DNA of 64,000 bases, taken from the NCBI GenBank assembly GCA_951812395.1, contig CATOSD010000002.1, positions 186,001 through 250,000 of the forward strand, read 5' to 3'. Positions 1-64,000 of this stretch are shown here, piece by piece. Origin of the DNA: an uncultured Dehalococcoidia bacterium (GTDB lineage: Bacteria > Chloroflexota > Dehalococcoidia > Lucifugimonadales > CATOSD01). Position 1 is the first letter of the stretch; every line of letters begins with the position of its first letter. The notes under the pieces are model-generated. The model saw nothing but the letters and a program-made list of their open reading frames with translations, was not told the DNA's origin and ran no database searches. Both the position numbers and the translations under genes were made by a program.

Positions 1-9
1 GGAGCCGCC

Positions 10-1338
10 ATGCCCACCACGCAAGAGCTCAAAGCCAGGGTCCAGTCCGAAATCGACCGCCGGGGCCAGGACCTGATAGCGACCACCAAGCACATTCTCA
101 ACAACCCCGAACCCGGCTTCCGCGAGGTCAAGACCGCCCGCACCGTGGCCCAGAACTTCCAGGCCATGGGCATTCCTTACGAAGAGGGCATCGGCATCAC
201 CGGGCTCAAGGGTATGCTGAATGGCGGCTCGTCCGGTCCCACCGTGGCGGTCATGGGCGAGCTCGACTCCCTCAAGGTGCTGGGCCACCCCCACGCCGAC
301 CCCGACACCACCGCCGCCCACGCCTGCGGCCACCACTGCCAGATAGGCATGATGTTGGCCGTCGCCGCCGGGCTCACCGGCTCCGGCGTGATGGACGACC
401 TCGCAGGGCGCGTCGCGCTCATAGCCGTCCCCGCCGAGGAGTACATCGAGATCGAGTTCAGGGACGACCTCCGCAGGGAGGGCAAGTTGGAGTTCCTGGG
501 CGGCAAGCCGGAGTTCATCCGACTCGGCGCGCTCGATGACGTGGACCTCGCGATGATGACCCACACCTCCAGCAACAGCGACGAGGGCAAGCTCGCCATA
601 GGCGGCACCAACAACGGCATCGTCGCCAAGCGCATCCAGTTCAACGGTCGCGCCTCCCACGCCGGCGGCGCGCCCCACGCCGGCGTCAACGCCCTCAACG
701 CCGCCATGATCGCGCTCAACGCCATCCACGCCCAGCGCGAGACCTACCGCGACCACGACACCATCCGCATCCACCCCATCATCACACGCGGCGGCGCGTC
801 GGTGAACTCCGTGCCCGCCGACGTGCGCATGGAGACGTTCGTGCGCGGAAGGTCCGTTGAGGCCTTCCTCGCGGCCAGCGACAAGGTGGATCGCGCACTG
901 CGCGCGGGCGCGATGGCCGTGGGCGGCAGCGTAGACATCACCACTCTGCCGGGCTACATGCCGATACAGAACGACGAGTCCATGCTCCAGCTCTACCGCG
1001 CCAACGCCGCCGGCCTGGTGGGCGAGGAAAACATCGTCCGACTCCAGCACCGCACCGGCTCCACCGACATGGGCGACGTCTCCCAGATTATGCCGATCAT
1101 CCACCCCTACGTGGTCGCGGCCACCGGCAGCGGCCACGGCGACGACTACGTGGTGCAGGACTACGAGCTCGGCGTGCTCACCGCCGCCAAGGCCATGGCC
1201 GCCACCGTAGTCGACCTGCTCGCGGACGGCGCGCGCCACGCCGGAGAGATTAAGGAGCGCTACCGCGCCCCGATGACCAAATCCGAATACCTGTCTGTCA
1301 TGCGCAGCATGCACAAAGAGGCCACCTACACCCGGTAG
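10..1338 (+). CDS. M20 family amidohydrolase/peptidase (copy 1)
   Basis: The 442-residue protein has the M20 di-metal hydrolase layout. The metal-binding H-A-C-G-H motif sits at residues 104-108, and a Glu-Glu pair at 143-144 matches the catalytic base and metal ligand. A later Gly-rich stretch with THTSSNS probably belongs to the metal site. M20 enzymes of the AbgB/hippurate hydrolase type cleave amide bonds of N-acyl amino acids or short peptides in the cytoplasm. There is no signal peptide. A GGAG sits just before the ATG. The next gene is a close paralogue in the same orientation. The substrate cannot be read from the sequence. Confidence 0.9.
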   Translation: MPTTQELKARVQSEIDRRGQDLIATTKHILNNPEPGFREVKTARTVAQNFQAMGIPYEEGIGITGLKGMLNGGSSGPTVAVMGELDSLKVLGHPHADPDTTAAHACGHHCQIGMMLAVAAGLTGSGVMDDLAGRVALIAVPAEEYIEIEFRDDLRREGKLEFLGGKPEFIRLGALDDVDLAMMTHTSSNSDEGKLAIGGTNNGIVAKRIQFNGRASHAGGAPHAGVNALNAAMIALNAIHAQRETYRDHDTIRIHPIITRGGASVNSVPADVRMETFVRGRSVEAFLAASDKVDRALRAGAMAVGGSVDITTLPGYMPIQNDESMLQLYRANAAGLVGEENIVRLQHRTGSTDMGDVSQIMPIIHPYVVAATGSGHGDDYVVQDYELGVLTAAKAMAATVVDLLADGARHAGEIKERYRAPMTKSEYLSVMRSMHKEATYTR

Positions 1339-1497
1339 CGTCCGTCCGCCAGTCCCTTCTCCCTCGAAGGGGGAAGGTTAGAGCTTGCCCCGCACTCGAT
1401 GCGGGAATAGGGTGAACATGCCGGTCCCTTCCCCTCGCGAGGGGAAGGTTAGGATGGGGGTGCTGCCCCCGAATCAACGCAACCACCGGAGGGCGAA
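1339..1497. repeat. GC-rich palindromic intergenic repeat pair
   Basis: The gap between the two M20 genes holds two similar modules, each of the form CCCTTCTCCCTCGAAGGGGG followed by AAGGTTAG. One starts near 1361 and the other near 1429. Each can fold into a short hairpin. Related modules occur elsewhere in the window (near 11.2, 16.56, 19.75, 40.76, 49.38 and 51.4 kb), so this is a dispersed repeat family rather than a gene-specific terminator. Confidence 0.6.
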
Positions 1498-2838
1498 ATG
1501 CCGACCATAGAGGAGCTCAAGCTAAAGGCCCAGGCGGCGATCGACGAGCGCAGCGACTGGCTCGTCGATATCTCCAAGACTATCCTGGACAACCCCGAGC
1601 CGGGGTTCCACGAGTTCAAGACCGCCGCCCTGGTGAGCGAGAGGCTGAGCGAGCTCGGCGTAGGCCACCAGACCGGCATCGCTCTCACCGGCATCAAGGG
1701 CGTGCTCGCCGGCGGCCGGCCCGGGCCGACCGTCGCAGTCATCGGCGAGCTCGACTCGCTGCGGGTGCTCGACCACGCCCACGCCGACCCGGAGACCGGC
1801 GCGGCGCACGCCTGCGGCCACCACTGCCAGATAGGCATGATGATGGGCGCCGCCGTCGGCCTGATGGCGCCCGAGGTGCTCGACTCGCTCGCCGGCAACG
1901 TCGCCCTCATCGCCGTGCCCGCCGAGGAGTTCATCGACGTCCAGTACCGCTGGAACCTCCACAAAGAGGGCAAGCTGGGACTCATGGCCGGCAAGCAGGA
2001 GTTCATACGCCTCGGGGCTTTCGACGACGTGGACATGGCCATGATGGTGCACACCGCCTCGACCAACGAACGCACCAAGTTCGCCATCGGCGGCACCAGC
2101 AACGGCCACGTGGTCAAGTACATCAGGTTCGTGGGCAAGGCCGCCCACGCCGGCGGCTCACCCGAGCTAGGCGTCAACGCCCTGCAGGCGGCGATGGTCG
2201 CGCTGAACGCCCTCAACAGCCAGCGGGAAACCCTCCGCAACGAGGACACCATCCGGCTGCACGGCATACTCACCCACGGGGGCGTGGCAGTCAACTCCAT
2301 CCCCGCCGACGTGCGCTACGAGGGCCGGGTGCGCGGCAGGAGCGCTGAGGTGATCGCCGACGCCAACATGAAGATGGACCGCTGCATGAGAGCCGGGGCC
2401 CTCGCCATGGGCGCCACCGTCGAGATAGTGTCCATCCCCGGCTACCTGCCCATGGTCAACAACGACGACCTGATGGACGTGTTCAAGGCCAACGCCGAGG
2501 ATCTGGTCGGCGAGCGCGAGGTGGGCGTCCACCCGCCGAACCTCAACCGGGGCGGATCAACCGACATGGGCGACCTGAGCCAGATAATGCCGGTGGTCCA
2601 CCCGTACACCCGCGCCGCCACCGGCACCGGCCACGGCACCGACTACGTGATCCAGGACTACGAACAGGCGGTGATCAACCCCGCCAAGGCGATGGCCATG
2701 TCGGTGATAGACCTGCTCTACGGCGACGCCGAGCGCGCCAAGCAGACGCTCGACAACAGCCCCCCCAACATGAGCAAGGGCCAGTACCTGGCGCTACAGG
2801 ACAGCCGCCTGGTGGAAGAGGTGTACGTGGGGGAGTAG
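1498..2838 (+). CDS. M20 family amidohydrolase/peptidase (copy 2)
   Basis: The 446-residue protein is a clear paralogue of the preceding M20 enzyme. It has the same HACGHHCQIG metal motif at residues 104-113 and the same AVPAEE signature about 35 residues later. The C-terminal part keeps the HPYT...GTGHGTDYV pattern seen in copy 1. GGAGG lies 8 nt before the ATG. The two genes look like an old tandem duplication because similarity is spread evenly and is far from identity. The role is predicted amide or peptide hydrolysis; the substrate is unknown. Confidence 0.9.
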   Translation: MPTIEELKLKAQAAIDERSDWLVDISKTILDNPEPGFHEFKTAALVSERLSELGVGHQTGIALTGIKGVLAGGRPGPTVAVIGELDSLRVLDHAHADPETGAAHACGHHCQIGMMMGAAVGLMAPEVLDSLAGNVALIAVPAEEFIDVQYRWNLHKEGKLGLMAGKQEFIRLGAFDDVDMAMMVHTASTNERTKFAIGGTSNGHVVKYIRFVGKAAHAGGSPELGVNALQAAMVALNALNSQRETLRNEDTIRLHGILTHGGVAVNSIPADVRYEGRVRGRSAEVIADANMKMDRCMRAGALAMGATVEIVSIPGYLPMVNNDDLMDVFKANAEDLVGEREVGVHPPNLNRGGSTDMGDLSQIMPVVHPYTRAATGTGHGTDYVIQDYEQAVINPAKAMAMSVIDLLYGDAERAKQTLDNSPPNMSKGQYLALQDSRLVEEVYVGE

Positions 2839-2887
2839 CGTACGGATGAGTAAGAAAGCGGCCCGAACCTGGCCTTCCTGCCCAGCT

Positions 2888-3445
2888 TCAAAAGCCCTCG
2901 GGTGGAAGGGTCGGCCAGATACCTTTCGACTTCTGGTATGCCCACCGCCTGCACACGGCCACTAGTTCGCAGGTTTCCAGATGCTCTTCAGTGTATTGCA
3001 TAGTCGTGAAGTAGGCTTGAAGGGTGTTCCCAGACAGGTTTTGTGTCGGCCAATAGTACTTGACGGGAAAGAGAACGCCAGTCTTGATATTGATCTCCGG
3101 CACACTAGCGAAGTTGCCGATTTCTACCAGCACCCCGGCGCTGTCTTCCGTGTGCAGAACGATAACCAGATCAACGGCACTGTTGCTAAGTAGCTGTCGT
3201 TCTTGCTCAACCCCGGGCAAGAGTGGATCGTCCAGTGACACGTACTCTTCGGGGAAAAACGTGTGGTGCCCATCCGATGTTAGCGAGTTCGCAATCTGGC
3301 GTCGTTTCCGGGAACCGAAATTTTCATCACCTTCCAGGCTTGGCCCAAGTACCGCGATTCGAAGGGACCGCTCCGACATTTCGGCAGCAAGCTCTTTTCT
3401 CCTTGCCAAGACATCATCGCCGAGCGTTTCGTCATGGTTGGTCAT
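2888..3445 (-). CDS. NDT/SLOG-like Rossmann protein, third gene of unknown operon
   Basis: The 185-residue protein is not confidently recognised. Residues 30 onward read LRIAVLGPS, a Rossmann-type first strand. A later DLVIVLHTEDSAG is followed by VEIGNFA. That pattern, a hydrophobic strand then a Glu-Ile-Gly helix start, resembles nucleoside 2-deoxyribosyltransferase-like and SLOG-type nucleotide-binding folds. I infer nucleotide or NAD-derivative binding, not a proven activity. The ATG at 3445 overlaps the TGA of the upstream gene as ATGA, which favours it over the GTG at 3460. Base composition is visibly less GC-rich than the flanks, suggesting acquired DNA. Confidence 0.65.
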   Translation of the reverse strand: MTNHDETLGDDVLARRKELAAEMSERSLRIAVLGPSLEGDENFGSRKRRQIANSLTSDGHHTFFPEEYVSLDDPLLPGVEQERQLLSNSAVDLVIVLHTEDSAGVLVEIGNFASVPEINIKTGVLFPVKYYWPTQNLSGNTLQAYFTTMQYTEEHLETCELVAVCRRWAYQKSKGIWPTLPPEGF

Positions 3446-3948
3446 TTCTGGTTGAGCCACTCGATGAAGCGCTGCCCGGCCTCGGTGATATAGATGAGAT
3501 TGTATCCAACCTCGCAGAAGTGGGCGGCAGTCAATCTGGACAAAGCTATTCCCCGTCGACTGGCGTCAAACTCCGAGAGTTTTATGGCTGTCTTTTGGTA
3601 CAAATCTACTAGAAGCTTGATCGACTCCTCATCGCCAAAGACGTCGGCTGCCATCCGCCGGAAGTAGTTGTTGGCGTTGTCCAGGCGCTGGCGTAGTTCC
3701 TCGGTCTCGTTCTTCCCAGGAACGCGGTGATGCCAATACAGATCGGCCACATGCCTAGCGTGCCTTAGGCGGGTTACCCTGCCATATGACCCACGAGTGG
3801 CCGACCGCGTTGCAAACGGATCGACATACGCCACCCGCCAACTTGCGCCCGGTTGCTCTGCTTCCTGGTCTATGTCTTCTACCCACCAACCGCGTGACAC
3901 GTCCTCATGAGTCTTTGGTGTGCGAGGCGAGACCTTAGCTGTGGACAT
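3442..3948 (-). CDS. Hypothetical protein, second gene of unknown operon
   Basis: The 168-residue protein is not recognised. It is polar and mostly helical by composition, with Trp-rich patches (RGWWVED, DLYWHH) and no signal peptide or membrane segment. The ATG at 3948 has GGAG 9 nt upstream and overlaps the end of the preceding gene by 14 nt. Its TGA overlaps the ATG of the next gene. The overlaps argue that all three genes are translated together and that their products act in one process. The longer open frame beginning at 4005 is less likely because it lies deep inside the upstream gene. Confidence 0.65.
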   Translation of the reverse strand: MSTAKVSPRTPKTHEDVSRGWWVEDIDQEAEQPGASWRVAYVDPFATRSATRGSYGRVTRLRHARHVADLYWHHRVPGKNETEELRQRLDNANNYFRRMAADVFGDEESIKLLVDLYQKTAIKLSEFDASRRGIALSRLTAAHFCEVGYNLIYITEAGQRFIEWLNQK

Positions 3949-4606
3949 CGCTCTTATCTCCAGTGGGCACGACCAATTGCCCCGAAAATGACCGGGCCTT
4001 ATCAAGCAACTGCGACATCGACTTTCGATCCAATTGCACTGTAGTCTCGAAGTTTACCAAGTGTGTGATTGAAGATGAGCCCTCGGACACCGAAACTCGA
4101 TACTCAACATCACCATTCACTCTACGGCTAAACTGGGCTTCTTCAACATGGGTAACTCCGGATTCACCACCCTGAATGATCAACGGCAGGGGGAAACGCA
4201 CCTTTGATTGGTACATTGATTCATTGTATTCGAAAATAGCGAAACAATAGGCTTTGACGGGCCCAAACAACCGCGCCGAGGCGTCCACCAGATAAGAGAC
4301 TGGTCTTAGCGTTGCTGGAGGCCGCGGCAATTCATCTGATGCCCTTTCATCGACGATCCTCAACTCAAATGAAGGAACGTCATCCTCGTCAGCGGACCTG
4401 TACAGGCTGCCGTGAACCCCGTGCGTGACTCCTCCAATCTTGGACTTAGAGCCATATATCGCTACGCGAGTCCCCTCTTCGTCCAAGTCACGCGTCTCCG
4501 TCTGTTCCATAAACGCCTGTATCTCAACGTCGGCGTCCTTGGACACGGTGAACTCACCAAGAATCTCGAAATGAATGCAATTGTATCTAGGCAGGTTGAG
4601 TCTCAT
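3935..4606 (-). CDS. Hypothetical protein, first gene of unknown operon
   Basis: The 223-residue protein is not recognised. It alternates short hydrophobic and charged stretches as a beta-rich protein would, and has no signal peptide or transmembrane helix. It begins an operon of three overlapping genes reading leftwards to 2888. The 184 bases upstream, to the M1 aminopeptidase stop, are comparatively AT-rich and may hold the promoter. Composition differs from the housekeeping neighbours. The set could be a defence or stress module, but no family match supports that directly. Confidence 0.65.
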   Translation of the reverse strand: MRLNLPRYNCIHFEILGEFTVSKDADVEIQAFMEQTETRDLDEEGTRVAIYGSKSKIGGVTHGVHGSLYRSADEDDVPSFELRIVDERASDELPRPPATLRPVSYLVDASARLFGPVKAYCFAIFEYNESMYQSKVRFPLPLIIQGGESGVTHVEEAQFSRRVNGDVEYRVSVSEGSSSITHLVNFETTVQLDRKSMSQLLDKARSFSGQLVVPTGDKSDVHS

Positions 4607-4790
4607 CGTCCCCTACAAGCCCTTGTTACCAGTCCTACTACTGCTACCGAATGCCCTTACTGTATTGCCGCCCTCGATGACGCTAATTTGCGGCAGCGGC
4701 GAATTGCAATGATACGATAGCTGAAAGATGCGCGGCAAACTGCACAGGTGAACCTCTCCACTTCTGGTTCACTCAGATCTGGGAATCGCC

Positions 4791-7382
4791 CTACCCCCCG
4801 AACCGCCCCGCCAGCTCGCCCCCGTTCCGCTCCAGCCACGCGACGTTCAGCCGCACTCGCTCCAGCGACTGCCGGATGCTCATGTCCGCCGCCGGCGTCG
4901 GGTTGTCGCGGAAGAAGCGTTCCACGTCCTCCAGCCGCTCCCGCGTCGTGAACCCCGACGTTATCGACACCAGCCGCATTATCTGGAAGCCGCCGTCGCC
5001 GTAGCGCCGGTCGAACTCGCCCCAGTTCTCCTTCACGAACTCCCACGTCAGGTCGCGCCCGACCCGCGTCCCCGCTGCCCGCACCACCATCGTGATCGTG
5101 TCCTGCGACCGCACTTCGTCGCCCAGCGAGCGCTCCAGCGCGTCGTTTACCAGCCCCGGCTGCTCGAACTGCGTCAGCGCCGCCAGCAGCCGCACCTCCT
5201 CCTCTTGCGAGGGCGCGTTGCGCTTCAGGTCCCACAGCGACTCGTACGTCCCGCCGTCGCCTTGTTTCGCCGCCAGCGAGAACACGATCGACCTGATGTC
5301 CGGCCTCACGTTGGCCGGGTCGTCCACGTACAGCCCCAGCCGTCGCGTCGCTTCTGCCAGCGTCGCCTCGTCGCCGTAGCCGCCGAGCTGACCCAGCGCC
5401 GTGCTGCGCAGCAGCGGCGTCCGCGGCCCCTCGCCCTCGGCCTCGTCCCAGCCAACGTCCGCGCCAATCGGCCGGAATATGCCCAGCGCGAACTCGCGGA
5501 ACCTGTCGTAGTACGGCGCGTCCCACAGCAGCCGGTCTATGCCGCCCAGGTTCGCCGCCAGATCCCCGCACACCGAGGCGTCGGTCTCGTTGGCGTAGGC
5601 CTCGGCGACGCGCAGGAAGTCCGTGGCCGGCACGTGCCCCGCGCGGGCGAGGGCGTAGGCGTCGTTCTGAATCCCCAGCCGGTCTATCGCCGGCAGCTCC
5701 AGGTCGCGAATCGGGGCGATCAGGCGCTCGATCTCTGACCGCTCGTACTTCACGCGGTAGAAGCCCGTCTGCGACGGGTTCACCTTGACCCACTCGTCCG
5801 GCGACCCGGTCGCGACCCGCACCGTGGCATCCCTGCCAGACACCAGATCGCCGACCGGCTCCGCGACGGACGCGCTCCGCACGCTGAACGGGACGCGCCA
5901 CAGCGTTGGGTCCTCCTCCGCTCCGCCCTCGATGTCCTCGTACACGAACCGGCGCTGCGACAACCGCACCTCCACGCCGTCGTCCTGCCGGTCGATGGCG
6001 ACGTCCAGCGCGGGGTAGCCCGTCTGCTTCACCCAGCTATCCATGACCTCCGCCACCGGCTGGCCCGACGCTTCCCCGAGCGCGTTCCACAGGTCCACCG
6101 TGCGCGCGTTCGCGTAGGCGTTCGTGGTCAGGTAGTCGTGCAGGCCGCGCTGGAACGTGTCCGCGCCCAGGAAGTGCTCCAGCATCCGCAGCACCGAGCC
6201 GCCCTTGCTGTAGCTTATCGCGTCGAACAGTTCGCCTATCTCCGCGGGGTTGTTCACCTCTTGCTCGATAGGGTGGGAGCTCTTCAGGCCGTCCAGGCTC
6301 AGCGCGGTGTTCGTGTCCGACGTGACGAACTGCGTCCACATCTCCCACTCCGGGAACAGCGCGTCCACCGCCTTGTCACCCATCCACGACGCGAAGCTCT
6401 CATTGAGCCACAGGTCGTTCCACCACGCCATCGTCACCAGGTCGCCGAACCACATGTGGGCCATCTCGTGCGAGATGATCGCCGCCACTATCTGTCGCGT
6501 CACCATCGAGCTGTTCTGCTCGTCGACCAGCAGCGCAACCTCCCGGTAGGTGATAGCGCCCCAGTTCTCCATCGCGCCGGCGGCGAAATCGGGTATAGCG
6601 AGGTGGTCCAGCTTGGGCAACGGGAAGGGAATGCCGAAGTAGTCGTTGAAGTAGTCCAGCAGCTTGATCGACGTCTCCAGCGCGTACAGGCCCTGCTCCT
6701 CCTTGCCGCTGGTGGCCCACACGCGGATGAGCGTGCCGCTGTCCGCGCGGCGCTCGACGGACTTGAGGTCGCCGACGACGAAGGCGAGCAGGTAGGTGGA
6801 CATGATAGGCGATTCGGCAAAGCGTACCGTCTTGCGCCCCGCGCCGTCCGGCTGCTCGCTGACGATGGGCATGTTAGAGACCGCCACGAGGTCGTCGGGA
6901 ATGTTGAGCGTGACCTCGAACGTGGCTTTGAGCGACGGCTCGTCCCAGCACGGAAAGGCCCGCCGCGCGTCCGTGGACTCGAACTGCGTCGTCGCCATCA
7001 CCCGCTCGCGGCCGTCGGCGCCGGTGTAGCTGCTGCGGTAGAAGCCGCGCAGCCGGTCGTTCAGCTCGCCCGTGAACGCGATGTCCAGCCGGGCCTCGCC
7101 CGCGGCAAGCTCCCCGCCGAAATCGAACGCGACCGTCTCCTCGCCCTCGTCGTACTCGATGCCCGCGGCGGCGCGTTCTCCGCCGTCGGCCAGTGTCAGC
7201 GAGCACGACCCGACCGCGATCTCGGCGCAGTTGAGCACGATCCTCGACGTCGGCTCCAGAATCTCGACGTCTATCGACACCTGCCCCCCGAAGGTGAACG
7301 CCTCCAGGTCGGGCGTAAGCGTCAGGTCATACCGGGTGGGCCGCACGTCGTTTGGCAGAGCGACCGCGTTGGATTCAGGCAT
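4791..7382 (-). CDS. pepN: M1 family zinc aminopeptidase
   Basis: The 863-residue protein is a cytosolic aminopeptidase of the M1 (puromycin-sensitive/APN) family, which trims N-terminal residues from peptides. The exopeptidase motif GAMENWG is at residues 269-275. The zinc motif HEMAH is at 305-309, followed by the third zinc ligand Glu in LNESFA near 328. The N-terminal beta-saddle and the helical C-terminal ERAP1-like domain are both full length. There is no signal peptide. It ends a leftward run with enoyl-CoA hydratase, a small PaREP1-like gene and a nitroreductase upstream. The symbol is by family; the best orthologue group was not tested. Confidence 0.93.
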   Translation of the reverse strand: MPESNAVALPNDVRPTRYDLTLTPDLEAFTFGGQVSIDVEILEPTSRIVLNCAEIAVGSCSLTLADGGERAAAGIEYDEGEETVAFDFGGELAAGEARLDIAFTGELNDRLRGFYRSSYTGADGRERVMATTQFESTDARRAFPCWDEPSLKATFEVTLNIPDDLVAVSNMPIVSEQPDGAGRKTVRFAESPIMSTYLLAFVVGDLKSVERRADSGTLIRVWATSGKEEQGLYALETSIKLLDYFNDYFGIPFPLPKLDHLAIPDFAAGAMENWGAITYREVALLVDEQNSSMVTRQIVAAIISHEMAHMWFGDLVTMAWWNDLWLNESFASWMGDKAVDALFPEWEMWTQFVTSDTNTALSLDGLKSSHPIEQEVNNPAEIGELFDAISYSKGGSVLRMLEHFLGADTFQRGLHDYLTTNAYANARTVDLWNALGEASGQPVAEVMDSWVKQTGYPALDVAIDRQDDGVEVRLSQRRFVYEDIEGGAEEDPTLWRVPFSVRSASVAEPVGDLVSGRDATVRVATGSPDEWVKVNPSQTGFYRVKYERSEIERLIAPIRDLELPAIDRLGIQNDAYALARAGHVPATDFLRVAEAYANETDASVCGDLAANLGGIDRLLWDAPYYDRFREFALGIFRPIGADVGWDEAEGEGPRTPLLRSTALGQLGGYGDEATLAEATRRLGLYVDDPANVRPDIRSIVFSLAAKQGDGGTYESLWDLKRNAPSQEEEVRLLAALTQFEQPGLVNDALERSLGDEVRSQDTITMVVRAAGTRVGRDLTWEFVKENWGEFDRRYGDGGFQIMRLVSITSGFTTRERLEDVERFFRDNPTPAADMSIRQSLERVRLNVAWLERNGGELAGRFGG

Positions 7383-7421
7383 TTCCTATCCTCTCTCAGT
7401 AAGATGCTAGACGCGACTGTT

Positions 7422-8198
7422 CTACTCCGCCGTCCAGTTGGGCGTCCGCTTTTCGGCAAACGCCTTGGGCCCCTCGATCCGGTCCGCCGACTCGAGGGAC
7501 TTTTGCGTCTCGGTATAGTTTAGATTGAAGGCCACGTCGAACGGCAGGTCCAGACCGGTTATCGCCATCTGCTTGCTGGCCCTGATGCTAAGCGGCGCGG
7601 ACTCCAGTATTTCCTCGGCCCAGCGTTCTGCGGTGGGCATGAGTTCGGCCAGCGGCACGACTTCGTTCACCAACCCGATCCGGTAGGCCTCCTGTGCCGA
7701 TATGCGTCGCGCCGTCAGCATCATGCCCATCGCTACCTTGTGCGGCACGTGGCGCGGCAGCCGGTGGACGCCGCCCGCGCCGGCGAACAGCCCCACGCGC
7801 GGCTCCGGCAGCCCCACCTCGGCGTGCTCGGCGGCGATGATGATATCGCACGCCATGGCGAGCTCCAGTCCGCCGCCGAGCGCGTAGCCGTTCACCGCCG
7901 CAATTATCGGTTTCCAGCACTCGAACCCCGTCGTAATGCCGCCGAACGGCGCTCTCGGACCGGGTCGCGCGCCGCCGTGCTGCGCCGTGTACACCAGGTC
8001 GTTGCCGGCGCTGAAGGCGCGCTCGCCCGTGCCGGTGAGGATCGCGACCCAGGCGTCCTTGTCCTCCCGAAAGTCCGTGAAAGCGTCCAACAGCTCCTGG
8101 TTCGCGTAGGGATGCAGCGCGTTCAGCCGCTCCGGCCGCTGGATAGTTACGCAGGCAATGCGCCCCTTCTTCTCATAGCTGATAAACTCGTAAGCCAA
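7422..8198 (-). CDS. Enoyl-CoA hydratase/isomerase family protein
   Basis: The 258-residue crotonase-fold protein fits the family length. It carries the CoA-binding/oxyanion-hole segment FSAGNDL near residue 62 and the second oxyanion segment YALGGGLELAMACD near residue 105. A Glu in LPEPRVGL is positioned as a catalytic acid. It probably hydrates or isomerises an enoyl-CoA in fatty-acid or aromatic catabolism, but crotonase substrates cannot be set from sequence. It lies 39 nt upstream of the M1 peptidase and 13 nt after the small upstream gene, consistent with one transcript. Confidence 0.9.
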   Translation of the reverse strand: MAYEFISYEKKGRIACVTIQRPERLNALHPYANQELLDAFTDFREDKDAWVAILTGTGERAFSAGNDLVYTAQHGGARPGPRAPFGGITTGFECWKPIIAAVNGYALGGGLELAMACDIIIAAEHAEVGLPEPRVGLFAGAGGVHRLPRHVPHKVAMGMMLTARRISAQEAYRIGLVNEVVPLAELMPTAERWAEEILESAPLSIRASKQMAITGLDLPFDVAFNLNYTETQKSLESADRIEGPKAFAEKRTPNWTAE

Positions 8199-8211
8199 AA
8201 CCTCGCTCCTC

Positions 8212-8604
8212 TTAGAGTCCCTTCCCCCTGTACTCTTCGACCAGCGCCGCCATGCGGTGCACGTAGCGGCGCACGAGGGGACGGTCGGTCTCTATGTCGT
8301 AGTCTTCCAGATTGCCGTGATGGAAATGAACGTGAAACTTCTCGGCGACAGTGAAGCCGGAGTGCAAGAATGGATCGTCGTACTCGTCCGCCAGGCGCAC
8401 GATTGCGTTCTTGTTCTCGCGGTGGGAGTGGTGGCCCCACGCGCGCTGTTTGGAAGCGGCGATCACAATCTGACACGCCGCGCCGTACAGCTTCTCCGCC
8501 CCCTGCCGCGTGTCACCGGCAGCGAACTCGGCGTCCGATTGCTCGAGGAACCTCAGCGCCTGCGCGGCGTACTCCTCGACTGTAGATTCCCGTTGTATTG
8601 CCAA
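8212..8604 (-). CDS. Small PaREP1/HEPN-like helical protein
   Basis: The 130-residue protein is probably all-helical. It starts with an AAxxFLEQSDAEFAAGD pattern and a GAACQIVIA helix typical of PaREP1/HEPN-like proteins, followed by a His-rich middle (WGHHSH, HVHFHHG). PaREP1 and HEPN domains are nucleotide-binding or RNase-like in other systems. Here the assignment rests on helix pattern only, and no clear R-x4-6-H catalytic pair is certain. The gene is embedded between enoyl-CoA hydratase and nitroreductase genes in the same direction, so it may be metabolic rather than a toxin. Confidence 0.6.
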   Translation of the reverse strand: MAIQRESTVEEYAAQALRFLEQSDAEFAAGDTRQGAEKLYGAACQIVIAASKQRAWGHHSHRENKNAIVRLADEYDDPFLHSGFTVAEKFHVHFHHGNLEDYDIETDRPLVRRYVHRMAALVEEYRGKGL

Positions 8605-8683
8605 TGTAAGTCGGTCCTTATGCTGTTCAGCGACGGATTGCGCAGCTCCCCTACCGAGAGGCTTGGCTGTGACGGTGTTTGGG

Positions 8684-9319
8684 TTAGACGCCCGCCGGCG
8701 TCCCGCCCCACCGCTCCCAGCTTGTGATCTCCTCCACCGGCGCGCGTCGCGTCGGCCCGTACCGGTAGCCCTCCTGCGGGAAGCCGATGGGCAGCAGCGC
8801 CGCCGTCTCCACGTTGTCCGGAATGCCCAGAATGGCTTTGATCTCGTTTTCGTAGCGCTTGTGCAGCGTGGTTATCACGCTGCCCAAGCCCATGCCCCGC
8901 GCGGCGAGCAGCAGGTTCTGCACAGCGGGGTAGATGGACGAGCCGCGGGACATGGTGCTGGGTGTGCCGTCGTGCTCGATGCAAGCCATAATCAGCACGG
9001 GCGCGTCGGCCATCGTCTCGGCCAGATGCGTCGCGGACGACCTGACGTTCGTCTGGATGTTCGGCTCCGTCTCCGCCCGGCTGCCATAGGCGCGCTCCCA
9101 GGATTGCCAGTAGTACTCGCCTATGCGGCGCTTGGTGTCGGCGTCGCGAATCACCAGGAAGTGCCAGCGCTGGCTGTTCGCGCCGCTGGGGGCCTTGGAC
9201 GCCGCCTCGATGAGTTTTCGGACCATCTCGTCGGGCACCGGCTCCTGGGTGTAGTGTCGAATCGCGCGTTGGGTGTACATGGCCTCGAAAAGGCCTGTTT
9301 CGCTATCCGTGCCGCTCAT
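8684..9319 (-). CDS. Nitroreductase family FMN oxidoreductase
   Basis: The 211-residue protein has the nitroreductase fold. It opens with the family pattern MYTQRAIRHYTQEPVPD, then KAPSGANSQRWHFLV for FMN phosphate contacts, and ends with a second FMN-binding stretch around GLGSV and GIPDNVE. These enzymes reduce nitro groups, flavins, quinones or halogenated aromatics with NAD(P)H. The ATG at 9319 is preferred over the upstream in-frame start because a GGAAGG lies just before it and the family begins here. It is the first gene of a leftward run that continues into enoyl-CoA hydratase. Confidence 0.88.
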   Translation of the reverse strand: MSGTDSETGLFEAMYTQRAIRHYTQEPVPDEMVRKLIEAASKAPSGANSQRWHFLVIRDADTKRRIGEYYWQSWERAYGSRAETEPNIQTNVRSSATHLAETMADAPVLIMACIEHDGTPSTMSRGSSIYPAVQNLLLAARGMGLGSVITTLHKRYENEIKAILGIPDNVETAALLPIGFPQEGYRYGPTRRAPVEEITSWERWGGTPAGV

Positions 9320-9532
9320 TGTCTGGACCTTCCTTCGTATTGGAGTGTGTTCCACCCTGCGGGTGGCTGCTGGCATTATAGCGGATTTTCGCGGCAGGCC
9401 GCCCCAGGCCCTCTGTCACTCGGGGAGCAGTCTCCCAAGTCGTTCACAGCGCCTCACTGCTACAGGGGTTCTAGGGGTTAACCCCCTATGTTAGAATTGA
9501 CGACATCGAACCCAGAGAATGGAGGCCGGCAA

Positions 9533-10552
9533 GTGAAGGTAGGCTCAGGAAGAGAAGCAGGCTCCCTTGCGGAGGTGCCCGCGGCGGCGCGGCGGGCGGA
9601 AGAGCTCGGCTACGACTACTTCAGCTCCAGCGAGACGCAGCACAACCCCTTTCTGCCCGTGACGCTCGCCGCCGAGCACACCGAGCGGGTCGAGCTGCGG
9701 ACCTCCATAGCGCTGGCGTTCGCACGCAGTCCCATGGACACGGCCTACACCTCCTGGGACCTGCAGGCGCAGTCCGACGGCAGGTTCGTGCTGGGCCTGG
9801 GCAGCCAGGTGCGCGGTCATGTCGTCCGTCGCTTCAACATGCCGTGGTCGCCGCCGGCGAAGCGCATGAGGGACTACGTGCTTGCCCTGCGGGCCATCTG
9901 GGACTCCTGGCAGAACGGCACAAGGCTCGATTACCAGAGCGAGAGCTACAACTTCAACCTTATGCCCCCAAACTTCAGCCCGGGGCCTATTGAGCACCCG
10001 GACATCAAGGTGTGCCTGGCCGCCGTGAACACCTACATGATGCGCGTTGCCGGCGAGGTCGCCGACGGCGTGTTCCTGCATGGCTTCAACACGCCCAAGC
10101 ACACCCGCGAGGTGATTCTGCCCAACCTGGAGCGCGGGGCGCGGAAGGCCGGGCGCACACTGGACGACCTCGACATAAGCGGCGGCGGCTTCGTGGTCAC
10201 CGGCGAGAGCGAGGAGGAGATTTCCGCGAACATCGAGCGCACACGCAACCAGATCGCGTTCTACGCCTCCACCCGCGCCTACGCTCCCGTCATGAACACC
10301 CACGGCTGGAACGACGCGGCGCAGAAGCTGTACCGCATGTCGGTGGACAACCGCTGGGGCGAGATGGGAGCGGAGATCACCGACGACATGCTGGGCGAGT
10401 TCGCCGTGATCGGCCACTACGACGGCATCGTCGACCAGATCAAGGAGCGGTTCGGAGAGTTCGACACCTCGTTCAGTTTCTCCATCCCCGTCCGGTCCCC
10501 CGGGGACGAAGAGCGCCTGCGCTGGATGATCAAGAGCCTCCAGGAGGACTAG
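9533..10552 (+). CDS. LLM class (F420-type) oxidoreductase
   Basis: The 339-residue protein belongs to the bacterial luciferase-like monooxygenase fold, in the group with F420-dependent enzymes. Typical features are RRAEELGYDYFSSSETQHNP near the start, an IALAFARSP strand, and LGLGSQVRGHV. A GTG start at 9533 is chosen because GGAGG lies 7 nt upstream; the ATG at 9488 has no ribosome site and adds non-conserved residues. It lies 14 nt before the metallo-beta-lactamase-fold gene, probably one operon. F420 rather than FMN use is inferred from family resemblance. Confidence 0.87.
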   Translation: MKVGSGREAGSLAEVPAAARRAEELGYDYFSSSETQHNPFLPVTLAAEHTERVELRTSIALAFARSPMDTAYTSWDLQAQSDGRFVLGLGSQVRGHVVRRFNMPWSPPAKRMRDYVLALRAIWDSWQNGTRLDYQSESYNFNLMPPNFSPGPIEHPDIKVCLAAVNTYMMRVAGEVADGVFLHGFNTPKHTREVILPNLERGARKAGRTLDDLDISGGGFVVTGESEEEISANIERTRNQIAFYASTRAYAPVMNTHGWNDAAQKLYRMSVDNRWGEMGAEITDDMLGEFAVIGHYDGIVDQIKERFGEFDTSFSFSIPVRSPGDEERLRWMIKSLQED

Positions 10553-10566
10553 GTCACGGGAGAAAA

Positions 10567-11199
10567 ATGGAGATAACCTGGCTCGGCCATTCGGCCCTTC
10601 AGATAAAGGGTACACAGGTAACCCTGATAACCGACCCCTACGCCGACACGCTGGGCCTTTCGATGGGACAGCGTGAGGCGGACGTGGTCACGATCAGCAA
10701 CTCACACCCCCACCACTCGAATGCCGACGCCATCGACGGCACGCCAAGAGTCATCGACGGACCGGGTGAGTACGAGGTGGCCAACTTCTACATCAGCGGA
10801 TTCGGCACGCGCGGCCGGGATTACGAGGGCGTGCGGCAGGTGAACACGGTGTATACCTATCGGGCCGAGGGACTGACTCTGTGCCATTTGGGCGACCTGA
10901 GCGCAAACCCCACGCCGTCTGAGGTCAGCGAGCTGAGCCAGGCCGACGTGCTGTTCGCCCCCGCCGGCGGCGTGTGCACTCTGGACGCCGCGCGCATCGC
11001 CCAGCTCGTGCGCACCATCGAGCCGCGTATACTCGTTCCCGTGCACTACAGGTACGACGACGTGGATTTGGAGCTAGACCCGCTCGACAAGCTTCTCAAC
11101 GAGTTCGGCATCACCGAGCTTTCGCCCCAGCCACGGCTAACCGTCACCGCCACCAACCTCCCCGGCGAGTTGCGGGTAACCGCGCTTCAGGTGCGGTAG
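10567..11199 (+). CDS. Metallo-beta-lactamase-fold hydrolase (UlaG/YtkL-like)
   Basis: The 210-residue protein begins MEITWLGHSALQIKG and continues LITDPYADTLGL, the start of the UlaG-like branch of the MBL superfamily. The usual THxHxDH motif is replaced by SNSHPHHSNADA, which still offers several His ligands. HLGDLSANP and VPVHYRYDD supply later metal-site candidates. Members hydrolyse phosphodiester or lactone bonds. The ATG lies 14 nt after the LLM gene. A much longer open frame starting near 10012 is only the shadow of that gene. Confidence 0.85.
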   Translation: MEITWLGHSALQIKGTQVTLITDPYADTLGLSMGQREADVVTISNSHPHHSNADAIDGTPRVIDGPGEYEVANFYISGFGTRGRDYEGVRQVNTVYTYRAEGLTLCHLGDLSANPTPSEVSELSQADVLFAPAGGVCTLDAARIAQLVRTIEPRILVPVHYRYDDVDLELDPLDKLLNEFGITELSPQPRLTVTATNLPGELRVTALQVR

Positions 11200-11297
11200 C
11201 GCCGGGCGCCAGTCTCCTCTCCCAAGACTGGGTGAGGGTTGAGGGCATATGTCTCACCAAGCCTGTACTTTTGCTTGGCTAAAGGTTGGCCGTCCCT

Positions 11298-12242
11298 CTA
11301 ACGTCGCCGCCCCCGCCACCACCGCCTGAGCGTGCGCACCGTCGCCGGACGCGCCCGCAGATTCGACGTCACCATCTCCACGATCGCCGGGTTCGCCACC
11401 GCCACCGGCATCACCCAGCGGCGCAGCTCGCGCATGGTCGTCTCGCCGGAGCGCCATGACGGCGCCAGCGACTCCGTCCGCTCCCACCGTGTCGACTGCG
11501 CTAGCCCCAGCAGCCGTCGCTCGCGCCGTCCGAGCGCGATATGCGCGCCCGCTTCGGCCGCCACCGCCAGGCCGCCCACCACGTCCCACAGGTGAGGCCC
11601 GGTGGTGATCGAGTACTGCGTCACGCCCATGGCCACCATTACCATATCGTAGGCCAGGCTTCCCAGGTTTCGCAGCTCACCCACCTTGCCGCGCATTGGT
11701 TTGCGAAAGGAGTAGGCGGCGCCGAAGTAGGCCGGCAGCGTCACCAGACGGCTGGCGTGCGGCTCGGACTCCGGGAACACGCCTATCGGCTCATCCCCCG
11801 CGAACGCCCCTCCGCCACGATGGGCGCGCACCACCATCCCGTCGCCGCCCGGCCACGGGATGAACACCGCGCCGACCACCGGCACGCCTCTGTGCATCAC
11901 ACCGATGGAGGAGGCATACACGGGAAGGCCGTTCAGAAAGTTGCGGGTGCCGTCGAGCGGGTCCAGCACCCAGACCGTGTCCGGGGCAGGCGAGTCTTCC
12001 TTCTCCTTGTCCTCGTCCTCCTCGCCGAGGATGCCGTGCTCCGGGAACCGCTCGGCTATCGCCTTCACCAGCAGGCGCTGGCACTCGGTGTCCGCATTGG
12101 TAACCGGGTCCCTCTCACGCTTGTCCTTGAACTCGACGTTGAGGGCGCCCAGGCTGCGGAAGTATCGGGCCAGAATCTCACCGGCCTCTCCGGCCATGCC
12201 CACGGCGAGGGACTCCATTTCGACGAGCGGAAGGTCCTCCAC
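11298..12242 (-). CDS. Inositol monophosphatase family protein
   Basis: The 314-residue protein has the three IMPase metal-binding signatures: GEEDEDKE, DPLDGTRNF and WDVVGG. The family includes inositol-1-phosphatase, fructose-1,6-bisphosphatase, CysQ and histidinol phosphatase, so the substrate is open. The GTG at 12242, 2 nt past the ispH stop, is chosen for tight coupling; an ATG at 12218 is the alternative. The C-terminal 50 residues are Arg-rich (WWRGRRR at the end) and longer than usual. It is the last gene of the leftward rnc-ispH set. Confidence 0.85.
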   Translation of the reverse strand: MEDLPLVEMESLAVGMAGEAGEILARYFRSLGALNVEFKDKRERDPVTNADTECQRLLVKAIAERFPEHGILGEEDEDKEKEDSPAPDTVWVLDPLDGTRNFLNGLPVYASSIGVMHRGVPVVGAVFIPWPGGDGMVVRAHRGGGAFAGDEPIGVFPESEPHASRLVTLPAYFGAAYSFRKPMRGKVGELRNLGSLAYDMVMVAMGVTQYSITTGPHLWDVVGGLAVAAEAGAHIALGRRERRLLGLAQSTRWERTESLAPSWRSGETTMRELRRWVMPVAVANPAIVEMVTSNLRARPATVRTLRRWWRGRRR

Positions 12243-12244
12243 GC

Positions 12245-13144
12245 CTACCGTAGCTCTCTCGGCAACACGAAGGTGATGTCCTCGTCGGCGCCCTTTATCG
12301 TCGTCACGTCGTCCGGACCGATCGCGTCGATTACGGCCATCACCAGCTCGTCCGGCGTCGACGCGCCCGACGTAATGCCCACGGTTTCGACGCCTTCCAG
12401 CCACGCGTGATCCAGCTCGTCAGGGCCATTCAGCAGGTACGACGTGACGCCGTTCGCCTCCGCCACCTCTCTGAGCCGGTTGCAGTTCGAGCTGTTCGCC
12501 GCCCCGATCACCAGCACCAGATCCGTGAGTTTGGCAAGCTCCTTCACGGCGGTCTGGCGGTTTGTCGTCGCGTAGCAAAGGTCGTTGCGCACGATCACGT
12601 CGGGAAAGCGGTTGCTTATCTCGTCGATCGACCTCTCGGTGTCGTCGACCGAAAGCGTCGTCTGGGTCAGCACTGTCACCGGCGTGCTGTCCGACCAGTC
12701 GGGCAGCCGGACTCCCTCCCTGTCGTCGACAAGGTACATGGGGTGCTGGCCCATCGTGCCCTTCACTTCCTGGTGCCCGCGATGCCCGACCAGGATGAGC
12801 TTTCTGTCCTCGCCCGCGTACTTCTTGGCCTCGTTGTGCACCTTCGTAACCAGCGGACACGTAGCGTCGATCACCTTCAGACCGCGCGACTCCGCATTGG
12901 CGAAGTCGGCCGGAGGCGAGCCGTGGGCGGAGAACACCACAGTCGAGCCCTCGGGAATCTGCTCCACCTCCTCCACGGTCACCGCGCCCTTACGCTCGAG
13001 CGATCCCACCACGTAGGGGTTGTGGACTATCTGGTGCTTGACGTAGACGGGGGCGCCGAAACGCTCGAGGGCAAGCTCCACGATATCGATTGCTCTTACG
13101 ACGCCCGCGCAGAAACCGCGTGGCACACCCAGGTAAACTTTCAT
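12245..13144 (-). CDS. ispH: 4-hydroxy-3-methylbut-2-enyl diphosphate reductase
   Basis: The 299-residue protein is IspH (LytB), the last enzyme of the MEP isoprenoid pathway. It converts HMBPP to IPP and DMAPP using a 4Fe-4S cluster. The three conserved cluster cysteines are seen in PRGFCAGV (Cys12), DATCPLV and SSNCNRL. Other signatures are HNPYVV, FSAHGSP and GHRGHQEVKGT. The ATG at 13144 follows GGAGG and gives the standard MKVYLG start; an in-frame upstream start adds a non-conserved extension. It sits between rnc and the IMPase gene. Confidence 0.96.
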   Translation of the reverse strand: MKVYLGVPRGFCAGVVRAIDIVELALERFGAPVYVKHQIVHNPYVVGSLERKGAVTVEEVEQIPEGSTVVFSAHGSPPADFANAESRGLKVIDATCPLVTKVHNEAKKYAGEDRKLILVGHRGHQEVKGTMGQHPMYLVDDREGVRLPDWSDSTPVTVLTQTTLSVDDTERSIDEISNRFPDVIVRNDLCYATTNRQTAVKELAKLTDLVLVIGAANSSNCNRLREVAEANGVTSYLLNGPDELDHAWLEGVETVGITSGASTPDELVMAVIDAIGPDDVTTIKGADEDITFVLPRELR

Positions 13145-13186
13145 CAGCCGCCTCCCTCCGATTAAGGACCGAACCTTGCTGGCCAA

Positions 13187-13891
13187 TTATAGCACCAACC
13201 GCTCCAGCGCCCGCTGCGCCGCCTCCCGCTCGGCCGCCGACTTGCGCGGTCCGCGCCCCTGCGCCAGCGGCTCGCCCCCCACCAGCACCTCGGCCGTGAA
13301 CGTGCGGGCGTGGTCCGCCCCTTCCTCACCCACTATGCGGTAGGTCGGCGGCTCCAGCCCCTGCGACTGCAGCGTCTCCTGCAGCTGGGACTTGGCGTTT
13401 CGCGGAGGCGCGGGGTCCGGTATGGCGTCCATCTCGGTGGAGAGCGATCGCACGACGAAGCCCCGCGCCGCCTCGAAACCCTGGTCCAGGAACACCGCGC
13501 CCGCCAGCGACTCGAACAGCGCGGCCAGGTTCGAAGTGCGCTCTCGCCCGCCGCCGGTGTCCTCGCCGCGCCCCATCAGCAGGAAGCGGCCCAAGTCGAG
13601 CGAGCGGGCCACGCGGGCCAGCGTCTCGTCCTGCACCAGCGCGGCGCGTAGCGACGTCAGGTCGCCCTCGTGCTGCGTCGGGCGCTCTGTGTACGCGCGT
13701 TCCGCAATCACCAGGCCGACGAGCGCGTCGCCCAGAAACTCCAGGCGCTCGTTCGACACCCCGCCGTCACCCGGGTTCTCGTTGGCGTAGGAGCTGTGCG
13801 TGAAGGCGAGTCTCAGCAGTCCCGGGTCTTCGAAGGGGATGCCCAGGCCGCGGACTAGGGAGTCGAGGTCGTGCGGTTCGTCTGAGCGCAC
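13187..13891 (-). CDS. rnc: Ribonuclease III
   Basis: The 234-residue protein is RNase III, which cuts double-stranded RNA in rRNA and mRNA processing. The N-terminal nuclease domain shows AFTHSSY and the signature NERLEFLGDAL, with the second acidic cluster in NLAALFESLAGAVFLD. The C-terminal double-stranded RNA-binding domain follows, ending in KSAAEREAAQRALERL. The GTG at 13891 has GGAG about 11 nt upstream and gives the expected length; a GTG at 13921 is the alternative. A 435-residue frame running further upstream is an artefact of reading into the dsbA-like gene. Confidence 0.93.
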   Translation of the reverse strand: MRSDEPHDLDSLVRGLGIPFEDPGLLRLAFTHSSYANENPGDGGVSNERLEFLGDALVGLVIAERAYTERPTQHEGDLTSLRAALVQDETLARVARSLDLGRFLLMGRGEDTGGGRERTSNLAALFESLAGAVFLDQGFEAARGFVVRSLSTEMDAIPDPAPPRNAKSQLQETLQSQGLEPPTYRIVGEEGADHARTFTAEVLVGGEPLAQGRGPRKSAAEREAAQRALERLVL

Positions 13892-13972
13892 TCTGGGGGA
13901 TACTCCGGTAAAGGCGCGCACTACGCACCGACGCTGCGCGCCGGAGCGGCGTTGCAAAAGCGAACGCGAACG

Positions 13973-13994
13973 GGATGGGCTCGTCGGCCCATCC
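13973..13994 (-). terminator. Hairpin after the DsbA-like selenoprotein gene
   Basis: An 8-bp stem (GGATGGGC with GCCCATCC) closes a 6-nt loop in the gap between the selenoprotein stop and rnc. On the minus strand it is followed within about 25 nt by a short TTTT run. It is a plausible weak intrinsic terminator or attenuator separating the two genes. Confidence 0.4.
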
Positions 13995-14025
13995 GCGTCC
14001 GCGTGCTTATAGTGGTTGCGGCTGT

Positions 14026-14655
14026 CTAGCTGACCGCGCCCTTGGGCCACGGCGGCTGCGGGCGCTTTATCTCGCCGAAGTAGGCCCTGTGGCCTGTGGC
14101 GATGAAGCTGTCGAAGGCCGCCACAGTGTCGTACTCCGGTGGGATGAACGTCTTGAGATAGGCGGAGGTGCCGTTCTCGAAGACGAAGGTGGGCGTGCCG
14201 AAGATGCCCTCCGACGCCGCCTCCTCGTGCTCCCTGCCGATAATCTCGGCCAGCTCGGGGTCCTTCAGGTCTTCGCGGAATTGGCCTACGTCGAGACCGA
14301 CGGACTCGGCCAGGTCGATCAGCGGCTCCTCCTCGTTGAGCGGAATGCGGCCCTGTCCGGCGTGGCGCGCCGTGAGCAGCGCCAGGTGGTACTTGTCGTA
14401 CGCCTCCGGCCCCTGTCGGCGGGCGGCCTCGGCGGCGATCTGTGACAGCAGCGAACGCCTCTCGGACGGCTCGCCCTGCTCCCAGGCCTTCCACTCCGGG
14501 CCTTCCTTGCTGTTTATCTGTTCTAACGAAAAGTTCTTCCAGGTGATGTCGAGGTTCTCGCCATACACCTGCTTGACCCTATCCAGCCACACGGCTGCAT
14601 TGTAGACCCAGGGTCAAGCATAGTCTCCGTAGACGTCAAGCTTGATCTTCTCCAT
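14026..14655 (-). CDS. DsbA-like oxidoreductase, predicted selenoprotein (Sec14)
   Basis: The frame from ATG 14655 to 14026 is 209 residues if the TGA at 14616-14614 is read as selenocysteine. The N-terminus then reads MEKIKLDVYGDYA-Sec-PWVYN, the DsbA/FrnE-type first strand followed by its C-P-W-x active site with Sec in the nucleophilic Cys position. The second active-site position is Val. Downstream features fit the family: the helical insertion, GIFGTPTFVFE with the cis-proline, and length near 200. Without readthrough the protein would lack the active site entirely. GGAGG lies 9 nt before the ATG and a strong promoter lies upstream. A SECIS-like hairpin follows the TGA. The cellular partner is unknown. 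Confidence 0.85.
14574..14616 (-). promoter_or_regulatory. Predicted bacterial SECIS element for the Sec14 codon
   Basis: The mRNA starting at the TGA can fold into a two-part stem-loop. An outer 7-bp stem pairs TGACCCT with AGGGTCA. An inner 5-bp stem pairs CAGCC with GGCTG and closes a GTGT loop. The first loop base is a G, 22 nt after the TGA, followed by U. Bacterial SECIS elements recognised by SelB share this arrangement. The fold was judged by eye. Confidence 0.65.
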
Positions 14656-14690
14656 ACTGCGTAACCTCCAAAAGTGGCATTTCAGTTTGG

Positions 14691-14719
14691 ATTTTACGTC
14701 GTGAGGTTACGAAAGTCAA
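14691..14719 (-). promoter_or_regulatory. Sigma-70-type promoter of the DsbA-like selenoprotein
   Basis: On the minus strand TTGACT (14719-14714) is separated by 17 nt from TAAAAT (14696-14691). Initiation would fall near 14684, giving a short leader of about 28 nt before the ATG. An 8-bp inverted repeat (GTAACCTC at 14661-14668, GAGGTTAC at 14703-14710) has one arm in the promoter spacer and one over the ribosome-binding site. Confidence 0.65.
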
Positions 14720-14858
14720 AGCGTGAGGGCGCGATCTGGGCGGCAAGGGTCGCGGGAGTGATGGGTGGTAAAGCGGCCCGGCCCGCTGGACGCTCCACTC
14801 GTTTCAAGGTACACTTGCCGCGCGTACAACAGGCGCGGGGCGGCGGCCCCCACATCCC

Positions 14859-15182
14859 ATGGGAGCGTGCGAGACGGTGCAGGCGGGTTGCCGGATTCTG
14901 GTAGTCGACAGGCGGCAGGACGACCTCGACAGCGTCGTAGCCCTGCTCGAGTCTACCGGCTGCATCGTGTCCGCCACCCTGAACGACGCCGTGGCCGTCG
15001 ATCTCGTGTCCTCTGCCGCGTTCGACGCCATGGTGGTGGGCAGCGCGGTGCCCCAGTCCGAATTCGCCTCGCTGCGGGAAGACGCGCTGCGCCGCCAGCC
15101 CGACCTCCGTATCGTCGAGTCCAGAGGCCCCCAGTCCGTGCTAACCCTGGTCCGCCAGGCATTCGGCCGAACGTACCGCTAG
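14859..15182 (+). CDS. Degenerate response-regulator receiver domain protein
   Basis: The 107-residue protein matches a receiver domain: CRILVVDRRQDD is the first strand and acidic pocket, followed by an LLESTGC helix-strand step. The strand that should end in the phosphorylated Asp reads FDAMVVGSAVP, so the acceptor Asp is replaced by Gly. It is therefore probably a pseudo-receiver that binds a partner without phosphorylation. No output domain is attached. No clear ribosome site precedes the ATG; an in-frame GTG at 14877 is possible. It lies 46 nt before the RdhA-like gene. Confidence 0.6.
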   Translation: MGACETVQAGCRILVVDRRQDDLDSVVALLESTGCIVSATLNDAVAVDLVSSAAFDAMVVGSAVPQSEFASLREDALRRQPDLRIVESRGPQSVLTLVRQAFGRTYR

Positions 15183-15228
15183 CACCCACCCGACACCACA
15201 CCCCAGAGACACCGAGGAAGGTTACCCC

Positions 15229-16539
15229 ATGGCAAGACGAAGAATCGGCCACAACGTAACCCGCCCTCCCAGGCTGCCGGACGAAGAGCCCTTGTCCTTT
15301 CCCGTGGCAAGGGACATCCAGAGCGTGCCCGGCATCCCCAAGCGCGACAACGAGGTCTCCTACTACAGCCGGGAGGCGCCGCTGGAGAGCGTCGCCGTAT
15401 CCGAGAGCGCCTCGGCCGAGTGGGCCGGCGCGGTGCGCATGGAGTTCGCGCCCGAAACCGCAAAGCTCTACGAGGACTTCCAGCGCCGCATGCGCCCCAT
15501 CGTCGATTGGATAAAGAGCACGCGCGACATGGAGCCGACGGCTCAGCCGAGCGGCGGCGACGTGACCGAAACCATCCGCGAGGCGGCGCTGAAGCTGGGC
15601 TACAGCGAGGTGGGGTTCGCACCGTTCGACCCCCGGTACGTCTACCGCAGTCGCCGCCCGGACCTCAATCCGCGGCTGCCCACGGCAATATGCCTGGCCC
15701 TCGAGCAGGACTTCGACGCCACCCAGACCATCCCCAGCCTGGACGCCGAACGCGCCCAGGGCGACGTCTACGTCCGCCAGGCCGAGCTATCCCGATCGTT
15801 CGTCGACCTCATACTGTCGCTGGGCTACAAGGTGCAGGTCTCCGGCCCCACGTGGCACCTGGGACCGATGATCCCGATGTTCGTTGAGGCCGGCCTGGGC
15901 CAGCTCGGGGTCAACGGCCAGCTTCTCTCGCCTCGGTTCGGCTCCCGGGCGCGGCTGCAGATAATCCTCACCGACGCCAAAATCACCCACGACAAACCCG
16001 TGGACTACGGCATCCACAAGTACTGCGCGCTCTGCCAGGTGTGCGTGCTGCGCTGCCCGGGAAGGGCGCTGGACGGCCAGAAGCTGTGGTATCGAGGCAT
16101 CGAGAAGAACAAGCTGAACTTCGCCCGCTGCCGCCCCGTGATGACGCGGTATTCGGGCTGCGGCATCTGCATGAAGGTCTGCCCCATCCAGAAGTACGGC
16201 ATGAAGCCGGTGATGGAGCACTACGTGGAGACGGGCGAGGTGCTGGGCAAGGGCACCGACAACCTGGAGGGCTACACCCTGCCCGACAAGGGCTACTTCC
16301 GCCCCGGCAGGCTGCCCCAGTTCAGGCCCGACTTCTTCGCCATGCCCAGGGGCAAGACCGAGGACATCCTGTTCGCCGAGTTCAAAGAGCGGCTGAGCGA
16401 CCCCGACCGCAACGGCGCGGAGGCTCCCCAGGACGCAGTGGACGAGGACGCGCTCTGGCGCGCCTTCCGCGAGCGCCTGCGCGACACGCTGGACCGCCCA
16501 GAGACCACCCTGGACATGGGCATGGACATGAGCAACTAG
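15229..16539 (+). CDS. Reductive-dehalogenase-like 4Fe-4S (RdhA/QueG superfamily) protein
   Basis: The 436-residue protein carries two ferredoxin-type cluster motifs near its C-terminal third: CALCQVCVLRCP and CGICMKVCPIQKYG. The preceding region (GYSEVGFAPFDPRYVY, GLGQLGVNGQLLSPRFGSR) matches the cobalamin-binding nitroreductase-like core of reductive dehalogenases and epoxyqueuosine reductase. RdhA enzymes remove halogens with cobalamin and two 4Fe-4S clusters. No twin-arginine signal peptide is seen, and no rdhB anchor gene is adjacent. It is more likely a cytoplasmic catabolic or uncharacterised relative than a respiratory enzyme. GGAAGG precedes the ATG. Confidence 0.82.
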   Translation: MARRRIGHNVTRPPRLPDEEPLSFPVARDIQSVPGIPKRDNEVSYYSREAPLESVAVSESASAEWAGAVRMEFAPETAKLYEDFQRRMRPIVDWIKSTRDMEPTAQPSGGDVTETIREAALKLGYSEVGFAPFDPRYVYRSRRPDLNPRLPTAICLALEQDFDATQTIPSLDAERAQGDVYVRQAELSRSFVDLILSLGYKVQVSGPTWHLGPMIPMFVEAGLGQLGVNGQLLSPRFGSRARLQIILTDAKITHDKPVDYGIHKYCALCQVCVLRCPGRALDGQKLWYRGIEKNKLNFARCRPVMTRYSGCGICMKVCPIQKYGMKPVMEHYVETGEVLGKGTDNLEGYTLPDKGYFRPGRLPQFRPDFFAMPRGKTEDILFAEFKERLSDPDRNGAEAPQDAVDEDALWRAFRERLRDTLDRPETTLDMGMDMSN

Positions 16540-16752
16540 CGGGCTGTTTTTCACTGTATCCTCCTCTCCTTTGAGGGAGAGGATCGAAGGCCTGCCCTGC
16601 GCTCTCCAAACAGGCGAGGGCGAACCGGTTCGTGAGCGGCCGGTAGCAAACTGACATGTGGCATTCGGAGACTCTCCCAGAGTAGACGGCCCCTCTGTGG
16701 GCTTGACCGCCTGCCTTACATTCAAGAACGTTGAGCGAAGAGTCTTAGCAAA
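16540..16752. repeat. Intergenic region with palindromic repeat module
   Basis: This 213-base gap contains TCCTCTCCTTTGAGGGAGAG near 16560, a member of the dispersed CCCTCTCC/GGAGAGGG hairpin family. It lies just after the RdhA-like stop and may act as a terminator. The rest shows no recognisable gene. Confidence 0.5.
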
Positions 16753-17601
16753 TTGGACGCCAACAAGCAACTTCTGGAAATCGACGAAAAACTGGATGTG
16801 CTAGGCCTCAGGAGGCCTACGACTCACGACAAGATTCGAAAGGCGTGGCTGGAGAAGACGCGCATAACGCATCCAGACCCACGCGGCGGCTCCCGCGAGG
16901 CCAATGAGGCCATGAAGGAGCTGAACATCGCGCGCGATGACTTGGTGAAGATTTCCGAGTCACAACTCTCGAGTACGCGTCCTTCCACCTTCCGTCGGGC
17001 AAAGGTGCAGGAGCGAGAGCGGCAGCGACGGCGCGCTGAGCGCCAGAGGCAAGAGCGGGAACAGGCCGAGCGCCAAAGACGCGCGCCGTGGGAACGCGTA
17101 GCCCGCGAGGCGTGGGAACGGACAGAGCGCGAGGAGCGGGAACGCGCGGAGCACGAAAAGCAGGAACGGGCCGAGCGGCGAAGGCAGAAGCGGGAACGGG
17201 CGGAGCGCGAAAAGCGGGAGCGAGCCGAGCTCCAGAGACGTCAGCGGGAACAGGCTGAACGCCAGAGGCAAGAGCGGGAGCGAGCCGAGCGCCAGTGGCA
17301 AGAGCGGGAACAGGCCGAGCGCCTGCGGCAAGAACGCGAACGGGCCGAACGCGAGGTGCAGGAGCGAGAGCGGCAGCGACGGCGCGCTGAGCGCCAGAGG
17401 CAAGAGTGGGAGCGGGCGGCGCGCGAGAGGCATTGGCAGGAGCAGGCGGATCGCCAGAGGCGGGAAAGAGCAGAGCGCCAGAAAGAGGGGCGCGAGCGGC
17501 AAGGGCAGGAACGGAAGGAGCGCGTAATGGTCCGATTGGCGATCAGCGCTGGATTAATTGTGCTCGCGGGGGCCTCCTATGTACTCTACCCACTGCTGTA
17601 G
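16753..17601 (+). CDS. Tail-anchored J-domain-like protein with long charged helix
   Basis: The 282-residue protein has three parts. Residues 1-70 resemble a J domain: LDVLGLRRPTTHDKIRKAW, then ITHPDPRGG with an HPD tripeptide, then a final helix. Residues 80-260 are almost pure Arg/Glu/Gln with repeats such as RAERQRQERE, as expected for a stable single alpha-helix. A hydrophobic segment (LAISAGLIVLAGASYVLYPLL) at the extreme C-terminus would anchor it in the membrane. A TTG start is used; no strong ribosome site is seen. The architecture suggests a membrane-tethered DnaK co-chaperone or spacer protein, which is inference. Confidence 0.65.
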   Translation: MDANKQLLEIDEKLDVLGLRRPTTHDKIRKAWLEKTRITHPDPRGGSREANEAMKELNIARDDLVKISESQLSSTRPSTFRRAKVQERERQRRRAERQRQEREQAERQRRAPWERVAREAWERTEREERERAEHEKQERAERRRQKRERAEREKRERAELQRRQREQAERQRQERERAERQWQEREQAERLRQERERAEREVQERERQRRRAERQRQEWERAARERHWQEQADRQRRERAERQKEGRERQGQERKERVMVRLAISAGLIVLAGASYVLYPLL

Positions 17602-17685
17602 CGGGAACTGACGTTTCGGGTCACCAATCTGCGCTCGCAAGCATCAAGTTTCACATGCCCACCCTGATTTCGTAGGCAGGCTAAG

Positions 17686-18750
17686 GTGAACGTAGTTTCC
17701 AGAGAAGTATTTGTTGTCTGGCTGATCATATTCCTGCTGTTTGCAGGTACATTCTTCGGCCTCTTCAGATTAAGACAGGAAAACGAGGAGCTCAAAACCC
17801 AGATTGACACGGTCGCCGTTCGCACGGACGTCGATGCTCGGCGCGTCAACGACCAGTTGGTTACGAGGGAGGATTTGGCCAGGGGGCTAGATGGCCAAGT
17901 AGAGGCTTTCCAGTCGGCTATCGAGAACAACTCTGGGAAAATCAACTCCGTTGAAGCAGACAATCAGCAGACTGCAGCTCGTGTAGAAAGCCTTCAGAGT
18001 CGCCTTGCCGGGATTGAACAGAACAACTCTTCGCTGGCTGAGGAGGTGGAGACCTTAACCCAGCGCATCTCCGGCGTCGAATCCGAGGCGGCGCAGTTGT
18101 TTACAATCCAAGCCGACATTCTGCAGATTGCCACAAGCTCGAATAGTCTAGAAAACCGTATCGCCGGGTTGGACCAGGACAATGCCTCCCTCGCTGAGCT
18201 GATCGATACCTTAACCCTGCGCATCGCCAACGTCGAAACTACGATGGCGGAGCATTCCACAACGGCGACGTCGTCCACAGCGGAAGCCGATATCCAGCAG
18301 ATTTCCGCGCGCACGGACAGCTTAGAAAACCGCGTCAGCGGTATGGAACAGGGAAATGCCTCGTTCGCTGAGTTGATATCGACCTTGACCCAGCGTATGG
18401 CCAGCGTAGAATCTGCGACGGAGGGGACGTCCACAGTGGAAGCCGATATCCAGCAGATTTCCGCGCGCGCGGAAATCTTGGAAAACCGCATCAGCGTGGT
18501 AGAACAGGACAATGCCTCACTCGCTGAATTGATGGCGACCTCGACCCAGATCATGGACAGAGTCGAAGCCGCGACAGAGCGGTTGTCGACAGTGGAATCC
18601 GACATTCTGAAGATTACCGGACGCGTGAACAGCCTCACGAAGAGCGTAGAGAATCTCGCGGGCAAGGTGGAACAGAACAACACCTCACTCATTGGTGTGA
18701 TATGGAACTTGATCGAACGCCTCGAGGAGGTGGAACGCAGGCTGCAATAG
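17686..18750 (+). CDS. N-anchored repetitive coiled-coil protein
   Basis: The 354-residue protein starts with a transmembrane segment (VFVVWLIIFLLFAGTFFGLF, residues 9-28) and then a long coiled coil. From about residue 85 it repeats a unit of roughly 43 residues of the form DIQQISAR..SLENR..GMEQ.NASLAEL..TLTQR..SVE. There is no catalytic domain. The GTG start follows a weak AAGG. It is 84 nt downstream of the tail-anchored J-like gene and probably co-transcribed. Both make long membrane-attached rods, so they may form a structural pair at the envelope. Confidence 0.65.
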   Translation: MNVVSREVFVVWLIIFLLFAGTFFGLFRLRQENEELKTQIDTVAVRTDVDARRVNDQLVTREDLARGLDGQVEAFQSAIENNSGKINSVEADNQQTAARVESLQSRLAGIEQNNSSLAEEVETLTQRISGVESEAAQLFTIQADILQIATSSNSLENRIAGLDQDNASLAELIDTLTLRIANVETTMAEHSTTATSSTAEADIQQISARTDSLENRVSGMEQGNASFAELISTLTQRMASVESATEGTSTVEADIQQISARAEILENRISVVEQDNASLAELMATSTQIMDRVEAATERLSTVESDILKITGRVNSLTKSVENLAGKVEQNNTSLIGVIWNLIERLEEVERRLQ

Positions 18751-18852
18751 GAGAACCCCGTGACTTTCCCGAGATTTCGCACGGCGCGCCACGGGTTCCG
18801 GTGTGTATACTGAATCAACGACCAACCGAAATCTTAGCCCAGGAGGACAACC

Positions 18853-19719
18853 ATGACTACAGTCGGCACCGGCAACTACACCTACGAACACGTCCCCGTG
18901 TGGCCAAACATGCCCAAGTACTGGTCCTTCGGCGCGGCGTCGGACGGCGCAGTCAACTCCAAGAACGAAGTCCACATATTCAGCCGCGGCGCGCACCCTC
19001 TCACCATCTGGACCGCCGACGGCGACTTCGTCTCCTCGTGGGGCGAGGGCACCTTCTCCGCCAACCCCCACGGCATCTACATCGCGCCCAACGATAACGT
19101 CTGGCTCGTGGACAGGGACTACCACATTGCCACCGAGTACACGCCCGGCGGCGAGACGCTGCGAACGCTGGGCAACAAGCTGGCGCCTTCGCCGTCGTTC
19201 ACCGGGATGCCCTTCAACATGCCGTCCGGCCTGGCCATCGGCCCCAGCGGCGATATGTTCGTCTCCGACGGCTACGGCGCCCACCGCGTCCACAAGTACA
19301 GCGCCGACGGCGAGCTTCTGCTCTCCTGGGGCAGGCAGGGCACTGGCCCCGGCGAGTTCGCCCTCGTCCACAACGTCTGGGTGGACAAGGACAATCGCGT
19401 GCTCATCTGCGACCGCGAGAACGACCGCATCCAGATCTTCGACGACCAGGGCGGCTTCCTGGAGGAGTGGACCGACCTTGAAAAGCCCGGCGACATCTGG
19501 GTCCACGACGACGTGGTCCACGTAGTCGAGCAGGGACCTGGCTCCGGCGTAAGCCTCTGGACGCTCAGCGGCGACCTCATCACCCGCTGGCGCGGCAGAG
19601 AAGGCCCCGGCAAGGGCACCATCGTCGGCGGCCACGGCCTCTGCGTAGACCTGCAGGGCAGCATCTACGTCACCGAGATAGGCGAGGGCCTGCGCGTAAC
19701 TAAGTTCCAGAAGGTGTAG
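18853..19719 (+). CDS. NHL-repeat six-bladed beta-propeller protein
   Basis: The 288-residue protein consists of NHL-type blades. Successive units read HIFSRGAHPLTIWTADGDF, MFVSDGYGAHRVHKYSADGE and VLICDRENDRIQIFDDQGG. This matches the peptidyl-alpha-hydroxyglycine lyase-like and SMP-30-like propellers common in Chloroflexota. No signal peptide is visible. The fold is clear; the ligand or enzymatic activity is not. An AGGAGG sits before the ATG. Confidence 0.82.
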   Translation: MTTVGTGNYTYEHVPVWPNMPKYWSFGAASDGAVNSKNEVHIFSRGAHPLTIWTADGDFVSSWGEGTFSANPHGIYIAPNDNVWLVDRDYHIATEYTPGGETLRTLGNKLAPSPSFTGMPFNMPSGLAIGPSGDMFVSDGYGAHRVHKYSADGELLLSWGRQGTGPGEFALVHNVWVDKDNRVLICDRENDRIQIFDDQGGFLEEWTDLEKPGDIWVHDDVVHVVEQGPGSGVSLWTLSGDLITRWRGREGPGKGTIVGGHGLCVDLQGSIYVTEIGEGLRVTKFQKV

Positions 19720-19738
19720 CGCTGGTTAACTCTCACCC

Positions 19739-21805
19739 CTAGCCCTCTCCCTGAGGGAGAGGGGACTGGGCGGAGGTTTCATGCGGCGCGTGGACGAAGA
19801 AGCCGGTCCGCCGCCACAGGTCTACGCCGTGCAGACGCAGCGTGACGATCTCGCCCGGCTCGCACTGCTGGGGCAGCTTGACCCTCAGCCGGAAGGGGTA
19901 GTCGGCAAGCTCTAGCTGGGCGTTGCGGGTGGGCGCGTTCTCGAGCACTACCGCCGGGTATAGCGCCAGCGGTTCGGCGAGCTCCAGCCGCTGGCCCAGG
20001 AACTTCAGGAACCAGTAGCGCCGGCGGTCCTCCTCCAGCCTGCCCAGTTCCCTAATCTGGACGTCGGCTCGCTGCGTGATGTCCGTCACGTGCTGCTGCG
20101 AGTAGGGCGGCTCGCCGCTCTCGAGGAATCCGCCTATCTGGCGCTGCATCACCAGGTCGGGGTAGCGGCGGAGCGGCGACGTGGCCTGGAGGTAGGCGGA
20201 CAGGCCCAGCCCGGCGTGAGGCCCAGGCCGCGAGCCCAGATCCGCGGGCGCGATTCTGCGGAACGTCAGGAAGCGGCGCAGCGGACCGTCTGGCATCTCT
20301 TCCGGTATGTCCCCAAGATCGGGCGCCTTCTGCGAGCGGTATGCCGCGGGCAGCTCCCGATCGCGGCAGAACTCCGCCAGCAGCGAGTTTGTCAGTATCA
20401 TCAGCTCGGCCACCATCTCGCGCGCCGCCGACGGCTGGGCCACGCGCACGTCCACGCTGCCGTCTTCGTGCACTGAAACGCGCATCTCGGACCGGTCCAG
20501 CATCAGCGCGCCCGCGCGTTCCCGCTTCGCCCTGAGCGCCTCCGCCAGGCCGTTCAGGGGCGCGAGGGCGCCGTGCCACGGGTGCGCCTCGGATTCGATT
20601 GCGGCGTCGGCCCCTTCGTAGGGCAGCGCGGCGCGGCTTCGTATGACCGACGGCGTGACTTCCCAGTCCAGCAGGTCGCCCTCCGCGGTCACGTCCACCA
20701 GCAGGCTGAGCGTGGCGCGCTCTTCGCCGGGCAGCAGGCTGCCGGCGCGGTGGGACAAGCCGGGCGGGAGCATCGCCACCTGGAGCTCCGGCAGGTACAG
20801 CGTCGCCATGCGCGCGTCCGCCTCGCGGTCCACCGCGCCGCCGTCCGGTATCAGCGCGCCGCCGTCCGCGATGTGAATGCCCAGCCGGTAGACCGGCGTT
20901 GGGCCGCCGGAGAGCGTCTCGATCGACAGGGCGTCGTCCTTGTCGCGCGTCGAGGCGTCGTCGATGGTGATGGCGGGGGCGAAGGTCAGGTCGCGGCGAT
21001 GCGGCTGGCGCAACACAGTGGACAAGTCCAGCGCGTCCGCCTCGTCCAGGGCAGCCTGGGGAATGCGCACTCGGATGTCGGCGCGTTCGAGCTCCAGCGG
21101 CTCGTCCGGCGACAGCTCGCCGACGCGCACGAGAGTGTCGAAGCTCAGCCGCTGCAGGTCGCGGGCGCCTGGGTCGACACGGCGAAGCAGGGAGGCCGCT
21201 ACCGAATCGCGGGTGTAGTTTTCACCGTGGACGGCGAATCCGCGCAGGTGCGAGAGCAGCTCGGTCTGGTACGACGAGGGCTCCGCGGGCAGGGCGCCGT
21301 CGGCCAGGCGCCGGGCCAACTCCTCGGAGGCGACGGCGTTCTCGGCGGCGCGGCGCTGGCGGGCCAGAGTCTCCTCCACCGTATGCTGAGGACGCGGGCG
21401 GTAGCCGCCATCGCCGCCATCGAAGTATAGGGACGACCGGTTCAGGTGCAGCAGCATGGCGGCGAGCTGCACGCCCGACGGCGGGGCGCCCCAGTGCAGC
21501 TCTGCCACATCGGCGAGCGACAGCGGGTCGTCCTCGCCGCTGACAACCTCCCACACCTCGGATAGGTCGAGGGACGCGGCCAGCTCCTCGGCGCGAGAGC
21601 GAAAGCGTTCGAGGTCGTCCTCTCCGGCGGCAATGACGCCGGTGGCGAAGACCACCCTGTCTTCGGGCAGACGGGCCTCGCGGTTCCTGCCGATCGAGAC
21701 GCGCACCTGGCGGCGGCGTCCGGCCACGGCCGGGGCGTCGCCCAGGAAGCGCGCCAGGCCGATGCCGCCCTTCAACCGGGCGACGATGACTTCATCCGTC
21801 CGCAT
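19739..21805 (-). CDS. RNase II/R family exoribonuclease (RNB domain)
   Basis: The 688-residue protein contains an RNB catalytic domain. ITIDDASTRDKDDALSIE near the middle supplies the conserved Asp cluster that binds Mg2+, followed by YRLGIHIAD. The C-terminal part holds LQATSPLRRYPDLVMQRQI, the classic RNase II/R signature. The N-terminal region before about residue 230 is shorter than the cold-shock domains of E. coli RNase R. The last codons (SPLPQGEG) are provided by a palindromic repeat element. A diverged, truncated copy of its 5' end lies at 24720-25016. Confidence 0.9.
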   Translation of the reverse strand: MRTDEVIVARLKGGIGLARFLGDAPAVAGRRRQVRVSIGRNREARLPEDRVVFATGVIAAGEDDLERFRSRAEELAASLDLSEVWEVVSGEDDPLSLADVAELHWGAPPSGVQLAAMLLHLNRSSLYFDGGDGGYRPRPQHTVEETLARQRRAAENAVASEELARRLADGALPAEPSSYQTELLSHLRGFAVHGENYTRDSVAASLLRRVDPGARDLQRLSFDTLVRVGELSPDEPLELERADIRVRIPQAALDEADALDLSTVLRQPHRRDLTFAPAITIDDASTRDKDDALSIETLSGGPTPVYRLGIHIADGGALIPDGGAVDREADARMATLYLPELQVAMLPPGLSHRAGSLLPGEERATLSLLVDVTAEGDLLDWEVTPSVIRSRAALPYEGADAAIESEAHPWHGALAPLNGLAEALRAKRERAGALMLDRSEMRVSVHEDGSVDVRVAQPSAAREMVAELMILTNSLLAEFCRDRELPAAYRSQKAPDLGDIPEEMPDGPLRRFLTFRRIAPADLGSRPGPHAGLGLSAYLQATSPLRRYPDLVMQRQIGGFLESGEPPYSQQHVTDITQRADVQIRELGRLEEDRRRYWFLKFLGQRLELAEPLALYPAVVLENAPTRNAQLELADYPFRLRVKLPQQCEPGEIVTLRLHGVDLWRRTGFFVHAPHETSAQSPLPQGEG
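19743..19763. repeat. Perfect palindromic repeat at the RNase stop
   Basis: A 10-bp inverted repeat, CCCTCTCCCT and AGGGAGAGGG around a single G, lies inside the last codons of the RNase gene and between two convergent genes. It belongs to the dispersed repeat family and may act as a bidirectional terminator. Confidence 0.65.
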
Positions 21806-21841
21806 TTCCTCTCCGCTCTAAGCCAGTCCTGAGAAACCCCA

Positions 21842-23884
21842 TCATAGCACTTCCCGGCCGAGGCCCTCCGGCAGAGCCTCCAACACCGTCTCCACTGTCT
21901 CATCTCCGGCTGCCCGGGCCGCTGCCAAAATGCCGGCCGCCGCGGCTGACGTCGCCTCTTCTTCCGAAATGTCCAACTCGGCCGCCGCCTCTCTCGCCGC
22001 CTCCACCGCGGCGCCAGCGGCTTCCGCGGCGTCCCTCCCAGCCTCGACCGCCCCCTGGACAGCCCCTTGCCCAGCTCCGCGCAGCGACTCTGCCGGGGTC
22101 ACTCGCAGCCCGCCCAGAGCCCGGAGACTCCCCAGCACGGCGCCGCGAGTCACCCGCCCGACGTGTCCCGCGACGTCGTCGGTCGCGTGGATCGCGCCAC
22201 GGGTGGCATGAAGTGCCAGCCCGAAGCCGTTCTCGGCAGCATCTTCCATGTTCTCTGCGGTACGATCGAGAACAGCCCCCACTTGGTCGGCCACCTCCAG
22301 CGTTGCGGCCCGGCCCAGCTCCGCGGAAGTCAAGGCCGCCTGGGTGGACGCCGCAAGCTGGTAAGCGGTCACGCCGATGGCCACGTCGACACCGGGAATA
22401 CGTCTCAGGTATCCGTAGGAGAAGGCCGACACCACGTTCAGACCCGGCACCGATGACACCGCCCGGGCCACGGGTCCCGCCCCTGCCATCAGTTCGGCAA
22501 CGGCGGCTTCCCTGGGAACCTCGCCCTCCTCCCGAACCGACATCAGCAGGTTTAGCGACAGCAGACCCAGCAAGAACGCGACGACGAAAAGGAAGTCGAA
22601 TCCGGTGGCCGTCAGCGCAGGCAGTTCCAGGGTCCCGCTAGGCGACGTCCACGCTACGTTTATGCTTAGAGACCGCGCCGAGAAGAAGTCCACGAACAGT
22701 CCGCCGAGAATCGGCCCTACTCCCGATCCGATACTCGTGGCCATGCCGGCCATACCCGAAAACGGGACACCCCGCCCTTCCGGAGCAACCTTCAGTGCAA
22801 GAGTACTAACCGTCAACGTAACGCCGGCGGCCGCAATGCCGCCCAGCAGATGCAACACGACCAGCAGCGGAAGCGTGAGAGCGTGACGCTCCGGATGTGT
22901 GGTGAACACCCAACCGATGATGACCAGCAGGTAGAGCGACGCGCACAGCGACAACACTGTCTTGCTCCCCAAGCGGTCCGCAAATGGACCCCACACCCTC
23001 ATAAACAGAACATTTGAAAGCTGTCCCAGCACCGTCAGACCCATCACTACCGGCAGACTGAGTCCGATGACCTTCAACATGTAGACGGCGAAGAATGGAA
23101 TGGCCAGGTTCGACGTCAGGCCCCACACAAACAGGAACCTTATCGGACGCGAGTAATTGGGGTCGCGAACCGGCTCCAACAGCATCGCCCCGGCGGAACG
23201 TCCGGCCAGGGCCGCTGGGGGCATCAGCGGCTCGATGGCCCTCAATGCCAGCAGAGGTCCCACAACACCGAAGGTGAACACGCCACCGATGAGCAGAAAC
23301 GAAAAGGCGAAAACCTCATCTCCGGCCGGGGCCGACCCTTCCCACCACTGCACGAAGAAGCCGCCGGCCAGGCCCACTACCGCCATCGAAGCCATTACCA
23401 TCCCCAGCCGCCTACCGAAGTAGCTGCCCAGCCCGTCCGGGGGCACGAGGTCGCGAATCCAACTCGTGGAAGTGGTGACCCACACAGGTGCGAAAATTCC
23501 TCGAACTGCCATGAAGACAATTGCCAGGAACACCGCGGGCTTGCCCGGCGTGTCCAGCAAGAAAGGGACCAGGCCGATTGGAAGCCAGGAGAACTGCATC
23601 GCCACGAAAGCGGGCAGGCCTATCGCCTTCCTGGCCCTGAACTTCTCGACCAGGAGTATGGCGGGCAGCCTGACCACCTGCGAGAGGAACGGCAGCGACG
23701 CCAGAATCCCCACCTCCAGGTTGTTGGCCCCCAGGGCCAGGGCATACGCGGCCATCAGGCCACCGCTACCTAGGCTGAACAAAGCGCCGGAGGCCAGGCC
23801 CTCCCAGGCCATCAGTCGCAGGCTCTTCTGCGCTTCGCCTTCGGTGAGCGTCGGCCGGGGACGGAGAAAGTTAGGAATTTGCAT
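21842..23884 (-). CDS. MFS transporter with long Ala-rich C-terminal extension
   Basis: The 680-residue protein has about twelve hydrophobic segments in residues 25-455, with an MFS-type loop in WGPFADRLGSKTVL. The first 450 residues look like a complete drug/metabolite-type permease. Residues 460-680 are an unusual extension, rich in Ala, Glu and Val and predicted amphipathic helical (for example GAVQGAVEAGRDAAEAAGAA), with no clear membrane helices. The gene overlaps the YihY gene by 14 nt and lies 36 nt before the RNase gene. The substrate is unknown. Confidence 0.82.
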   Translation of the reverse strand: MQIPNFLRPRPTLTEGEAQKSLRLMAWEGLASGALFSLGSGGLMAAYALALGANNLEVGILASLPFLSQVVRLPAILLVEKFRARKAIGLPAFVAMQFSWLPIGLVPFLLDTPGKPAVFLAIVFMAVRGIFAPVWVTTSTSWIRDLVPPDGLGSYFGRRLGMVMASMAVVGLAGGFFVQWWEGSAPAGDEVFAFSFLLIGGVFTFGVVGPLLALRAIEPLMPPAALAGRSAGAMLLEPVRDPNYSRPIRFLFVWGLTSNLAIPFFAVYMLKVIGLSLPVVMGLTVLGQLSNVLFMRVWGPFADRLGSKTVLSLCASLYLLVIIGWVFTTHPERHALTLPLLVVLHLLGGIAAAGVTLTVSTLALKVAPEGRGVPFSGMAGMATSIGSGVGPILGGLFVDFFSARSLSINVAWTSPSGTLELPALTATGFDFLFVVAFLLGLLSLNLLMSVREEGEVPREAAVAELMAGAGPVARAVSSVPGLNVVSAFSYGYLRRIPGVDVAIGVTAYQLAASTQAALTSAELGRAATLEVADQVGAVLDRTAENMEDAAENGFGLALHATRGAIHATDDVAGHVGRVTRGAVLGSLRALGGLRVTPAESLRGAGQGAVQGAVEAGRDAAEAAGAAVEAAREAAAELDISEEEATSAAAAGILAAARAAGDETVETVLEALPEGLGREVL

Positions 23885-24695
23885 AGCTTAACGAATGGGT
23901 TGTTCGAGTGGGCCGAAGGTCTCCCGCACACTTTACGAGAGATGCGCCATACAGGAATATCATGCCTACAATGTATCCCCAAGTCATCAGAACGACCACC
24001 GAGGCAATCGGTCCGTACACGGCGCTCCTCTGAGAGGTCAGGTTCGTGAACCAGAAGAACAGGTGCTTGCCGATCTCGAACTGCGCTATGGCGACCATGG
24101 CGCCGAATGTTGCGTCTCTCCACTCTACCCGGGCATTCGGCAGGCGCTTATAGACAAACTCGAACACCACCGCGGTAAGTAAGATGGGCAATACCGCCGA
24201 AACAGCGCCCAGTGCGAAAACGACGGCCGCAGAAAAGCCGTCTGCTGACCTTCCTATGCCTTCGCTGAAGCTCACGGCGACATGAAGGAAACCCGTCGCC
24301 CCAATGGACAACAGGAACAGAATCACCACCAGCGTACCAATGGACATTTCACTGACGGTGGTGTGAATCACGTTTTTCGCCTCGATACCGAAGACTCTGT
24401 TGATGCCACTGTTCGCGGCCATGAACAGCCCATTCGCACCCAGTATGATGCTCACGAATGCTACCAACCCGATGGCAAGCGAGCCTCTCAGAACGCTGTT
24501 GACGGCCTCGTGAAAAAGATCACGTGACGTAGGAAAATAGAAAACCAGAACTTCCGTGAGCTGTTCCCCAAGCCCCTCTGGGTCTCCCAAATATGCCATC
24601 ACCATGATGGCCAACGCGACCAGCGGGAGCAGCGACAAAATTGTGAAGAAGGAAAGAGAAGCCGCGATATCGATCCCCCCCGCACGCACAACCAA
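23871..24695 (-). CDS. YihY/UPF0761 family membrane protein, probably 5'-truncated
   Basis: The 274-residue protein has six hydrophobic segments and the family core IDIAASLSFFTILSLLPL, then GLFMAANSGINRVFG and MTWGYIVGMIFLYGA. Normal members have about 30 further residues before this core. Here only a TTG start in a poly-G stretch is available, and the upstream DNA is a broken copy of the RNase 5' end. The original N-terminus was probably removed by that rearrangement, so this may be a damaged gene or may use a makeshift start. The family was once called RNase BN, but a nuclease role is not supported. Confidence 0.75.
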   Translation of the reverse strand: MVVRAGGIDIAASLSFFTILSLLPLVALAIMVMAYLGDPEGLGEQLTEVLVFYFPTSRDLFHEAVNSVLRGSLAIGLVAFVSIILGANGLFMAANSGINRVFGIEAKNVIHTTVSEMSIGTLVVILFLLSIGATGFLHVAVSFSEGIGRSADGFSAAVVFALGAVSAVLPILLTAVVFEFVYKRLPNARVEWRDATFGAMVAIAQFEIGKHLFFWFTNLTSQRSAVYGPIASVVVLMTWGYIVGMIFLYGASLVKCAGDLRPTRTTHSLSYANS

Positions 24696-24719
24696 CCGAC
24701 CGGCCTCGATCTACGAGAT

Positions 24720-25016
24720 ACAGCGACGACTGGTTCAGGTGAAGCAGCATAGCCGCAAGCTGCTCGCCCGACGGCGGGGCGCCCCAGTGCAGCTCCGCCA
24801 CATCGGCGAGCGACAGCGTTCGATGTCGTCCTCTCCGGTGGCAATGACGCCGGTGGCGAAGACCACCCTGTCTTCGGGCAGACGGGCCTCGCGGTTCCTG
24901 CCGATCGAGACGCGCACCTGGCGGCGGCGTCCGGCCACGGCCGGGGCGTCGCCCAGGAAGCGCGCCAGGCCGATGCCGCCCTTCAACCGGGCGACGATGA
25001 CTTCATCCGTCCGCAT
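24720..25016 (-). pseudogene. Truncated duplicate of the RNase II/R gene 5' end
   Basis: From its ATG at 25016 this segment repeats the first 60 or so codons of the RNase gene at 19739-21805 almost exactly (MRTDEVIVARLKGGIGLARF onward). It then skips about 90 nt, apparently at a shared AGCG, and resumes with the MAELHWGAPPSG region before ending near 24720 at the YihY gene. The skip shifts the frame. It cannot encode a nuclease. The copy differs from the intact gene at scattered bases, so it is not a recent or assembly duplicate. Confidence 0.85.
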
Positions 25017-25383
25017 GCAATCTCCAGTGTGAGAATCGTTCAATGTTCCATGATACCACCTTTTGGCCGGACGCCCTGACGTGAGCGGGGGCAGCGGCGC
25101 GTTTCGTGGGAAGACGCGGGGACGCTCGCGGTGGACGCCAATCATGTTGCCGAGTGGCAAGCAAGAAGCTGACAACCGAACCACCGGGGTCTTCGCTTGA
25201 CCGAGCCTTCAAGGGTCTTGCACGGCGCCGGATGGGTCGAACAGTAGGGAACTGCCACGTCTCGATTGGCCTTGACCCCCATTCCCGGGGTCTTGTGCCT
25301 CTCTCCGGGAAGGTCAGAAAAAGCGTTTCTTGATACCTTGTGCTACAATGCGGTGGCACTACCGAATGTGAGGAGGGGCCGCG
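25017..25383. other. Non-coding gap upstream of the alcohol dehydrogenase
   Basis: These 367 bases carry no supported gene. A TACAAT at 25344-25349 could be a -10 element for the alcohol dehydrogenase, but no good -35 is spaced correctly. The left part probably holds the former promoter region of the RNase gene. Confidence 0.4.
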
Positions 25384-26526
25384 ATGCCGAAACCCGGTGA
25401 GTACAGTTTCACTTGGCTCAATTCCACCAGGGTCATATTTGGCAACGGCAGGCTCGCCGACCTTAAGGCGGTGGTCGACGGCGTGGCGGGGAGCGACTCG
25501 CGCGTGTTCCTCGTAACCGGACGCCACAGCCTGCGTGCCCGCGGCGTGCTTCAACGGATTGTGGGGGAGATCGGCCTTTCCCGTGTATCCCTCTTCGACG
25601 ATACTCCACCGTTTCCGTCGCCCGAGGCGGTAGACGATGCCCTAGCCAAGTGCCGCGAGTCCGGCGCCGACGTGGTTGTGGCCGTGGGCGGCGGCAGCGC
25701 CTTGGACCTCGCCAAAGTCGTCGCCATCCTCACACCACACAAGGGCACCGCGCTGGATTATGCCAACCGCAAGCGGTCTATACGCGGACGCGGGCTGCCA
25801 TTCGTCGCGGCTCCTACTACGTCCGGCAGCAGCAGCGAGGTGACATCCGGCGCCGCGCTGTGGGACATGGTGGGCAAGCGCTCCCTCGGCATCAGCAGCC
25901 CGCTCATGTTCCCGACCGTGGCCGTGGTCGACCCCCAACTCACCATGAGTATGTCCAAGAGGCTGGCCGCTGCGTCCGGCATGGACGCCTTCACCAGCGC
26001 TTTCGAGTCCTACTGGTCGTTGGAGTCCCAGCCTCTAACCGACGCGATCAATCTCAGGGTCATCGCCGACTACGCCGTGAACTTGGAGCGTTCCTGCCTG
26101 CAGGGCGATCTCGATTCCCGTACGGCGTGCTCGTTCGCCGCCACGATGTCGGGAATCGCCTACTCCAACAGCCACCCCAACGTCTGCCACGCCGTGGGCA
26201 GCCCTCTAACCCTGTTCTGGGGCGCCGAGCACGGCCAGGCCGTCGGTGTGACCCTGTCGTCGTTCCTGAAGTGGAACGCGCCGGCTATTGCGCACAAGCT
26301 CCCGGCCCTGCTCCGCGCGCTCGGCGTGGAAGACCTGGACGCGGGGGCGGCGCGCATCGAGCAGATCATGAGCCGGTGCGGTCTCAAGACCAAGATATCC
26401 GCGCTCGGCGTCGGGCCTGACGACATGGACACACTGCTAGACAACATACGCTGGGAGCGGACGGCCGTTCTGCCAAGACCCATTGAGCGCGAGGACGCCC
26501 GCGCCCTGTTGGAACAGCTCTTCTAA
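25384..26526 (+). CDS. Iron-containing alcohol dehydrogenase
   Basis: The 380-residue protein is a group III (Fe-dependent) alcohol dehydrogenase. The NAD(P)-binding GGGSALDLAK motif is near residue 103, and APTTSGSSSEVT contacts the cofactor near 140. The metal-site region includes YSNSHPNVCHAVG and a later GAEHGQAVG that supplies the last His. It oxidises or reduces a small alcohol or aldehyde; the substrate is not determined. GAGGAGGGG precedes the ATG. Confidence 0.9.
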   Translation: MPKPGEYSFTWLNSTRVIFGNGRLADLKAVVDGVAGSDSRVFLVTGRHSLRARGVLQRIVGEIGLSRVSLFDDTPPFPSPEAVDDALAKCRESGADVVVAVGGGSALDLAKVVAILTPHKGTALDYANRKRSIRGRGLPFVAAPTTSGSSSEVTSGAALWDMVGKRSLGISSPLMFPTVAVVDPQLTMSMSKRLAAASGMDAFTSAFESYWSLESQPLTDAINLRVIADYAVNLERSCLQGDLDSRTACSFAATMSGIAYSNSHPNVCHAVGSPLTLFWGAEHGQAVGVTLSSFLKWNAPAIAHKLPALLRALGVEDLDAGAARIEQIMSRCGLKTKISALGVGPDDMDTLLDNIRWERTAVLPRPIEREDARALLEQLF

Positions 26527-26536
26527 AGGGCGAGGC

Positions 26537-26556
26537 GGGCGGTTCGCGAACCGCCC
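26537..26556. repeat. 20-bp perfect palindrome after the alcohol dehydrogenase
   Basis: The two arms GGGCGGTTCG and CGAACCGCCC form a perfect palindrome 10 nt past the stop codon. It can form a stem of up to 10 bp in RNA and may terminate the upstream gene. The flanking CCTAC resembles repeats widespread in other genomes. Confidence 0.5.
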
Positions 26557-26686
26557 CTACAGCGACCTCGGCGCGGCGGGTGGCCAAGCGGCGCGGGTGT
26601 ACCCGCGTTTACACCACAGGGCGCTTGCTGTATCCTTTTCGCGGGCGCCTCGCCGTCCCGCCATACTACGCCTCGGAGAGCTTCCG

Positions 26687-27988
26687 GTGATATTCCAGGC
26701 CCCCCGCGGCACCTCGGACATTTTGCCTGGTGACCAACCCTATTGGCGCTTCTTCCAGGAGAGGGCGCAGCAGGTCGCGCACAGCTTTGGCTACCAGCGT
26801 ATCGACACCCCCATGTTCGAGGACGCGCGCCTGTTCGTGCGCGGCATCGGCGAGGTCACCGACATAGTGGAGAAGGAGACCTACACCTTCGAGGACAGGG
26901 GCGGCGATACTATCACGCTGCGTCCCGAAGGCACCGCGCCCGTGTGCAGGGCGTACTTGGAACACGGGATGCACAACATGCCGCAGCCTGTGCGCCTGTT
27001 CTACCTGTGTCCTGTGTTCCGGTACGAACGACCCCAGTCGGGCAGGTATCGCCAGCACCACCAGTTCGGCATCGAGGCCTACGGAGACGCTGACGCTTCC
27101 ATCGACGCCGAGATTATAGAGCTGGGCTGGCGATTTCTGGAATCTCTGGGACTTCGTGACCTCTCCCTCAGCGTGAACTCCATCGGCGACCCCGAATGCC
27201 GTCCCCAATACGTGCGACGGCTACGCGAGCACTACGCGCCTCACACGCAAAGGCTGTGCGACGACTGCCGCCGCCGGCTGGACCGCAACCCGCTGAGGCT
27301 GCTCGACTGCAAACAGGACGGCTGCCAGCCGATCATCGATGAGGCCCCGCACAGCGCCGACCACCTGTGCGACGACTGCCGCGGCCACTGGCGCGACCTT
27401 CTCGACTACCTGGGCCAGGTGGGCATTGAGGGACAAGTGGACCACCGCCTGGTGCGCGGTTTCGACTACTACACCCGCACGGTGTTCGAGGTGACCCCCC
27501 CGGTCGAGGGACGCATGAACACCCTGTTCGGCGGCGGGCGCTACGATGGTCTGATAGAGGAGATCGGCGGCAGGCCGACCCCGGGCGTGGGCTACGGCAT
27601 GGGAATCGAGCGAGTCATTGCCAGCCTCAAGCTGCAGGGCGTCTGCATACCCGAGGAGACGAAAACGAATGTGCTGGTTGCTCATCTTGGCGACGCCGCC
27701 AAGCGCGAGGCCGTGAGGATCGCCTCCGAACTGCGTCGGGATGGCGTCGCCGCCACCGTCGGCCCCGCCGGCCGCGGACTGCGCAGCCAGCTCAGGTACG
27801 CCAACTCCATCGGGGCCACCCACTCGATCATAGTTGGCGACGACGAGTTGGCTCAGGGCGTGGTGCAGGTTCGCGACCTCGCGAGAAGCGAGCAGCGCAC
27901 GGTCAAGATGGCCTCCGGACTTGCAGAGGCGCTCACCGGCAGGGACGCGCCCTCGACTGAAGACGCCATGCAGAGCAGTTCGGCATGA
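26687..27988 (+). CDS. hisS: Histidyl-tRNA synthetase
   Basis: The 433-residue protein is a class II aminoacyl-tRNA synthetase. It begins IFQAPRGTSDILPGD, the family start. Motif 2 is in LRPEGTAPVCRAY and QPVRLFYLCPVFRYERPQSGR. The histidine-specific loops LVRGFDYYTRTVFEV and GGGRYDGL follow, and motif 3 is GVGYGMGIERV. A C-terminal anticodon-binding domain starts near residue 330. The GTG at 26687 has GGAG 8 nt upstream. Its TGA overlaps the prfA ATG, so translation is coupled. This TGA acts as a stop, unlike the recoded ones elsewhere in the window. Confidence 0.95.
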   Translation: MIFQAPRGTSDILPGDQPYWRFFQERAQQVAHSFGYQRIDTPMFEDARLFVRGIGEVTDIVEKETYTFEDRGGDTITLRPEGTAPVCRAYLEHGMHNMPQPVRLFYLCPVFRYERPQSGRYRQHHQFGIEAYGDADASIDAEIIELGWRFLESLGLRDLSLSVNSIGDPECRPQYVRRLREHYAPHTQRLCDDCRRRLDRNPLRLLDCKQDGCQPIIDEAPHSADHLCDDCRGHWRDLLDYLGQVGIEGQVDHRLVRGFDYYTRTVFEVTPPVEGRMNTLFGGGRYDGLIEEIGGRPTPGVGYGMGIERVIASLKLQGVCIPEETKTNVLVAHLGDAAKREAVRIASELRRDGVAATVGPAGRGLRSQLRYANSIGATHSIIVGDDELAQGVVQVRDLARSEQRTVKMASGLAEALTGRDAPSTEDAMQSSSA

Positions 27989-29055
27989 GAGACACGCTCG
28001 CGTCCATAGAGGCGCGCTACGAGGAAATCGATCGCCTGCTCGCGGACCCGGAGATTTCCACCGATTACACGCGCATTCAGAGCCTGGCAAAGGAGCAGGC
28101 GTCCATACGCAATCTCGTCACGCTCTCGCGCGAACACCGTGGCCTGACAGAGGAGCTTGCGGGCGTACGCGAGATGCTCCGCGACGATCCGGACCCCGAT
28201 CTAGCGGAGCTCGCCCGCGAGGAGCTGGCCGAGCTTGAGGGGCGCATGGTTTCCACGGAGCTCGAGCTCCAGATGGCGCTGATTCCCTCGGACCCGAACG
28301 ATGAAAAGAACGTGATGATGGAGATTCGCGCGGGCACGGGCGGCGAGGAGGCCGGCCTGTTCGCCGCCGAGCTTTATCGCATGTATGCCCGCTACGCCCA
28401 GCGAAATGGCTGGCGAATCGAAGTGATGGACGCCAACGAGACGGGCTTGGGCGCCATAAAGGAAATAGTCTTCATAGTGCGCGGTGACAGCGCCTTCAGC
28501 CGCCTCAAGCACGAGAGCGGCACGCATCGCGTGCAGCGCATTCCCGTAACGGAGTCGGGCGGACGGCTCCACACTTCGGCGGCCACCGTGGCGGTGCTGC
28601 CCGAGGCCGAGGAGATCGACGTCGACGTACGCGCCGAAGATCTGGACATCGACATCTACCACGCCAGCGGCCACGGCGGCCAGAACGTGCAGAAGGTCGC
28701 CACCGCCGTGCGAATCACCCACCGCCCGACTGGCATTGTCGCGACCTGCCAGGACGAACGCTCCCAGTTCAAGAACAAGGAAAAGGCCATGTCGGTGCTG
28801 AGGTCGCGCCTGTTCGCGCGAGAGCAACAGCGCCAACAACAGGAAGTAAGCGCGTCGCGCCGTTCCCAGGTCGGATCGGGTGACCGCTCGCAGCGGGTCC
28901 GCACGTACAACTACCCGCAGAACAGGGTTACCGACCACCGAGTTGGGCTTACCACTTACAACCTGGATTCGGTGCTCGAGGGTGGCATCGACGATTTCGT
29001 GCGCGCCCTGTCCGAACAGGAGCAGGCGCAGAGGCTGGAACAGGTGAGCCTCTGA
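27985..29055 (+). CDS. prfA: Peptide chain release factor 1
   Basis: The 356-residue protein is RF1, which terminates translation at UAA and UAG. The universal GGQ motif that triggers peptide release is at residues 231-233. The anticodon-mimicking tripeptide is P-V-T at 187-189, the PxT form typical of RF1 rather than the SPF of RF2. UGA is therefore not read by this factor, which is relevant to the recoded TGAs in the window. It overlaps hisS by 4 nt (ATGA) and is followed directly by prmC, the methylase that modifies the GGQ glutamine. Confidence 0.96.
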   Translation: MRDTLASIEARYEEIDRLLADPEISTDYTRIQSLAKEQASIRNLVTLSREHRGLTEELAGVREMLRDDPDPDLAELAREELAELEGRMVSTELELQMALIPSDPNDEKNVMMEIRAGTGGEEAGLFAAELYRMYARYAQRNGWRIEVMDANETGLGAIKEIVFIVRGDSAFSRLKHESGTHRVQRIPVTESGGRLHTSAATVAVLPEAEEIDVDVRAEDLDIDIYHASGHGGQNVQKVATAVRITHRPTGIVATCQDERSQFKNKEKAMSVLRSRLFAREQQRQQQEVSASRRSQVGSGDRSQRVRTYNYPQNRVTDHRVGLTTYNLDSVLEGGIDDFVRALSEQEQAQRLEQVSL

Positions 29056-29903
29056 CGATTGGCGAGCTTCACGCTCGGCTTGCCCAAGCCCTCGAGGCAA
29101 GCGGCATCCCCGACGCACGCCTGGAGGCCGAAGTGCTGGTTCGCCACGCCATGGGCGTGGACCGCGCACAGTTCTTTGTGGCGCTCACGGACGCCGTATC
29201 CCCCGATATCCGCCATGCGGCCCTGGCCTGTGCTCGCCGCCGGGCGGAGGGCGAACCGCTCGCGTACATCACCGGACGCAGGGAGTTCTATGGACTGGAC
29301 CTCCACGTGGACCGGCGAGTGCTGATTCCGAGGCAGGAGACCGAGACGCTTGTGGATTGCGTCATCGAGCACTGCGCTGGCCTGGAAGGCGCCGGGGACG
29401 TGAGGGTAGTCGACGTCGGCACGGGCAGTGGCGCGATAGCCATAGCGGTGGCCGTTCGCGTGCCGCGCGCGCAGGTGATAGCCATCGACGCCGATGCGGG
29501 CGCTCTGGAGGTGGTGGACGCCAACCGGCGGCGTCACGGCGTGGATGGTCACGTCAGTCTGGCGCGCGGCGATCTGCTGGCGCCTCTGGCCGGGCCCGTG
29601 GACGTAATCGTTTCCAATCCGCCGTACATCCGCAGCGCAGACATGGCACGTCTCCCGCGGGAGGTTCGCCGCGAGCCCGCGGGCGCGCTGGACGGCGGCG
29701 CGGACGGGCTGGTGGTGGTGCGCCGGCTGCTGGAGGACGCGCCGCGGCGGCTTAAGTCCGGCGGCGGGCTGTTTGTGGAGATCGCCCCGGAGCAACTCGG
29801 AGAGGTGCAGGAACTCGCCGGGCGCAGCTTCCCCGAGGGGAGCGTAGCGCACCGCGAGGACGCGCTGGGCCTGCCGCGCGTGGTGTGCGTGTATGCGGGA
29901 TAG
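29052..29903 (+). CDS. prmC: Release factor glutamine methyltransferase
   Basis: The 283-residue protein is PrmC/HemK, which methylates the Gln of the release-factor GGQ motif with S-adenosylmethionine. The SAM-binding strand VVDVGTGSGAIAIA and the catalytic NPPY at residues 189-192 are both present. No ATG or GTG gives a full N-terminus. The frame starting LTIGELHARLAQAL matches the family, so a CTG at 29052 overlapping the prfA TGA is the best start; the GTG at 29133 would cut off the substrate-binding helix domain. Coupling to prfA is common and fits the function. Confidence 0.9.
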   Translation: MTIGELHARLAQALEASGIPDARLEAEVLVRHAMGVDRAQFFVALTDAVSPDIRHAALACARRRAEGEPLAYITGRREFYGLDLHVDRRVLIPRQETETLVDCVIEHCAGLEGAGDVRVVDVGTGSGAIAIAVAVRVPRAQVIAIDADAGALEVVDANRRRHGVDGHVSLARGDLLAPLAGPVDVIVSNPPYIRSADMARLPREVRREPAGALDGGADGLVVVRRLLEDAPRRLKSGGGLFVEIAPEQLGEVQELAGRSFPEGSVAHREDALGLPRVVCVYAG

Positions 29904-30067
29904 GGCCGTGGGGCTTGTGGTGTAAACAGGAGTAGGCTGGACGTCGGGAGTGGGGTTGCAAGGAGGGCCTACGGTCAGCAGCTCAGGCGAGGCCCAGACC
30001 GCGCCTTACTCCACTGTCAGATCAGGCCAGCGTCAGATTGGGACAGGCGCGCAGAAAGACGGTCGGT

Positions 30068-30811
30068 TCAGCGGGGGCACTCCTCGCCCAATTCCTGTAG
30101 ACGCTGCCTTAGCCGGCGTACTTCTTCCGCCGCTTGCTCGGCGCGTTGCGCTTCCAGTTCGGCGCGTTGCGCTTCCAGTTCGGCGCGTTCAACCGTTTCG
30201 TGGTAGGTGAGCAGGTAGCGGTCCGCTTTCGGGTCGTAGAAGCGCAGCCGGCCCTCTTCCCAGCACAAGTACAACCCCAACACCTCGCTGTAGCCACGCC
30301 CCGTGTCTTGCGACGACCACTCGACCTCGATGGGCTGGTAGCGTCCGTCCGCCAGTCGGTCCCCCGCCAATGGGGCGTCGTGGTAATCCCCGCCTGTTCC
30401 GTCGAACCGCCAGTACTCCGGGATGCGGAAGCGTTCGTAGTCCTGCCGCTTCTCGGTGTAGTCGCGTCTTCCCGTAGTCGGCGACGCCACCTCGAGCACG
30501 AAGTCCGGTGGCTTGCCCACGAGATTGATAGCGTACCCGTTGCGCTCGATGATGCCGGGAACATCCACGTCGAAGGCTAGTATCAGGTCGGGAATTCTCA
30601 CTCCGGCTCGCGTCTGCTCCACGTTCATGGCGACAGGGACCTCTCCAAGCACGAGAGTAGTTTCCGAGTCCCGGAAGTGGAAGTCCAAGGCCGCGATTAT
30701 GGCCGGTTGGCCTAAGTGGATGGGGTTTTGCATGTCTTCTCGCGGCGGGAAGTCGGGAAACCGCTCCGAGGTGTCGGAGGCGGTCCCGGAAACGAAGGGC
30801 TTGCTGGTCAT
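30068..30811 (-). CDS. Uma2 family (PD-(D/E)XK-like) protein, intact copy
   Basis: The 247-residue protein belongs to the Uma2/DUF820 family with a restriction-endonuclease-like fold. The core acidic residues lie in VRIPDLILAFD and PDFVLEVASPTT, followed by KRQDYERFRIPEYW. The C-terminal 50 residues form a coiled coil with the repeats RAELEAQ. Such proteins are abundant in cyanobacteria and Chloroflexota and their role is unknown. Its 5' two thirds are duplicated at 34414-34889. Confidence 0.8.
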   Translation of the reverse strand: MTSKPFVSGTASDTSERFPDFPPREDMQNPIHLGQPAIIAALDFHFRDSETTLVLGEVPVAMNVEQTRAGVRIPDLILAFDVDVPGIIERNGYAINLVGKPPDFVLEVASPTTGRRDYTEKRQDYERFRIPEYWRFDGTGGDYHDAPLAGDRLADGRYQPIEVEWSSQDTGRGYSEVLGLYLCWEEGRLRFYDPKADRYLLTYHETVERAELEAQRAELEAQRAEQAAEEVRRLRQRLQELGEECPR

Positions 30812-30947
30812 GTCGTCACCCTCCCGGTTAGGCTGACCATTCGCAAGGCATCACGTCCGGCCGATCGCCGCCAAGCGAGACGGAACGGCCGCGCCGCATC
30901 CAGTTCCATCCGCGCCTTCCGACTGGAATAGGGTAGGACTCTTGCCC

Positions 30948-32075
30948 CTACTCGAACCCCAGTTGCAGGTGCTTGCCCTCGGTCTTTATGGACGGAGCGA
31001 CCATCACCTCCGCGTTGTGATGCATCTCGCGTATCGTTCCCGCGCCAATCATCCCCATGCACACCTCGAGAGCGCCAATGAGGTTCTGCGTCCCGTCTGT
31101 CCTGGAAGTGGGTCCGAAGAACAGTTGCTTCAGCGTCCCCTTCACGCCCACGTTGACGCGCGTGCCCCTGGGGAGCGCGGGATGTGGATTCGCCATGCCC
31201 CAGTTGTGGCCGGCTCCGGGAGCCTCTTCGGCCTGGGCGAGCGGAGTGCCCAGCATCACCGCGTCCGCGCCGCAGGCCAGCGCCTTGCACAGGTCGCCGC
31301 CGGTGCGGATTCCGCCGTCGGTTATGATCGGGACGTACCTGCCGGTGCGCTCGAAGTACTCTTCCCTGGCCGCGGCGCAGTCGAGCGTGGCCGTCACCTG
31401 CGGAACGCCTACGCCCGTCACCTCGCGCGTGGTGCACGCCGCACCGGGACCTACTCCCACCAGCACGCCGTGGATGCCGGTCTCCATCAGCTCGAGAGCC
31501 ACCTCGCGGGAAACGCAATTGCCCACCAGTACGGGCACGTTCACCATCTCCAGCAGCTCCGGAAAGCGCAGTCCTCGGGCGCTGCGGGATATGTGCCTCG
31601 CGGTGGTGACTGTGCTCTGCACCACGATCACGTCCGCGCCCGCCTCGGCGGCCAGGGGGACCAGCCGCTTGGCGCTCGCGGGGGTAACAGAAACGGCGCA
31701 CTTGGCGCCGTTGTTCTTCGTCTCTTCTACTCGCTCCCCAATCAGCTTATCCTTGATGGGGGCCGAATAGACCTTCTGCAGTCGAGCGGTGACCTCGTCC
31801 TGTGAGGTCTTCACAATCTCGGCGATCACCCCGTCGGGGTCGTCGTATCGAGTCTGCACTCCCTCCAGGTTCATCACGGCCAGGCCGCCCTGATCCTGCA
31901 TCCTGGCCGCGAAGCTGGGCGAGGAGACCGCGTCCATGGCCGAGCCGAGCACCGGGATGGGAAGTGTAATGCCGTCTACCGAAAACTCTGTGCTCGTCAA
32001 TTCGGGGTTTATCGTTACGCTACCTGGGGCTATCGCTACCTCGTCGAAACCGTACGCACGCTTGAGCTCTTTCAA
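30948..32075 (-). CDS. guaB3: IMP dehydrogenase, GuaB3-type without CBS domains (intact copy)
   Basis: The 375-residue protein is a TIM-barrel IMP dehydrogenase-family enzyme. It starts YGFDEVAIAPG, the family N-terminus, and carries the loop GPGAACTTREVTG with the catalytic Cys at residue 214. The flap region near the C-terminus and a PIITDGGIRTGGDL phosphate site are present. There is no CBS pair, and the length is that of the GuaB3 branch seen in actinobacteria. A role in guanine nucleotide synthesis is likely, though GuaB3 specificity is less certain than GuaB. A nearly identical, 5'-truncated copy lies 4078 bp to the right. Confidence 0.9.
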   Translation of the reverse strand: MKELKRAYGFDEVAIAPGSVTINPELTSTEFSVDGITLPIPVLGSAMDAVSSPSFAARMQDQGGLAVMNLEGVQTRYDDPDGVIAEIVKTSQDEVTARLQKVYSAPIKDKLIGERVEETKNNGAKCAVSVTPASAKRLVPLAAEAGADVIVVQSTVTTARHISRSARGLRFPELLEMVNVPVLVGNCVSREVALELMETGIHGVLVGVGPGAACTTREVTGVGVPQVTATLDCAAAREEYFERTGRYVPIITDGGIRTGGDLCKALACGADAVMLGTPLAQAEEAPGAGHNWGMANPHPALPRGTRVNVGVKGTLKQLFFGPTSRTDGTQNLIGALEVCMGMIGAGTIREMHHNAEVMVAPSIKTEGKHLQLGFE

Positions 32076-32259
32076 TTCGGCGCCCCCTCACATCAATTAG
32101 AGCGGGTTTGATTTTGCGGAATATAGCAAAACAGGGCCGCAAGCGTCAAGCCTGTTTACGTGTCAACATCGGCGTTACGGGCCCAAGCCCAAGTGACGCC
32201 ATCCCGGCTGACGAGCTACGTTGTCTGACTCAGTACCCAGCTTACTCCAGGTGAAACGG

Positions 32260-32616
32260 ATGGGAACATTCAAGGCGCGAATCGGCGTCAGTAACGGGAA
32301 CGGCGGCGTTCCGCACTGGGTCGAGGAGGACGTGGACGCCGGCTCGACTTACACCGTGCTGCCGGAGAGCCTGCTGCGCGAGCAACTGGACATTCGGCAC
32401 ACCGGCTACGGGTACTTTACGCTCGCCGACGGTAGAAGGGCCCGGCTTCCGACTGGTGAGGCAAAGTTCCATATCGAGGACGACGTGGCTACCAGCCGCG
32501 TCGTCCTCGGTAGGGAGGGCCAGTATCTCCTGGGCGCTACGACCCTCCAGACATTCGGGCTGATCGCCGATACAACGCATCACAGGCTGATTCCCGCGGA
32601 GGGGCTGACCTTCTAG
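32260..32616 (+). CDS. Clan AA (retropepsin-like) aspartic protease
   Basis: The 118-residue protein matches single-domain retropepsin-like proteases. The catalytic motif is D-A-G-S at residues 26-29 in VDAGSTYTVLP, and the flap and second-strand region follow in a layout like gag-type proteases (GYFTLADGRR, FHIEDD, LLGATTLQTFGLIAD). These usually act as dimers. It reads opposite to its neighbours. The ATG at 32260 has AGGTG upstream. A remnant without the catalytic Asp lies at 36119-36359. Confidence 0.75.
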   Translation: MGTFKARIGVSNGNGGVPHWVEEDVDAGSTYTVLPESLLREQLDIRHTGYGYFTLADGRRARLPTGEAKFHIEDDVATSRVVLGREGQYLLGATTLQTFGLIADTTHHRLIPAEGLTF

Positions 32617-32680
32617 CCCGTCGCGCGTGCCTATCAAGGCTTCGCGATTGTCACAAGAGTCACTTACCCCAAATGACTGT

Positions 32681-33892
32681 TCAGAGTCGATGGGTGGAAC
32701 CCCTGCGCCGCCAGCGCGCGGCGGCGACGATGAGGAAACCGCCGCCGATGAGCAGCGCACCGCCAAGCGGCAGAGCCACCAGTGGCAGCATCGGCGCCGT
32801 CTCATCTCCGACGGCCGGCAGCGGTGGCGTGCCTGTCGGCGTGGGCGTGACCAGGAGTGTCACAGCGGGCACCCGCGTGGGCGTGGGCGTGGGCGTAGGC
32901 GTAGGCTCGGGCGTAGGTGTAGGTGTCGGCGGGGGCACCCCCCAGCTTGGCGACCAATCATCCGCCTCGTTGTCGGTGAGGCGTGTGACGTCCGAGCCGT
33001 CGGCGTTCATCACGTAGATATCCCCGTTCCCGTCGCGGAGGGAGGTGAACGCGATGCGCCGGCCGTCGGGTGACCATGCGGGCCACCAATCCAGAAAGGA
33101 GTTGTCGGTGAGGCGTGTGACGTCCGAGCCGTCGGCGTTCATCACGTAGATTTCCCCGTTCCCGTCGCGGGTGGAGTCGAACGCGATGCGCCGGCCATCG
33201 GGCGACCAGGCGGGACCGTATGCGCCAGCGGGGTTGTCGGTGAGGCGTGTCTGGCCTGAGCCGTCGGAGTTCATCACGTAGATTTCATCGTTCCCATCGC
33301 GGTCGGAATAGAACGCGATGCGCCGGCCGTCGGGCGACCATGCGGGTCGCCAATCCCGAGCGGGGTTGTCGGTGAGGCGTGTCTGGCCTGAGCCGTCGGC
33401 GTTCATCACGTAGAAATCCCCGTTCCCGTCGCGGAGGGAGGTGAACGCGATGCGCCGGCCGTCGGGCGACCAATCGGGACGGGAATCGATAGCGGGGTTG
33501 TCGGTGAGGCGTGTCTGGCCTGAGCCGTCGGCGTTCATCACGTAGATTTCCCCGTTCCCGTCGCGGTCTGACACGAACGCGATGCGCCGGCCGTCGGGCG
33601 ACCATGCGGGACCGGATTCGCCAGCGGGGTTGTCGGTGAGGCGTGTCTGGCCTGAGCCGTCGGCGTACATCACGTAGATTTCCCAGCCTCCGTCGCGCTC
33701 TGACACGAACGCGATGCGTTCTGTCTGGGAGGCAGCGCGTTCGGTCTGCGCCTGGGCCGGGCCGGCGAAATCGCCGTCGGCGGTGGCAAGCAGGGCAGCG
33801 AGGGCGGCAAGGAGGACAGCGAGCGCGGCGAGCAGCGCGTAGAGGCGTATTCGTCCCTTGTTCAGCGTTTGGTCATGGGGTGGGAAGGCCAT
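32681..33892 (-). CDS. Secreted PD40/TolB-like beta-propeller protein (copy 1)
   Basis: The 403-residue protein has an N-terminal signal/anchor segment ([20 protein letters not shown]), then six PD40 blades of about 42 residues, each containing [15 protein letters not shown] and [11 protein letters not shown] Pro-Thr repeat linker follows, then a C-terminal membrane helix and RRRGS tail. The ATG at 33892 has AGGAG 10 nt upstream. The product is probably an envelope-displayed propeller that binds an unknown ligand. The DNA of the blades is so repetitive that recombination between them is likely. Confidence 0.82.
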   Translation of the reverse strand: MAFPPHDQTLNKGRIRLYALLAALAVLLAALAALLATADGDFAGPAQAQTERAASQTERIAFVSERDGGWEIYVMYADGSGQTRLTDNPAGESGPAWSPDGRRIAFVSDRDGNGEIYVMNADGSGQTRLTDNPAIDSRPDWSPDGRRIAFTSLRDGNGDFYVMNADGSGQTRLTDNPARDWRPAWSPDGRRIAFYSDRDGNDEIYVMNSDGSGQTRLTDNPAGAYGPAWSPDGRRIAFDSTRDGNGEIYVMNADGSDVTRLTDNSFLDWWPAWSPDGRRIAFTSLRDGNGDIYVMNADGSDVTRLTDNEADDWSPSWGVPPPTPTPTPEPTPTPTPTPTRVPAVTLLVTPTPTGTPPLPAVGDETAPMLPLVALPLGGALLIGGGFLIVAAARWRRRGSTHRL

Positions 33893-34047
33893 GACTTGGA
33901 TTCTCCTTCGCGCCGGCTGGCGCCGACGCAATCTTCGTTCGCAACCTATCAACAAGCCTGCCGCGTGTCAAACGCAATCGACCAATCCCGCAAACTGCTC
34001 ACCTATCACCAACTCTGAGTAGTTACGCCGCGCCCGAGGCGGGCCGC

Positions 34048-34413
34048 TCACGAGGGGCCGTTTCCCCAGCTCACCGGCGCGAGATTCATCTCCTGGCGAA
34101 CCTCGTTGATGGTCATGATGCCGCTGGCGACGTATTTGCGACGCCGATCGGCGCGGTCGTTTTCGGACTCCCGCAGCGCGTCGATTTCGGACACGTCGAA
34201 CTCGACAAGCAGGGTCGGGTCGCCAAAGTTGGGCAGCAGCCACTGCTGGAGCGCGTCCTGGTAGAAGATGAGCTGGGGCAGAATGGTGTCTTCCCAGAAT
34301 ACCTTTCGCGCCGTGCGGAAGTTCGAGAACGTTAAGCGTTCGGTGTCCCCCAGCATCGGCTTGGGAACGCCGAAGACGCGGCAAACGTCCTCAAGGCTCC
34401 ATCGCAGGGTCTG
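34048..34413 (-). pseudogene. Portal protein C-terminal fragment
   Basis: This fragment reads SLEDVCRVFGVPKPMLGDTE onward to the normal C-terminus of the phage portal protein at 37822-39045, almost identical in sequence. Its 5' end is cut at 34413, where it joins the Uma2 copy. It is the left-copy remnant created by the tandem duplication and lacks about 280 N-terminal residues. Confidence 0.85.
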
Positions 34414-34889
34414 CTGGTAGCGTCCGTCGCCAGTCGGTCCCCCGCCAATGGGGCGTCGTGGTAATCTCCGCCTGTTCCGTCGAACCGCCAGTACTCCGGG
34501 ATGCGGAAGCGTTCGTAGTCCTGCCGCTTCTCGGTGTAGTCGCGTCTTCCCGTTGTCGGCGACGCCACCTCGAGCACGAAGTCCGGTGGCTTGCCCACGA
34601 GATTGATAGCGTACCCGTTGCGCTCGATGATGCCGGGAACATCCACGTCGAAGGCTAGTATCAGGTCGGGAATTCTCACTCCGGCTCGCGTCTGCTCCAC
34701 GTTCATGGCGACGGGGACCTCTCCAAGCACGAGAGTAGTTTCCGAGTCCCGGAAGTGGAAGTCCAAGGCCGCGATTATGGCCGGTTGGCCTAAGTGGATG
34801 GGGTTTTGCATGTCTTCTCGCGGCGGGAAGTCGGGAAACCGCTCCGAGGTGTCGGAGGCGGTCCCGGAAACGAAGGGCTTGCTGGTCAT
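34414..34889 (-). pseudogene. Uma2 family protein, 3'-truncated copy
   Basis: The first 155 or so codons of the Uma2 gene at 30068-30811 are repeated with very few changes. At 34414 the sequence crosses into the portal fragment, adding an unrelated tail. A one-base deletion near 34428 shifts the frame shortly before the junction. The coiled-coil C-terminus is lost. Confidence 0.85.
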
Positions 34890-35025
34890 GTCGTCACCCT
34901 CCCGGTTAGGCTGACCATTCGCAAGGCATCACGTCCGGCCGATCGCCGCCAAGCGAGACGGAACGGCCGCGCCGCATCCAGTTCCATCCGCGCCTTCCGA
35001 CTGGAATAGGGTAGGACTCTTGCCC

Positions 35026-36121
35026 CTACTCGAACCCCAGTTGCAGGTGCTTGCCCTCGGTCTTTATGGACGGAGCGACCATCACCTCCGCGTTGTGATG
35101 CATCTCGCGTATCGTTCCCGCGCCAATCATCCCCATGCACACCTCGAGAGCGCCAATGAGGTTCTGCGTCCCGTCTGTCCTGGAAGTGGGTCCGAAGAAC
35201 AGTTGCTTCAGCGTCCCCTTCACGCCCACGTTGACGCGCGTGCCCCTGGGGAGCGCGGGATGTGGATTCGCCATGCCCCAGTTGTGGCCGGCTCCGGGAG
35301 CCTCTTCGGCCTGGGCGAGCGGAGTGCCCAGCATCACCGCGTCCGCGCCGCAAGCCAGCGCCTTGCACAGGTCGCCGCCGGTGCGGATTCCGCCGTCGGT
35401 TATGATCGGGACGTACCTGCCGGTGCGCTCGAAGTACTCTTCCCTGGCCGCGGCGCAGTCGAGCGTGGCCGTCACCTGCGGAACGCCTACGCCCGTCACC
35501 TCGCGCGTGGTGCACGCCGCACCGGGACCTACTCCCACCAGCACGCCGTGGATGCCGGTCTCCATCAGCTCGAGAGCCACCTCGCGGGAAACGCAATTGC
35601 CCACCAGTACGGGCACGTTCACCATCTCCAGCAGCTCCGGAAAGCGCAGTCCTCGGGCGCTGCGGGATATGTGCCTCGCGGTGGTGACTGTGCTCTGCAC
35701 CACGATCACGTCCGCGCCCGCCTCGGCGGCCAGGGGGACCAGCCGCTTGGCGCTCGCGGGGGTAACAGAAACGGCGCACTTGGCGCCGTTGTTCTTCGTC
35801 TCTTCTACTCGCTCCCCAATCAGCTTATCCTTGATGGGGGCCGAATAGACCTTCTGCAGTCGAGCGGTGACCTCGTCCTGTGAGGTCTTCACAATCTCGG
35901 CGATCACCCCGTCGGGGTCGTCGTATCGAGTCTGCACTCCCTCCAGGTTCATCACGGCCAGGCCGCCCTGATCCTGCATCCTGGCCGCGAAGCTGGGCGA
36001 GGAGACCGCGTCCATGGCCGAGCCGAGCACCGGGATGGGAAGTGTAATGCCGTCTACCGAAAACTCTGTGCTCGTCAATTCGGGGTTTATGGTTACGCTA
36101 CCCGGGGCTATCGCTACCTCG
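35026..36121 (-). pseudogene. guaB3: GuaB3-type IMP dehydrogenase, 5'-truncated copy
   Basis: Codons from EVAIAPGSV to the end match the intact guaB3 almost base for base, including the catalytic Cys loop. The first ten codons and the promoter region are lost because the gene is fused at 36121 to the inside of the aspartic protease gene. The only start in the retained part is a TTG at 36078, which removes about 25 residues. The barrel is otherwise intact, so weak activity cannot be excluded; I treat it as a pseudogene. Confidence 0.8.
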
Positions 36122-36359
36122 CGAGCAACTGGACATTCGGCACACCGGCCACGGGTACTTTACGCTCGCCGACGGTAGAAGGGCCCGGCTTCCGATTGGT
36201 GAGGCAAAGTTCCATATCGAGGACGACGTGGCTACCAGCCGCGTCGTCCTCGGTAGGGAGGGCCAGTATCTCCTGGGCGCTACGACCCTCCAGACATTCG
36301 GGCTGATCGCCGATACAACGCGTCACAGGCTGATTCCCGCGGAGAGGCTGACCTTCTAG
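36119..36359 (+). pseudogene. Aspartic protease remnant
   Basis: This is the 3' two thirds of the retropepsin-like gene at 32260-32616, from REQLDIRHTG onward. The part encoding the D-A-G-S active site has been deleted, so it cannot be a protease. Confidence 0.8.
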
Positions 36360-36423
36360 CCCGTCGCGCGTGACTATCAAGGCTTCGCGATTGTCACAAG
36401 AGCCCCTTCCCCCACATGACTGT

Positions 36424-37665
36424 TCAGAGTCGATGGGTGGAACCCCTGCGCCGCCAGCGCGCGGCGGCGACGATGAGGAAACCGCCGCCGATGAGCAGCG
36501 CACCGCCAAGCGGCAGAGCCACCAGTGGCAGCATCGGCGCCGTCTCATCTCCGACGGCCGGCAGCGGTGGCGTGCCCGTGGGCGTGGGTGTGACCAGGAG
36601 CGTCACAGCGGGCACCCGCGTGGGCGTGGGAGTGGGCGTGGGCTCGGGTGTCGGCGTCGGCTCGCGTGTCGGCGTAGGCTCGGGCGTAGGTGTAGGTGTC
36701 GGCGGGGGCACCCCCCAGCTTGGCGACCAATCATCCGCCTCGTTGTCGGTGAGGCGTGTGACGTCCGAGCCGTCGGCGTTCATCACGTAGATATCCCCGT
36801 TCCCGTCGCGGTTTGACACGAACGCGATGCGCCGGCCGTCGGGCGACCATGCGGGACCGGATGCGCCAGCGGGGTTGTCGGTGAGGCGTGTCTGGCCTGA
36901 GCCGTCGGCGTTCATCATGTAGATTTCCCAGTTCCCGTCGCGGTATGACTCGAACGCGATGCGCCGGCCGTCGGGCGACCAAGCGGGCCGCCAATCCCGA
37001 GCGGGGTTGGCGGTGAGGCGTGTCTGGCCTGAGCCGTCGGCGTTCATCACGTAGATTTCCCCGTTCCCGTCGCGGTCTGACACGAACGCGATGCGCCGGC
37101 CGTCGGGCGACCAAGCGGGCCGCCAATCCCGAGCGGGGTTGTCGGTGAGGCGTGTCTGGCCTGAGCCGTCGGCGTTCATCACATAGATTTCCCCGTTCCC
37201 GTCGCGGTCTGACACGAACGCGATGCGCCGGCCGTCGGGCGACCAAGCGGGCTGGGATTCGCTAGCTTCGTTGTCGGTGAGGCGTGTCTGGCCTGAGCCG
37301 TCGGCGTTCATCACGTAGATTTCAAAGTTCCCGTCGCGGCGGGAGTAGAACGCGATGCGCCGGCCGTCGGGCGACCAAGCGGGCTGGGATTCGCTAACTT
37401 CGTTGTCGGTGAGGCGTGTCTGGCCTGAGCCGTCGGCGTACATCACGTAGATTTCCCAGCCTCCGTCGCGCTCTGACACGAACGCGATGCGTTCTGTCTG
37501 GGAGGCAGCGCGTTCGGTCTGCGCCTGGGCCGGGCCGGCGAAATCGCCGGCGGCGGCGGCAAGCAGGGCAGCGAGGGCGGCAAGGAGGACAGCGAGGGCG
37601 ACGAGCAGCGCATAGAGGCGTATGCGTCCCTTGTTCAGCGTTTGGTCACGGGGTGGGAAGGCCAT
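36424..37665 (-). CDS. Secreted PD40/TolB-like beta-propeller protein (copy 2)
   Basis: The 413-residue protein is a paralogue of the copy at 32681-33892, with the same signal/anchor, six PD40 blades, Pro-Thr linker and C-terminal membrane helix. The ends are nearly identical between the copies. The blades are not: two adjacent blades here carry ARDWRPAW and two carry SESQPAW, a different set and order from copy 1. The linker is 10 residues longer. The ATG at 37665 has AGGAG upstream. It is probably expressed and functional. Confidence 0.82.
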
Positions 37666-37821
37666 GACTTGGATTCTCCTTCGCGCCGGCTGGCGCCGAC
37701 GCAATCTTCGTTCGCAACCTATCAACAAGCCTGCCGCGTGTCAAACGCAATCGACCAATCCCGCAAACTGCTCACCTATCACCAACTCTGAGTAGTTACG
37801 CCGCGCCCCGAGGCGGGCCGC

Positions 37822-39045
37822 TCACGAAGGGCCGTTCCCCCAGCTCACCGGCGCGAGATTCATCTCCTGGCGAACCTCGTTGATGGTCATGATGCCGCTG
37901 GCGACGTATTTGCGACGCCGATCGGCGCGGTCGTTTTCGGACTCCCGCAGCGCGTCGATTTCGGACACGTCGAACTCGACAAGCAGGGACGGGTCGCCGA
38001 AGTTGGGCAGCAGCCATTGTTGGAGCGCGTCCTGGTAGAAGATGAGCTGGGGCAGAATGGTGTCTTCCCAGAATACTCTTCGCGCCGTGCGGAAGTTCGA
38101 GAACGTTAAGCGTTCGGTGTCCCCCAGCATCGGCTTGGGAACGCCGAACACGCGGCAAACGTCCTCAAGGCTCCATCGCAGGGTCTGGATGTATTCCATA
38201 TCCTTGGGGCTGAAACCCAGGTTGGTGGCCCTCATTCCGCTGCTGAGCAGCGCGGGACGCCGAACGCGGTCTACGCCCTGGTAGCGCGCCTCCCAGCGCT
38301 CGTAAAACTCCTTAACTTCGAAGTCTGTGGGCGTGTCCATCGTCTCGATGACCATGCCGGGCGTGCTGTCGTTGCTGAGGTTGTTGCGGTTGGCGCGCAG
38401 CGCCTCGATTCCTATGTCGGCGGATAGGCGCAGGGGCGCCATGGGGGAGAGGCCGGACAGCTCGTCCAGCGGGTTGAAGTACCTGATCCAGACCACGTCC
38501 TCGGCGACGTATGGCACAATCGTGTGCCCGGCCCCGACGTAGGCGAAACCCTTAAGGTATGCGTTTTCGTCGGGGACCACGCGCATCCTGTCCGAGCGCA
38601 GCGGCCAGATCTCGACGATCTCGCCGTCCCTGGGCTCCAGCCCCCAGAAGGCGGCGCCCCACAGGCCGAGCGAGGTTTCGGTGGCGCGCCACAGGTCGCC
38701 GCGCGTCCAGAACGGGTTGGGCCGGTCGAGTAGTCGTTGCGCCGGGTGGTCCGGTCCGACCGGTGTCGCCGCGCGCTCCCTGGCGGCAGGTTCGCCGGCG
38801 CCGCGGGCGTTGTTGCGCCGGTAGACGCTGAGCGGCGTGCGGACTATCGCGTCCTGCCGCTGGCGAATCGCGGAGTAGACGAGCGCCGAGCGCGGGTAGT
38901 AGTCACCGTAAGTCGCGGGCGTCCACGACGAGGGGAGGCCGAGGCCCTGTTCCCACGCCTCTGCCGGTGGGCGAGCCGCGCGGCCCGCTCGCTCCCGACG
39001 GGGCAGCCGGGGAAGTGCCTTGCCCAGAGTTGCCAGTAGTCCCAT
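37822..39045 (-). CDS. Phage portal protein (HK97 type)
   Basis: The 407-residue protein matches phage portal subunits, which form the dodecameric DNA entry channel of the capsid. Recognisable parts are YYPRSALVYSAIRQRQDAIV near the N-terminus, DVVWIRYFNPLDELSGLSPM, and SLEDVCRVFGVPKPMLGD. The ATG at 39045 follows AGGAGGTG. The terminase gene is directly upstream. No capsid, head-protease or tail genes follow; the next genes are the PD40 and guaB3 block. It is therefore a prophage remnant or a kept packaging pair. Confidence 0.88.
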   Translation of the reverse strand: MGLLATLGKALPRLPRRERAGRAARPPAEAWEQGLGLPSSWTPATYGDYYPRSALVYSAIRQRQDAIVRTPLSVYRRNNARGAGEPAARERAATPVGPDHPAQRLLDRPNPFWTRGDLWRATETSLGLWGAAFWGLEPRDGEIVEIWPLRSDRMRVVPDENAYLKGFAYVGAGHTIVPYVAEDVVWIRYFNPLDELSGLSPMAPLRLSADIGIEALRANRNNLSNDSTPGMVIETMDTPTDFEVKEFYERWEARYQGVDRVRRPALLSSGMRATNLGFSPKDMEYIQTLRWSLEDVCRVFGVPKPMLGDTERLTFSNFRTARRVFWEDTILPQLIFYQDALQQWLLPNFGDPSLLVEFDVSEIDALRESENDRADRRRKYVASGIMTINEVRQEMNLAPVSWGNGPS

Positions 39046-39141
39046 TGTTACACCTCCTGGTCTGTTCTGGAGAAGGGACGCTTCCCGTGCCCCTTCCCTA
39101 ATCATTGCCATACTGGATAGTCGCCTTACTCGCCGCGTCGC

Positions 39142-40503
39142 CTACGTGTAGAGCCGCACGCCGTCGTGCTCGGCCGCGAACGTCATCGCGAGCGCGTCCG
39201 CCTCGTCGGGTGAGCGCGGCAGGTCCTTCTTGCTTTGCAGGCGTATTCTGCCCTTCTCGTCGACGTCCCACTTGCGGCTCGACACCTGCTCGACCAACGC
39301 CTGGTTGTCGTCCGTGTCCAGCGTTTCCGCCATATAGCGCTCTCGCATCAACCACCATACCTCTGCGATCTTGTTGGCGAACCGCGTCCCTTTGCGCGCG
39401 ATCGAGGCTCCGTTAAACTTGATCAGGCGCGTGTTGTTGAGGCCTATCTCCCGCAGCCGGTCTACTACGCCCGCTCCCAGGCCCGCCTCGTCCACCACAA
39501 GGACGTGGACGACGTGCTGGTCACAGTAGTCCTTGAGCAGGTTAGCAGTGGCCATTGTGTCGCTGTTCTTCCTTCGATAGACGAGTCTTGCGTGCTGGCC
39601 CTGTCGCCTCATAACCACGGTGTGGTCGTTGCCGAAGCGCGCGACGTCGCAGGCGACCACCACGGGGCCCTCCGGCGGTGTACCGCGATTGACGGCGGCC
39701 CTCGCCGCCCACAGGGGAACCACGTAATCGGCCAGGTTGTCGGGGAAGCGGCCCAGAACGCCGCCTACATACAGAGGGTCGTCCTCTCCCCACTCGGCCT
39801 TGCGGTCTTCTATGTCCTCGGCAGTCACCAGGCCCTCGACGTGCCGCACACCCCCGGCGAGGTTTGGCGTGTCGAACGCGCTTATCTGTACAGTCGCGTA
39901 CAGGTGCTTGTGCGCGTGATGGGAGTCGTAGAACGGACCGGACGTCACGAAGGGGTTGCCGGTCATTAGCAGCCGCGCGGGGTTGAGCCGGCGAAGCGCG
40001 TTCATATCCGGCGCGCGCACGGCGTGGGCCTCGGTGACTACAACGAGCAGGTTAGGGGAGTGGAAGCCCTGCAGGTTGAAGGGCGAGTTGGACGCGAACC
40101 CGAGCGCGAAGCTCTGTTCGTCTACCTCGTAGCGCGACGTACGGAACATTCTGCCGCCCAGCCTGTCCGCCGCCCTGGCGTGGGCGAACCGCATCTCGTT
40201 CCACACGATGTCGTCCACCTGCCGGGTCGTCGGGCCGGTGACGATGGCCTTAGCCGGCTCGCGGGAGTGCATCCACCACAGTACGCAGCGGGCGGCGGTC
40301 CAGTCCTTGCCTGAGGCGTTGCAGCCTACGACGGAGGCGCGCCGCGAGCCGGCTAAGGCGCGCAGCATCTGCACCTGCTTGTGGTAGGGTGCTTCGCCCA
40401 GCACCTGGCGCACGAACTCGACGGGGTCGTCGGCGAGGCCTTCGTACACGACGCCGTCGCCCCCGGAGGGCGGCTTTGCTACGGGCTGGTCCGTATTTCG
40501 CAA
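39142..40503 (-). CDS. Phage terminase large subunit
   Basis: The protein has the terminase ATPase and nuclease domains. Walker A is GCNASGKD (residues 60-67 from the TTG at 40503). A Walker B-like LLVVVTEAH follows. The RNase H-like nuclease has Asp residues in VVACDVARFGNDHT, VLVVDEAGLG and SPDEADALAM. It cuts and pumps DNA into capsids through the portal. The start is uncertain: AAAGGAG lies near 40520 but the closest codons are ATC, ATA and TTG. A longer frame to 40845 runs through a palindromic repeat and is unlikely to be real. Confidence 0.8.
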   Translation of the reverse strand: MRNTDQPVAKPPSGGDGVVYEGLADDPVEFVRQVLGEAPYHKQVQMLRALAGSRRASVVGCNASGKDWTAARCVLWWMHSREPAKAIVTGPTTRQVDDIVWNEMRFAHARAADRLGGRMFRTSRYEVDEQSFALGFASNSPFNLQGFHSPNLLVVVTEAHAVRAPDMNALRRLNPARLLMTGNPFVTSGPFYDSHHAHKHLYATVQISAFDTPNLAGGVRHVEGLVTAEDIEDRKAEWGEDDPLYVGGVLGRFPDNLADYVVPLWAARAAVNRGTPPEGPVVVACDVARFGNDHTVVMRRQGQHARLVYRRKNSDTMATANLLKDYCDQHVVHVLVVDEAGLGAGVVDRLREIGLNNTRLIKFNGASIARKGTRFANKIAEVWWLMRERYMAETLDTDDNQALVEQVSSRKWDVDEKGRIRLQSKKDLPRSPDEADALAMTFAAEHDGVRLYT

Positions 40504-40889
40504 TAGTATGATGGGACTGCTCCTTTTGGGTTGAGGCGAAGCGTCTTCGAGGCGGTGGGCCAGGGGAGGAGAGGGCTGAGGCCGCTTGAGGGCGAGAGTT
40601 TCGCCGGAAACTGTCTCATGCCGCCTAACTCGTCCTGTCCCGTAGCTGGGAGACTCCGCGATTCGTCCGTTTGCGCGACCTGCCGGAGACGGACTTGTAC
40701 GCGGGAGTGATGGAAAGCGCCGGAAGTGAGACAGACGGCGGAGACATTCACCCTCATCGCGACCCCCTCCCATCGAGGGAGAGGGGGTCGCCAGAGCCGG
40801 ACGCCGGCAGGCGGGGTCTGTCCCTCGTAGCGGAGATATTAGCACGTGTGTGCGGCTTAATCAAGAGGGTTGGGGAGCCGCATTTTCGC
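40504..40889. other. Gap between terminase and rpoB promoter, with palindromic repeat
   Basis: No gene is supported here. A hairpin around 40759-40791 pairs GCGACCCCC with GGGGGTCGC and belongs to the dispersed CCCTC/GAGGG repeat family. An open frame crosses this stretch from the terminase but has low-complexity, repeat-derived sequence. Confidence 0.5.
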
Positions 40890-40919
40890 TTGACAGTGGC
40901 CGTCTCGGTGTGCTAACTT
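40890..40919 (+). promoter_or_regulatory. Sigma-70-type promoter upstream of rpoB
   Basis: TTGACA at 40890-40895 is followed after 18 nt by TAACTT at 40914-40919. The -35 is a full consensus match. The start of transcription would be about 200 nt before rpoB, leaving a long leader that contains the small hairpin GCGCC-ACGA-GGCGC near 41024. Confidence 0.6.
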
Positions 40920-41128
40920 GCAGTCAGCCATTTATGATCCCCAACCGCTTTGCCGCATCAGCGGCCCTTCGCTCGACTTCCGCCGGCTTGTCCCGGTGGG
41001 TTGGTCGTGCCTTTTTCCATTCGCGCCACGAGGCGCGCCTCTACAACCCTTCTGTTCACTTACACGGCCGCTAGGCCTGTCTCGGATACATCACCATTAG
41101 CCTAAGCAATTGAGGAGTGTGATTGCGG

Positions 41129-45091
<3,963 letters not shown>

Positions 45092-45159
45092 CCCATCCAC
45101 GGCGCCCTTCCGCGAACCGCGGAAGGGCCTCTCTGGGAATCTCCATAGGAGAGTGCCAA

Positions 45160-49353
<4,194 letters not shown>

Positions 49354-49375
49354 CACGCCGGACCGCTCGCCGCAG

Positions 49376-49425
49376 TCCCTTCCCCCGGCACGGAGGAAGG
49401 GCAGGGTGGGGGTGAAGAGGGTGCA
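49376..49425. repeat. Palindromic repeat after rpoC
   Basis: CCCTTCCCCC is followed by GGAGGAAGGG and then GGGTGGGGG. This is another copy of the dispersed hairpin repeat, placed where an rpoBC terminator would be expected. Confidence 0.5.
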
Positions 49426-49476
49426 ACCCAGGCTACCCACGCCGCCCGGAAACGCCCCTCCGCGCGTCCGAGCCGG

Positions 49477-49505
49477 TTGACCTGTTGGCGCGCCGTTGCT
49501 AAACT
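49477..49505 (+). promoter_or_regulatory. Promoter of tRNA-Val
   Basis: TTGACC at 49477-49482 and TAAACT at 49500-49505 are separated by 17 nt. Initiation would fall about 5 nt before the tRNA. The transcript may continue into the small redox genes downstream. Confidence 0.65.
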
Positions 49506-49516
49506 TTGTTCGTATC

Positions 49517-49593
49517 GGGCGGTTAGCTCAGCGGCCTAGAGCGCTGCGTTGACATCGCAGAGGTCATAAGTTCAAATCTTATACCGCCCACCA
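49517..49593 (+). tRNA. tRNA-Val (anticodon GAC)
   Basis: The 77-nt sequence folds as a standard cloverleaf. The acceptor arms are GGGCGGT and ACCGCCC, and the anticodon arm CTGCG-TTGACAT-CGCAG gives anticodon GAC. The T-arm has the TTCAAAT loop. The 3' CCA is encoded in the DNA. Confidence 0.93.
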
Positions 49594-49764
49594 CCAACAC
49601 ACTGCCTCAGCCGGCCCATAGCGAGGACGCCAATCGACAGCGCCAGCGACTCGAACCGCGAGCAGTCCCCCGACGCGGAACCGATCCGCGAAGACGCGAT
49701 AAGGCGCCTCGTACTCGACGCCGTCTCCCCCGACCTGGGACTGTCCGCGCTGCGCGGGTTCAAG

Positions 49765-50001
49765 ATGGACCTGTCGGCCAACAGAGGGTTCCACAAGGTC
49801 TTCTTCTCCGCCAGGTGCGAGTGCAAGACAGTCGCGCTGCTCAGCGTCGAGGTGTCGGAGGAAAAGACGGTGGAGGACGTGGAACGCGCGCTCCCGTCGC
49901 TGGTAGGCAGGCTTGAAGAACAGGCCCGGTCCTTCTACAATATGAACTGTGAAGTACATGCCAGGATGAGGCTCGGCCCTGCCGCGGGCGGCCCCCGCTA
50001 G
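49765..50001 (+). CDS. Small hypothetical protein upstream of the selenoprotein pair
   Basis: From ATG 49765 this gives 78 residues; it is not recognised. It contains a CEC pair in FFSARCECKTVALLSVEV and ends in a Gly/Pro-rich tail. The frame is open upstream and reads plausible protein (IREDAIRRLVLDAVSPDLGL), so the true start is probably earlier. An ATC at 49633 preceded by GAGGA is one option, but no standard start codon is available there. It lies between tRNA-Val and the FTR-like selenoprotein gene, 39 nt before the latter, in one direction. Confidence 0.5.
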   Translation: MDLSANRGFHKVFFSARCECKTVALLSVEVSEEKTVEDVERALPSLVGRLEEQARSFYNMNCEVHARMRLGPAAGGPR

Positions 50002-50040
50002 CCTGGCCACAACCGGGGACCGCGCCACAGGAGGTTTGCC

Positions 50041-50472
50041 ATGCCGCCAAGAAAGCGACGCGAGCTTACCCAGGAAGAGGCGATGGAGCGCGCCGTCAAG
50101 TTCTCGGAAAGATACGTCGAGCGCGGGCCGTACGAGTTTTTCCCCGAAGGCGAAGTCGTAACCGTAGTCCAGGAGGGACTGGCCGAGAATGAGCGCCTGT
50201 ACGGTTACCGATACTGCCCTTGAATGCCGCTGAGCGGCGATCCCGTCGAGGATCGCAAGAAGATCTGCCCCTGTGAACGCCACCACGAGGACATCGAGCG
50301 CGACGGCTTCTGCATTTGAATGTTCTTCGTGAGCGAAGAGTTTCTTCGCAAGTACGAGCAGGGCGAAGACGTTGTCCAAACGGTTGATGAAGCGGTGCCT
50401 GTCGGTGAGGAGCTTTTCGCCGACACCGGCGGCAAGCGGGAGTTCAACCAGCGCCGGCGCGAGGGCGCGTAA
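50041..50472 (+). CDS. Ferredoxin-thioredoxin reductase catalytic-subunit-like protein, predicted double selenoprotein (Sec61, Sec93)
   Basis: Reading both TGA codons (50221-50223 and 50317-50319) as selenocysteine gives 143 residues ending at TAA 50472. The core is YRYCP-Sec, then GDPVEDRKKICPC, then DIERDGFCI-Sec-MFFVS. This is the CPC...CPC...CxC pattern of the FTR catalytic subunit, which uses a 4Fe-4S cluster to reduce disulfides with electrons from ferredoxin. In that family the third Cys of the first motif and the last Cys of the final motif form the active-site disulfide, and the other four bind the cluster. Here the active-site two are Sec and the four ligands (59, 76, 78, 91) stay Cys. 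AGGAGG precedes the ATG. Both TGAs have SECIS-like hairpins. Confidence 0.88.
50237..50256 (+). promoter_or_regulatory. Predicted SECIS element for Sec61 of the FTR-like protein
   Basis: A perfect 7-bp stem, GCGATCC with GGATCGC, closes the loop CGTCGA. The loop G is 22 nt after the TGA and is followed by U, fitting the bacterial SECIS pattern. The fold was judged by eye. Confidence 0.65.
50333..50349 (+). promoter_or_regulatory. Predicted SECIS element for Sec93 of the FTR-like protein
   Basis: A perfect 7-bp stem, GCGAAGA with TCTTCGC, closes the loop GTT. The loop G is 21 nt after the TGA and is followed by U. A competing hairpin (50323-50340) lies closer to the TGA. Confidence 0.6.
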
Positions 50473-50503
50473 GGCGACCAGGAATAGCGAAGGAGTGTTT
50501 CAA

Positions 50504-50749
50504 ATGGAAAACATCGTTCAGGTTTACAGCTCGACCGGTTGAGGCCCCTGCCATATGGTGAAAGTGTACCTTTCACGCAAGGGCGTAGAATTCGACGACT
50601 TCAACGTCTCCACAGACCGCAACGCGCTCAAGAACATGATCAGCATGGGCTACCGCACCACGCCTATAACCGTTATAGGCGACAACAAGGTGGTGGGCTA
50701 CAGCCCTGCCAAGCTGGACGAGGCGCTGCAAGCCGCCGGCATAGCCTAG
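50504..50749 (+). CDS. Glutaredoxin-like protein, predicted selenoprotein (Sec13)
   Basis: Reading the TGA at 50540-50542 as selenocysteine gives an 81-residue glutaredoxin/NrdH-like protein. It starts MENIVQVYSSTG-Sec-GPC, so Sec replaces the N-terminal, attacking Cys of a C-G-P-C active site. The rest fits the thioredoxin fold: VEFDDFNVSTDRNAL, then YRTTPITVIGD with the cis-proline TTP, and YSPAKLDEAL at the end. Without readthrough an internal ATG would give a protein lacking the active site. AGGAG lies 8 nt before the ATG. It is 31 nt downstream of the FTR-like selenoprotein gene and probably its redox partner. Confidence 0.88.
50558..50576 (+). promoter_or_regulatory. Predicted SECIS element for Sec13 of the glutaredoxin-like protein
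   Basis: A perfect 7-bp stem, GTGAAAG with CTTTCAC, closes the loop TGTAC. The loop G is 24 nt after the TGA and is followed by U. It lies within the coding sequence, as bacterial SECIS elements do. Confidence 0.7.
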
Positions 50750-50849
50750 CGGGACTCGCGGGGGTCGACGCGAGGTTTTGCCGTTGACCCTCTGCCCCTC
50801 CAGGCTGTAAAATCAGAAGAGGTGGGCACGGCGCCCACCTCTCGTATGT

Positions 50850-50927
50850 GGCCCCGTGGTGTAGTGGTTTTAACATACTGCCCTGTCAAGGCAGAGATCG
50901 CCGGTTCGAATCCGGTCGGGGTCGCCA
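50850..50927 (+). tRNA. tRNA-Asp (anticodon GTC)
   Basis: The 78-nt sequence folds as a cloverleaf with acceptor arms GGCCCCG and CGGGGTC. The anticodon arm TGCC-CTGTCAA-GGCA gives anticodon GTC, and the T-arm loop is TTCGAAT. The 3' CCA is encoded. Confidence 0.93.
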
Positions 50928-51019
50928 CCCTCCCATCATCCCGCATTCCCGTTCGCGCATCCAGGACTGGCGTATCACGTCCGCGCGTGTGTGCGGACCC
51001 CCCGTGAGGTACTCAACCC

Positions 51020-51409
51020 ATGCATATCCAGAAGCTGGCGGACAGCCCCAAGAACCACCGCGGCGGACAAGTATCGCACCTGCTGCTGGCCCCCGGGCAG
51101 TTCGGCGCGCAGAACCTTCTCGTGACGTGGGTCGAGGGCGGCCCGGGCAGCCAGCAGGCGACACACGCCCACGCGGACAACGAACAGGTCTACGTGATCA
51201 TCCAGGGCGTGGGCGCTATGAACGTCGAGGACGAGACTGAAGAGGTCGGCCCCGGGACGCTGGTGTATGTGCCGCCTGGAGCGTCCCACTCCATACGCAA
51301 CATCGGCGACGAGCCGCTCGTCTTCATCTCCCCCACGGCGCCACCGTTCCGAGTCCCCGCCGAAAACAGCCCCTGGCAGGCTGAGTCAGCGTCGTCACAC
51401 CCATCCTAA
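51020..51409 (+). CDS. Cupin domain protein
   Basis: The 129-residue protein is a single-domain cupin. Cupin motif 1 is seen in THAHADNEQVYVIIQGVG, supplying two His and one Glu as metal ligands. Motif 2 is in GTLVYVPPGASHSIRNIG, supplying the last His. Such proteins bind a metal and act as small-molecule dioxygenases, isomerases or sensors; the role is not set by sequence. The last residues (ESASSHPS) run into a palindromic repeat. Confidence 0.85.
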   Translation: MHIQKLADSPKNHRGGQVSHLLLAPGQFGAQNLLVTWVEGGPGSQQATHAHADNEQVYVIIQGVGAMNVEDETEEVGPGTLVYVPPGASHSIRNIGDEPLVFISPTAPPFRVPAENSPWQAESASSHPS

Positions 51410-51470
51410 CCCTTCGGCAGGCTTAGGGCAGGCTCTTTCCCTCATCAAGGGGGAAGGAAACTCTGGGAAG
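51400..51470. repeat. Palindromic repeat between cupin and DUF2339 genes
   Basis: The segment contains TTTCCCTCATCAAGGGGGAA, a member of the dispersed hairpin repeat family, between two convergent genes. It may serve as a shared terminator. Confidence 0.5.
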
Positions 51471-51498
51471 CAACAGTTTTCGTGCCCTTCGTGGATAG

Positions 51499-54400
51499 TC
51501 AGCCCGACGTTTCGTCGGTCTCCGATTCGCCCGCCTCGAACAGGAAACCCCGTATCGCCTCCTGGTAGCGCTGGTACAGGAACCCGCCCGCCAGCAGTAG
51601 CGCGCCCAGGCACAGGAACGCCGCCACGCGGTAGCCCTGCTCCAGCGCGAAAGAGTCGAATAGGAACAGCTTCACCACCGGTAGCGCGAGCATCCCCAGG
51701 CTCGCTATTCGCACCGCCCGCAGTCGTCGCAGCACACCCACGGCCAGCGCCGCGCTCGCGTACACCGCCAGCACGAGGCTGACCGCCAGGCTCTTGGCAT
51801 AGAACTCCGCGTCGCCTGACACCTCGATAACGCCGCTGTCCACCAGCGCGAACGCCTCCGCCCACAGTATCCACAAGGTGAGGAAGCTCGCGGCTGCCAG
51901 CACAGAGGGGACCATAAAGACGTGCTTGCGCTCCAGGGGATCGTCCGGGCGCCCGCGCATGATCACGGCCGCGGCATAGAGCGCGGCAATGCCGCAGGCG
52001 AACGCCAGCATGCGCCCGTTGAGAAACGCCCTGAAGTCGTCCGTATCGATGGCAGTTTCCACTCCCACCAGGCGCACCGCCACCAACGCGAGCAGCGCGC
52101 AGCCGGACCATCGCATCTCCCACAGTCCCCACACGCGCCACAACGATAGCATGGCCAGCGCCTGGGCGCTCCACGCTATCGGCAGCCACGTGCTGCCAAG
52201 TTGCGTCGCGAACAGTGCCGCGAGCATCACGTTGCCACCCGCGATCACAAACGGAAACTCGGCCTGTTCTTCCGTACGCAGCGATTTCCTGCCTCGCCAT
52301 AGCACGTATGCGGCGGTGAAGAGCGCCGCGGCCGCAATCGCGAAAGTCAGTGCGTAGAGGTTGGCGAACGGCGTTAAGTCCTCCTCTAGCGACATCGGCA
52401 GGCCGACCATGAATAGTCTCAGCGCACCAAGAGCTAGCGCCAGCAGTCCCAGCAGCCGCGCTGACAGCCCTCCGAACACCAACGACAGTGCGACGAGCGC
52501 CGCGCCCTGCACCGCCCACGCTGCGCCAAACCATGGGTCGTCTAGCTGTGTCGCGAACAGCGCGCCCAGCAGTACGTTGGCCCCCGCGAATACCACCGGG
52601 AATGCCACGCTCTCTTGCTTGTACAGCGCCTTTCTGTTGCGCCATTGTATGTATGCGGCGGCGAAGAATGCCGCGGCCGCGATCGCGAAAGTCAGCGCGT
52701 AGAAGTTGACAAAGGGCGTTAAGTCCTCCTCCAGCGACATTGGAAGTCCGACAGCCAGCAGCCACAATGCGCTCAGGGTGAGCGCCAGCAGTCCAAGCAG
52801 CCGAGCGGACAGTCCTCCGAACACCAACGACAGTGCGACGAGCGCCGCTCCCTGCACTCCCCATGCCGCGCCGAACCACGGACTGTCGAACTGTGTCGCG
52901 AACAAGGCGCCCAGCAGCACGTTGGCTCCCGCGAACACCAGCGGGAACTCCACGTTTTCTTCCGAGTGCAGGGCGTCGCTGTTACGCCGCAGCACATATG
53001 CGGCGGCGAAGAAGGCCGCGGCCGCGATTGCGAAAGTCAGCGCGTAGAAGTTTGTGAACGGCGTTACGTCCTCTTCCAGCGACATCGGAATGCCGACGGC
53101 CAGCAGCCACAACGCGCCCAGGGAAAGCGCCAGCAACCCCAACAGCCGAACAGGTATCCCCCCGATCACGAATGACAGTGCGACGAGCGCCGCGCCCTGC
53201 ACTACCCATGCCGCGCCGAACCATGGGCTGTCGAGCTGAGTCGCGAACAGCGCTGCCAACAGTACGTTGGCCCCGGCAAACACCGCCGCGAACGCTGCGC
53301 CTTCCCGTGGGTGCAAGGCCCCCTTGTAGCGCCATACCACATATGCGGCGACGTAAAATGTCGCGGCTGCAATCGCAAACGTCAACGTGTAAACATTCGC
53401 GAAAGGCTCCAGATTCACAGACAGCGCCTCGGGCGTGTCTACGCTTAGCAGCCACAGCAGGCTCAACAGAAGCTCGGCGTATCCTGCCAGGCGGGTCGGG
53501 ATGCGGCCGAATCTGAATGAAAGCGCTACGAGCACCGCGCCCTGCGCTCCCCACGCCGCGCCGAAGTACGGCCCTTCGAGCTGGACGGGCACGGCCGCCG
53601 CAAGCAGCACGACAGCGATTCCGAACGACATCAGCGCCAGGTAGTACTGCTCCCGGCCTCGCCACAGGGCTAGCGCGCCAAGCAACACGTAGAACGCCGC
53701 CAACGAGACAGTGAACAGCCCCATCCATTCCCGGTATTCGTCCCACATCAGCGCAAAACTGAGACCGGCGAAGGCAACCGCGTTGAGCACCATTATCGAA
53801 TGGTCGAATGCCTGCGGCACCCTACGCCAGAGCACGTGATAGAGCATCGTCGAGCCAACGAACGTTAGGAAGATGGCTGTCAGCAGGGCCTGCGCGATTC
53901 CGATTTCGACTAAGTCTTCCGCGTAGTCTAGCCACGCCATGAACGACGCCAGCGACGCAAGGAGCGCGAGCAGCGTGAACCACCGCCAGTTGCGCAACGT
54001 GGACAGCGCGAGCACGCCCACGTTGACCAGCACAACGTAGACCATCACGTCATAACTGGCCCCCCTGCTCGCTATGCCTGTGCCGGCCTGCTCGCCGAAC
54101 TGTCCTATCAGCAGCGGCGCGAGGTAGGCGCCCACTATGCCCAGTATCGCGAGCGAAGTAGATTCGTGCCGCACGGCGAGCGTGGCGGCGGCAACGCTCG
54201 TGACTGCCAACACGCCAATTGCCGGGTAGATGCCGATGAGCTGGTAGAAAGCGTAGGCCGAGAACACCGACAGGTAGACGATGGCGACTCCACCGCCCGC
54301 GAGCGCCTGCGCGTAGACGGGATAGCGACGTCGCCAGTACTCCCCGCCGCCAACCAAGGCCAGCCCTCCCACAACTCCCATCCCGATGCGCGCTTCCTCC

Positions 54401-55092
54401 CCGATCCACTCGTTGTCAAACGCCAGCTTCAGAAAGAAGCCCGTGCCGATGATGAGTGCAAGCGCGCCAATTCGTGCGAGCCAGTTGCCGCCGAGAATGA
54501 TCTCCCAGTCGACAGCGCTGACGACGCCGCGCAGTTGGGCGCCGGCCTCCGACGCAACGCTCGGTCCGGCTGCCAGCGTAGATTGTGGTCGACGTGCCGG
54601 CTGCGCCCGTGGCCCGGCGGACGACGTCGCCCCTGTCGAGGCGTCAGCCGGCCGCAACGGCTCAGCGCGTCGCCCGCCGGGCGCCGCGGGTCCGGGCGCC
54701 TGACCAGATGGTTGCGCCGACCCGGTGGGGCGCTCGCCGGGAGGCGCCGGTCTGGCTGGCTGTCCCGCGGGTCGCTCCGCCCTGGCCGCCTGGCCTGTCG
54801 GCCGCACCGCCCGCGTTCGCCGCTCGCCGGGTGGCGTCGCGCCGGTGGCCTCCGGTCCGCGCGCCGGCGCCGCCCGCGGACGGCCTGGCCGCGTTCTCAG
54901 CCCATACTCCGCCATGACTCGCCGCAGCTCGGCCACCTCGGCGCTAAGCCGGCGGACGTCCGCCCTCAGCGCCTCCATCGCGTCGTCCGTGTCGGTCTCT
55001 TCAGCGGACGGCTCAGCCTCCAGCGCGGAACCGCAGTTGATGCAAGACTTGTGACCGTCCGCGTTGTCCCAGCCGCACTCGGCGCAGCGCAC
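51499..55092 (-). CDS. DUF2339 family multi-spanning membrane protein
   Basis: The 1197-residue protein begins with a zinc-ribbon (RCAECGWDN..SCINCG), then a short coiled coil (MEALRADVRRLSAEVAELRR), then a Pro/Ala/Arg-rich disordered stretch of about 110 residues. From about residue 175 it contains many transmembrane segments. Residues about 540-1010 hold four tandem units of about 115 residues, each ending in FAGANVLLGALFATQ..PWFGAAW..QGAALVALS. DUF2339 proteins have no established function. The GTG at 55092 follows GGAGGT; a longer frame upstream lacks support. Confidence 0.85.
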   Translation of the reverse strand: MRCAECGWDNADGHKSCINCGSALEAEPSAEETDTDDAMEALRADVRRLSAEVAELRRVMAEYGLRTRPGRPRAAPARGPEATGATPPGERRTRAVRPTGQAARAERPAGQPARPAPPGERPTGSAQPSGQAPGPAAPGGRRAEPLRPADASTGATSSAGPRAQPARRPQSTLAAGPSVASEAGAQLRGVVSAVDWEIILGGNWLARIGALALIIGTGFFLKLAFDNEWIGEEARIGMGVVGGLALVGGGEYWRRRYPVYAQALAGGGVAIVYLSVFSAYAFYQLIGIYPAIGVLAVTSVAAATLAVRHESTSLAILGIVGAYLAPLLIGQFGEQAGTGIASRGASYDVMVYVVLVNVGVLALSTLRNWRWFTLLALLASLASFMAWLDYAEDLVEIGIAQALLTAIFLTFVGSTMLYHVLWRRVPQAFDHSIMVLNAVAFAGLSFALMWDEYREWMGLFTVSLAAFYVLLGALALWRGREQYYLALMSFGIAVVLLAAAVPVQLEGPYFGAAWGAQGAVLVALSFRFGRIPTRLAGYAELLLSLLWLLSVDTPEALSVNLEPFANVYTLTFAIAAATFYVAAYVVWRYKGALHPREGAAFAAVFAGANVLLAALFATQLDSPWFGAAWVVQGAALVALSFVIGGIPVRLLGLLALSLGALWLLAVGIPMSLEEDVTPFTNFYALTFAIAAAAFFAAAYVLRRNSDALHSEENVEFPLVFAGANVLLGALFATQFDSPWFGAAWGVQGAALVALSLVFGGLSARLLGLLALTLSALWLLAVGLPMSLEEDLTPFVNFYALTFAIAAAAFFAAAYIQWRNRKALYKQESVAFPVVFAGANVLLGALFATQLDDPWFGAAWAVQGAALVALSLVFGGLSARLLGLLALALGALRLFMVGLPMSLEEDLTPFANLYALTFAIAAAALFTAAYVLWRGRKSLRTEEQAEFPFVIAGGNVMLAALFATQLGSTWLPIAWSAQALAMLSLWRVWGLWEMRWSGCALLALVAVRLVGVETAIDTDDFRAFLNGRMLAFACGIAALYAAAVIMRGRPDDPLERKHVFMVPSVLAAASFLTLWILWAEAFALVDSGVIEVSGDAEFYAKSLAVSLVLAVYASAALAVGVLRRLRAVRIASLGMLALPVVKLFLFDSFALEQGYRVAAFLCLGALLLAGGFLYQRYQEAIRGFLFEAGESETDETSG
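52360..53420 (-). repeat. Intragenic tandem repeats of about 346 bp
   Basis: Inside the DUF2339 gene, units of about 345-348 bp recur with phase kept at roughly 52361, 52706 and 53054, plus a more diverged unit to the right. Each encodes a membrane module of about 115 residues. The middle units are most alike, pointing to stepwise duplication. Confidence 0.8.
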
Positions 55093-55317
55093 CCGCGCAC
55101 CTCCTATGGACAGAAGTGGGGCAACGATACCACGCCGCTGCCCACTACGCCATTCCCGGTCGCCAATGGCCCCAGCGTGCGCAAAAAGTGTTATCATCTC
55201 TTGCACGGTCCGCCCCGGCGTTCGATTGTGCCCGGGCGCTCCCCGTCCCGGTGGGGGCCGCGGGCCGGCGACCCTGTGCCGCCAGCGATTAGCTGGTCGC
55301 GGACTGCCCGGAGGCCC

Positions 55318-56679
55318 ATGCCCCTAATACTCAAGCTCTACCACTGGCGGCCCCGCACGCCCTTCTACTACGGCTGGCTCGTGCTGGGCGCCGCATCCTT
55401 TGCCACTATAGGCGCCACGGGCGTCGCACAGGTGGTGCTCGGCGGCATACAGGATCTGATATTCGAGGACATGGGCTGGGACCGCAGCACCGTCGCATAC
55501 GCCGTAACCGCCGGCACCTGGATTGGCGGCGGCATATCGCCGTTCGTCGGCAGGCTCGCCGACCGCTACGGCTCTCGCTGGATGATGTCGGCCGCGTCGC
55601 TCCTCACGGGCGTGTGTCTGTTCGCCGCAGCGGGCGCCGGCGGTGTGGTCCAGTTTTCCATCGGGTACATCATCGCGCGCGGCCTGGGCAACACCATCCT
55701 CATATCGGTGGTTCCGCGAACGCTCGCCGTCAACTTCTTCCAGCGGCGGCGAAACTTCGCGATCGGCCTCATCAGCATGGCTCGCCCCGTCGCGGGCGCC
55801 GGCAACATCCAGTTTTTCGCCCTCATGGCAAGGGCGGGCTACTCCTGGCGCGTCGGGTATCGATCCCTCGGCGTGTTCGCGCTGGTGTTCACCCTGCCGC
55901 TGCTACTGATACTTCGGCGCCGCCCCGAGGACATCGGCATGCTCCCGGACGGCGCAACCGCGCCACGCGCGTCGAATCCTCGGACCGCGCGTACGAGCGA
56001 GGGCGCCCGGCGCGCAGCCGGCGACAGCGAGCGTAGCTGGCGCGTGGGGCAGGCGGCACGCACATTCCCGTTCTGGGCAATCGTCGTGGCAGAGTCGTTC
56101 TCTATTCTCACCTCCGGCGCGCTCGGCTACCAGATAGTGCCCTACCTGCTGGACTCTGGCGTGCCGCGGCCGCAGGCGGCGCTCGCCCTCAGCATATCGT
56201 CGTTGCTGGGCGCGTTCGCCAACCCCGCGTGGGGACTCCTCTCGGACAAATACTCGCCGCGCATGCTGGCCATGGCCGTGCTGGTGCTGGCGCTCGCGGC
56301 CACAGTGCTGCTGCTGGCGATCGAGCTGGAATGGCTGGCCGGGCTCGGCGTGAGCGCGAGAAGCCACGGCGCTCTCGTCGTGGTGATCTGGGGCGCCGCT
56401 TCCGGTGGCGTCGGCATACTCGGCAGCATGATGCTGGCGCAGTACTTCGGCAGGGCGCACTACGGCTCGATTCTCGGGCTCGTCGGGCTGTTCCAGACCG
56501 CATCGCTAGGCGCCGGCCCTTCGTTCAGCGCGGTGCTTTATCGACTCACCGGAGGACAGCAGACGGCGCTGTTCGCTTTCGGCTCGTTCGCCTACACGCT
56601 GGCAACGTTCCTGATGTACGCCGCGCGCAGACCCCGCACACCGCGTGAGCTCGCGCGGCAACACGGCGGCGCTGTTTAG
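55318..56679 (+). CDS. MFS transporter
   Basis: The 453-residue protein has about twelve transmembrane segments. The N-terminus FYYGWLVLGAASFATIG and the loop GRLADRYGSRWMM match the MFS oxalate/monocarboxylate-like branch. A soluble Arg-rich loop near residue 225 separates the two halves. The ATG at 55318 is preceded by GGAGG at unusually short spacing (3 nt). A long open frame extending upstream to 54166 is an antisense shadow of the DUF2339 gene. It lies 25 nt before the FAD oxidoreductase gene and may import that enzyme's substrate. Confidence 0.87.
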   Translation: MPLILKLYHWRPRTPFYYGWLVLGAASFATIGATGVAQVVLGGIQDLIFEDMGWDRSTVAYAVTAGTWIGGGISPFVGRLADRYGSRWMMSAASLLTGVCLFAAAGAGGVVQFSIGYIIARGLGNTILISVVPRTLAVNFFQRRRNFAIGLISMARPVAGAGNIQFFALMARAGYSWRVGYRSLGVFALVFTLPLLLILRRRPEDIGMLPDGATAPRASNPRTARTSEGARRAAGDSERSWRVGQAARTFPFWAIVVAESFSILTSGALGYQIVPYLLDSGVPRPQAALALSISSLLGAFANPAWGLLSDKYSPRMLAMAVLVLALAATVLLLAIELEWLAGLGVSARSHGALVVVIWGAASGGVGILGSMMLAQYFGRAHYGSILGLVGLFQTASLGAGPSFSAVLYRLTGGQQTALFAFGSFAYTLATFLMYAARRPRTPRELARQHGGAV

Positions 56680-56704
56680 ACCACACCTGCACAGGAGGCT
56701 CGAC

Positions 56705-57817
56705 ATGACAGATTCTTCAGAGGTGGTTGTAATCGGCGGAGGCGCGGCGGGCTGCGCGGCCGCCCTCTATCTCGCCGAGTCCGGCATCCGCACGACCGTC
56801 GTCGAGCGCCAGGGAGTTGCGTCGTATGCCTCCGGCTACTCCGCCGGCGGCCTAAACCCTCTACAGGGCGCGGGCATACCCGGCCCGCTTGCGCCTATGG
56901 CGTGGGAATCCTTCCGGATGCACCTGGAGTTGTGGCAAAGGCTGGAGGAGGCTTCCGGCGTCGATTTCCACGCCCGCCGCATCGGTTCCGTGGACGTCGC
57001 CTTCGACGAGGATGAGTTCGCCCGCTTTGAGGAGACGCGACCGCTCTTCGAGGCCGCCGACGGCTTCTCGGCGCAGTGGGTGGACGCACCCGAGCTGCTC
57101 CGCGCGGAGCCGCGGCTGGCTGGCGATGCGCTCGGTGGCCTGCGGCTGTTCGGCAACGCCGCGCTCGACAGCAGCCTCTTCACCCAGGCGCTGCGCCGCG
57201 CCGCCGAGTCGCTCGGCGCGACCGTGCGCCACGCCGGCGTCACCGCGCTGCAGGCGCGCGGCGGTTCGGTAGAGGGTGTGGTTCTGGACGACGGGCGGAT
57301 CGCGTGCGACACGGTCGTCGTCGCCACCGGCCCCTGGAGCGCCGACGCCGAGCGTTGGCTGGGCGTGCCTATTCCGGTCGTGCCGCTCAAGGGCGAGATT
57401 CTGCGCCTACGACCGCCGGGCGGACCGCTCGCCCACGACTGGGCCGGGGCGGGCGTGTCGCTGAACGACAGGGCAGGGGGTCTCGCGTGGGTGGGCGCAA
57501 CCGAGCAGAGCAAGGGCTGGGACGTCCGGCCCAGCGAGTGGGCGCGGCAAAAGCTGTCCGCCGGGGCCGCGCGGCTGATGCCCTCGTTCGCCGGCGCCGA
57601 GCTGGTGCTCCACACCGCCTGCCTACGCCCCGTCACGCCGGACTGGCTGCCGATATTGGGCAGGGTTCCCGGCTGGGACAACGCCTACCTGGCGACCGGA
57701 GCGGGCAAGAAGGGCATACTCCTTGCGCCCGCCATGGGTCGCGCCGTCGCCGACTTGGTCGCGGGCAGAACGCCGTCGCTCGACCTGTCGCCATTCGCGC
57801 CGGAGCGGTTCGCGTAG
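56705..57817 (+). CDS. FAD-dependent amino-acid-oxidase-like (DAO family) oxidoreductase
   Basis: The 370-residue protein has the DAO fold. The dinucleotide motif VVVIGGGAAGCAAALYLAE starts near residue 7, and the later TAC..PVTPDWLPILGRVPGW and ATGAGKKGILLAPAMG complete the FAD site. Relatives include glycine and sarcosine oxidases and D-amino-acid dehydrogenases; the substrate is open. The ATG at 56705 has AGGAGG 7 nt upstream. It ends 6 nt before the stop of the convergent S9 peptidase gene. Confidence 0.9.
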   Translation: MTDSSEVVVIGGGAAGCAAALYLAESGIRTTVVERQGVASYASGYSAGGLNPLQGAGIPGPLAPMAWESFRMHLELWQRLEEASGVDFHARRIGSVDVAFDEDEFARFEETRPLFEAADGFSAQWVDAPELLRAEPRLAGDALGGLRLFGNAALDSSLFTQALRRAAESLGATVRHAGVTALQARGGSVEGVVLDDGRIACDTVVVATGPWSADAERWLGVPIPVVPLKGEILRLRPPGGPLAHDWAGAGVSLNDRAGGLAWVGATEQSKGWDVRPSEWARQKLSAGAARLMPSFAGAELVLHTACLRPVTPDWLPILGRVPGWDNAYLATGAGKKGILLAPAMGRAVADLVAGRTPSLDLSPFAPERFA

Positions 57818-57823
57818 AGCCCC

Positions 57824-59776
57824 CTATTCCCCCATGTGCCGCTCGTACCACTCCAGCGTGCGCTCGAACCACTCCTCGCGCATCTTGGGGTGGCCGGTGC
57901 GGAAGAAGCCGTGCGAGCCCGACGGGAATCTGACGAACTCCACCTCTTTGCCCAGCCGCTTGAGCGCCACGAAGTATTGCTCGCTCTGCTCCATCGGGCA
58001 GCGCAGGTCGTCCTCGCTGTGCATGAGCAGCACCGGCGTCTCCACGTTGGGCGCGTAGGTGAGAGGGGAGTGCTTGAAGTAGGTGTCGAGTATGTCCTTT
58101 CTCATGCCGCCCATGTTGGCCTCCATGAACCACACGCCGATGTCGGATGTCCCGTAGAAGCTGGAGTGATTCGTCACCGGCGCGCCCACGATTGCCGCGG
58201 CGAACCGGTCAGTGTGTCCCACAACCCAACTGGTCATGTAGCCGCCGTAGCTGTATCCCTGTACGCCCATACGAGACGTGTCGACGTAGGGGCGTGACGA
58301 CACCTCGTCCACGACCCCCATGATGTCCAGGTAGTCCTCGCCGCCCCAGTCCTCCTGCACGGCCGCCATGAAGTCCACGCCGTAAGTCGACGAGCCCCTG
58401 GGATTGACGGTGAGCACGATGTAGCCCGCCGTGGCCAAAGTCTGCTGGCGCAGGTCGAACGCGTGGTAGAACGCGCCGTGAGGCCCGCCGTGAATGTCCA
58501 CGACCAGCGGGTAGCGTCCGGAAGGGTCGAAGTCGGGCGGGAACCAGAGCCAACCGTGCACCTCGTATCCCTCGCGCTCGATGGAGAGCCGCTCAACGCC
58601 AGCCGGCGGGTGTCCGGCAAAATACCCCACGTCGTAGGATGTCAACGCCTTCTGCGCGCCGCCGCCCGTGTCGAGCAGCCGCAGCTCGTCCAGCGACGTT
58701 GGCGAGTTCGCGGACACCACCGCGCGCCCTGCCTGCGAATCGAACGCCGCCGCGTTGTACTGCGCGCCGCCTCCAGCCAACACGCGGTGCCCCTCGCCGG
58801 TGACCGGCGCCTCGCAGATGTAGGACTCGCCGTGCGAGTCGCCGAGGAACACGATCCTGCCGTCGTCGGTCCACACCATCTCGGGCGAGGCCGACGTGGG
58901 GGGGCCACCCGCCTTTAGAGTTAGCGTACCGTCGGTGATGCGCCTGGGCGCGGCGCCGGCCTCCAGGACGTACAGCATCCCGCCGTTGGATGCGGCCAGC
59001 TTCTCGTTCTCCGAGCCTACGGTGACGATGCTCTCGCCGTCGGGCGACCACGCCGCGCCGCCGACGAACGCCAGGCCATCGGACCAGCACTCCACCGCGC
59101 CGCCGCCCGCTGGCACGACGTAGATCTCGGTGAAGCTGCGTATGTCCCTGTCCTCGCGCCGGCTGGACACGAACGCGATTCTGCTGCCGTCGGGCGACCA
59201 CGCCGGCGAGCAGTCGTCACCCTCGCCGTCCACAAGCTGCCGAGCCTCGCCGCCCGCCGCGTCGATCGTGAACAGGTGCCGGAATGCGTTGCCGCGCCAG
59301 CCCACCGAGTCTGCGCGGTAGCGAATCCTTGTCACCACGCGCGCCTGCGGGTACCGCGTGTGGTCGTGGTCGTCGGACAGCCTGTCCGGGTCGACGTCAG
59401 AGACGAACGCGAGCGTCCGCGAGTCGGGCGACCAGTCGAATTCGATCACGCCGCCCGGCTCGGAGGTGAGCTTGCCCGCCTCGCCGCCGTCCGCCGGTAT
59501 CAGCCAGAGTTGCCGTCGCCCGGAGTCGTCGGGCCTCAGGAATGCGACCGTCTGGCCGTCCGGCGAGAACTGTGGGCTGGCGTCGCTGTCGCCGGAGGTG
59601 AACGCCCTCGATTCGCCGTCGGGCAACTCCCGTATCATTATGCGCGAGCGGTACTTCATCGCTTCCCGGTCGACGCACGTCTCCACGAACACCAGCCGGC
59701 TGCCGTCCCGCGAAAGCCGGGGAGCCGACGCGCTCACGTGCTCGTATACGAACTCCGGCCCGATTGGCTTGCCCAT
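57824..59776 (-). CDS. S9 family prolyl-oligopeptidase-type peptidase
   Basis: The 650-residue protein has an N-terminal PD40 beta-propeller (repeats such as [14 protein letters not shown] and [12 protein letters not shown]) and a C-terminal alpha/beta hydrolase domain. The nucleophile Ser is in GYSYGGYM, the Asp in [10 protein letters not shown] and the His in PSGSHGFF. Such acylaminoacyl- or dipeptidyl-peptidase-like enzymes cleave short peptides admitted by the propeller. There is no signal peptide. It lies 29 nt downstream of the phosphotriesterase-like gene on the same strand. Confidence 0.92.
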
Positions 59777-59805
59777 AGCTGTCCTCCTGCTCGGCGTTAT
59801 GTTGG

Positions 59806-60879
59806 CTACTGGCGGGGCGAAGGCGCGGTGAACGTCATCACCCTGGCCGGGTTGTCCACCAGTATCTTGCGAATCGCCTCGTCGCTGAATCCGCGCTGCC
59901 TCATCCGCGGCACGATGTGGCTGAGGATGTAGAAGTAGCCGTGCCCGCCGTACACCGTCAGCCTGTCCTTCGAGTCGATGTCGTGGGCGACGACGATCTT
60001 GTCCTCGTAGCCCTCCGCCGCGATCCAGCTAATGTCGTCCATGCGCTTGGCGTCGCCCGGCATGTCGATGCCGGTGTTCGCGCCGTAGTAAGACTCCTCC
60101 TTGCCGAACAGGTCCCACTCCAGGTAGATGCCGCTCTCGGCCATGCTCCTGAGCGTGGACTTCTCGAACACCGTGCGATCCAGGTGACCGATGATGGTGC
60201 GCCCCAGGTCTGCCCCGACCTCGCTCAGCACCTCGATTATCTCCAGCGGCGCGTGTTCGTTGCGCCCCGGGTGGATGAGCAGCGGCGCGCCCGTGATTCG
60301 CTGCGCCCTGCCGGACGCGCGCAGCACCTTGCGCTCGTTGTCCGTGAGCGGCCAGGTGCAGCCCACCTCGCCGATGACGCCGGACTTTATCCCCGTGCCG
60401 TCCACGCCGTCCACGATGTCCTGGACTATCTTCTCCACCAGCTCCGACTCGTCGCGCTCGCTCATGTCCGCCGGGTGCGCGGCATCGACGTAAAATGAGC
60501 CGCCCATGACGATCTTGACGCCGGTGGCCCTGGAGATGCGCGCCAGCCCCACCGGATCGCGTCCTATGCCCATGCTGGACGGCTCGACGATGGTGCCGCC
60601 GCCGTACTGCTTGAACAGGTTCGCCTCGTCGATTGCCGTATCGACGTCCTCCAGGCCGGACACCGCCGCGACTCGCCCGAAGTGGTACTTGCGGTATGCC
60701 AGCGACTCCAGTGACACCGGCGCGTCGTACAGGTGGCGCGCGCTCGCCTCCGCGGGCCGGTCCACCATGTGGTCTGTGGACACCAGCAGGTGGTCGTGCG
60801 TGAATGTCACGCCCATCTCGCCGGGGTCGACGAGACCCAGCACTGTTTGCACCTTGCCCTCGATGTTGAATCCGGCCAT
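59806..60879 (-). CDS. Phosphotriesterase family hydrolase
   Basis: The 357-residue TIM-barrel protein matches the phosphotriesterase/PHP-like family. Metal ligands are in FTHDHLL (HxH), LLIHPGR, IIGHLDR and the Asp in VAHDIDSK. The bridging residue position reads VIGEVG, with Glu rather than the carboxylated Lys of true phosphotriesterase, as in PTE-homology proteins. Natural substrates of such members are often lactones or unknown. It probably shares a transcript with the S9 peptidase. Confidence 0.9.
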   Translation of the reverse strand: MAGFNIEGKVQTVLGLVDPGEMGVTFTHDHLLVSTDHMVDRPAEASARHLYDAPVSLESLAYRKYHFGRVAAVSGLEDVDTAIDEANLFKQYGGGTIVEPSSMGIGRDPVGLARISRATGVKIVMGGSFYVDAAHPADMSERDESELVEKIVQDIVDGVDGTGIKSGVIGEVGCTWPLTDNERKVLRASGRAQRITGAPLLIHPGRNEHAPLEIIEVLSEVGADLGRTIIGHLDRTVFEKSTLRSMAESGIYLEWDLFGKEESYYGANTGIDMPGDAKRMDDISWIAAEGYEDKIVVAHDIDSKDRLTVYGGHGYFYILSHIVPRMRQRGFSDEAIRKILVDNPARVMTFTAPSPRQ

Positions 60880-60909
60880 TACATGCCTCCTATCCGGCCT
60901 GCGGCGGCG

Positions 60910-62598
60910 CTACTGCCTGTTTCGTATTCTCGCCCACCTGTCCCGCAGCGTCACCGTGCGATTGAACACCGGCGACCCGGGACTGGAGTCCTCCGTGTCC
61001 ACACAGAAGTAGCCCTGCCGCTCGAACTGGAACTTTGCGCCCGGCTCCGCCTCCGCCAGGCTCGGCTCGATGCGGCACGACTCGAGCCGCGTAAGTGAGT
61101 CCGGGTTTACGTTCAGGTCGTCCTCCGGGTCCCAGCCGGGGTCGTCCTCATTCAGGAAGAGGTGGTCGAACAGCCGAACCTCTGCGGTCACGGCGTGTTC
61201 CGCCGACACCCAGTGCAGCGTGGCCCTCACCCTCCGCCCGTCCGGGGCCGAGCCGCCCTTCGTCTCCGGATCGTACTCGCACCTCAGCTCAACCACCTCG
61301 CCGGTGGCCTCGTCCTTGACCGCCTCCAGGCACTTGAGGAAGTAGGCGTAGCGCAGCCTCACCTCTCGCCCCGGCGCAAGCCTGTAGAAGCGGCGCGGGG
61401 GATTCTCCATGAAGTCCTCCCGCTCCACGTACAGCACCCGCGAGAACGGCGCCATGCGCGTTCCGGCGCTCGGGTCTTCCGGGTTGTTCTGCGCCTCCAG
61501 GTACTCCACCTGCCCCTCCGGGTAGTTCTCGATCACCACCCGCAGCGGGTCCAGGACCGCCATCCTGCGCTCCGCCCGCACGTTCAGGTCCTCCCGCAGC
61601 GCGTGCTCGAGCTGGCTCACGTCGATCACCGAGTTGGTCTTGGCCACCCCCACCCGTTCGCAGAACGCGCGGATCGATTCCGGCGTGTAGCCCCGCCTCC
61701 GCATACCCGAGATCGTGGGCATCCGCGGATCGTTCCAGCCCGACACCTTGCCGCTTTCGACCACCCGCAACAGCCTGCGTTTGCTCAACACCGTGCGGCT
61801 GATCTGAAGCCGGGCGAACTCGATCTGCTGCGGGTGGTAAAGCTCCAGCTCCTTGAGCAGCCAGTCGTAAAGCGGGCGGTGGTCCTCAAACTCCAGCGTG
61901 CAGATCGAGTGCGTAATGCCCTCCAGCGAGTCGGAGAGGCCGTGCGCGAAGTCGTACATCGGGTACACGGACCAGTCGTCGCCCGTCCTGTGGTGCGGCG
62001 GCGTGCTCCGGATGCGGTACAGCACCGGGTCGCGCAGGTTGATGTTGGGCGAGGCCATGTCGATCTTGGCACGCAGCACGTGCGTCCCCTCCTCGAACTC
62101 GCCCGCGCGCATCCGCTCGAACAGGTACTGGCTCTCCTCGGGCGACCTGTCGCGGTAGGGACTGTCGCGCCCCGGCTCGGTCAGCGTGCCGCGGTGCTCC
62201 CTGATCTCGTCGGGAGTGAGCGAGTCTACGTAGGCCTTGCCCTTCTTGATGAGCTTCACTGCCATGTCGTAGAGCTGCTCGAAGTAGTCTGAGGCGTACA
62301 GATCCCTGTCCGACCAGTCGAACCCCAGCCACTGGATGTCGGCCTTTATTGCGTTCACGAACTCGGTGTCCTCGGTCGCCGGGTTCGTGTCGTCAAACCG
62401 CAGGTTGCACATGCCGCCGTTCTCGGCGGCTATGCCGAAGTTCAGGCAGATCGACTTGGCGTGTCCGATGTGGAGGTACCCGTTGGGCTCGGGCGGAAAC
62501 CGTGTGTGAACACGCCCGTCGTACTTGCCCGACTCGTTGTCCTCGGCGACGATTCTTCGGACGAAGTCCGATTGTGCCTCGGGTGTTTCCAAACTCAT
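60910..62598 (-). CDS. glnS: Glutaminyl-tRNA synthetase
   Basis: The 562-residue protein is a class I synthetase. The HIGH motif is in [14 protein letters not shown] and the KMSKS-equivalent is VLSKRRL. The catalytic region [11 protein letters not shown] and the two C-terminal beta-barrel anticodon domains are characteristic of GlnRS. Direct charging of tRNA-Gln means the cell need not rely only on the GatCAB amidation route. The ATG at 62598 has AGGTGA upstream. It is divergent from the patatin gene. Confidence 0.95.
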
Positions 62599-62714
62599 TC
62601 GCTCACCTGGTAATGATTCGCGGCCCAAGCGGCCGCGTTGTCTGGCCCGTCCCATTCTAGGCCATTTTCATGGCCCGCGCATGTGTGTGTTAGACTGTCG
62701 CGCAGTTGAAAAGT

Positions 62715-63695
62715 ATGAGTTATCTGCGCGAGGACGAGAAGGAGATAGCGAAAGTGTGTGAATCACAAAGCGGTCCGTTCCACATCCTTGCCCTTGACGG
62801 CGGCGGAGCAAGGGGCATCTACTCGGCCCAAGTCTTGTCGGGCCTTGAGCAAACGCTCGGAACACCTGTGGGAAAGTGCTTTGACCTCATAGCCGGCGCC
62901 AGCACAGGGTCCATCATAGCTGGGGCTGCCGCTATTGGTGTTCCCATGACCGAGATAGTCCAACTCTTCGAGAAGGAAGCACCGCGTGTATTTCAAAAGA
63001 AGTGGCCGGGTTCGGTCCACGTCCGCAGCAAGTACTCCCGGCATCGCCTCGAAGAGGTTATCCGAAACTGCGTATCGAATCTGACCCTGGGAGAAGTCTC
63101 AAACCCGCTTATGATTATGGCTTCCAACATATCCACGGGCGAAGTGCATGTGTTCAAGTCGAGGTATCTGAAAGACCTTGGAGAACCTTACGTCAGAGAC
63201 GGAGATGTCCCCCTGAGCGACGCCATCCTGGCGTCGTGCGCCGCGCCCACGTACTTCGACCCTGTAACCGTTGGCAGTTCACTGCTGGCGGACGGCGGCT
63301 TGTGGGCCAACAATCCTTCTATCATGGCCTTGACCGAGGCTGTCTCCAAGTTCGGGCGTTCACTTGAGGATGTGCACGTTTTCTCAATCGGTACAGGCCA
63401 TTCATCCAACCTCTATTCGCAGAGCCGCCATTGGGGCCTTTTGACCGGTTGGGGCAGGGAGAAGCTGGTCTCATACTTCCTCGACCTTCAGTCGCAAGCC
63501 TCGACGAATATGGCCAAACTTTTGCTCGCAGACAGGTATCTGCGACTTGATCCCGAAATCGGAGCCTGGAATCTGGACGATATTGAGCACCTCGATAACC
63601 TCAGGGCCCTTGCAGACAGGGACTTTGCTCAAAGAAACCAAGCCATATTGAATAGACTCGGAATGCCAACATCTGATAGAATCCAAGGTCCGTAG
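62715..63695 (+). CDS. Patatin-like phospholipase, probable CBASS effector
   Basis: The 326-residue protein has the patatin hydrolase motifs. The oxyanion loop GGGARG is at residues 29-34, the nucleophile Ser63 sits in G-A-S-T-G, and the partner Asp193 in A-D-G-G. The catalytic dyad is complete. Members next to a CD-NTase, such as CapV, are activated by a cyclic nucleotide and degrade the membrane to abort phage infection. The ATG at 62715 is preferred over a TTG 9 nt earlier. Lower GC than the neighbouring glnS suggests transfer. The next gene encodes a CD-NTase. Confidence 0.88.
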   Translation: MSYLREDEKEIAKVCESQSGPFHILALDGGGARGIYSAQVLSGLEQTLGTPVGKCFDLIAGASTGSIIAGAAAIGVPMTEIVQLFEKEAPRVFQKKWPGSVHVRSKYSRHRLEEVIRNCVSNLTLGEVSNPLMIMASNISTGEVHVFKSRYLKDLGEPYVRDGDVPLSDAILASCAAPTYFDPVTVGSSLLADGGLWANNPSIMALTEAVSKFGRSLEDVHVFSIGTGHSSNLYSQSRHWGLLTGWGREKLVSYFLDLQSQASTNMAKLLLADRYLRLDPEIGAWNLDDIEHLDNLRALADRDFAQRNQAILNRLGMPTSDRIQGP

Positions 63696-63754
63696 TTCGT
63701 CTATCCATTGCATGGGCAGCCCAACGCAGATACTAAGTGCCAAGGGAGATTGGG

Positions 63755-64000
63755 ATGGCAAAAAACGTCGAGCAGTTCCGGGAGTTTCTCCGGGATGAAG
63801 TCAATCTGAATCCCAACCGACTTAAGATACTAAATGACAGGGTCCGCGCCGTGGATGGATTTCTCAAAGAAAACCTGACCGGCTACCAGAAGATGGAGCG
63901 GCAGGGTTCATTCGCGCTGGACACCCTCATCAAGCCTGTCGATGACAATGACGAGTACGACGCCGACATTCAGATTGTTATGAACCCTAAAGCCCAGTGG
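63755..64000 (+). CDS. CD-NTase (SMODS nucleotidyltransferase), cut by window end
   Basis: The first 82 residues are visible and the gene continues beyond the window. ERQGSFALDTLIKP gives the nucleotidyltransferase G-S motif and EYDADIQIV gives the catalytic D-x-D, in the arrangement of CBASS cyclic-oligonucleotide synthases. The enzyme would make a cyclic di- or trinucleotide on phage infection and activate the upstream phospholipase. GGGAG lies 7 nt before the ATG, and the gene is 59 nt after the patatin gene. The CBASS type depends on genes outside this window. Confidence 0.85.
   Translation, partial: MAKNVEQFREFLRDEVNLNPNRLKILNDRVRAVDGFLKENLTGYQKMERQGSFALDTLIKPVDDNDEYDADIQIVMNPKAQW

Follow-up and report, generated by a model that had tools for sequence, protein, structure and literature searches.

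In the catalytic cycle of ferredoxin-thioredoxin reductase (FTR), exchange with the substrate takes place at the third Cys of the active-site pattern, and the sixth Cys faces the cluster. A selenoprotein glutaredoxin (Grx) of Clostridium reportedly reduces a selenoprotein MsrA, a 'tandem use of selenocysteine', and resembles the system described here in that a selenocysteine (Sec)-containing glutaredoxin is paired with another selenoprotein; whereas the Clostridium protein donates to MsrA, the glutaredoxin at our locus would be an electron acceptor of a double-Sec FTR. FTR, but not GSH/GR, regenerates Grx3 in Chlamydomonas (Zaffagnini 2008, cited in a passage of PMC3866529), a glutathione-free transfer from FTR to glutaredoxin of the kind predicted here for ftrB and grx, although Grx3 is a class II glutaredoxin for which that passage mentions no selenium, whereas grx has a predicted Sec.

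The double-Sec FTR enzyme is already known. Passages of two reviews (PMC13188914 and PMC9312934) include an FTR selenoprotein family, and the GOS survey of 2008 (Zhang & Gladyshev, PMC2398784) presents, in its passage on FTR, two selenoprotein sequences, one of which has two predicted Sec residues corresponding to both redox-active Cys. The initial annotation of the present locus, which knew of no described double-Sec FTR, was therefore mistaken on this point, as both the GOS survey and the NCBIfam entry NF041072 (FtrB_double_U) already contain it. The enzyme described here belongs to that same family, with Sec at both redox Cys; however, neither NF041072 nor the relevant GOS passage names a partner, whereas a Sec-type glutaredoxin and an ORF of no known family lie alongside the FTR gene here. 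These genes occupy a small part of the window, the 64,000-nucleotide stretch of an uncultured Dehalococcoidia genome that was analysed (Table 1).

Table 1. Features of the ftrB/grx locus, in window coordinates (U, predicted Sec).
Feature	Position	Strand	Basis
Conserved upstream ORF without known family, invariant C-x-C and C..H	49687..50002	+	blastp clustering, alignment
ftrB, catalytic subunit of FTR, 143 residues including U61 and U93	50041..50472	+	translation read through, PF02943, NF041072, structure alignments
TGA 1, U61, third Cys position of ftrB	50221..50223	+	sequence, alignment to FTR-family chains
SECIS-like hairpin 1, 7-bp stem, 6-nt loop	50237..50256	+	folding, codon columns, pair counts
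TGA 2, U93, sixth Cys position of ftrB	50317..50319	+	sequence, alignment to FTR-family chains
SECIS-like hairpin 2, 7-bp stem, 3-nt loop	50333..50349	+	folding, codon columns, pair counts
grx, glutaredoxin, 81 residues, U13 in STGUGPC	50504..50749	+	translation read through, PF00462, alignment
TGA 3, U13, first active-site position of grx	50540..50542	+	sequence, read-through translation
SECIS-like hairpin 3, 7-bp stem, 5-nt loop	50558..50576	+	folding, codon columns, pair counts

The reductase gene and its TGA codons

Read through both TGA codons, ftrB scored 80.5 bits against Pfam PF02943 (FeThRed_B) and 227.9 bits against NF041072, 'FtrB family double-selenoprotein', of which it is a member (cut-off 160; three relatives scored 216.3, 216.3 and 228). 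In three alignments to FTR-family chains of known structure, the CPC..CPC..CxC columns corresponded to C59, U61, C76, C78, C91 and U93, confirming the initial annotation both in its placement of the two in-frame TGAs on the active-site Cys columns, the third and sixth of the pattern, and in the positions of the four other Cys given by the read-through translation. The four cluster Cys and two redox positions of PF02943 are thus all present in ftrB; the cluster itself is predicted, and we infer a diselenide beside this 4Fe-4S cluster. The architecture is common to the FTR catalytic chain (PF02943; 1dj7, 2pu9, 7bzk), but ftrB differs from it in the predicted Sec at both redox positions and in the lack of a detected variable alpha chain (PF02941), which gave no match in the genome and, among 14 controls, matched Synechococcus elongatus only; thioredoxin is a putative substrate of the ftrB product. 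The AlphaFold2 model of ftrB, built on a 23-row alignment, was poor (pLDDT 56.3).

A contig scan yielded 32 relatives, in records titled Chloroflexi, Chloroflexota, Dehalococcoidia or SAR202, and the comparison of related genomes at both columns that the initial annotation had proposed gave TGA in 32/32 loci, a count that is silent on the absence of Cys forms because the search was for close relatives and short peptide patterns. Elsewhere, FTRs with a single TGA were found: among the loci read, ten (L073, L074, L076-L079 and L124-L127) have TGA at the sixth Cys alone, and one (L052, considered below) has it at the third Cys only; the searches gave additional matches with one TGA beyond these. 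The existence of both kinds suggests separate entry of Sec at the two FTR positions in different lineages. By eye, two of the ten sixth-Cys loci have a rubredoxin-like tail.

Hairpins and selenocysteine machinery

Bacterial selenoprotein genes are recognised by a hairpin that follows the UGA and has a G at one of its first two loop positions. Each of the three TGAs here is followed by such a SECIS-like hairpin, with 13, 13 and 15 nt between TGA and stem for hairpins 1, 2 and 3, respectively, and one of the two leading loop bases was a G in all distinct windows compared (37/37, 37/37 and 28/28). Across these, canonical pairs occupied 248/259, 257/259 and 195/196 cells, against 37–179 of 259 and 45–121 of 196 in slid controls, and two-sided pair changes were few (none in hairpin 1 and one in each of the others). 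Codon usage within the stems was also constrained: in FTR, using 58 degenerate columns with the residue conserved in at least 90%, single-codon columns numbered 5/14 in stem regions vs 0/44 outside, and in Grx 4/7 vs 0/29, with frozen codons exemplified by Leu CTT (33/33) and Ser TCA (23/23). Fold energies were on average lower than those of synonymous shuffles (mean z -1.58, -1.70 and -1.81), but no more than 17/33, 17/33 and 10/23 sequences reached p<=0.05 for hairpins 1, 2 and 3.

The Sec genes whose presence the initial annotation had made a check of its reading were all four found in the source genome: selA (541.3 bits), selB (336.7 bits), selD (396.3 bits) and a tRNA-Sec (selC) with anticodon tca. 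The selD match (G000:C1:1530968-1531885, minus strand) has one in-frame TGA, so that SelD is probably itself a selenoprotein here. The UGA codons of ftrB and grx are accordingly predicted to be read as Sec, and the reading of ftrB as a putative double-Sec FTR is strongly supported by family membership, the alignment of the Cys columns, the related loci, the hairpins and the Sec genes. The reading of TGA as Trp was rejected, since the TGAs lie at catalytic columns, are widely shared and coexist with a tRNA-Sec.

Glutaredoxin, upstream ORF and their distribution

The third TGA, overlooked in the initial annotation, lies in grx, which begins after a gap of 31 bases downstream of ftrB. The grx product scored 47.4 bits against PF00462 (glutaredoxin; gathering cut-off 22.9) and fell below every cut-off of the named NCBIfam subfamilies (YruB, NrdH, UXX-star; best 73.5 vs 88.55 needed), as did three further members. 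Database proteins matching grx numbered 63, of which 61 were 54–71 residues long, and in the five short ones that were read (P0003, P0020, P0024, P0028 and P0053) the first Met lies two residues past UGPC and the active site is missing; protein databases thus miss the active site because gene callers stop at UGA. Two longer entries cover it: P0010 (83 aa) has W at the U column, which may reflect either translation with code 4 or a genuine TGG codon, and P0065 (80 aa, named NrdH-like) has CGAC. As far as the open-licence PMC literature was searched, what is new in the system is the pairing with a glutaredoxin of Sec type, together with the upstream ORF; no description of the ftrB/grx pair was recognised there, and nothing was found there on FTR with NrdH or on a ferredoxin:disulfide reductase of Methanosarcina. 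The source genome has another Grx-like match (G000:C2:614771-614995, minus strand), within a frame of 256 aa that contains one TGA and would be like a HUGP/GUXX-star selenoprotein in size.

Among the 32 relatives, grx follows FTR in 22, with TGA at the Grx column in 22/22. The other ten (L030-L039), a sister clade 58–67% identical, have the double-TGA FTR without an adjoining grx. The grx product (P0002) used alone as query found nothing in these ten genomes; an alignment-based search with three controls was then run, in which the Grx profile matched 3/3 controls and gave no match in 9/10 sister-clade genomes and one weak match (E 3.6e-4) in the tenth. The pairing is therefore a feature of one branch of the family. 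By motif count, U is present at both FTR columns in 70/71 sources (the exception, L131, is broken by a run of N) and the Grx motif in 58/71, the 13 without it being L030-L039, two loci of G510 (L111 and L129) and L115, in which UGPC is present in the Grx but preceded by a different residue.

Profiles made from loci of this kind were also run against 250 genomes of the order, the resulting counts being uncorrected for shared descent. The Grx profile matched 159 genomes at E<=0.001 and 47 at 110 bits or above, and the FTR profile 74, with 46 at 114 bits or above; these score lines were set after gaps had been seen (Grx, 111 to 93 bits; FTR, 114 to 47, omitting the second piece of G554). One TGA was present in 46 of the 47 strong Grx matches, the exception (G548) being a Cys form in a genome without an FTR match, and two in-frame TGAs in 45/46 strong FTR matches (in G579 together with one TAG), the remaining match, in G554, being broken by N. 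The strong FTR set and the strong TGA-Grx set are the same 46 genomes, in 44 of which the genes are in tandem; in G480 they are divergent, and in G510 they lie about 16 kb apart.

Fusions of the two domains occur elsewhere. At L052:958-1809 (minus strand), in genome G015 of the same phylum but another class, an FTR continues in the same frame into two Grx stretches, and 24 of the 26 homologues of this fusion contain both PF02943 and PF00462 (P0188-P0211). Eight of the homologues were read, of which seven were all-Cys FTR-Grx proteins and one started past the TGA; P0206 has three Grx stretches after the FTR domain. The TGA-bearing fusion was found in one of the two genomes searched of that class, G015 itself. 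In G558, G560 and G561 (L116, L118 and L117) another, all-Cys FTR precedes a pair of Grx-like ORFs whose motifs are CGYT and CTIC, so that FTR and Grx genes are neighbours in a second, independent setting.

The upstream ORF was found by blastp clustering of ORFs near FTR in the window and at all 22 Grx-bearing loci, and in 0/10 of L030-L039, where 4–4.5 kb around FTR was covered. Its C-x-C and C..H residues are invariant among 20 aligned sequences. The only common start codon seen in its frame is ATG 49765, and the conserved N-terminus in the window has none. Nothing in Pfam came near a cut-off and one member tested against NCBIfam had no match; there are 262 homologues, and the named ones are mostly 'hypothetical protein' among the 120 matches listed. 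The structure model was good (pLDDT 87.7), and Foldseek of it against PDB returned no match at E<=0.001. Since the ORF still adjoins FTR in G480 and G510, where Grx has moved, it is possibly the closer partner of FTR. In the relay proposed below, its product may serve as an accessory protein or be one of the targets.

A proposed electron relay and competing readings

We propose that the ftrB and grx products form a ferredoxin-driven electron relay through three selenocysteines, without glutathione, a reading to which we give a probability of roughly 60%. Both the electron flow and the selenium chemistry are inferred. Reduced ferredoxin would supply single electrons to the 4Fe-4S cluster, for which C59, C76, C78 and C91 would be the ligands; the diselenide that joins U61 and U93 at rest would open, with U93 remaining at the cluster between two one-electron steps; the U61 selenolate would attack the oxidised U13-C16 selenenylsulfide of grx; and the second electron would allow U93 to free the reduced grx, which could then reduce target proteins. 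The relay is supported by the gene order and the constant TGA positions, by the presence of both genes in the same 46/250 genomes, by the FTR-Grx fusions elsewhere, by the all-Cys FTR beside Grx-like ORFs in G558, G560 and G561, by the conserved hairpins and by the full Sec machinery, with Chlamydomonas Grx3 as a precedent; the double-TGA FTR without grx in the ten sister-clade genomes (one with a weak match) counts against it, as do the upstream ORF as a possible closer partner, the TrxB-like matches given below and the TGA-bearing fusion in one of two genomes of its class. A more specific version is more tentative, and we rate it slightly below even odds: an all-selenium relay, glutathione- and thioredoxin-free, in which a ferredoxin-fed diselenide 4Fe-4S enzyme would form an Fe-Se intermediate and an intermolecular Se-Se bond to a dedicated selenoglutaredoxin, with the upstream CxC ORF as its own third protein.

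The strongest competitor holds that both are true selenoproteins encoded in one operon and yet not donor and acceptor, FTR reducing a thioredoxin or else the CxC protein encoded upstream, while grx is reduced by a TrxB-like flavoenzyme. NrdH proteins are reduced by a TrxB-like flavoenzyme, and the genome has two matches of TrxB type that score 317.7 and 277.9 bits, under the cut-off of 343.45, so that such a protein could be an alternative reductant of grx. The sister clade, which retains its FTR in the double-TGA form without grx, and the persistence of the upstream ORF beside FTR in G480 and G510 are also consistent with this arrangement, but it fits poorly with the occurrence of both genes in the same 46 genomes, including two where they are not in tandem, and with the fusion proteins, and we consider it unlikely.

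Far less probable is a metal or metalloid role, in which mercury or arsenic species would be bound or reduced by the selenolates, as proposed for UXX-star selenoproteins. Its basis is a weak similarity of grx to the UXX-star families, with scores of 41.1 and 37.3 bits that lie under the cut-off; the Sec residues of these families are proposed to bind metal in a passage of PMC13188914; however, that passage gives these families as UxxT, whereas grx retains UGPC, with the second Cys invariant in 18 aligned sequences, and no metal-related family was found among the three genes in Pfam or NCBIfam. That the TGAs are sequencing errors or pseudogene marks, as the shortening of the grx database proteins to the part after the TGA might suggest, can be dismissed, since the same TGAs lie at catalytic columns across many separate records (two, L021 and L024, without 'MAG' in the title), protein and hairpin conservation goes on downstream of them and the Sec machinery, tRNA-Sec included, is complete.

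With the proposed relay, the double-Sec FTR, a family known from sequence alone (2008, one GOS read), is now tied to a specific partner, and the question of why Sec replaces both redox Cys of an iron-sulfur enzyme becomes testable. If the relay reading is true, FTR would feed a glutaredoxin in non-photosynthetic bacteria.
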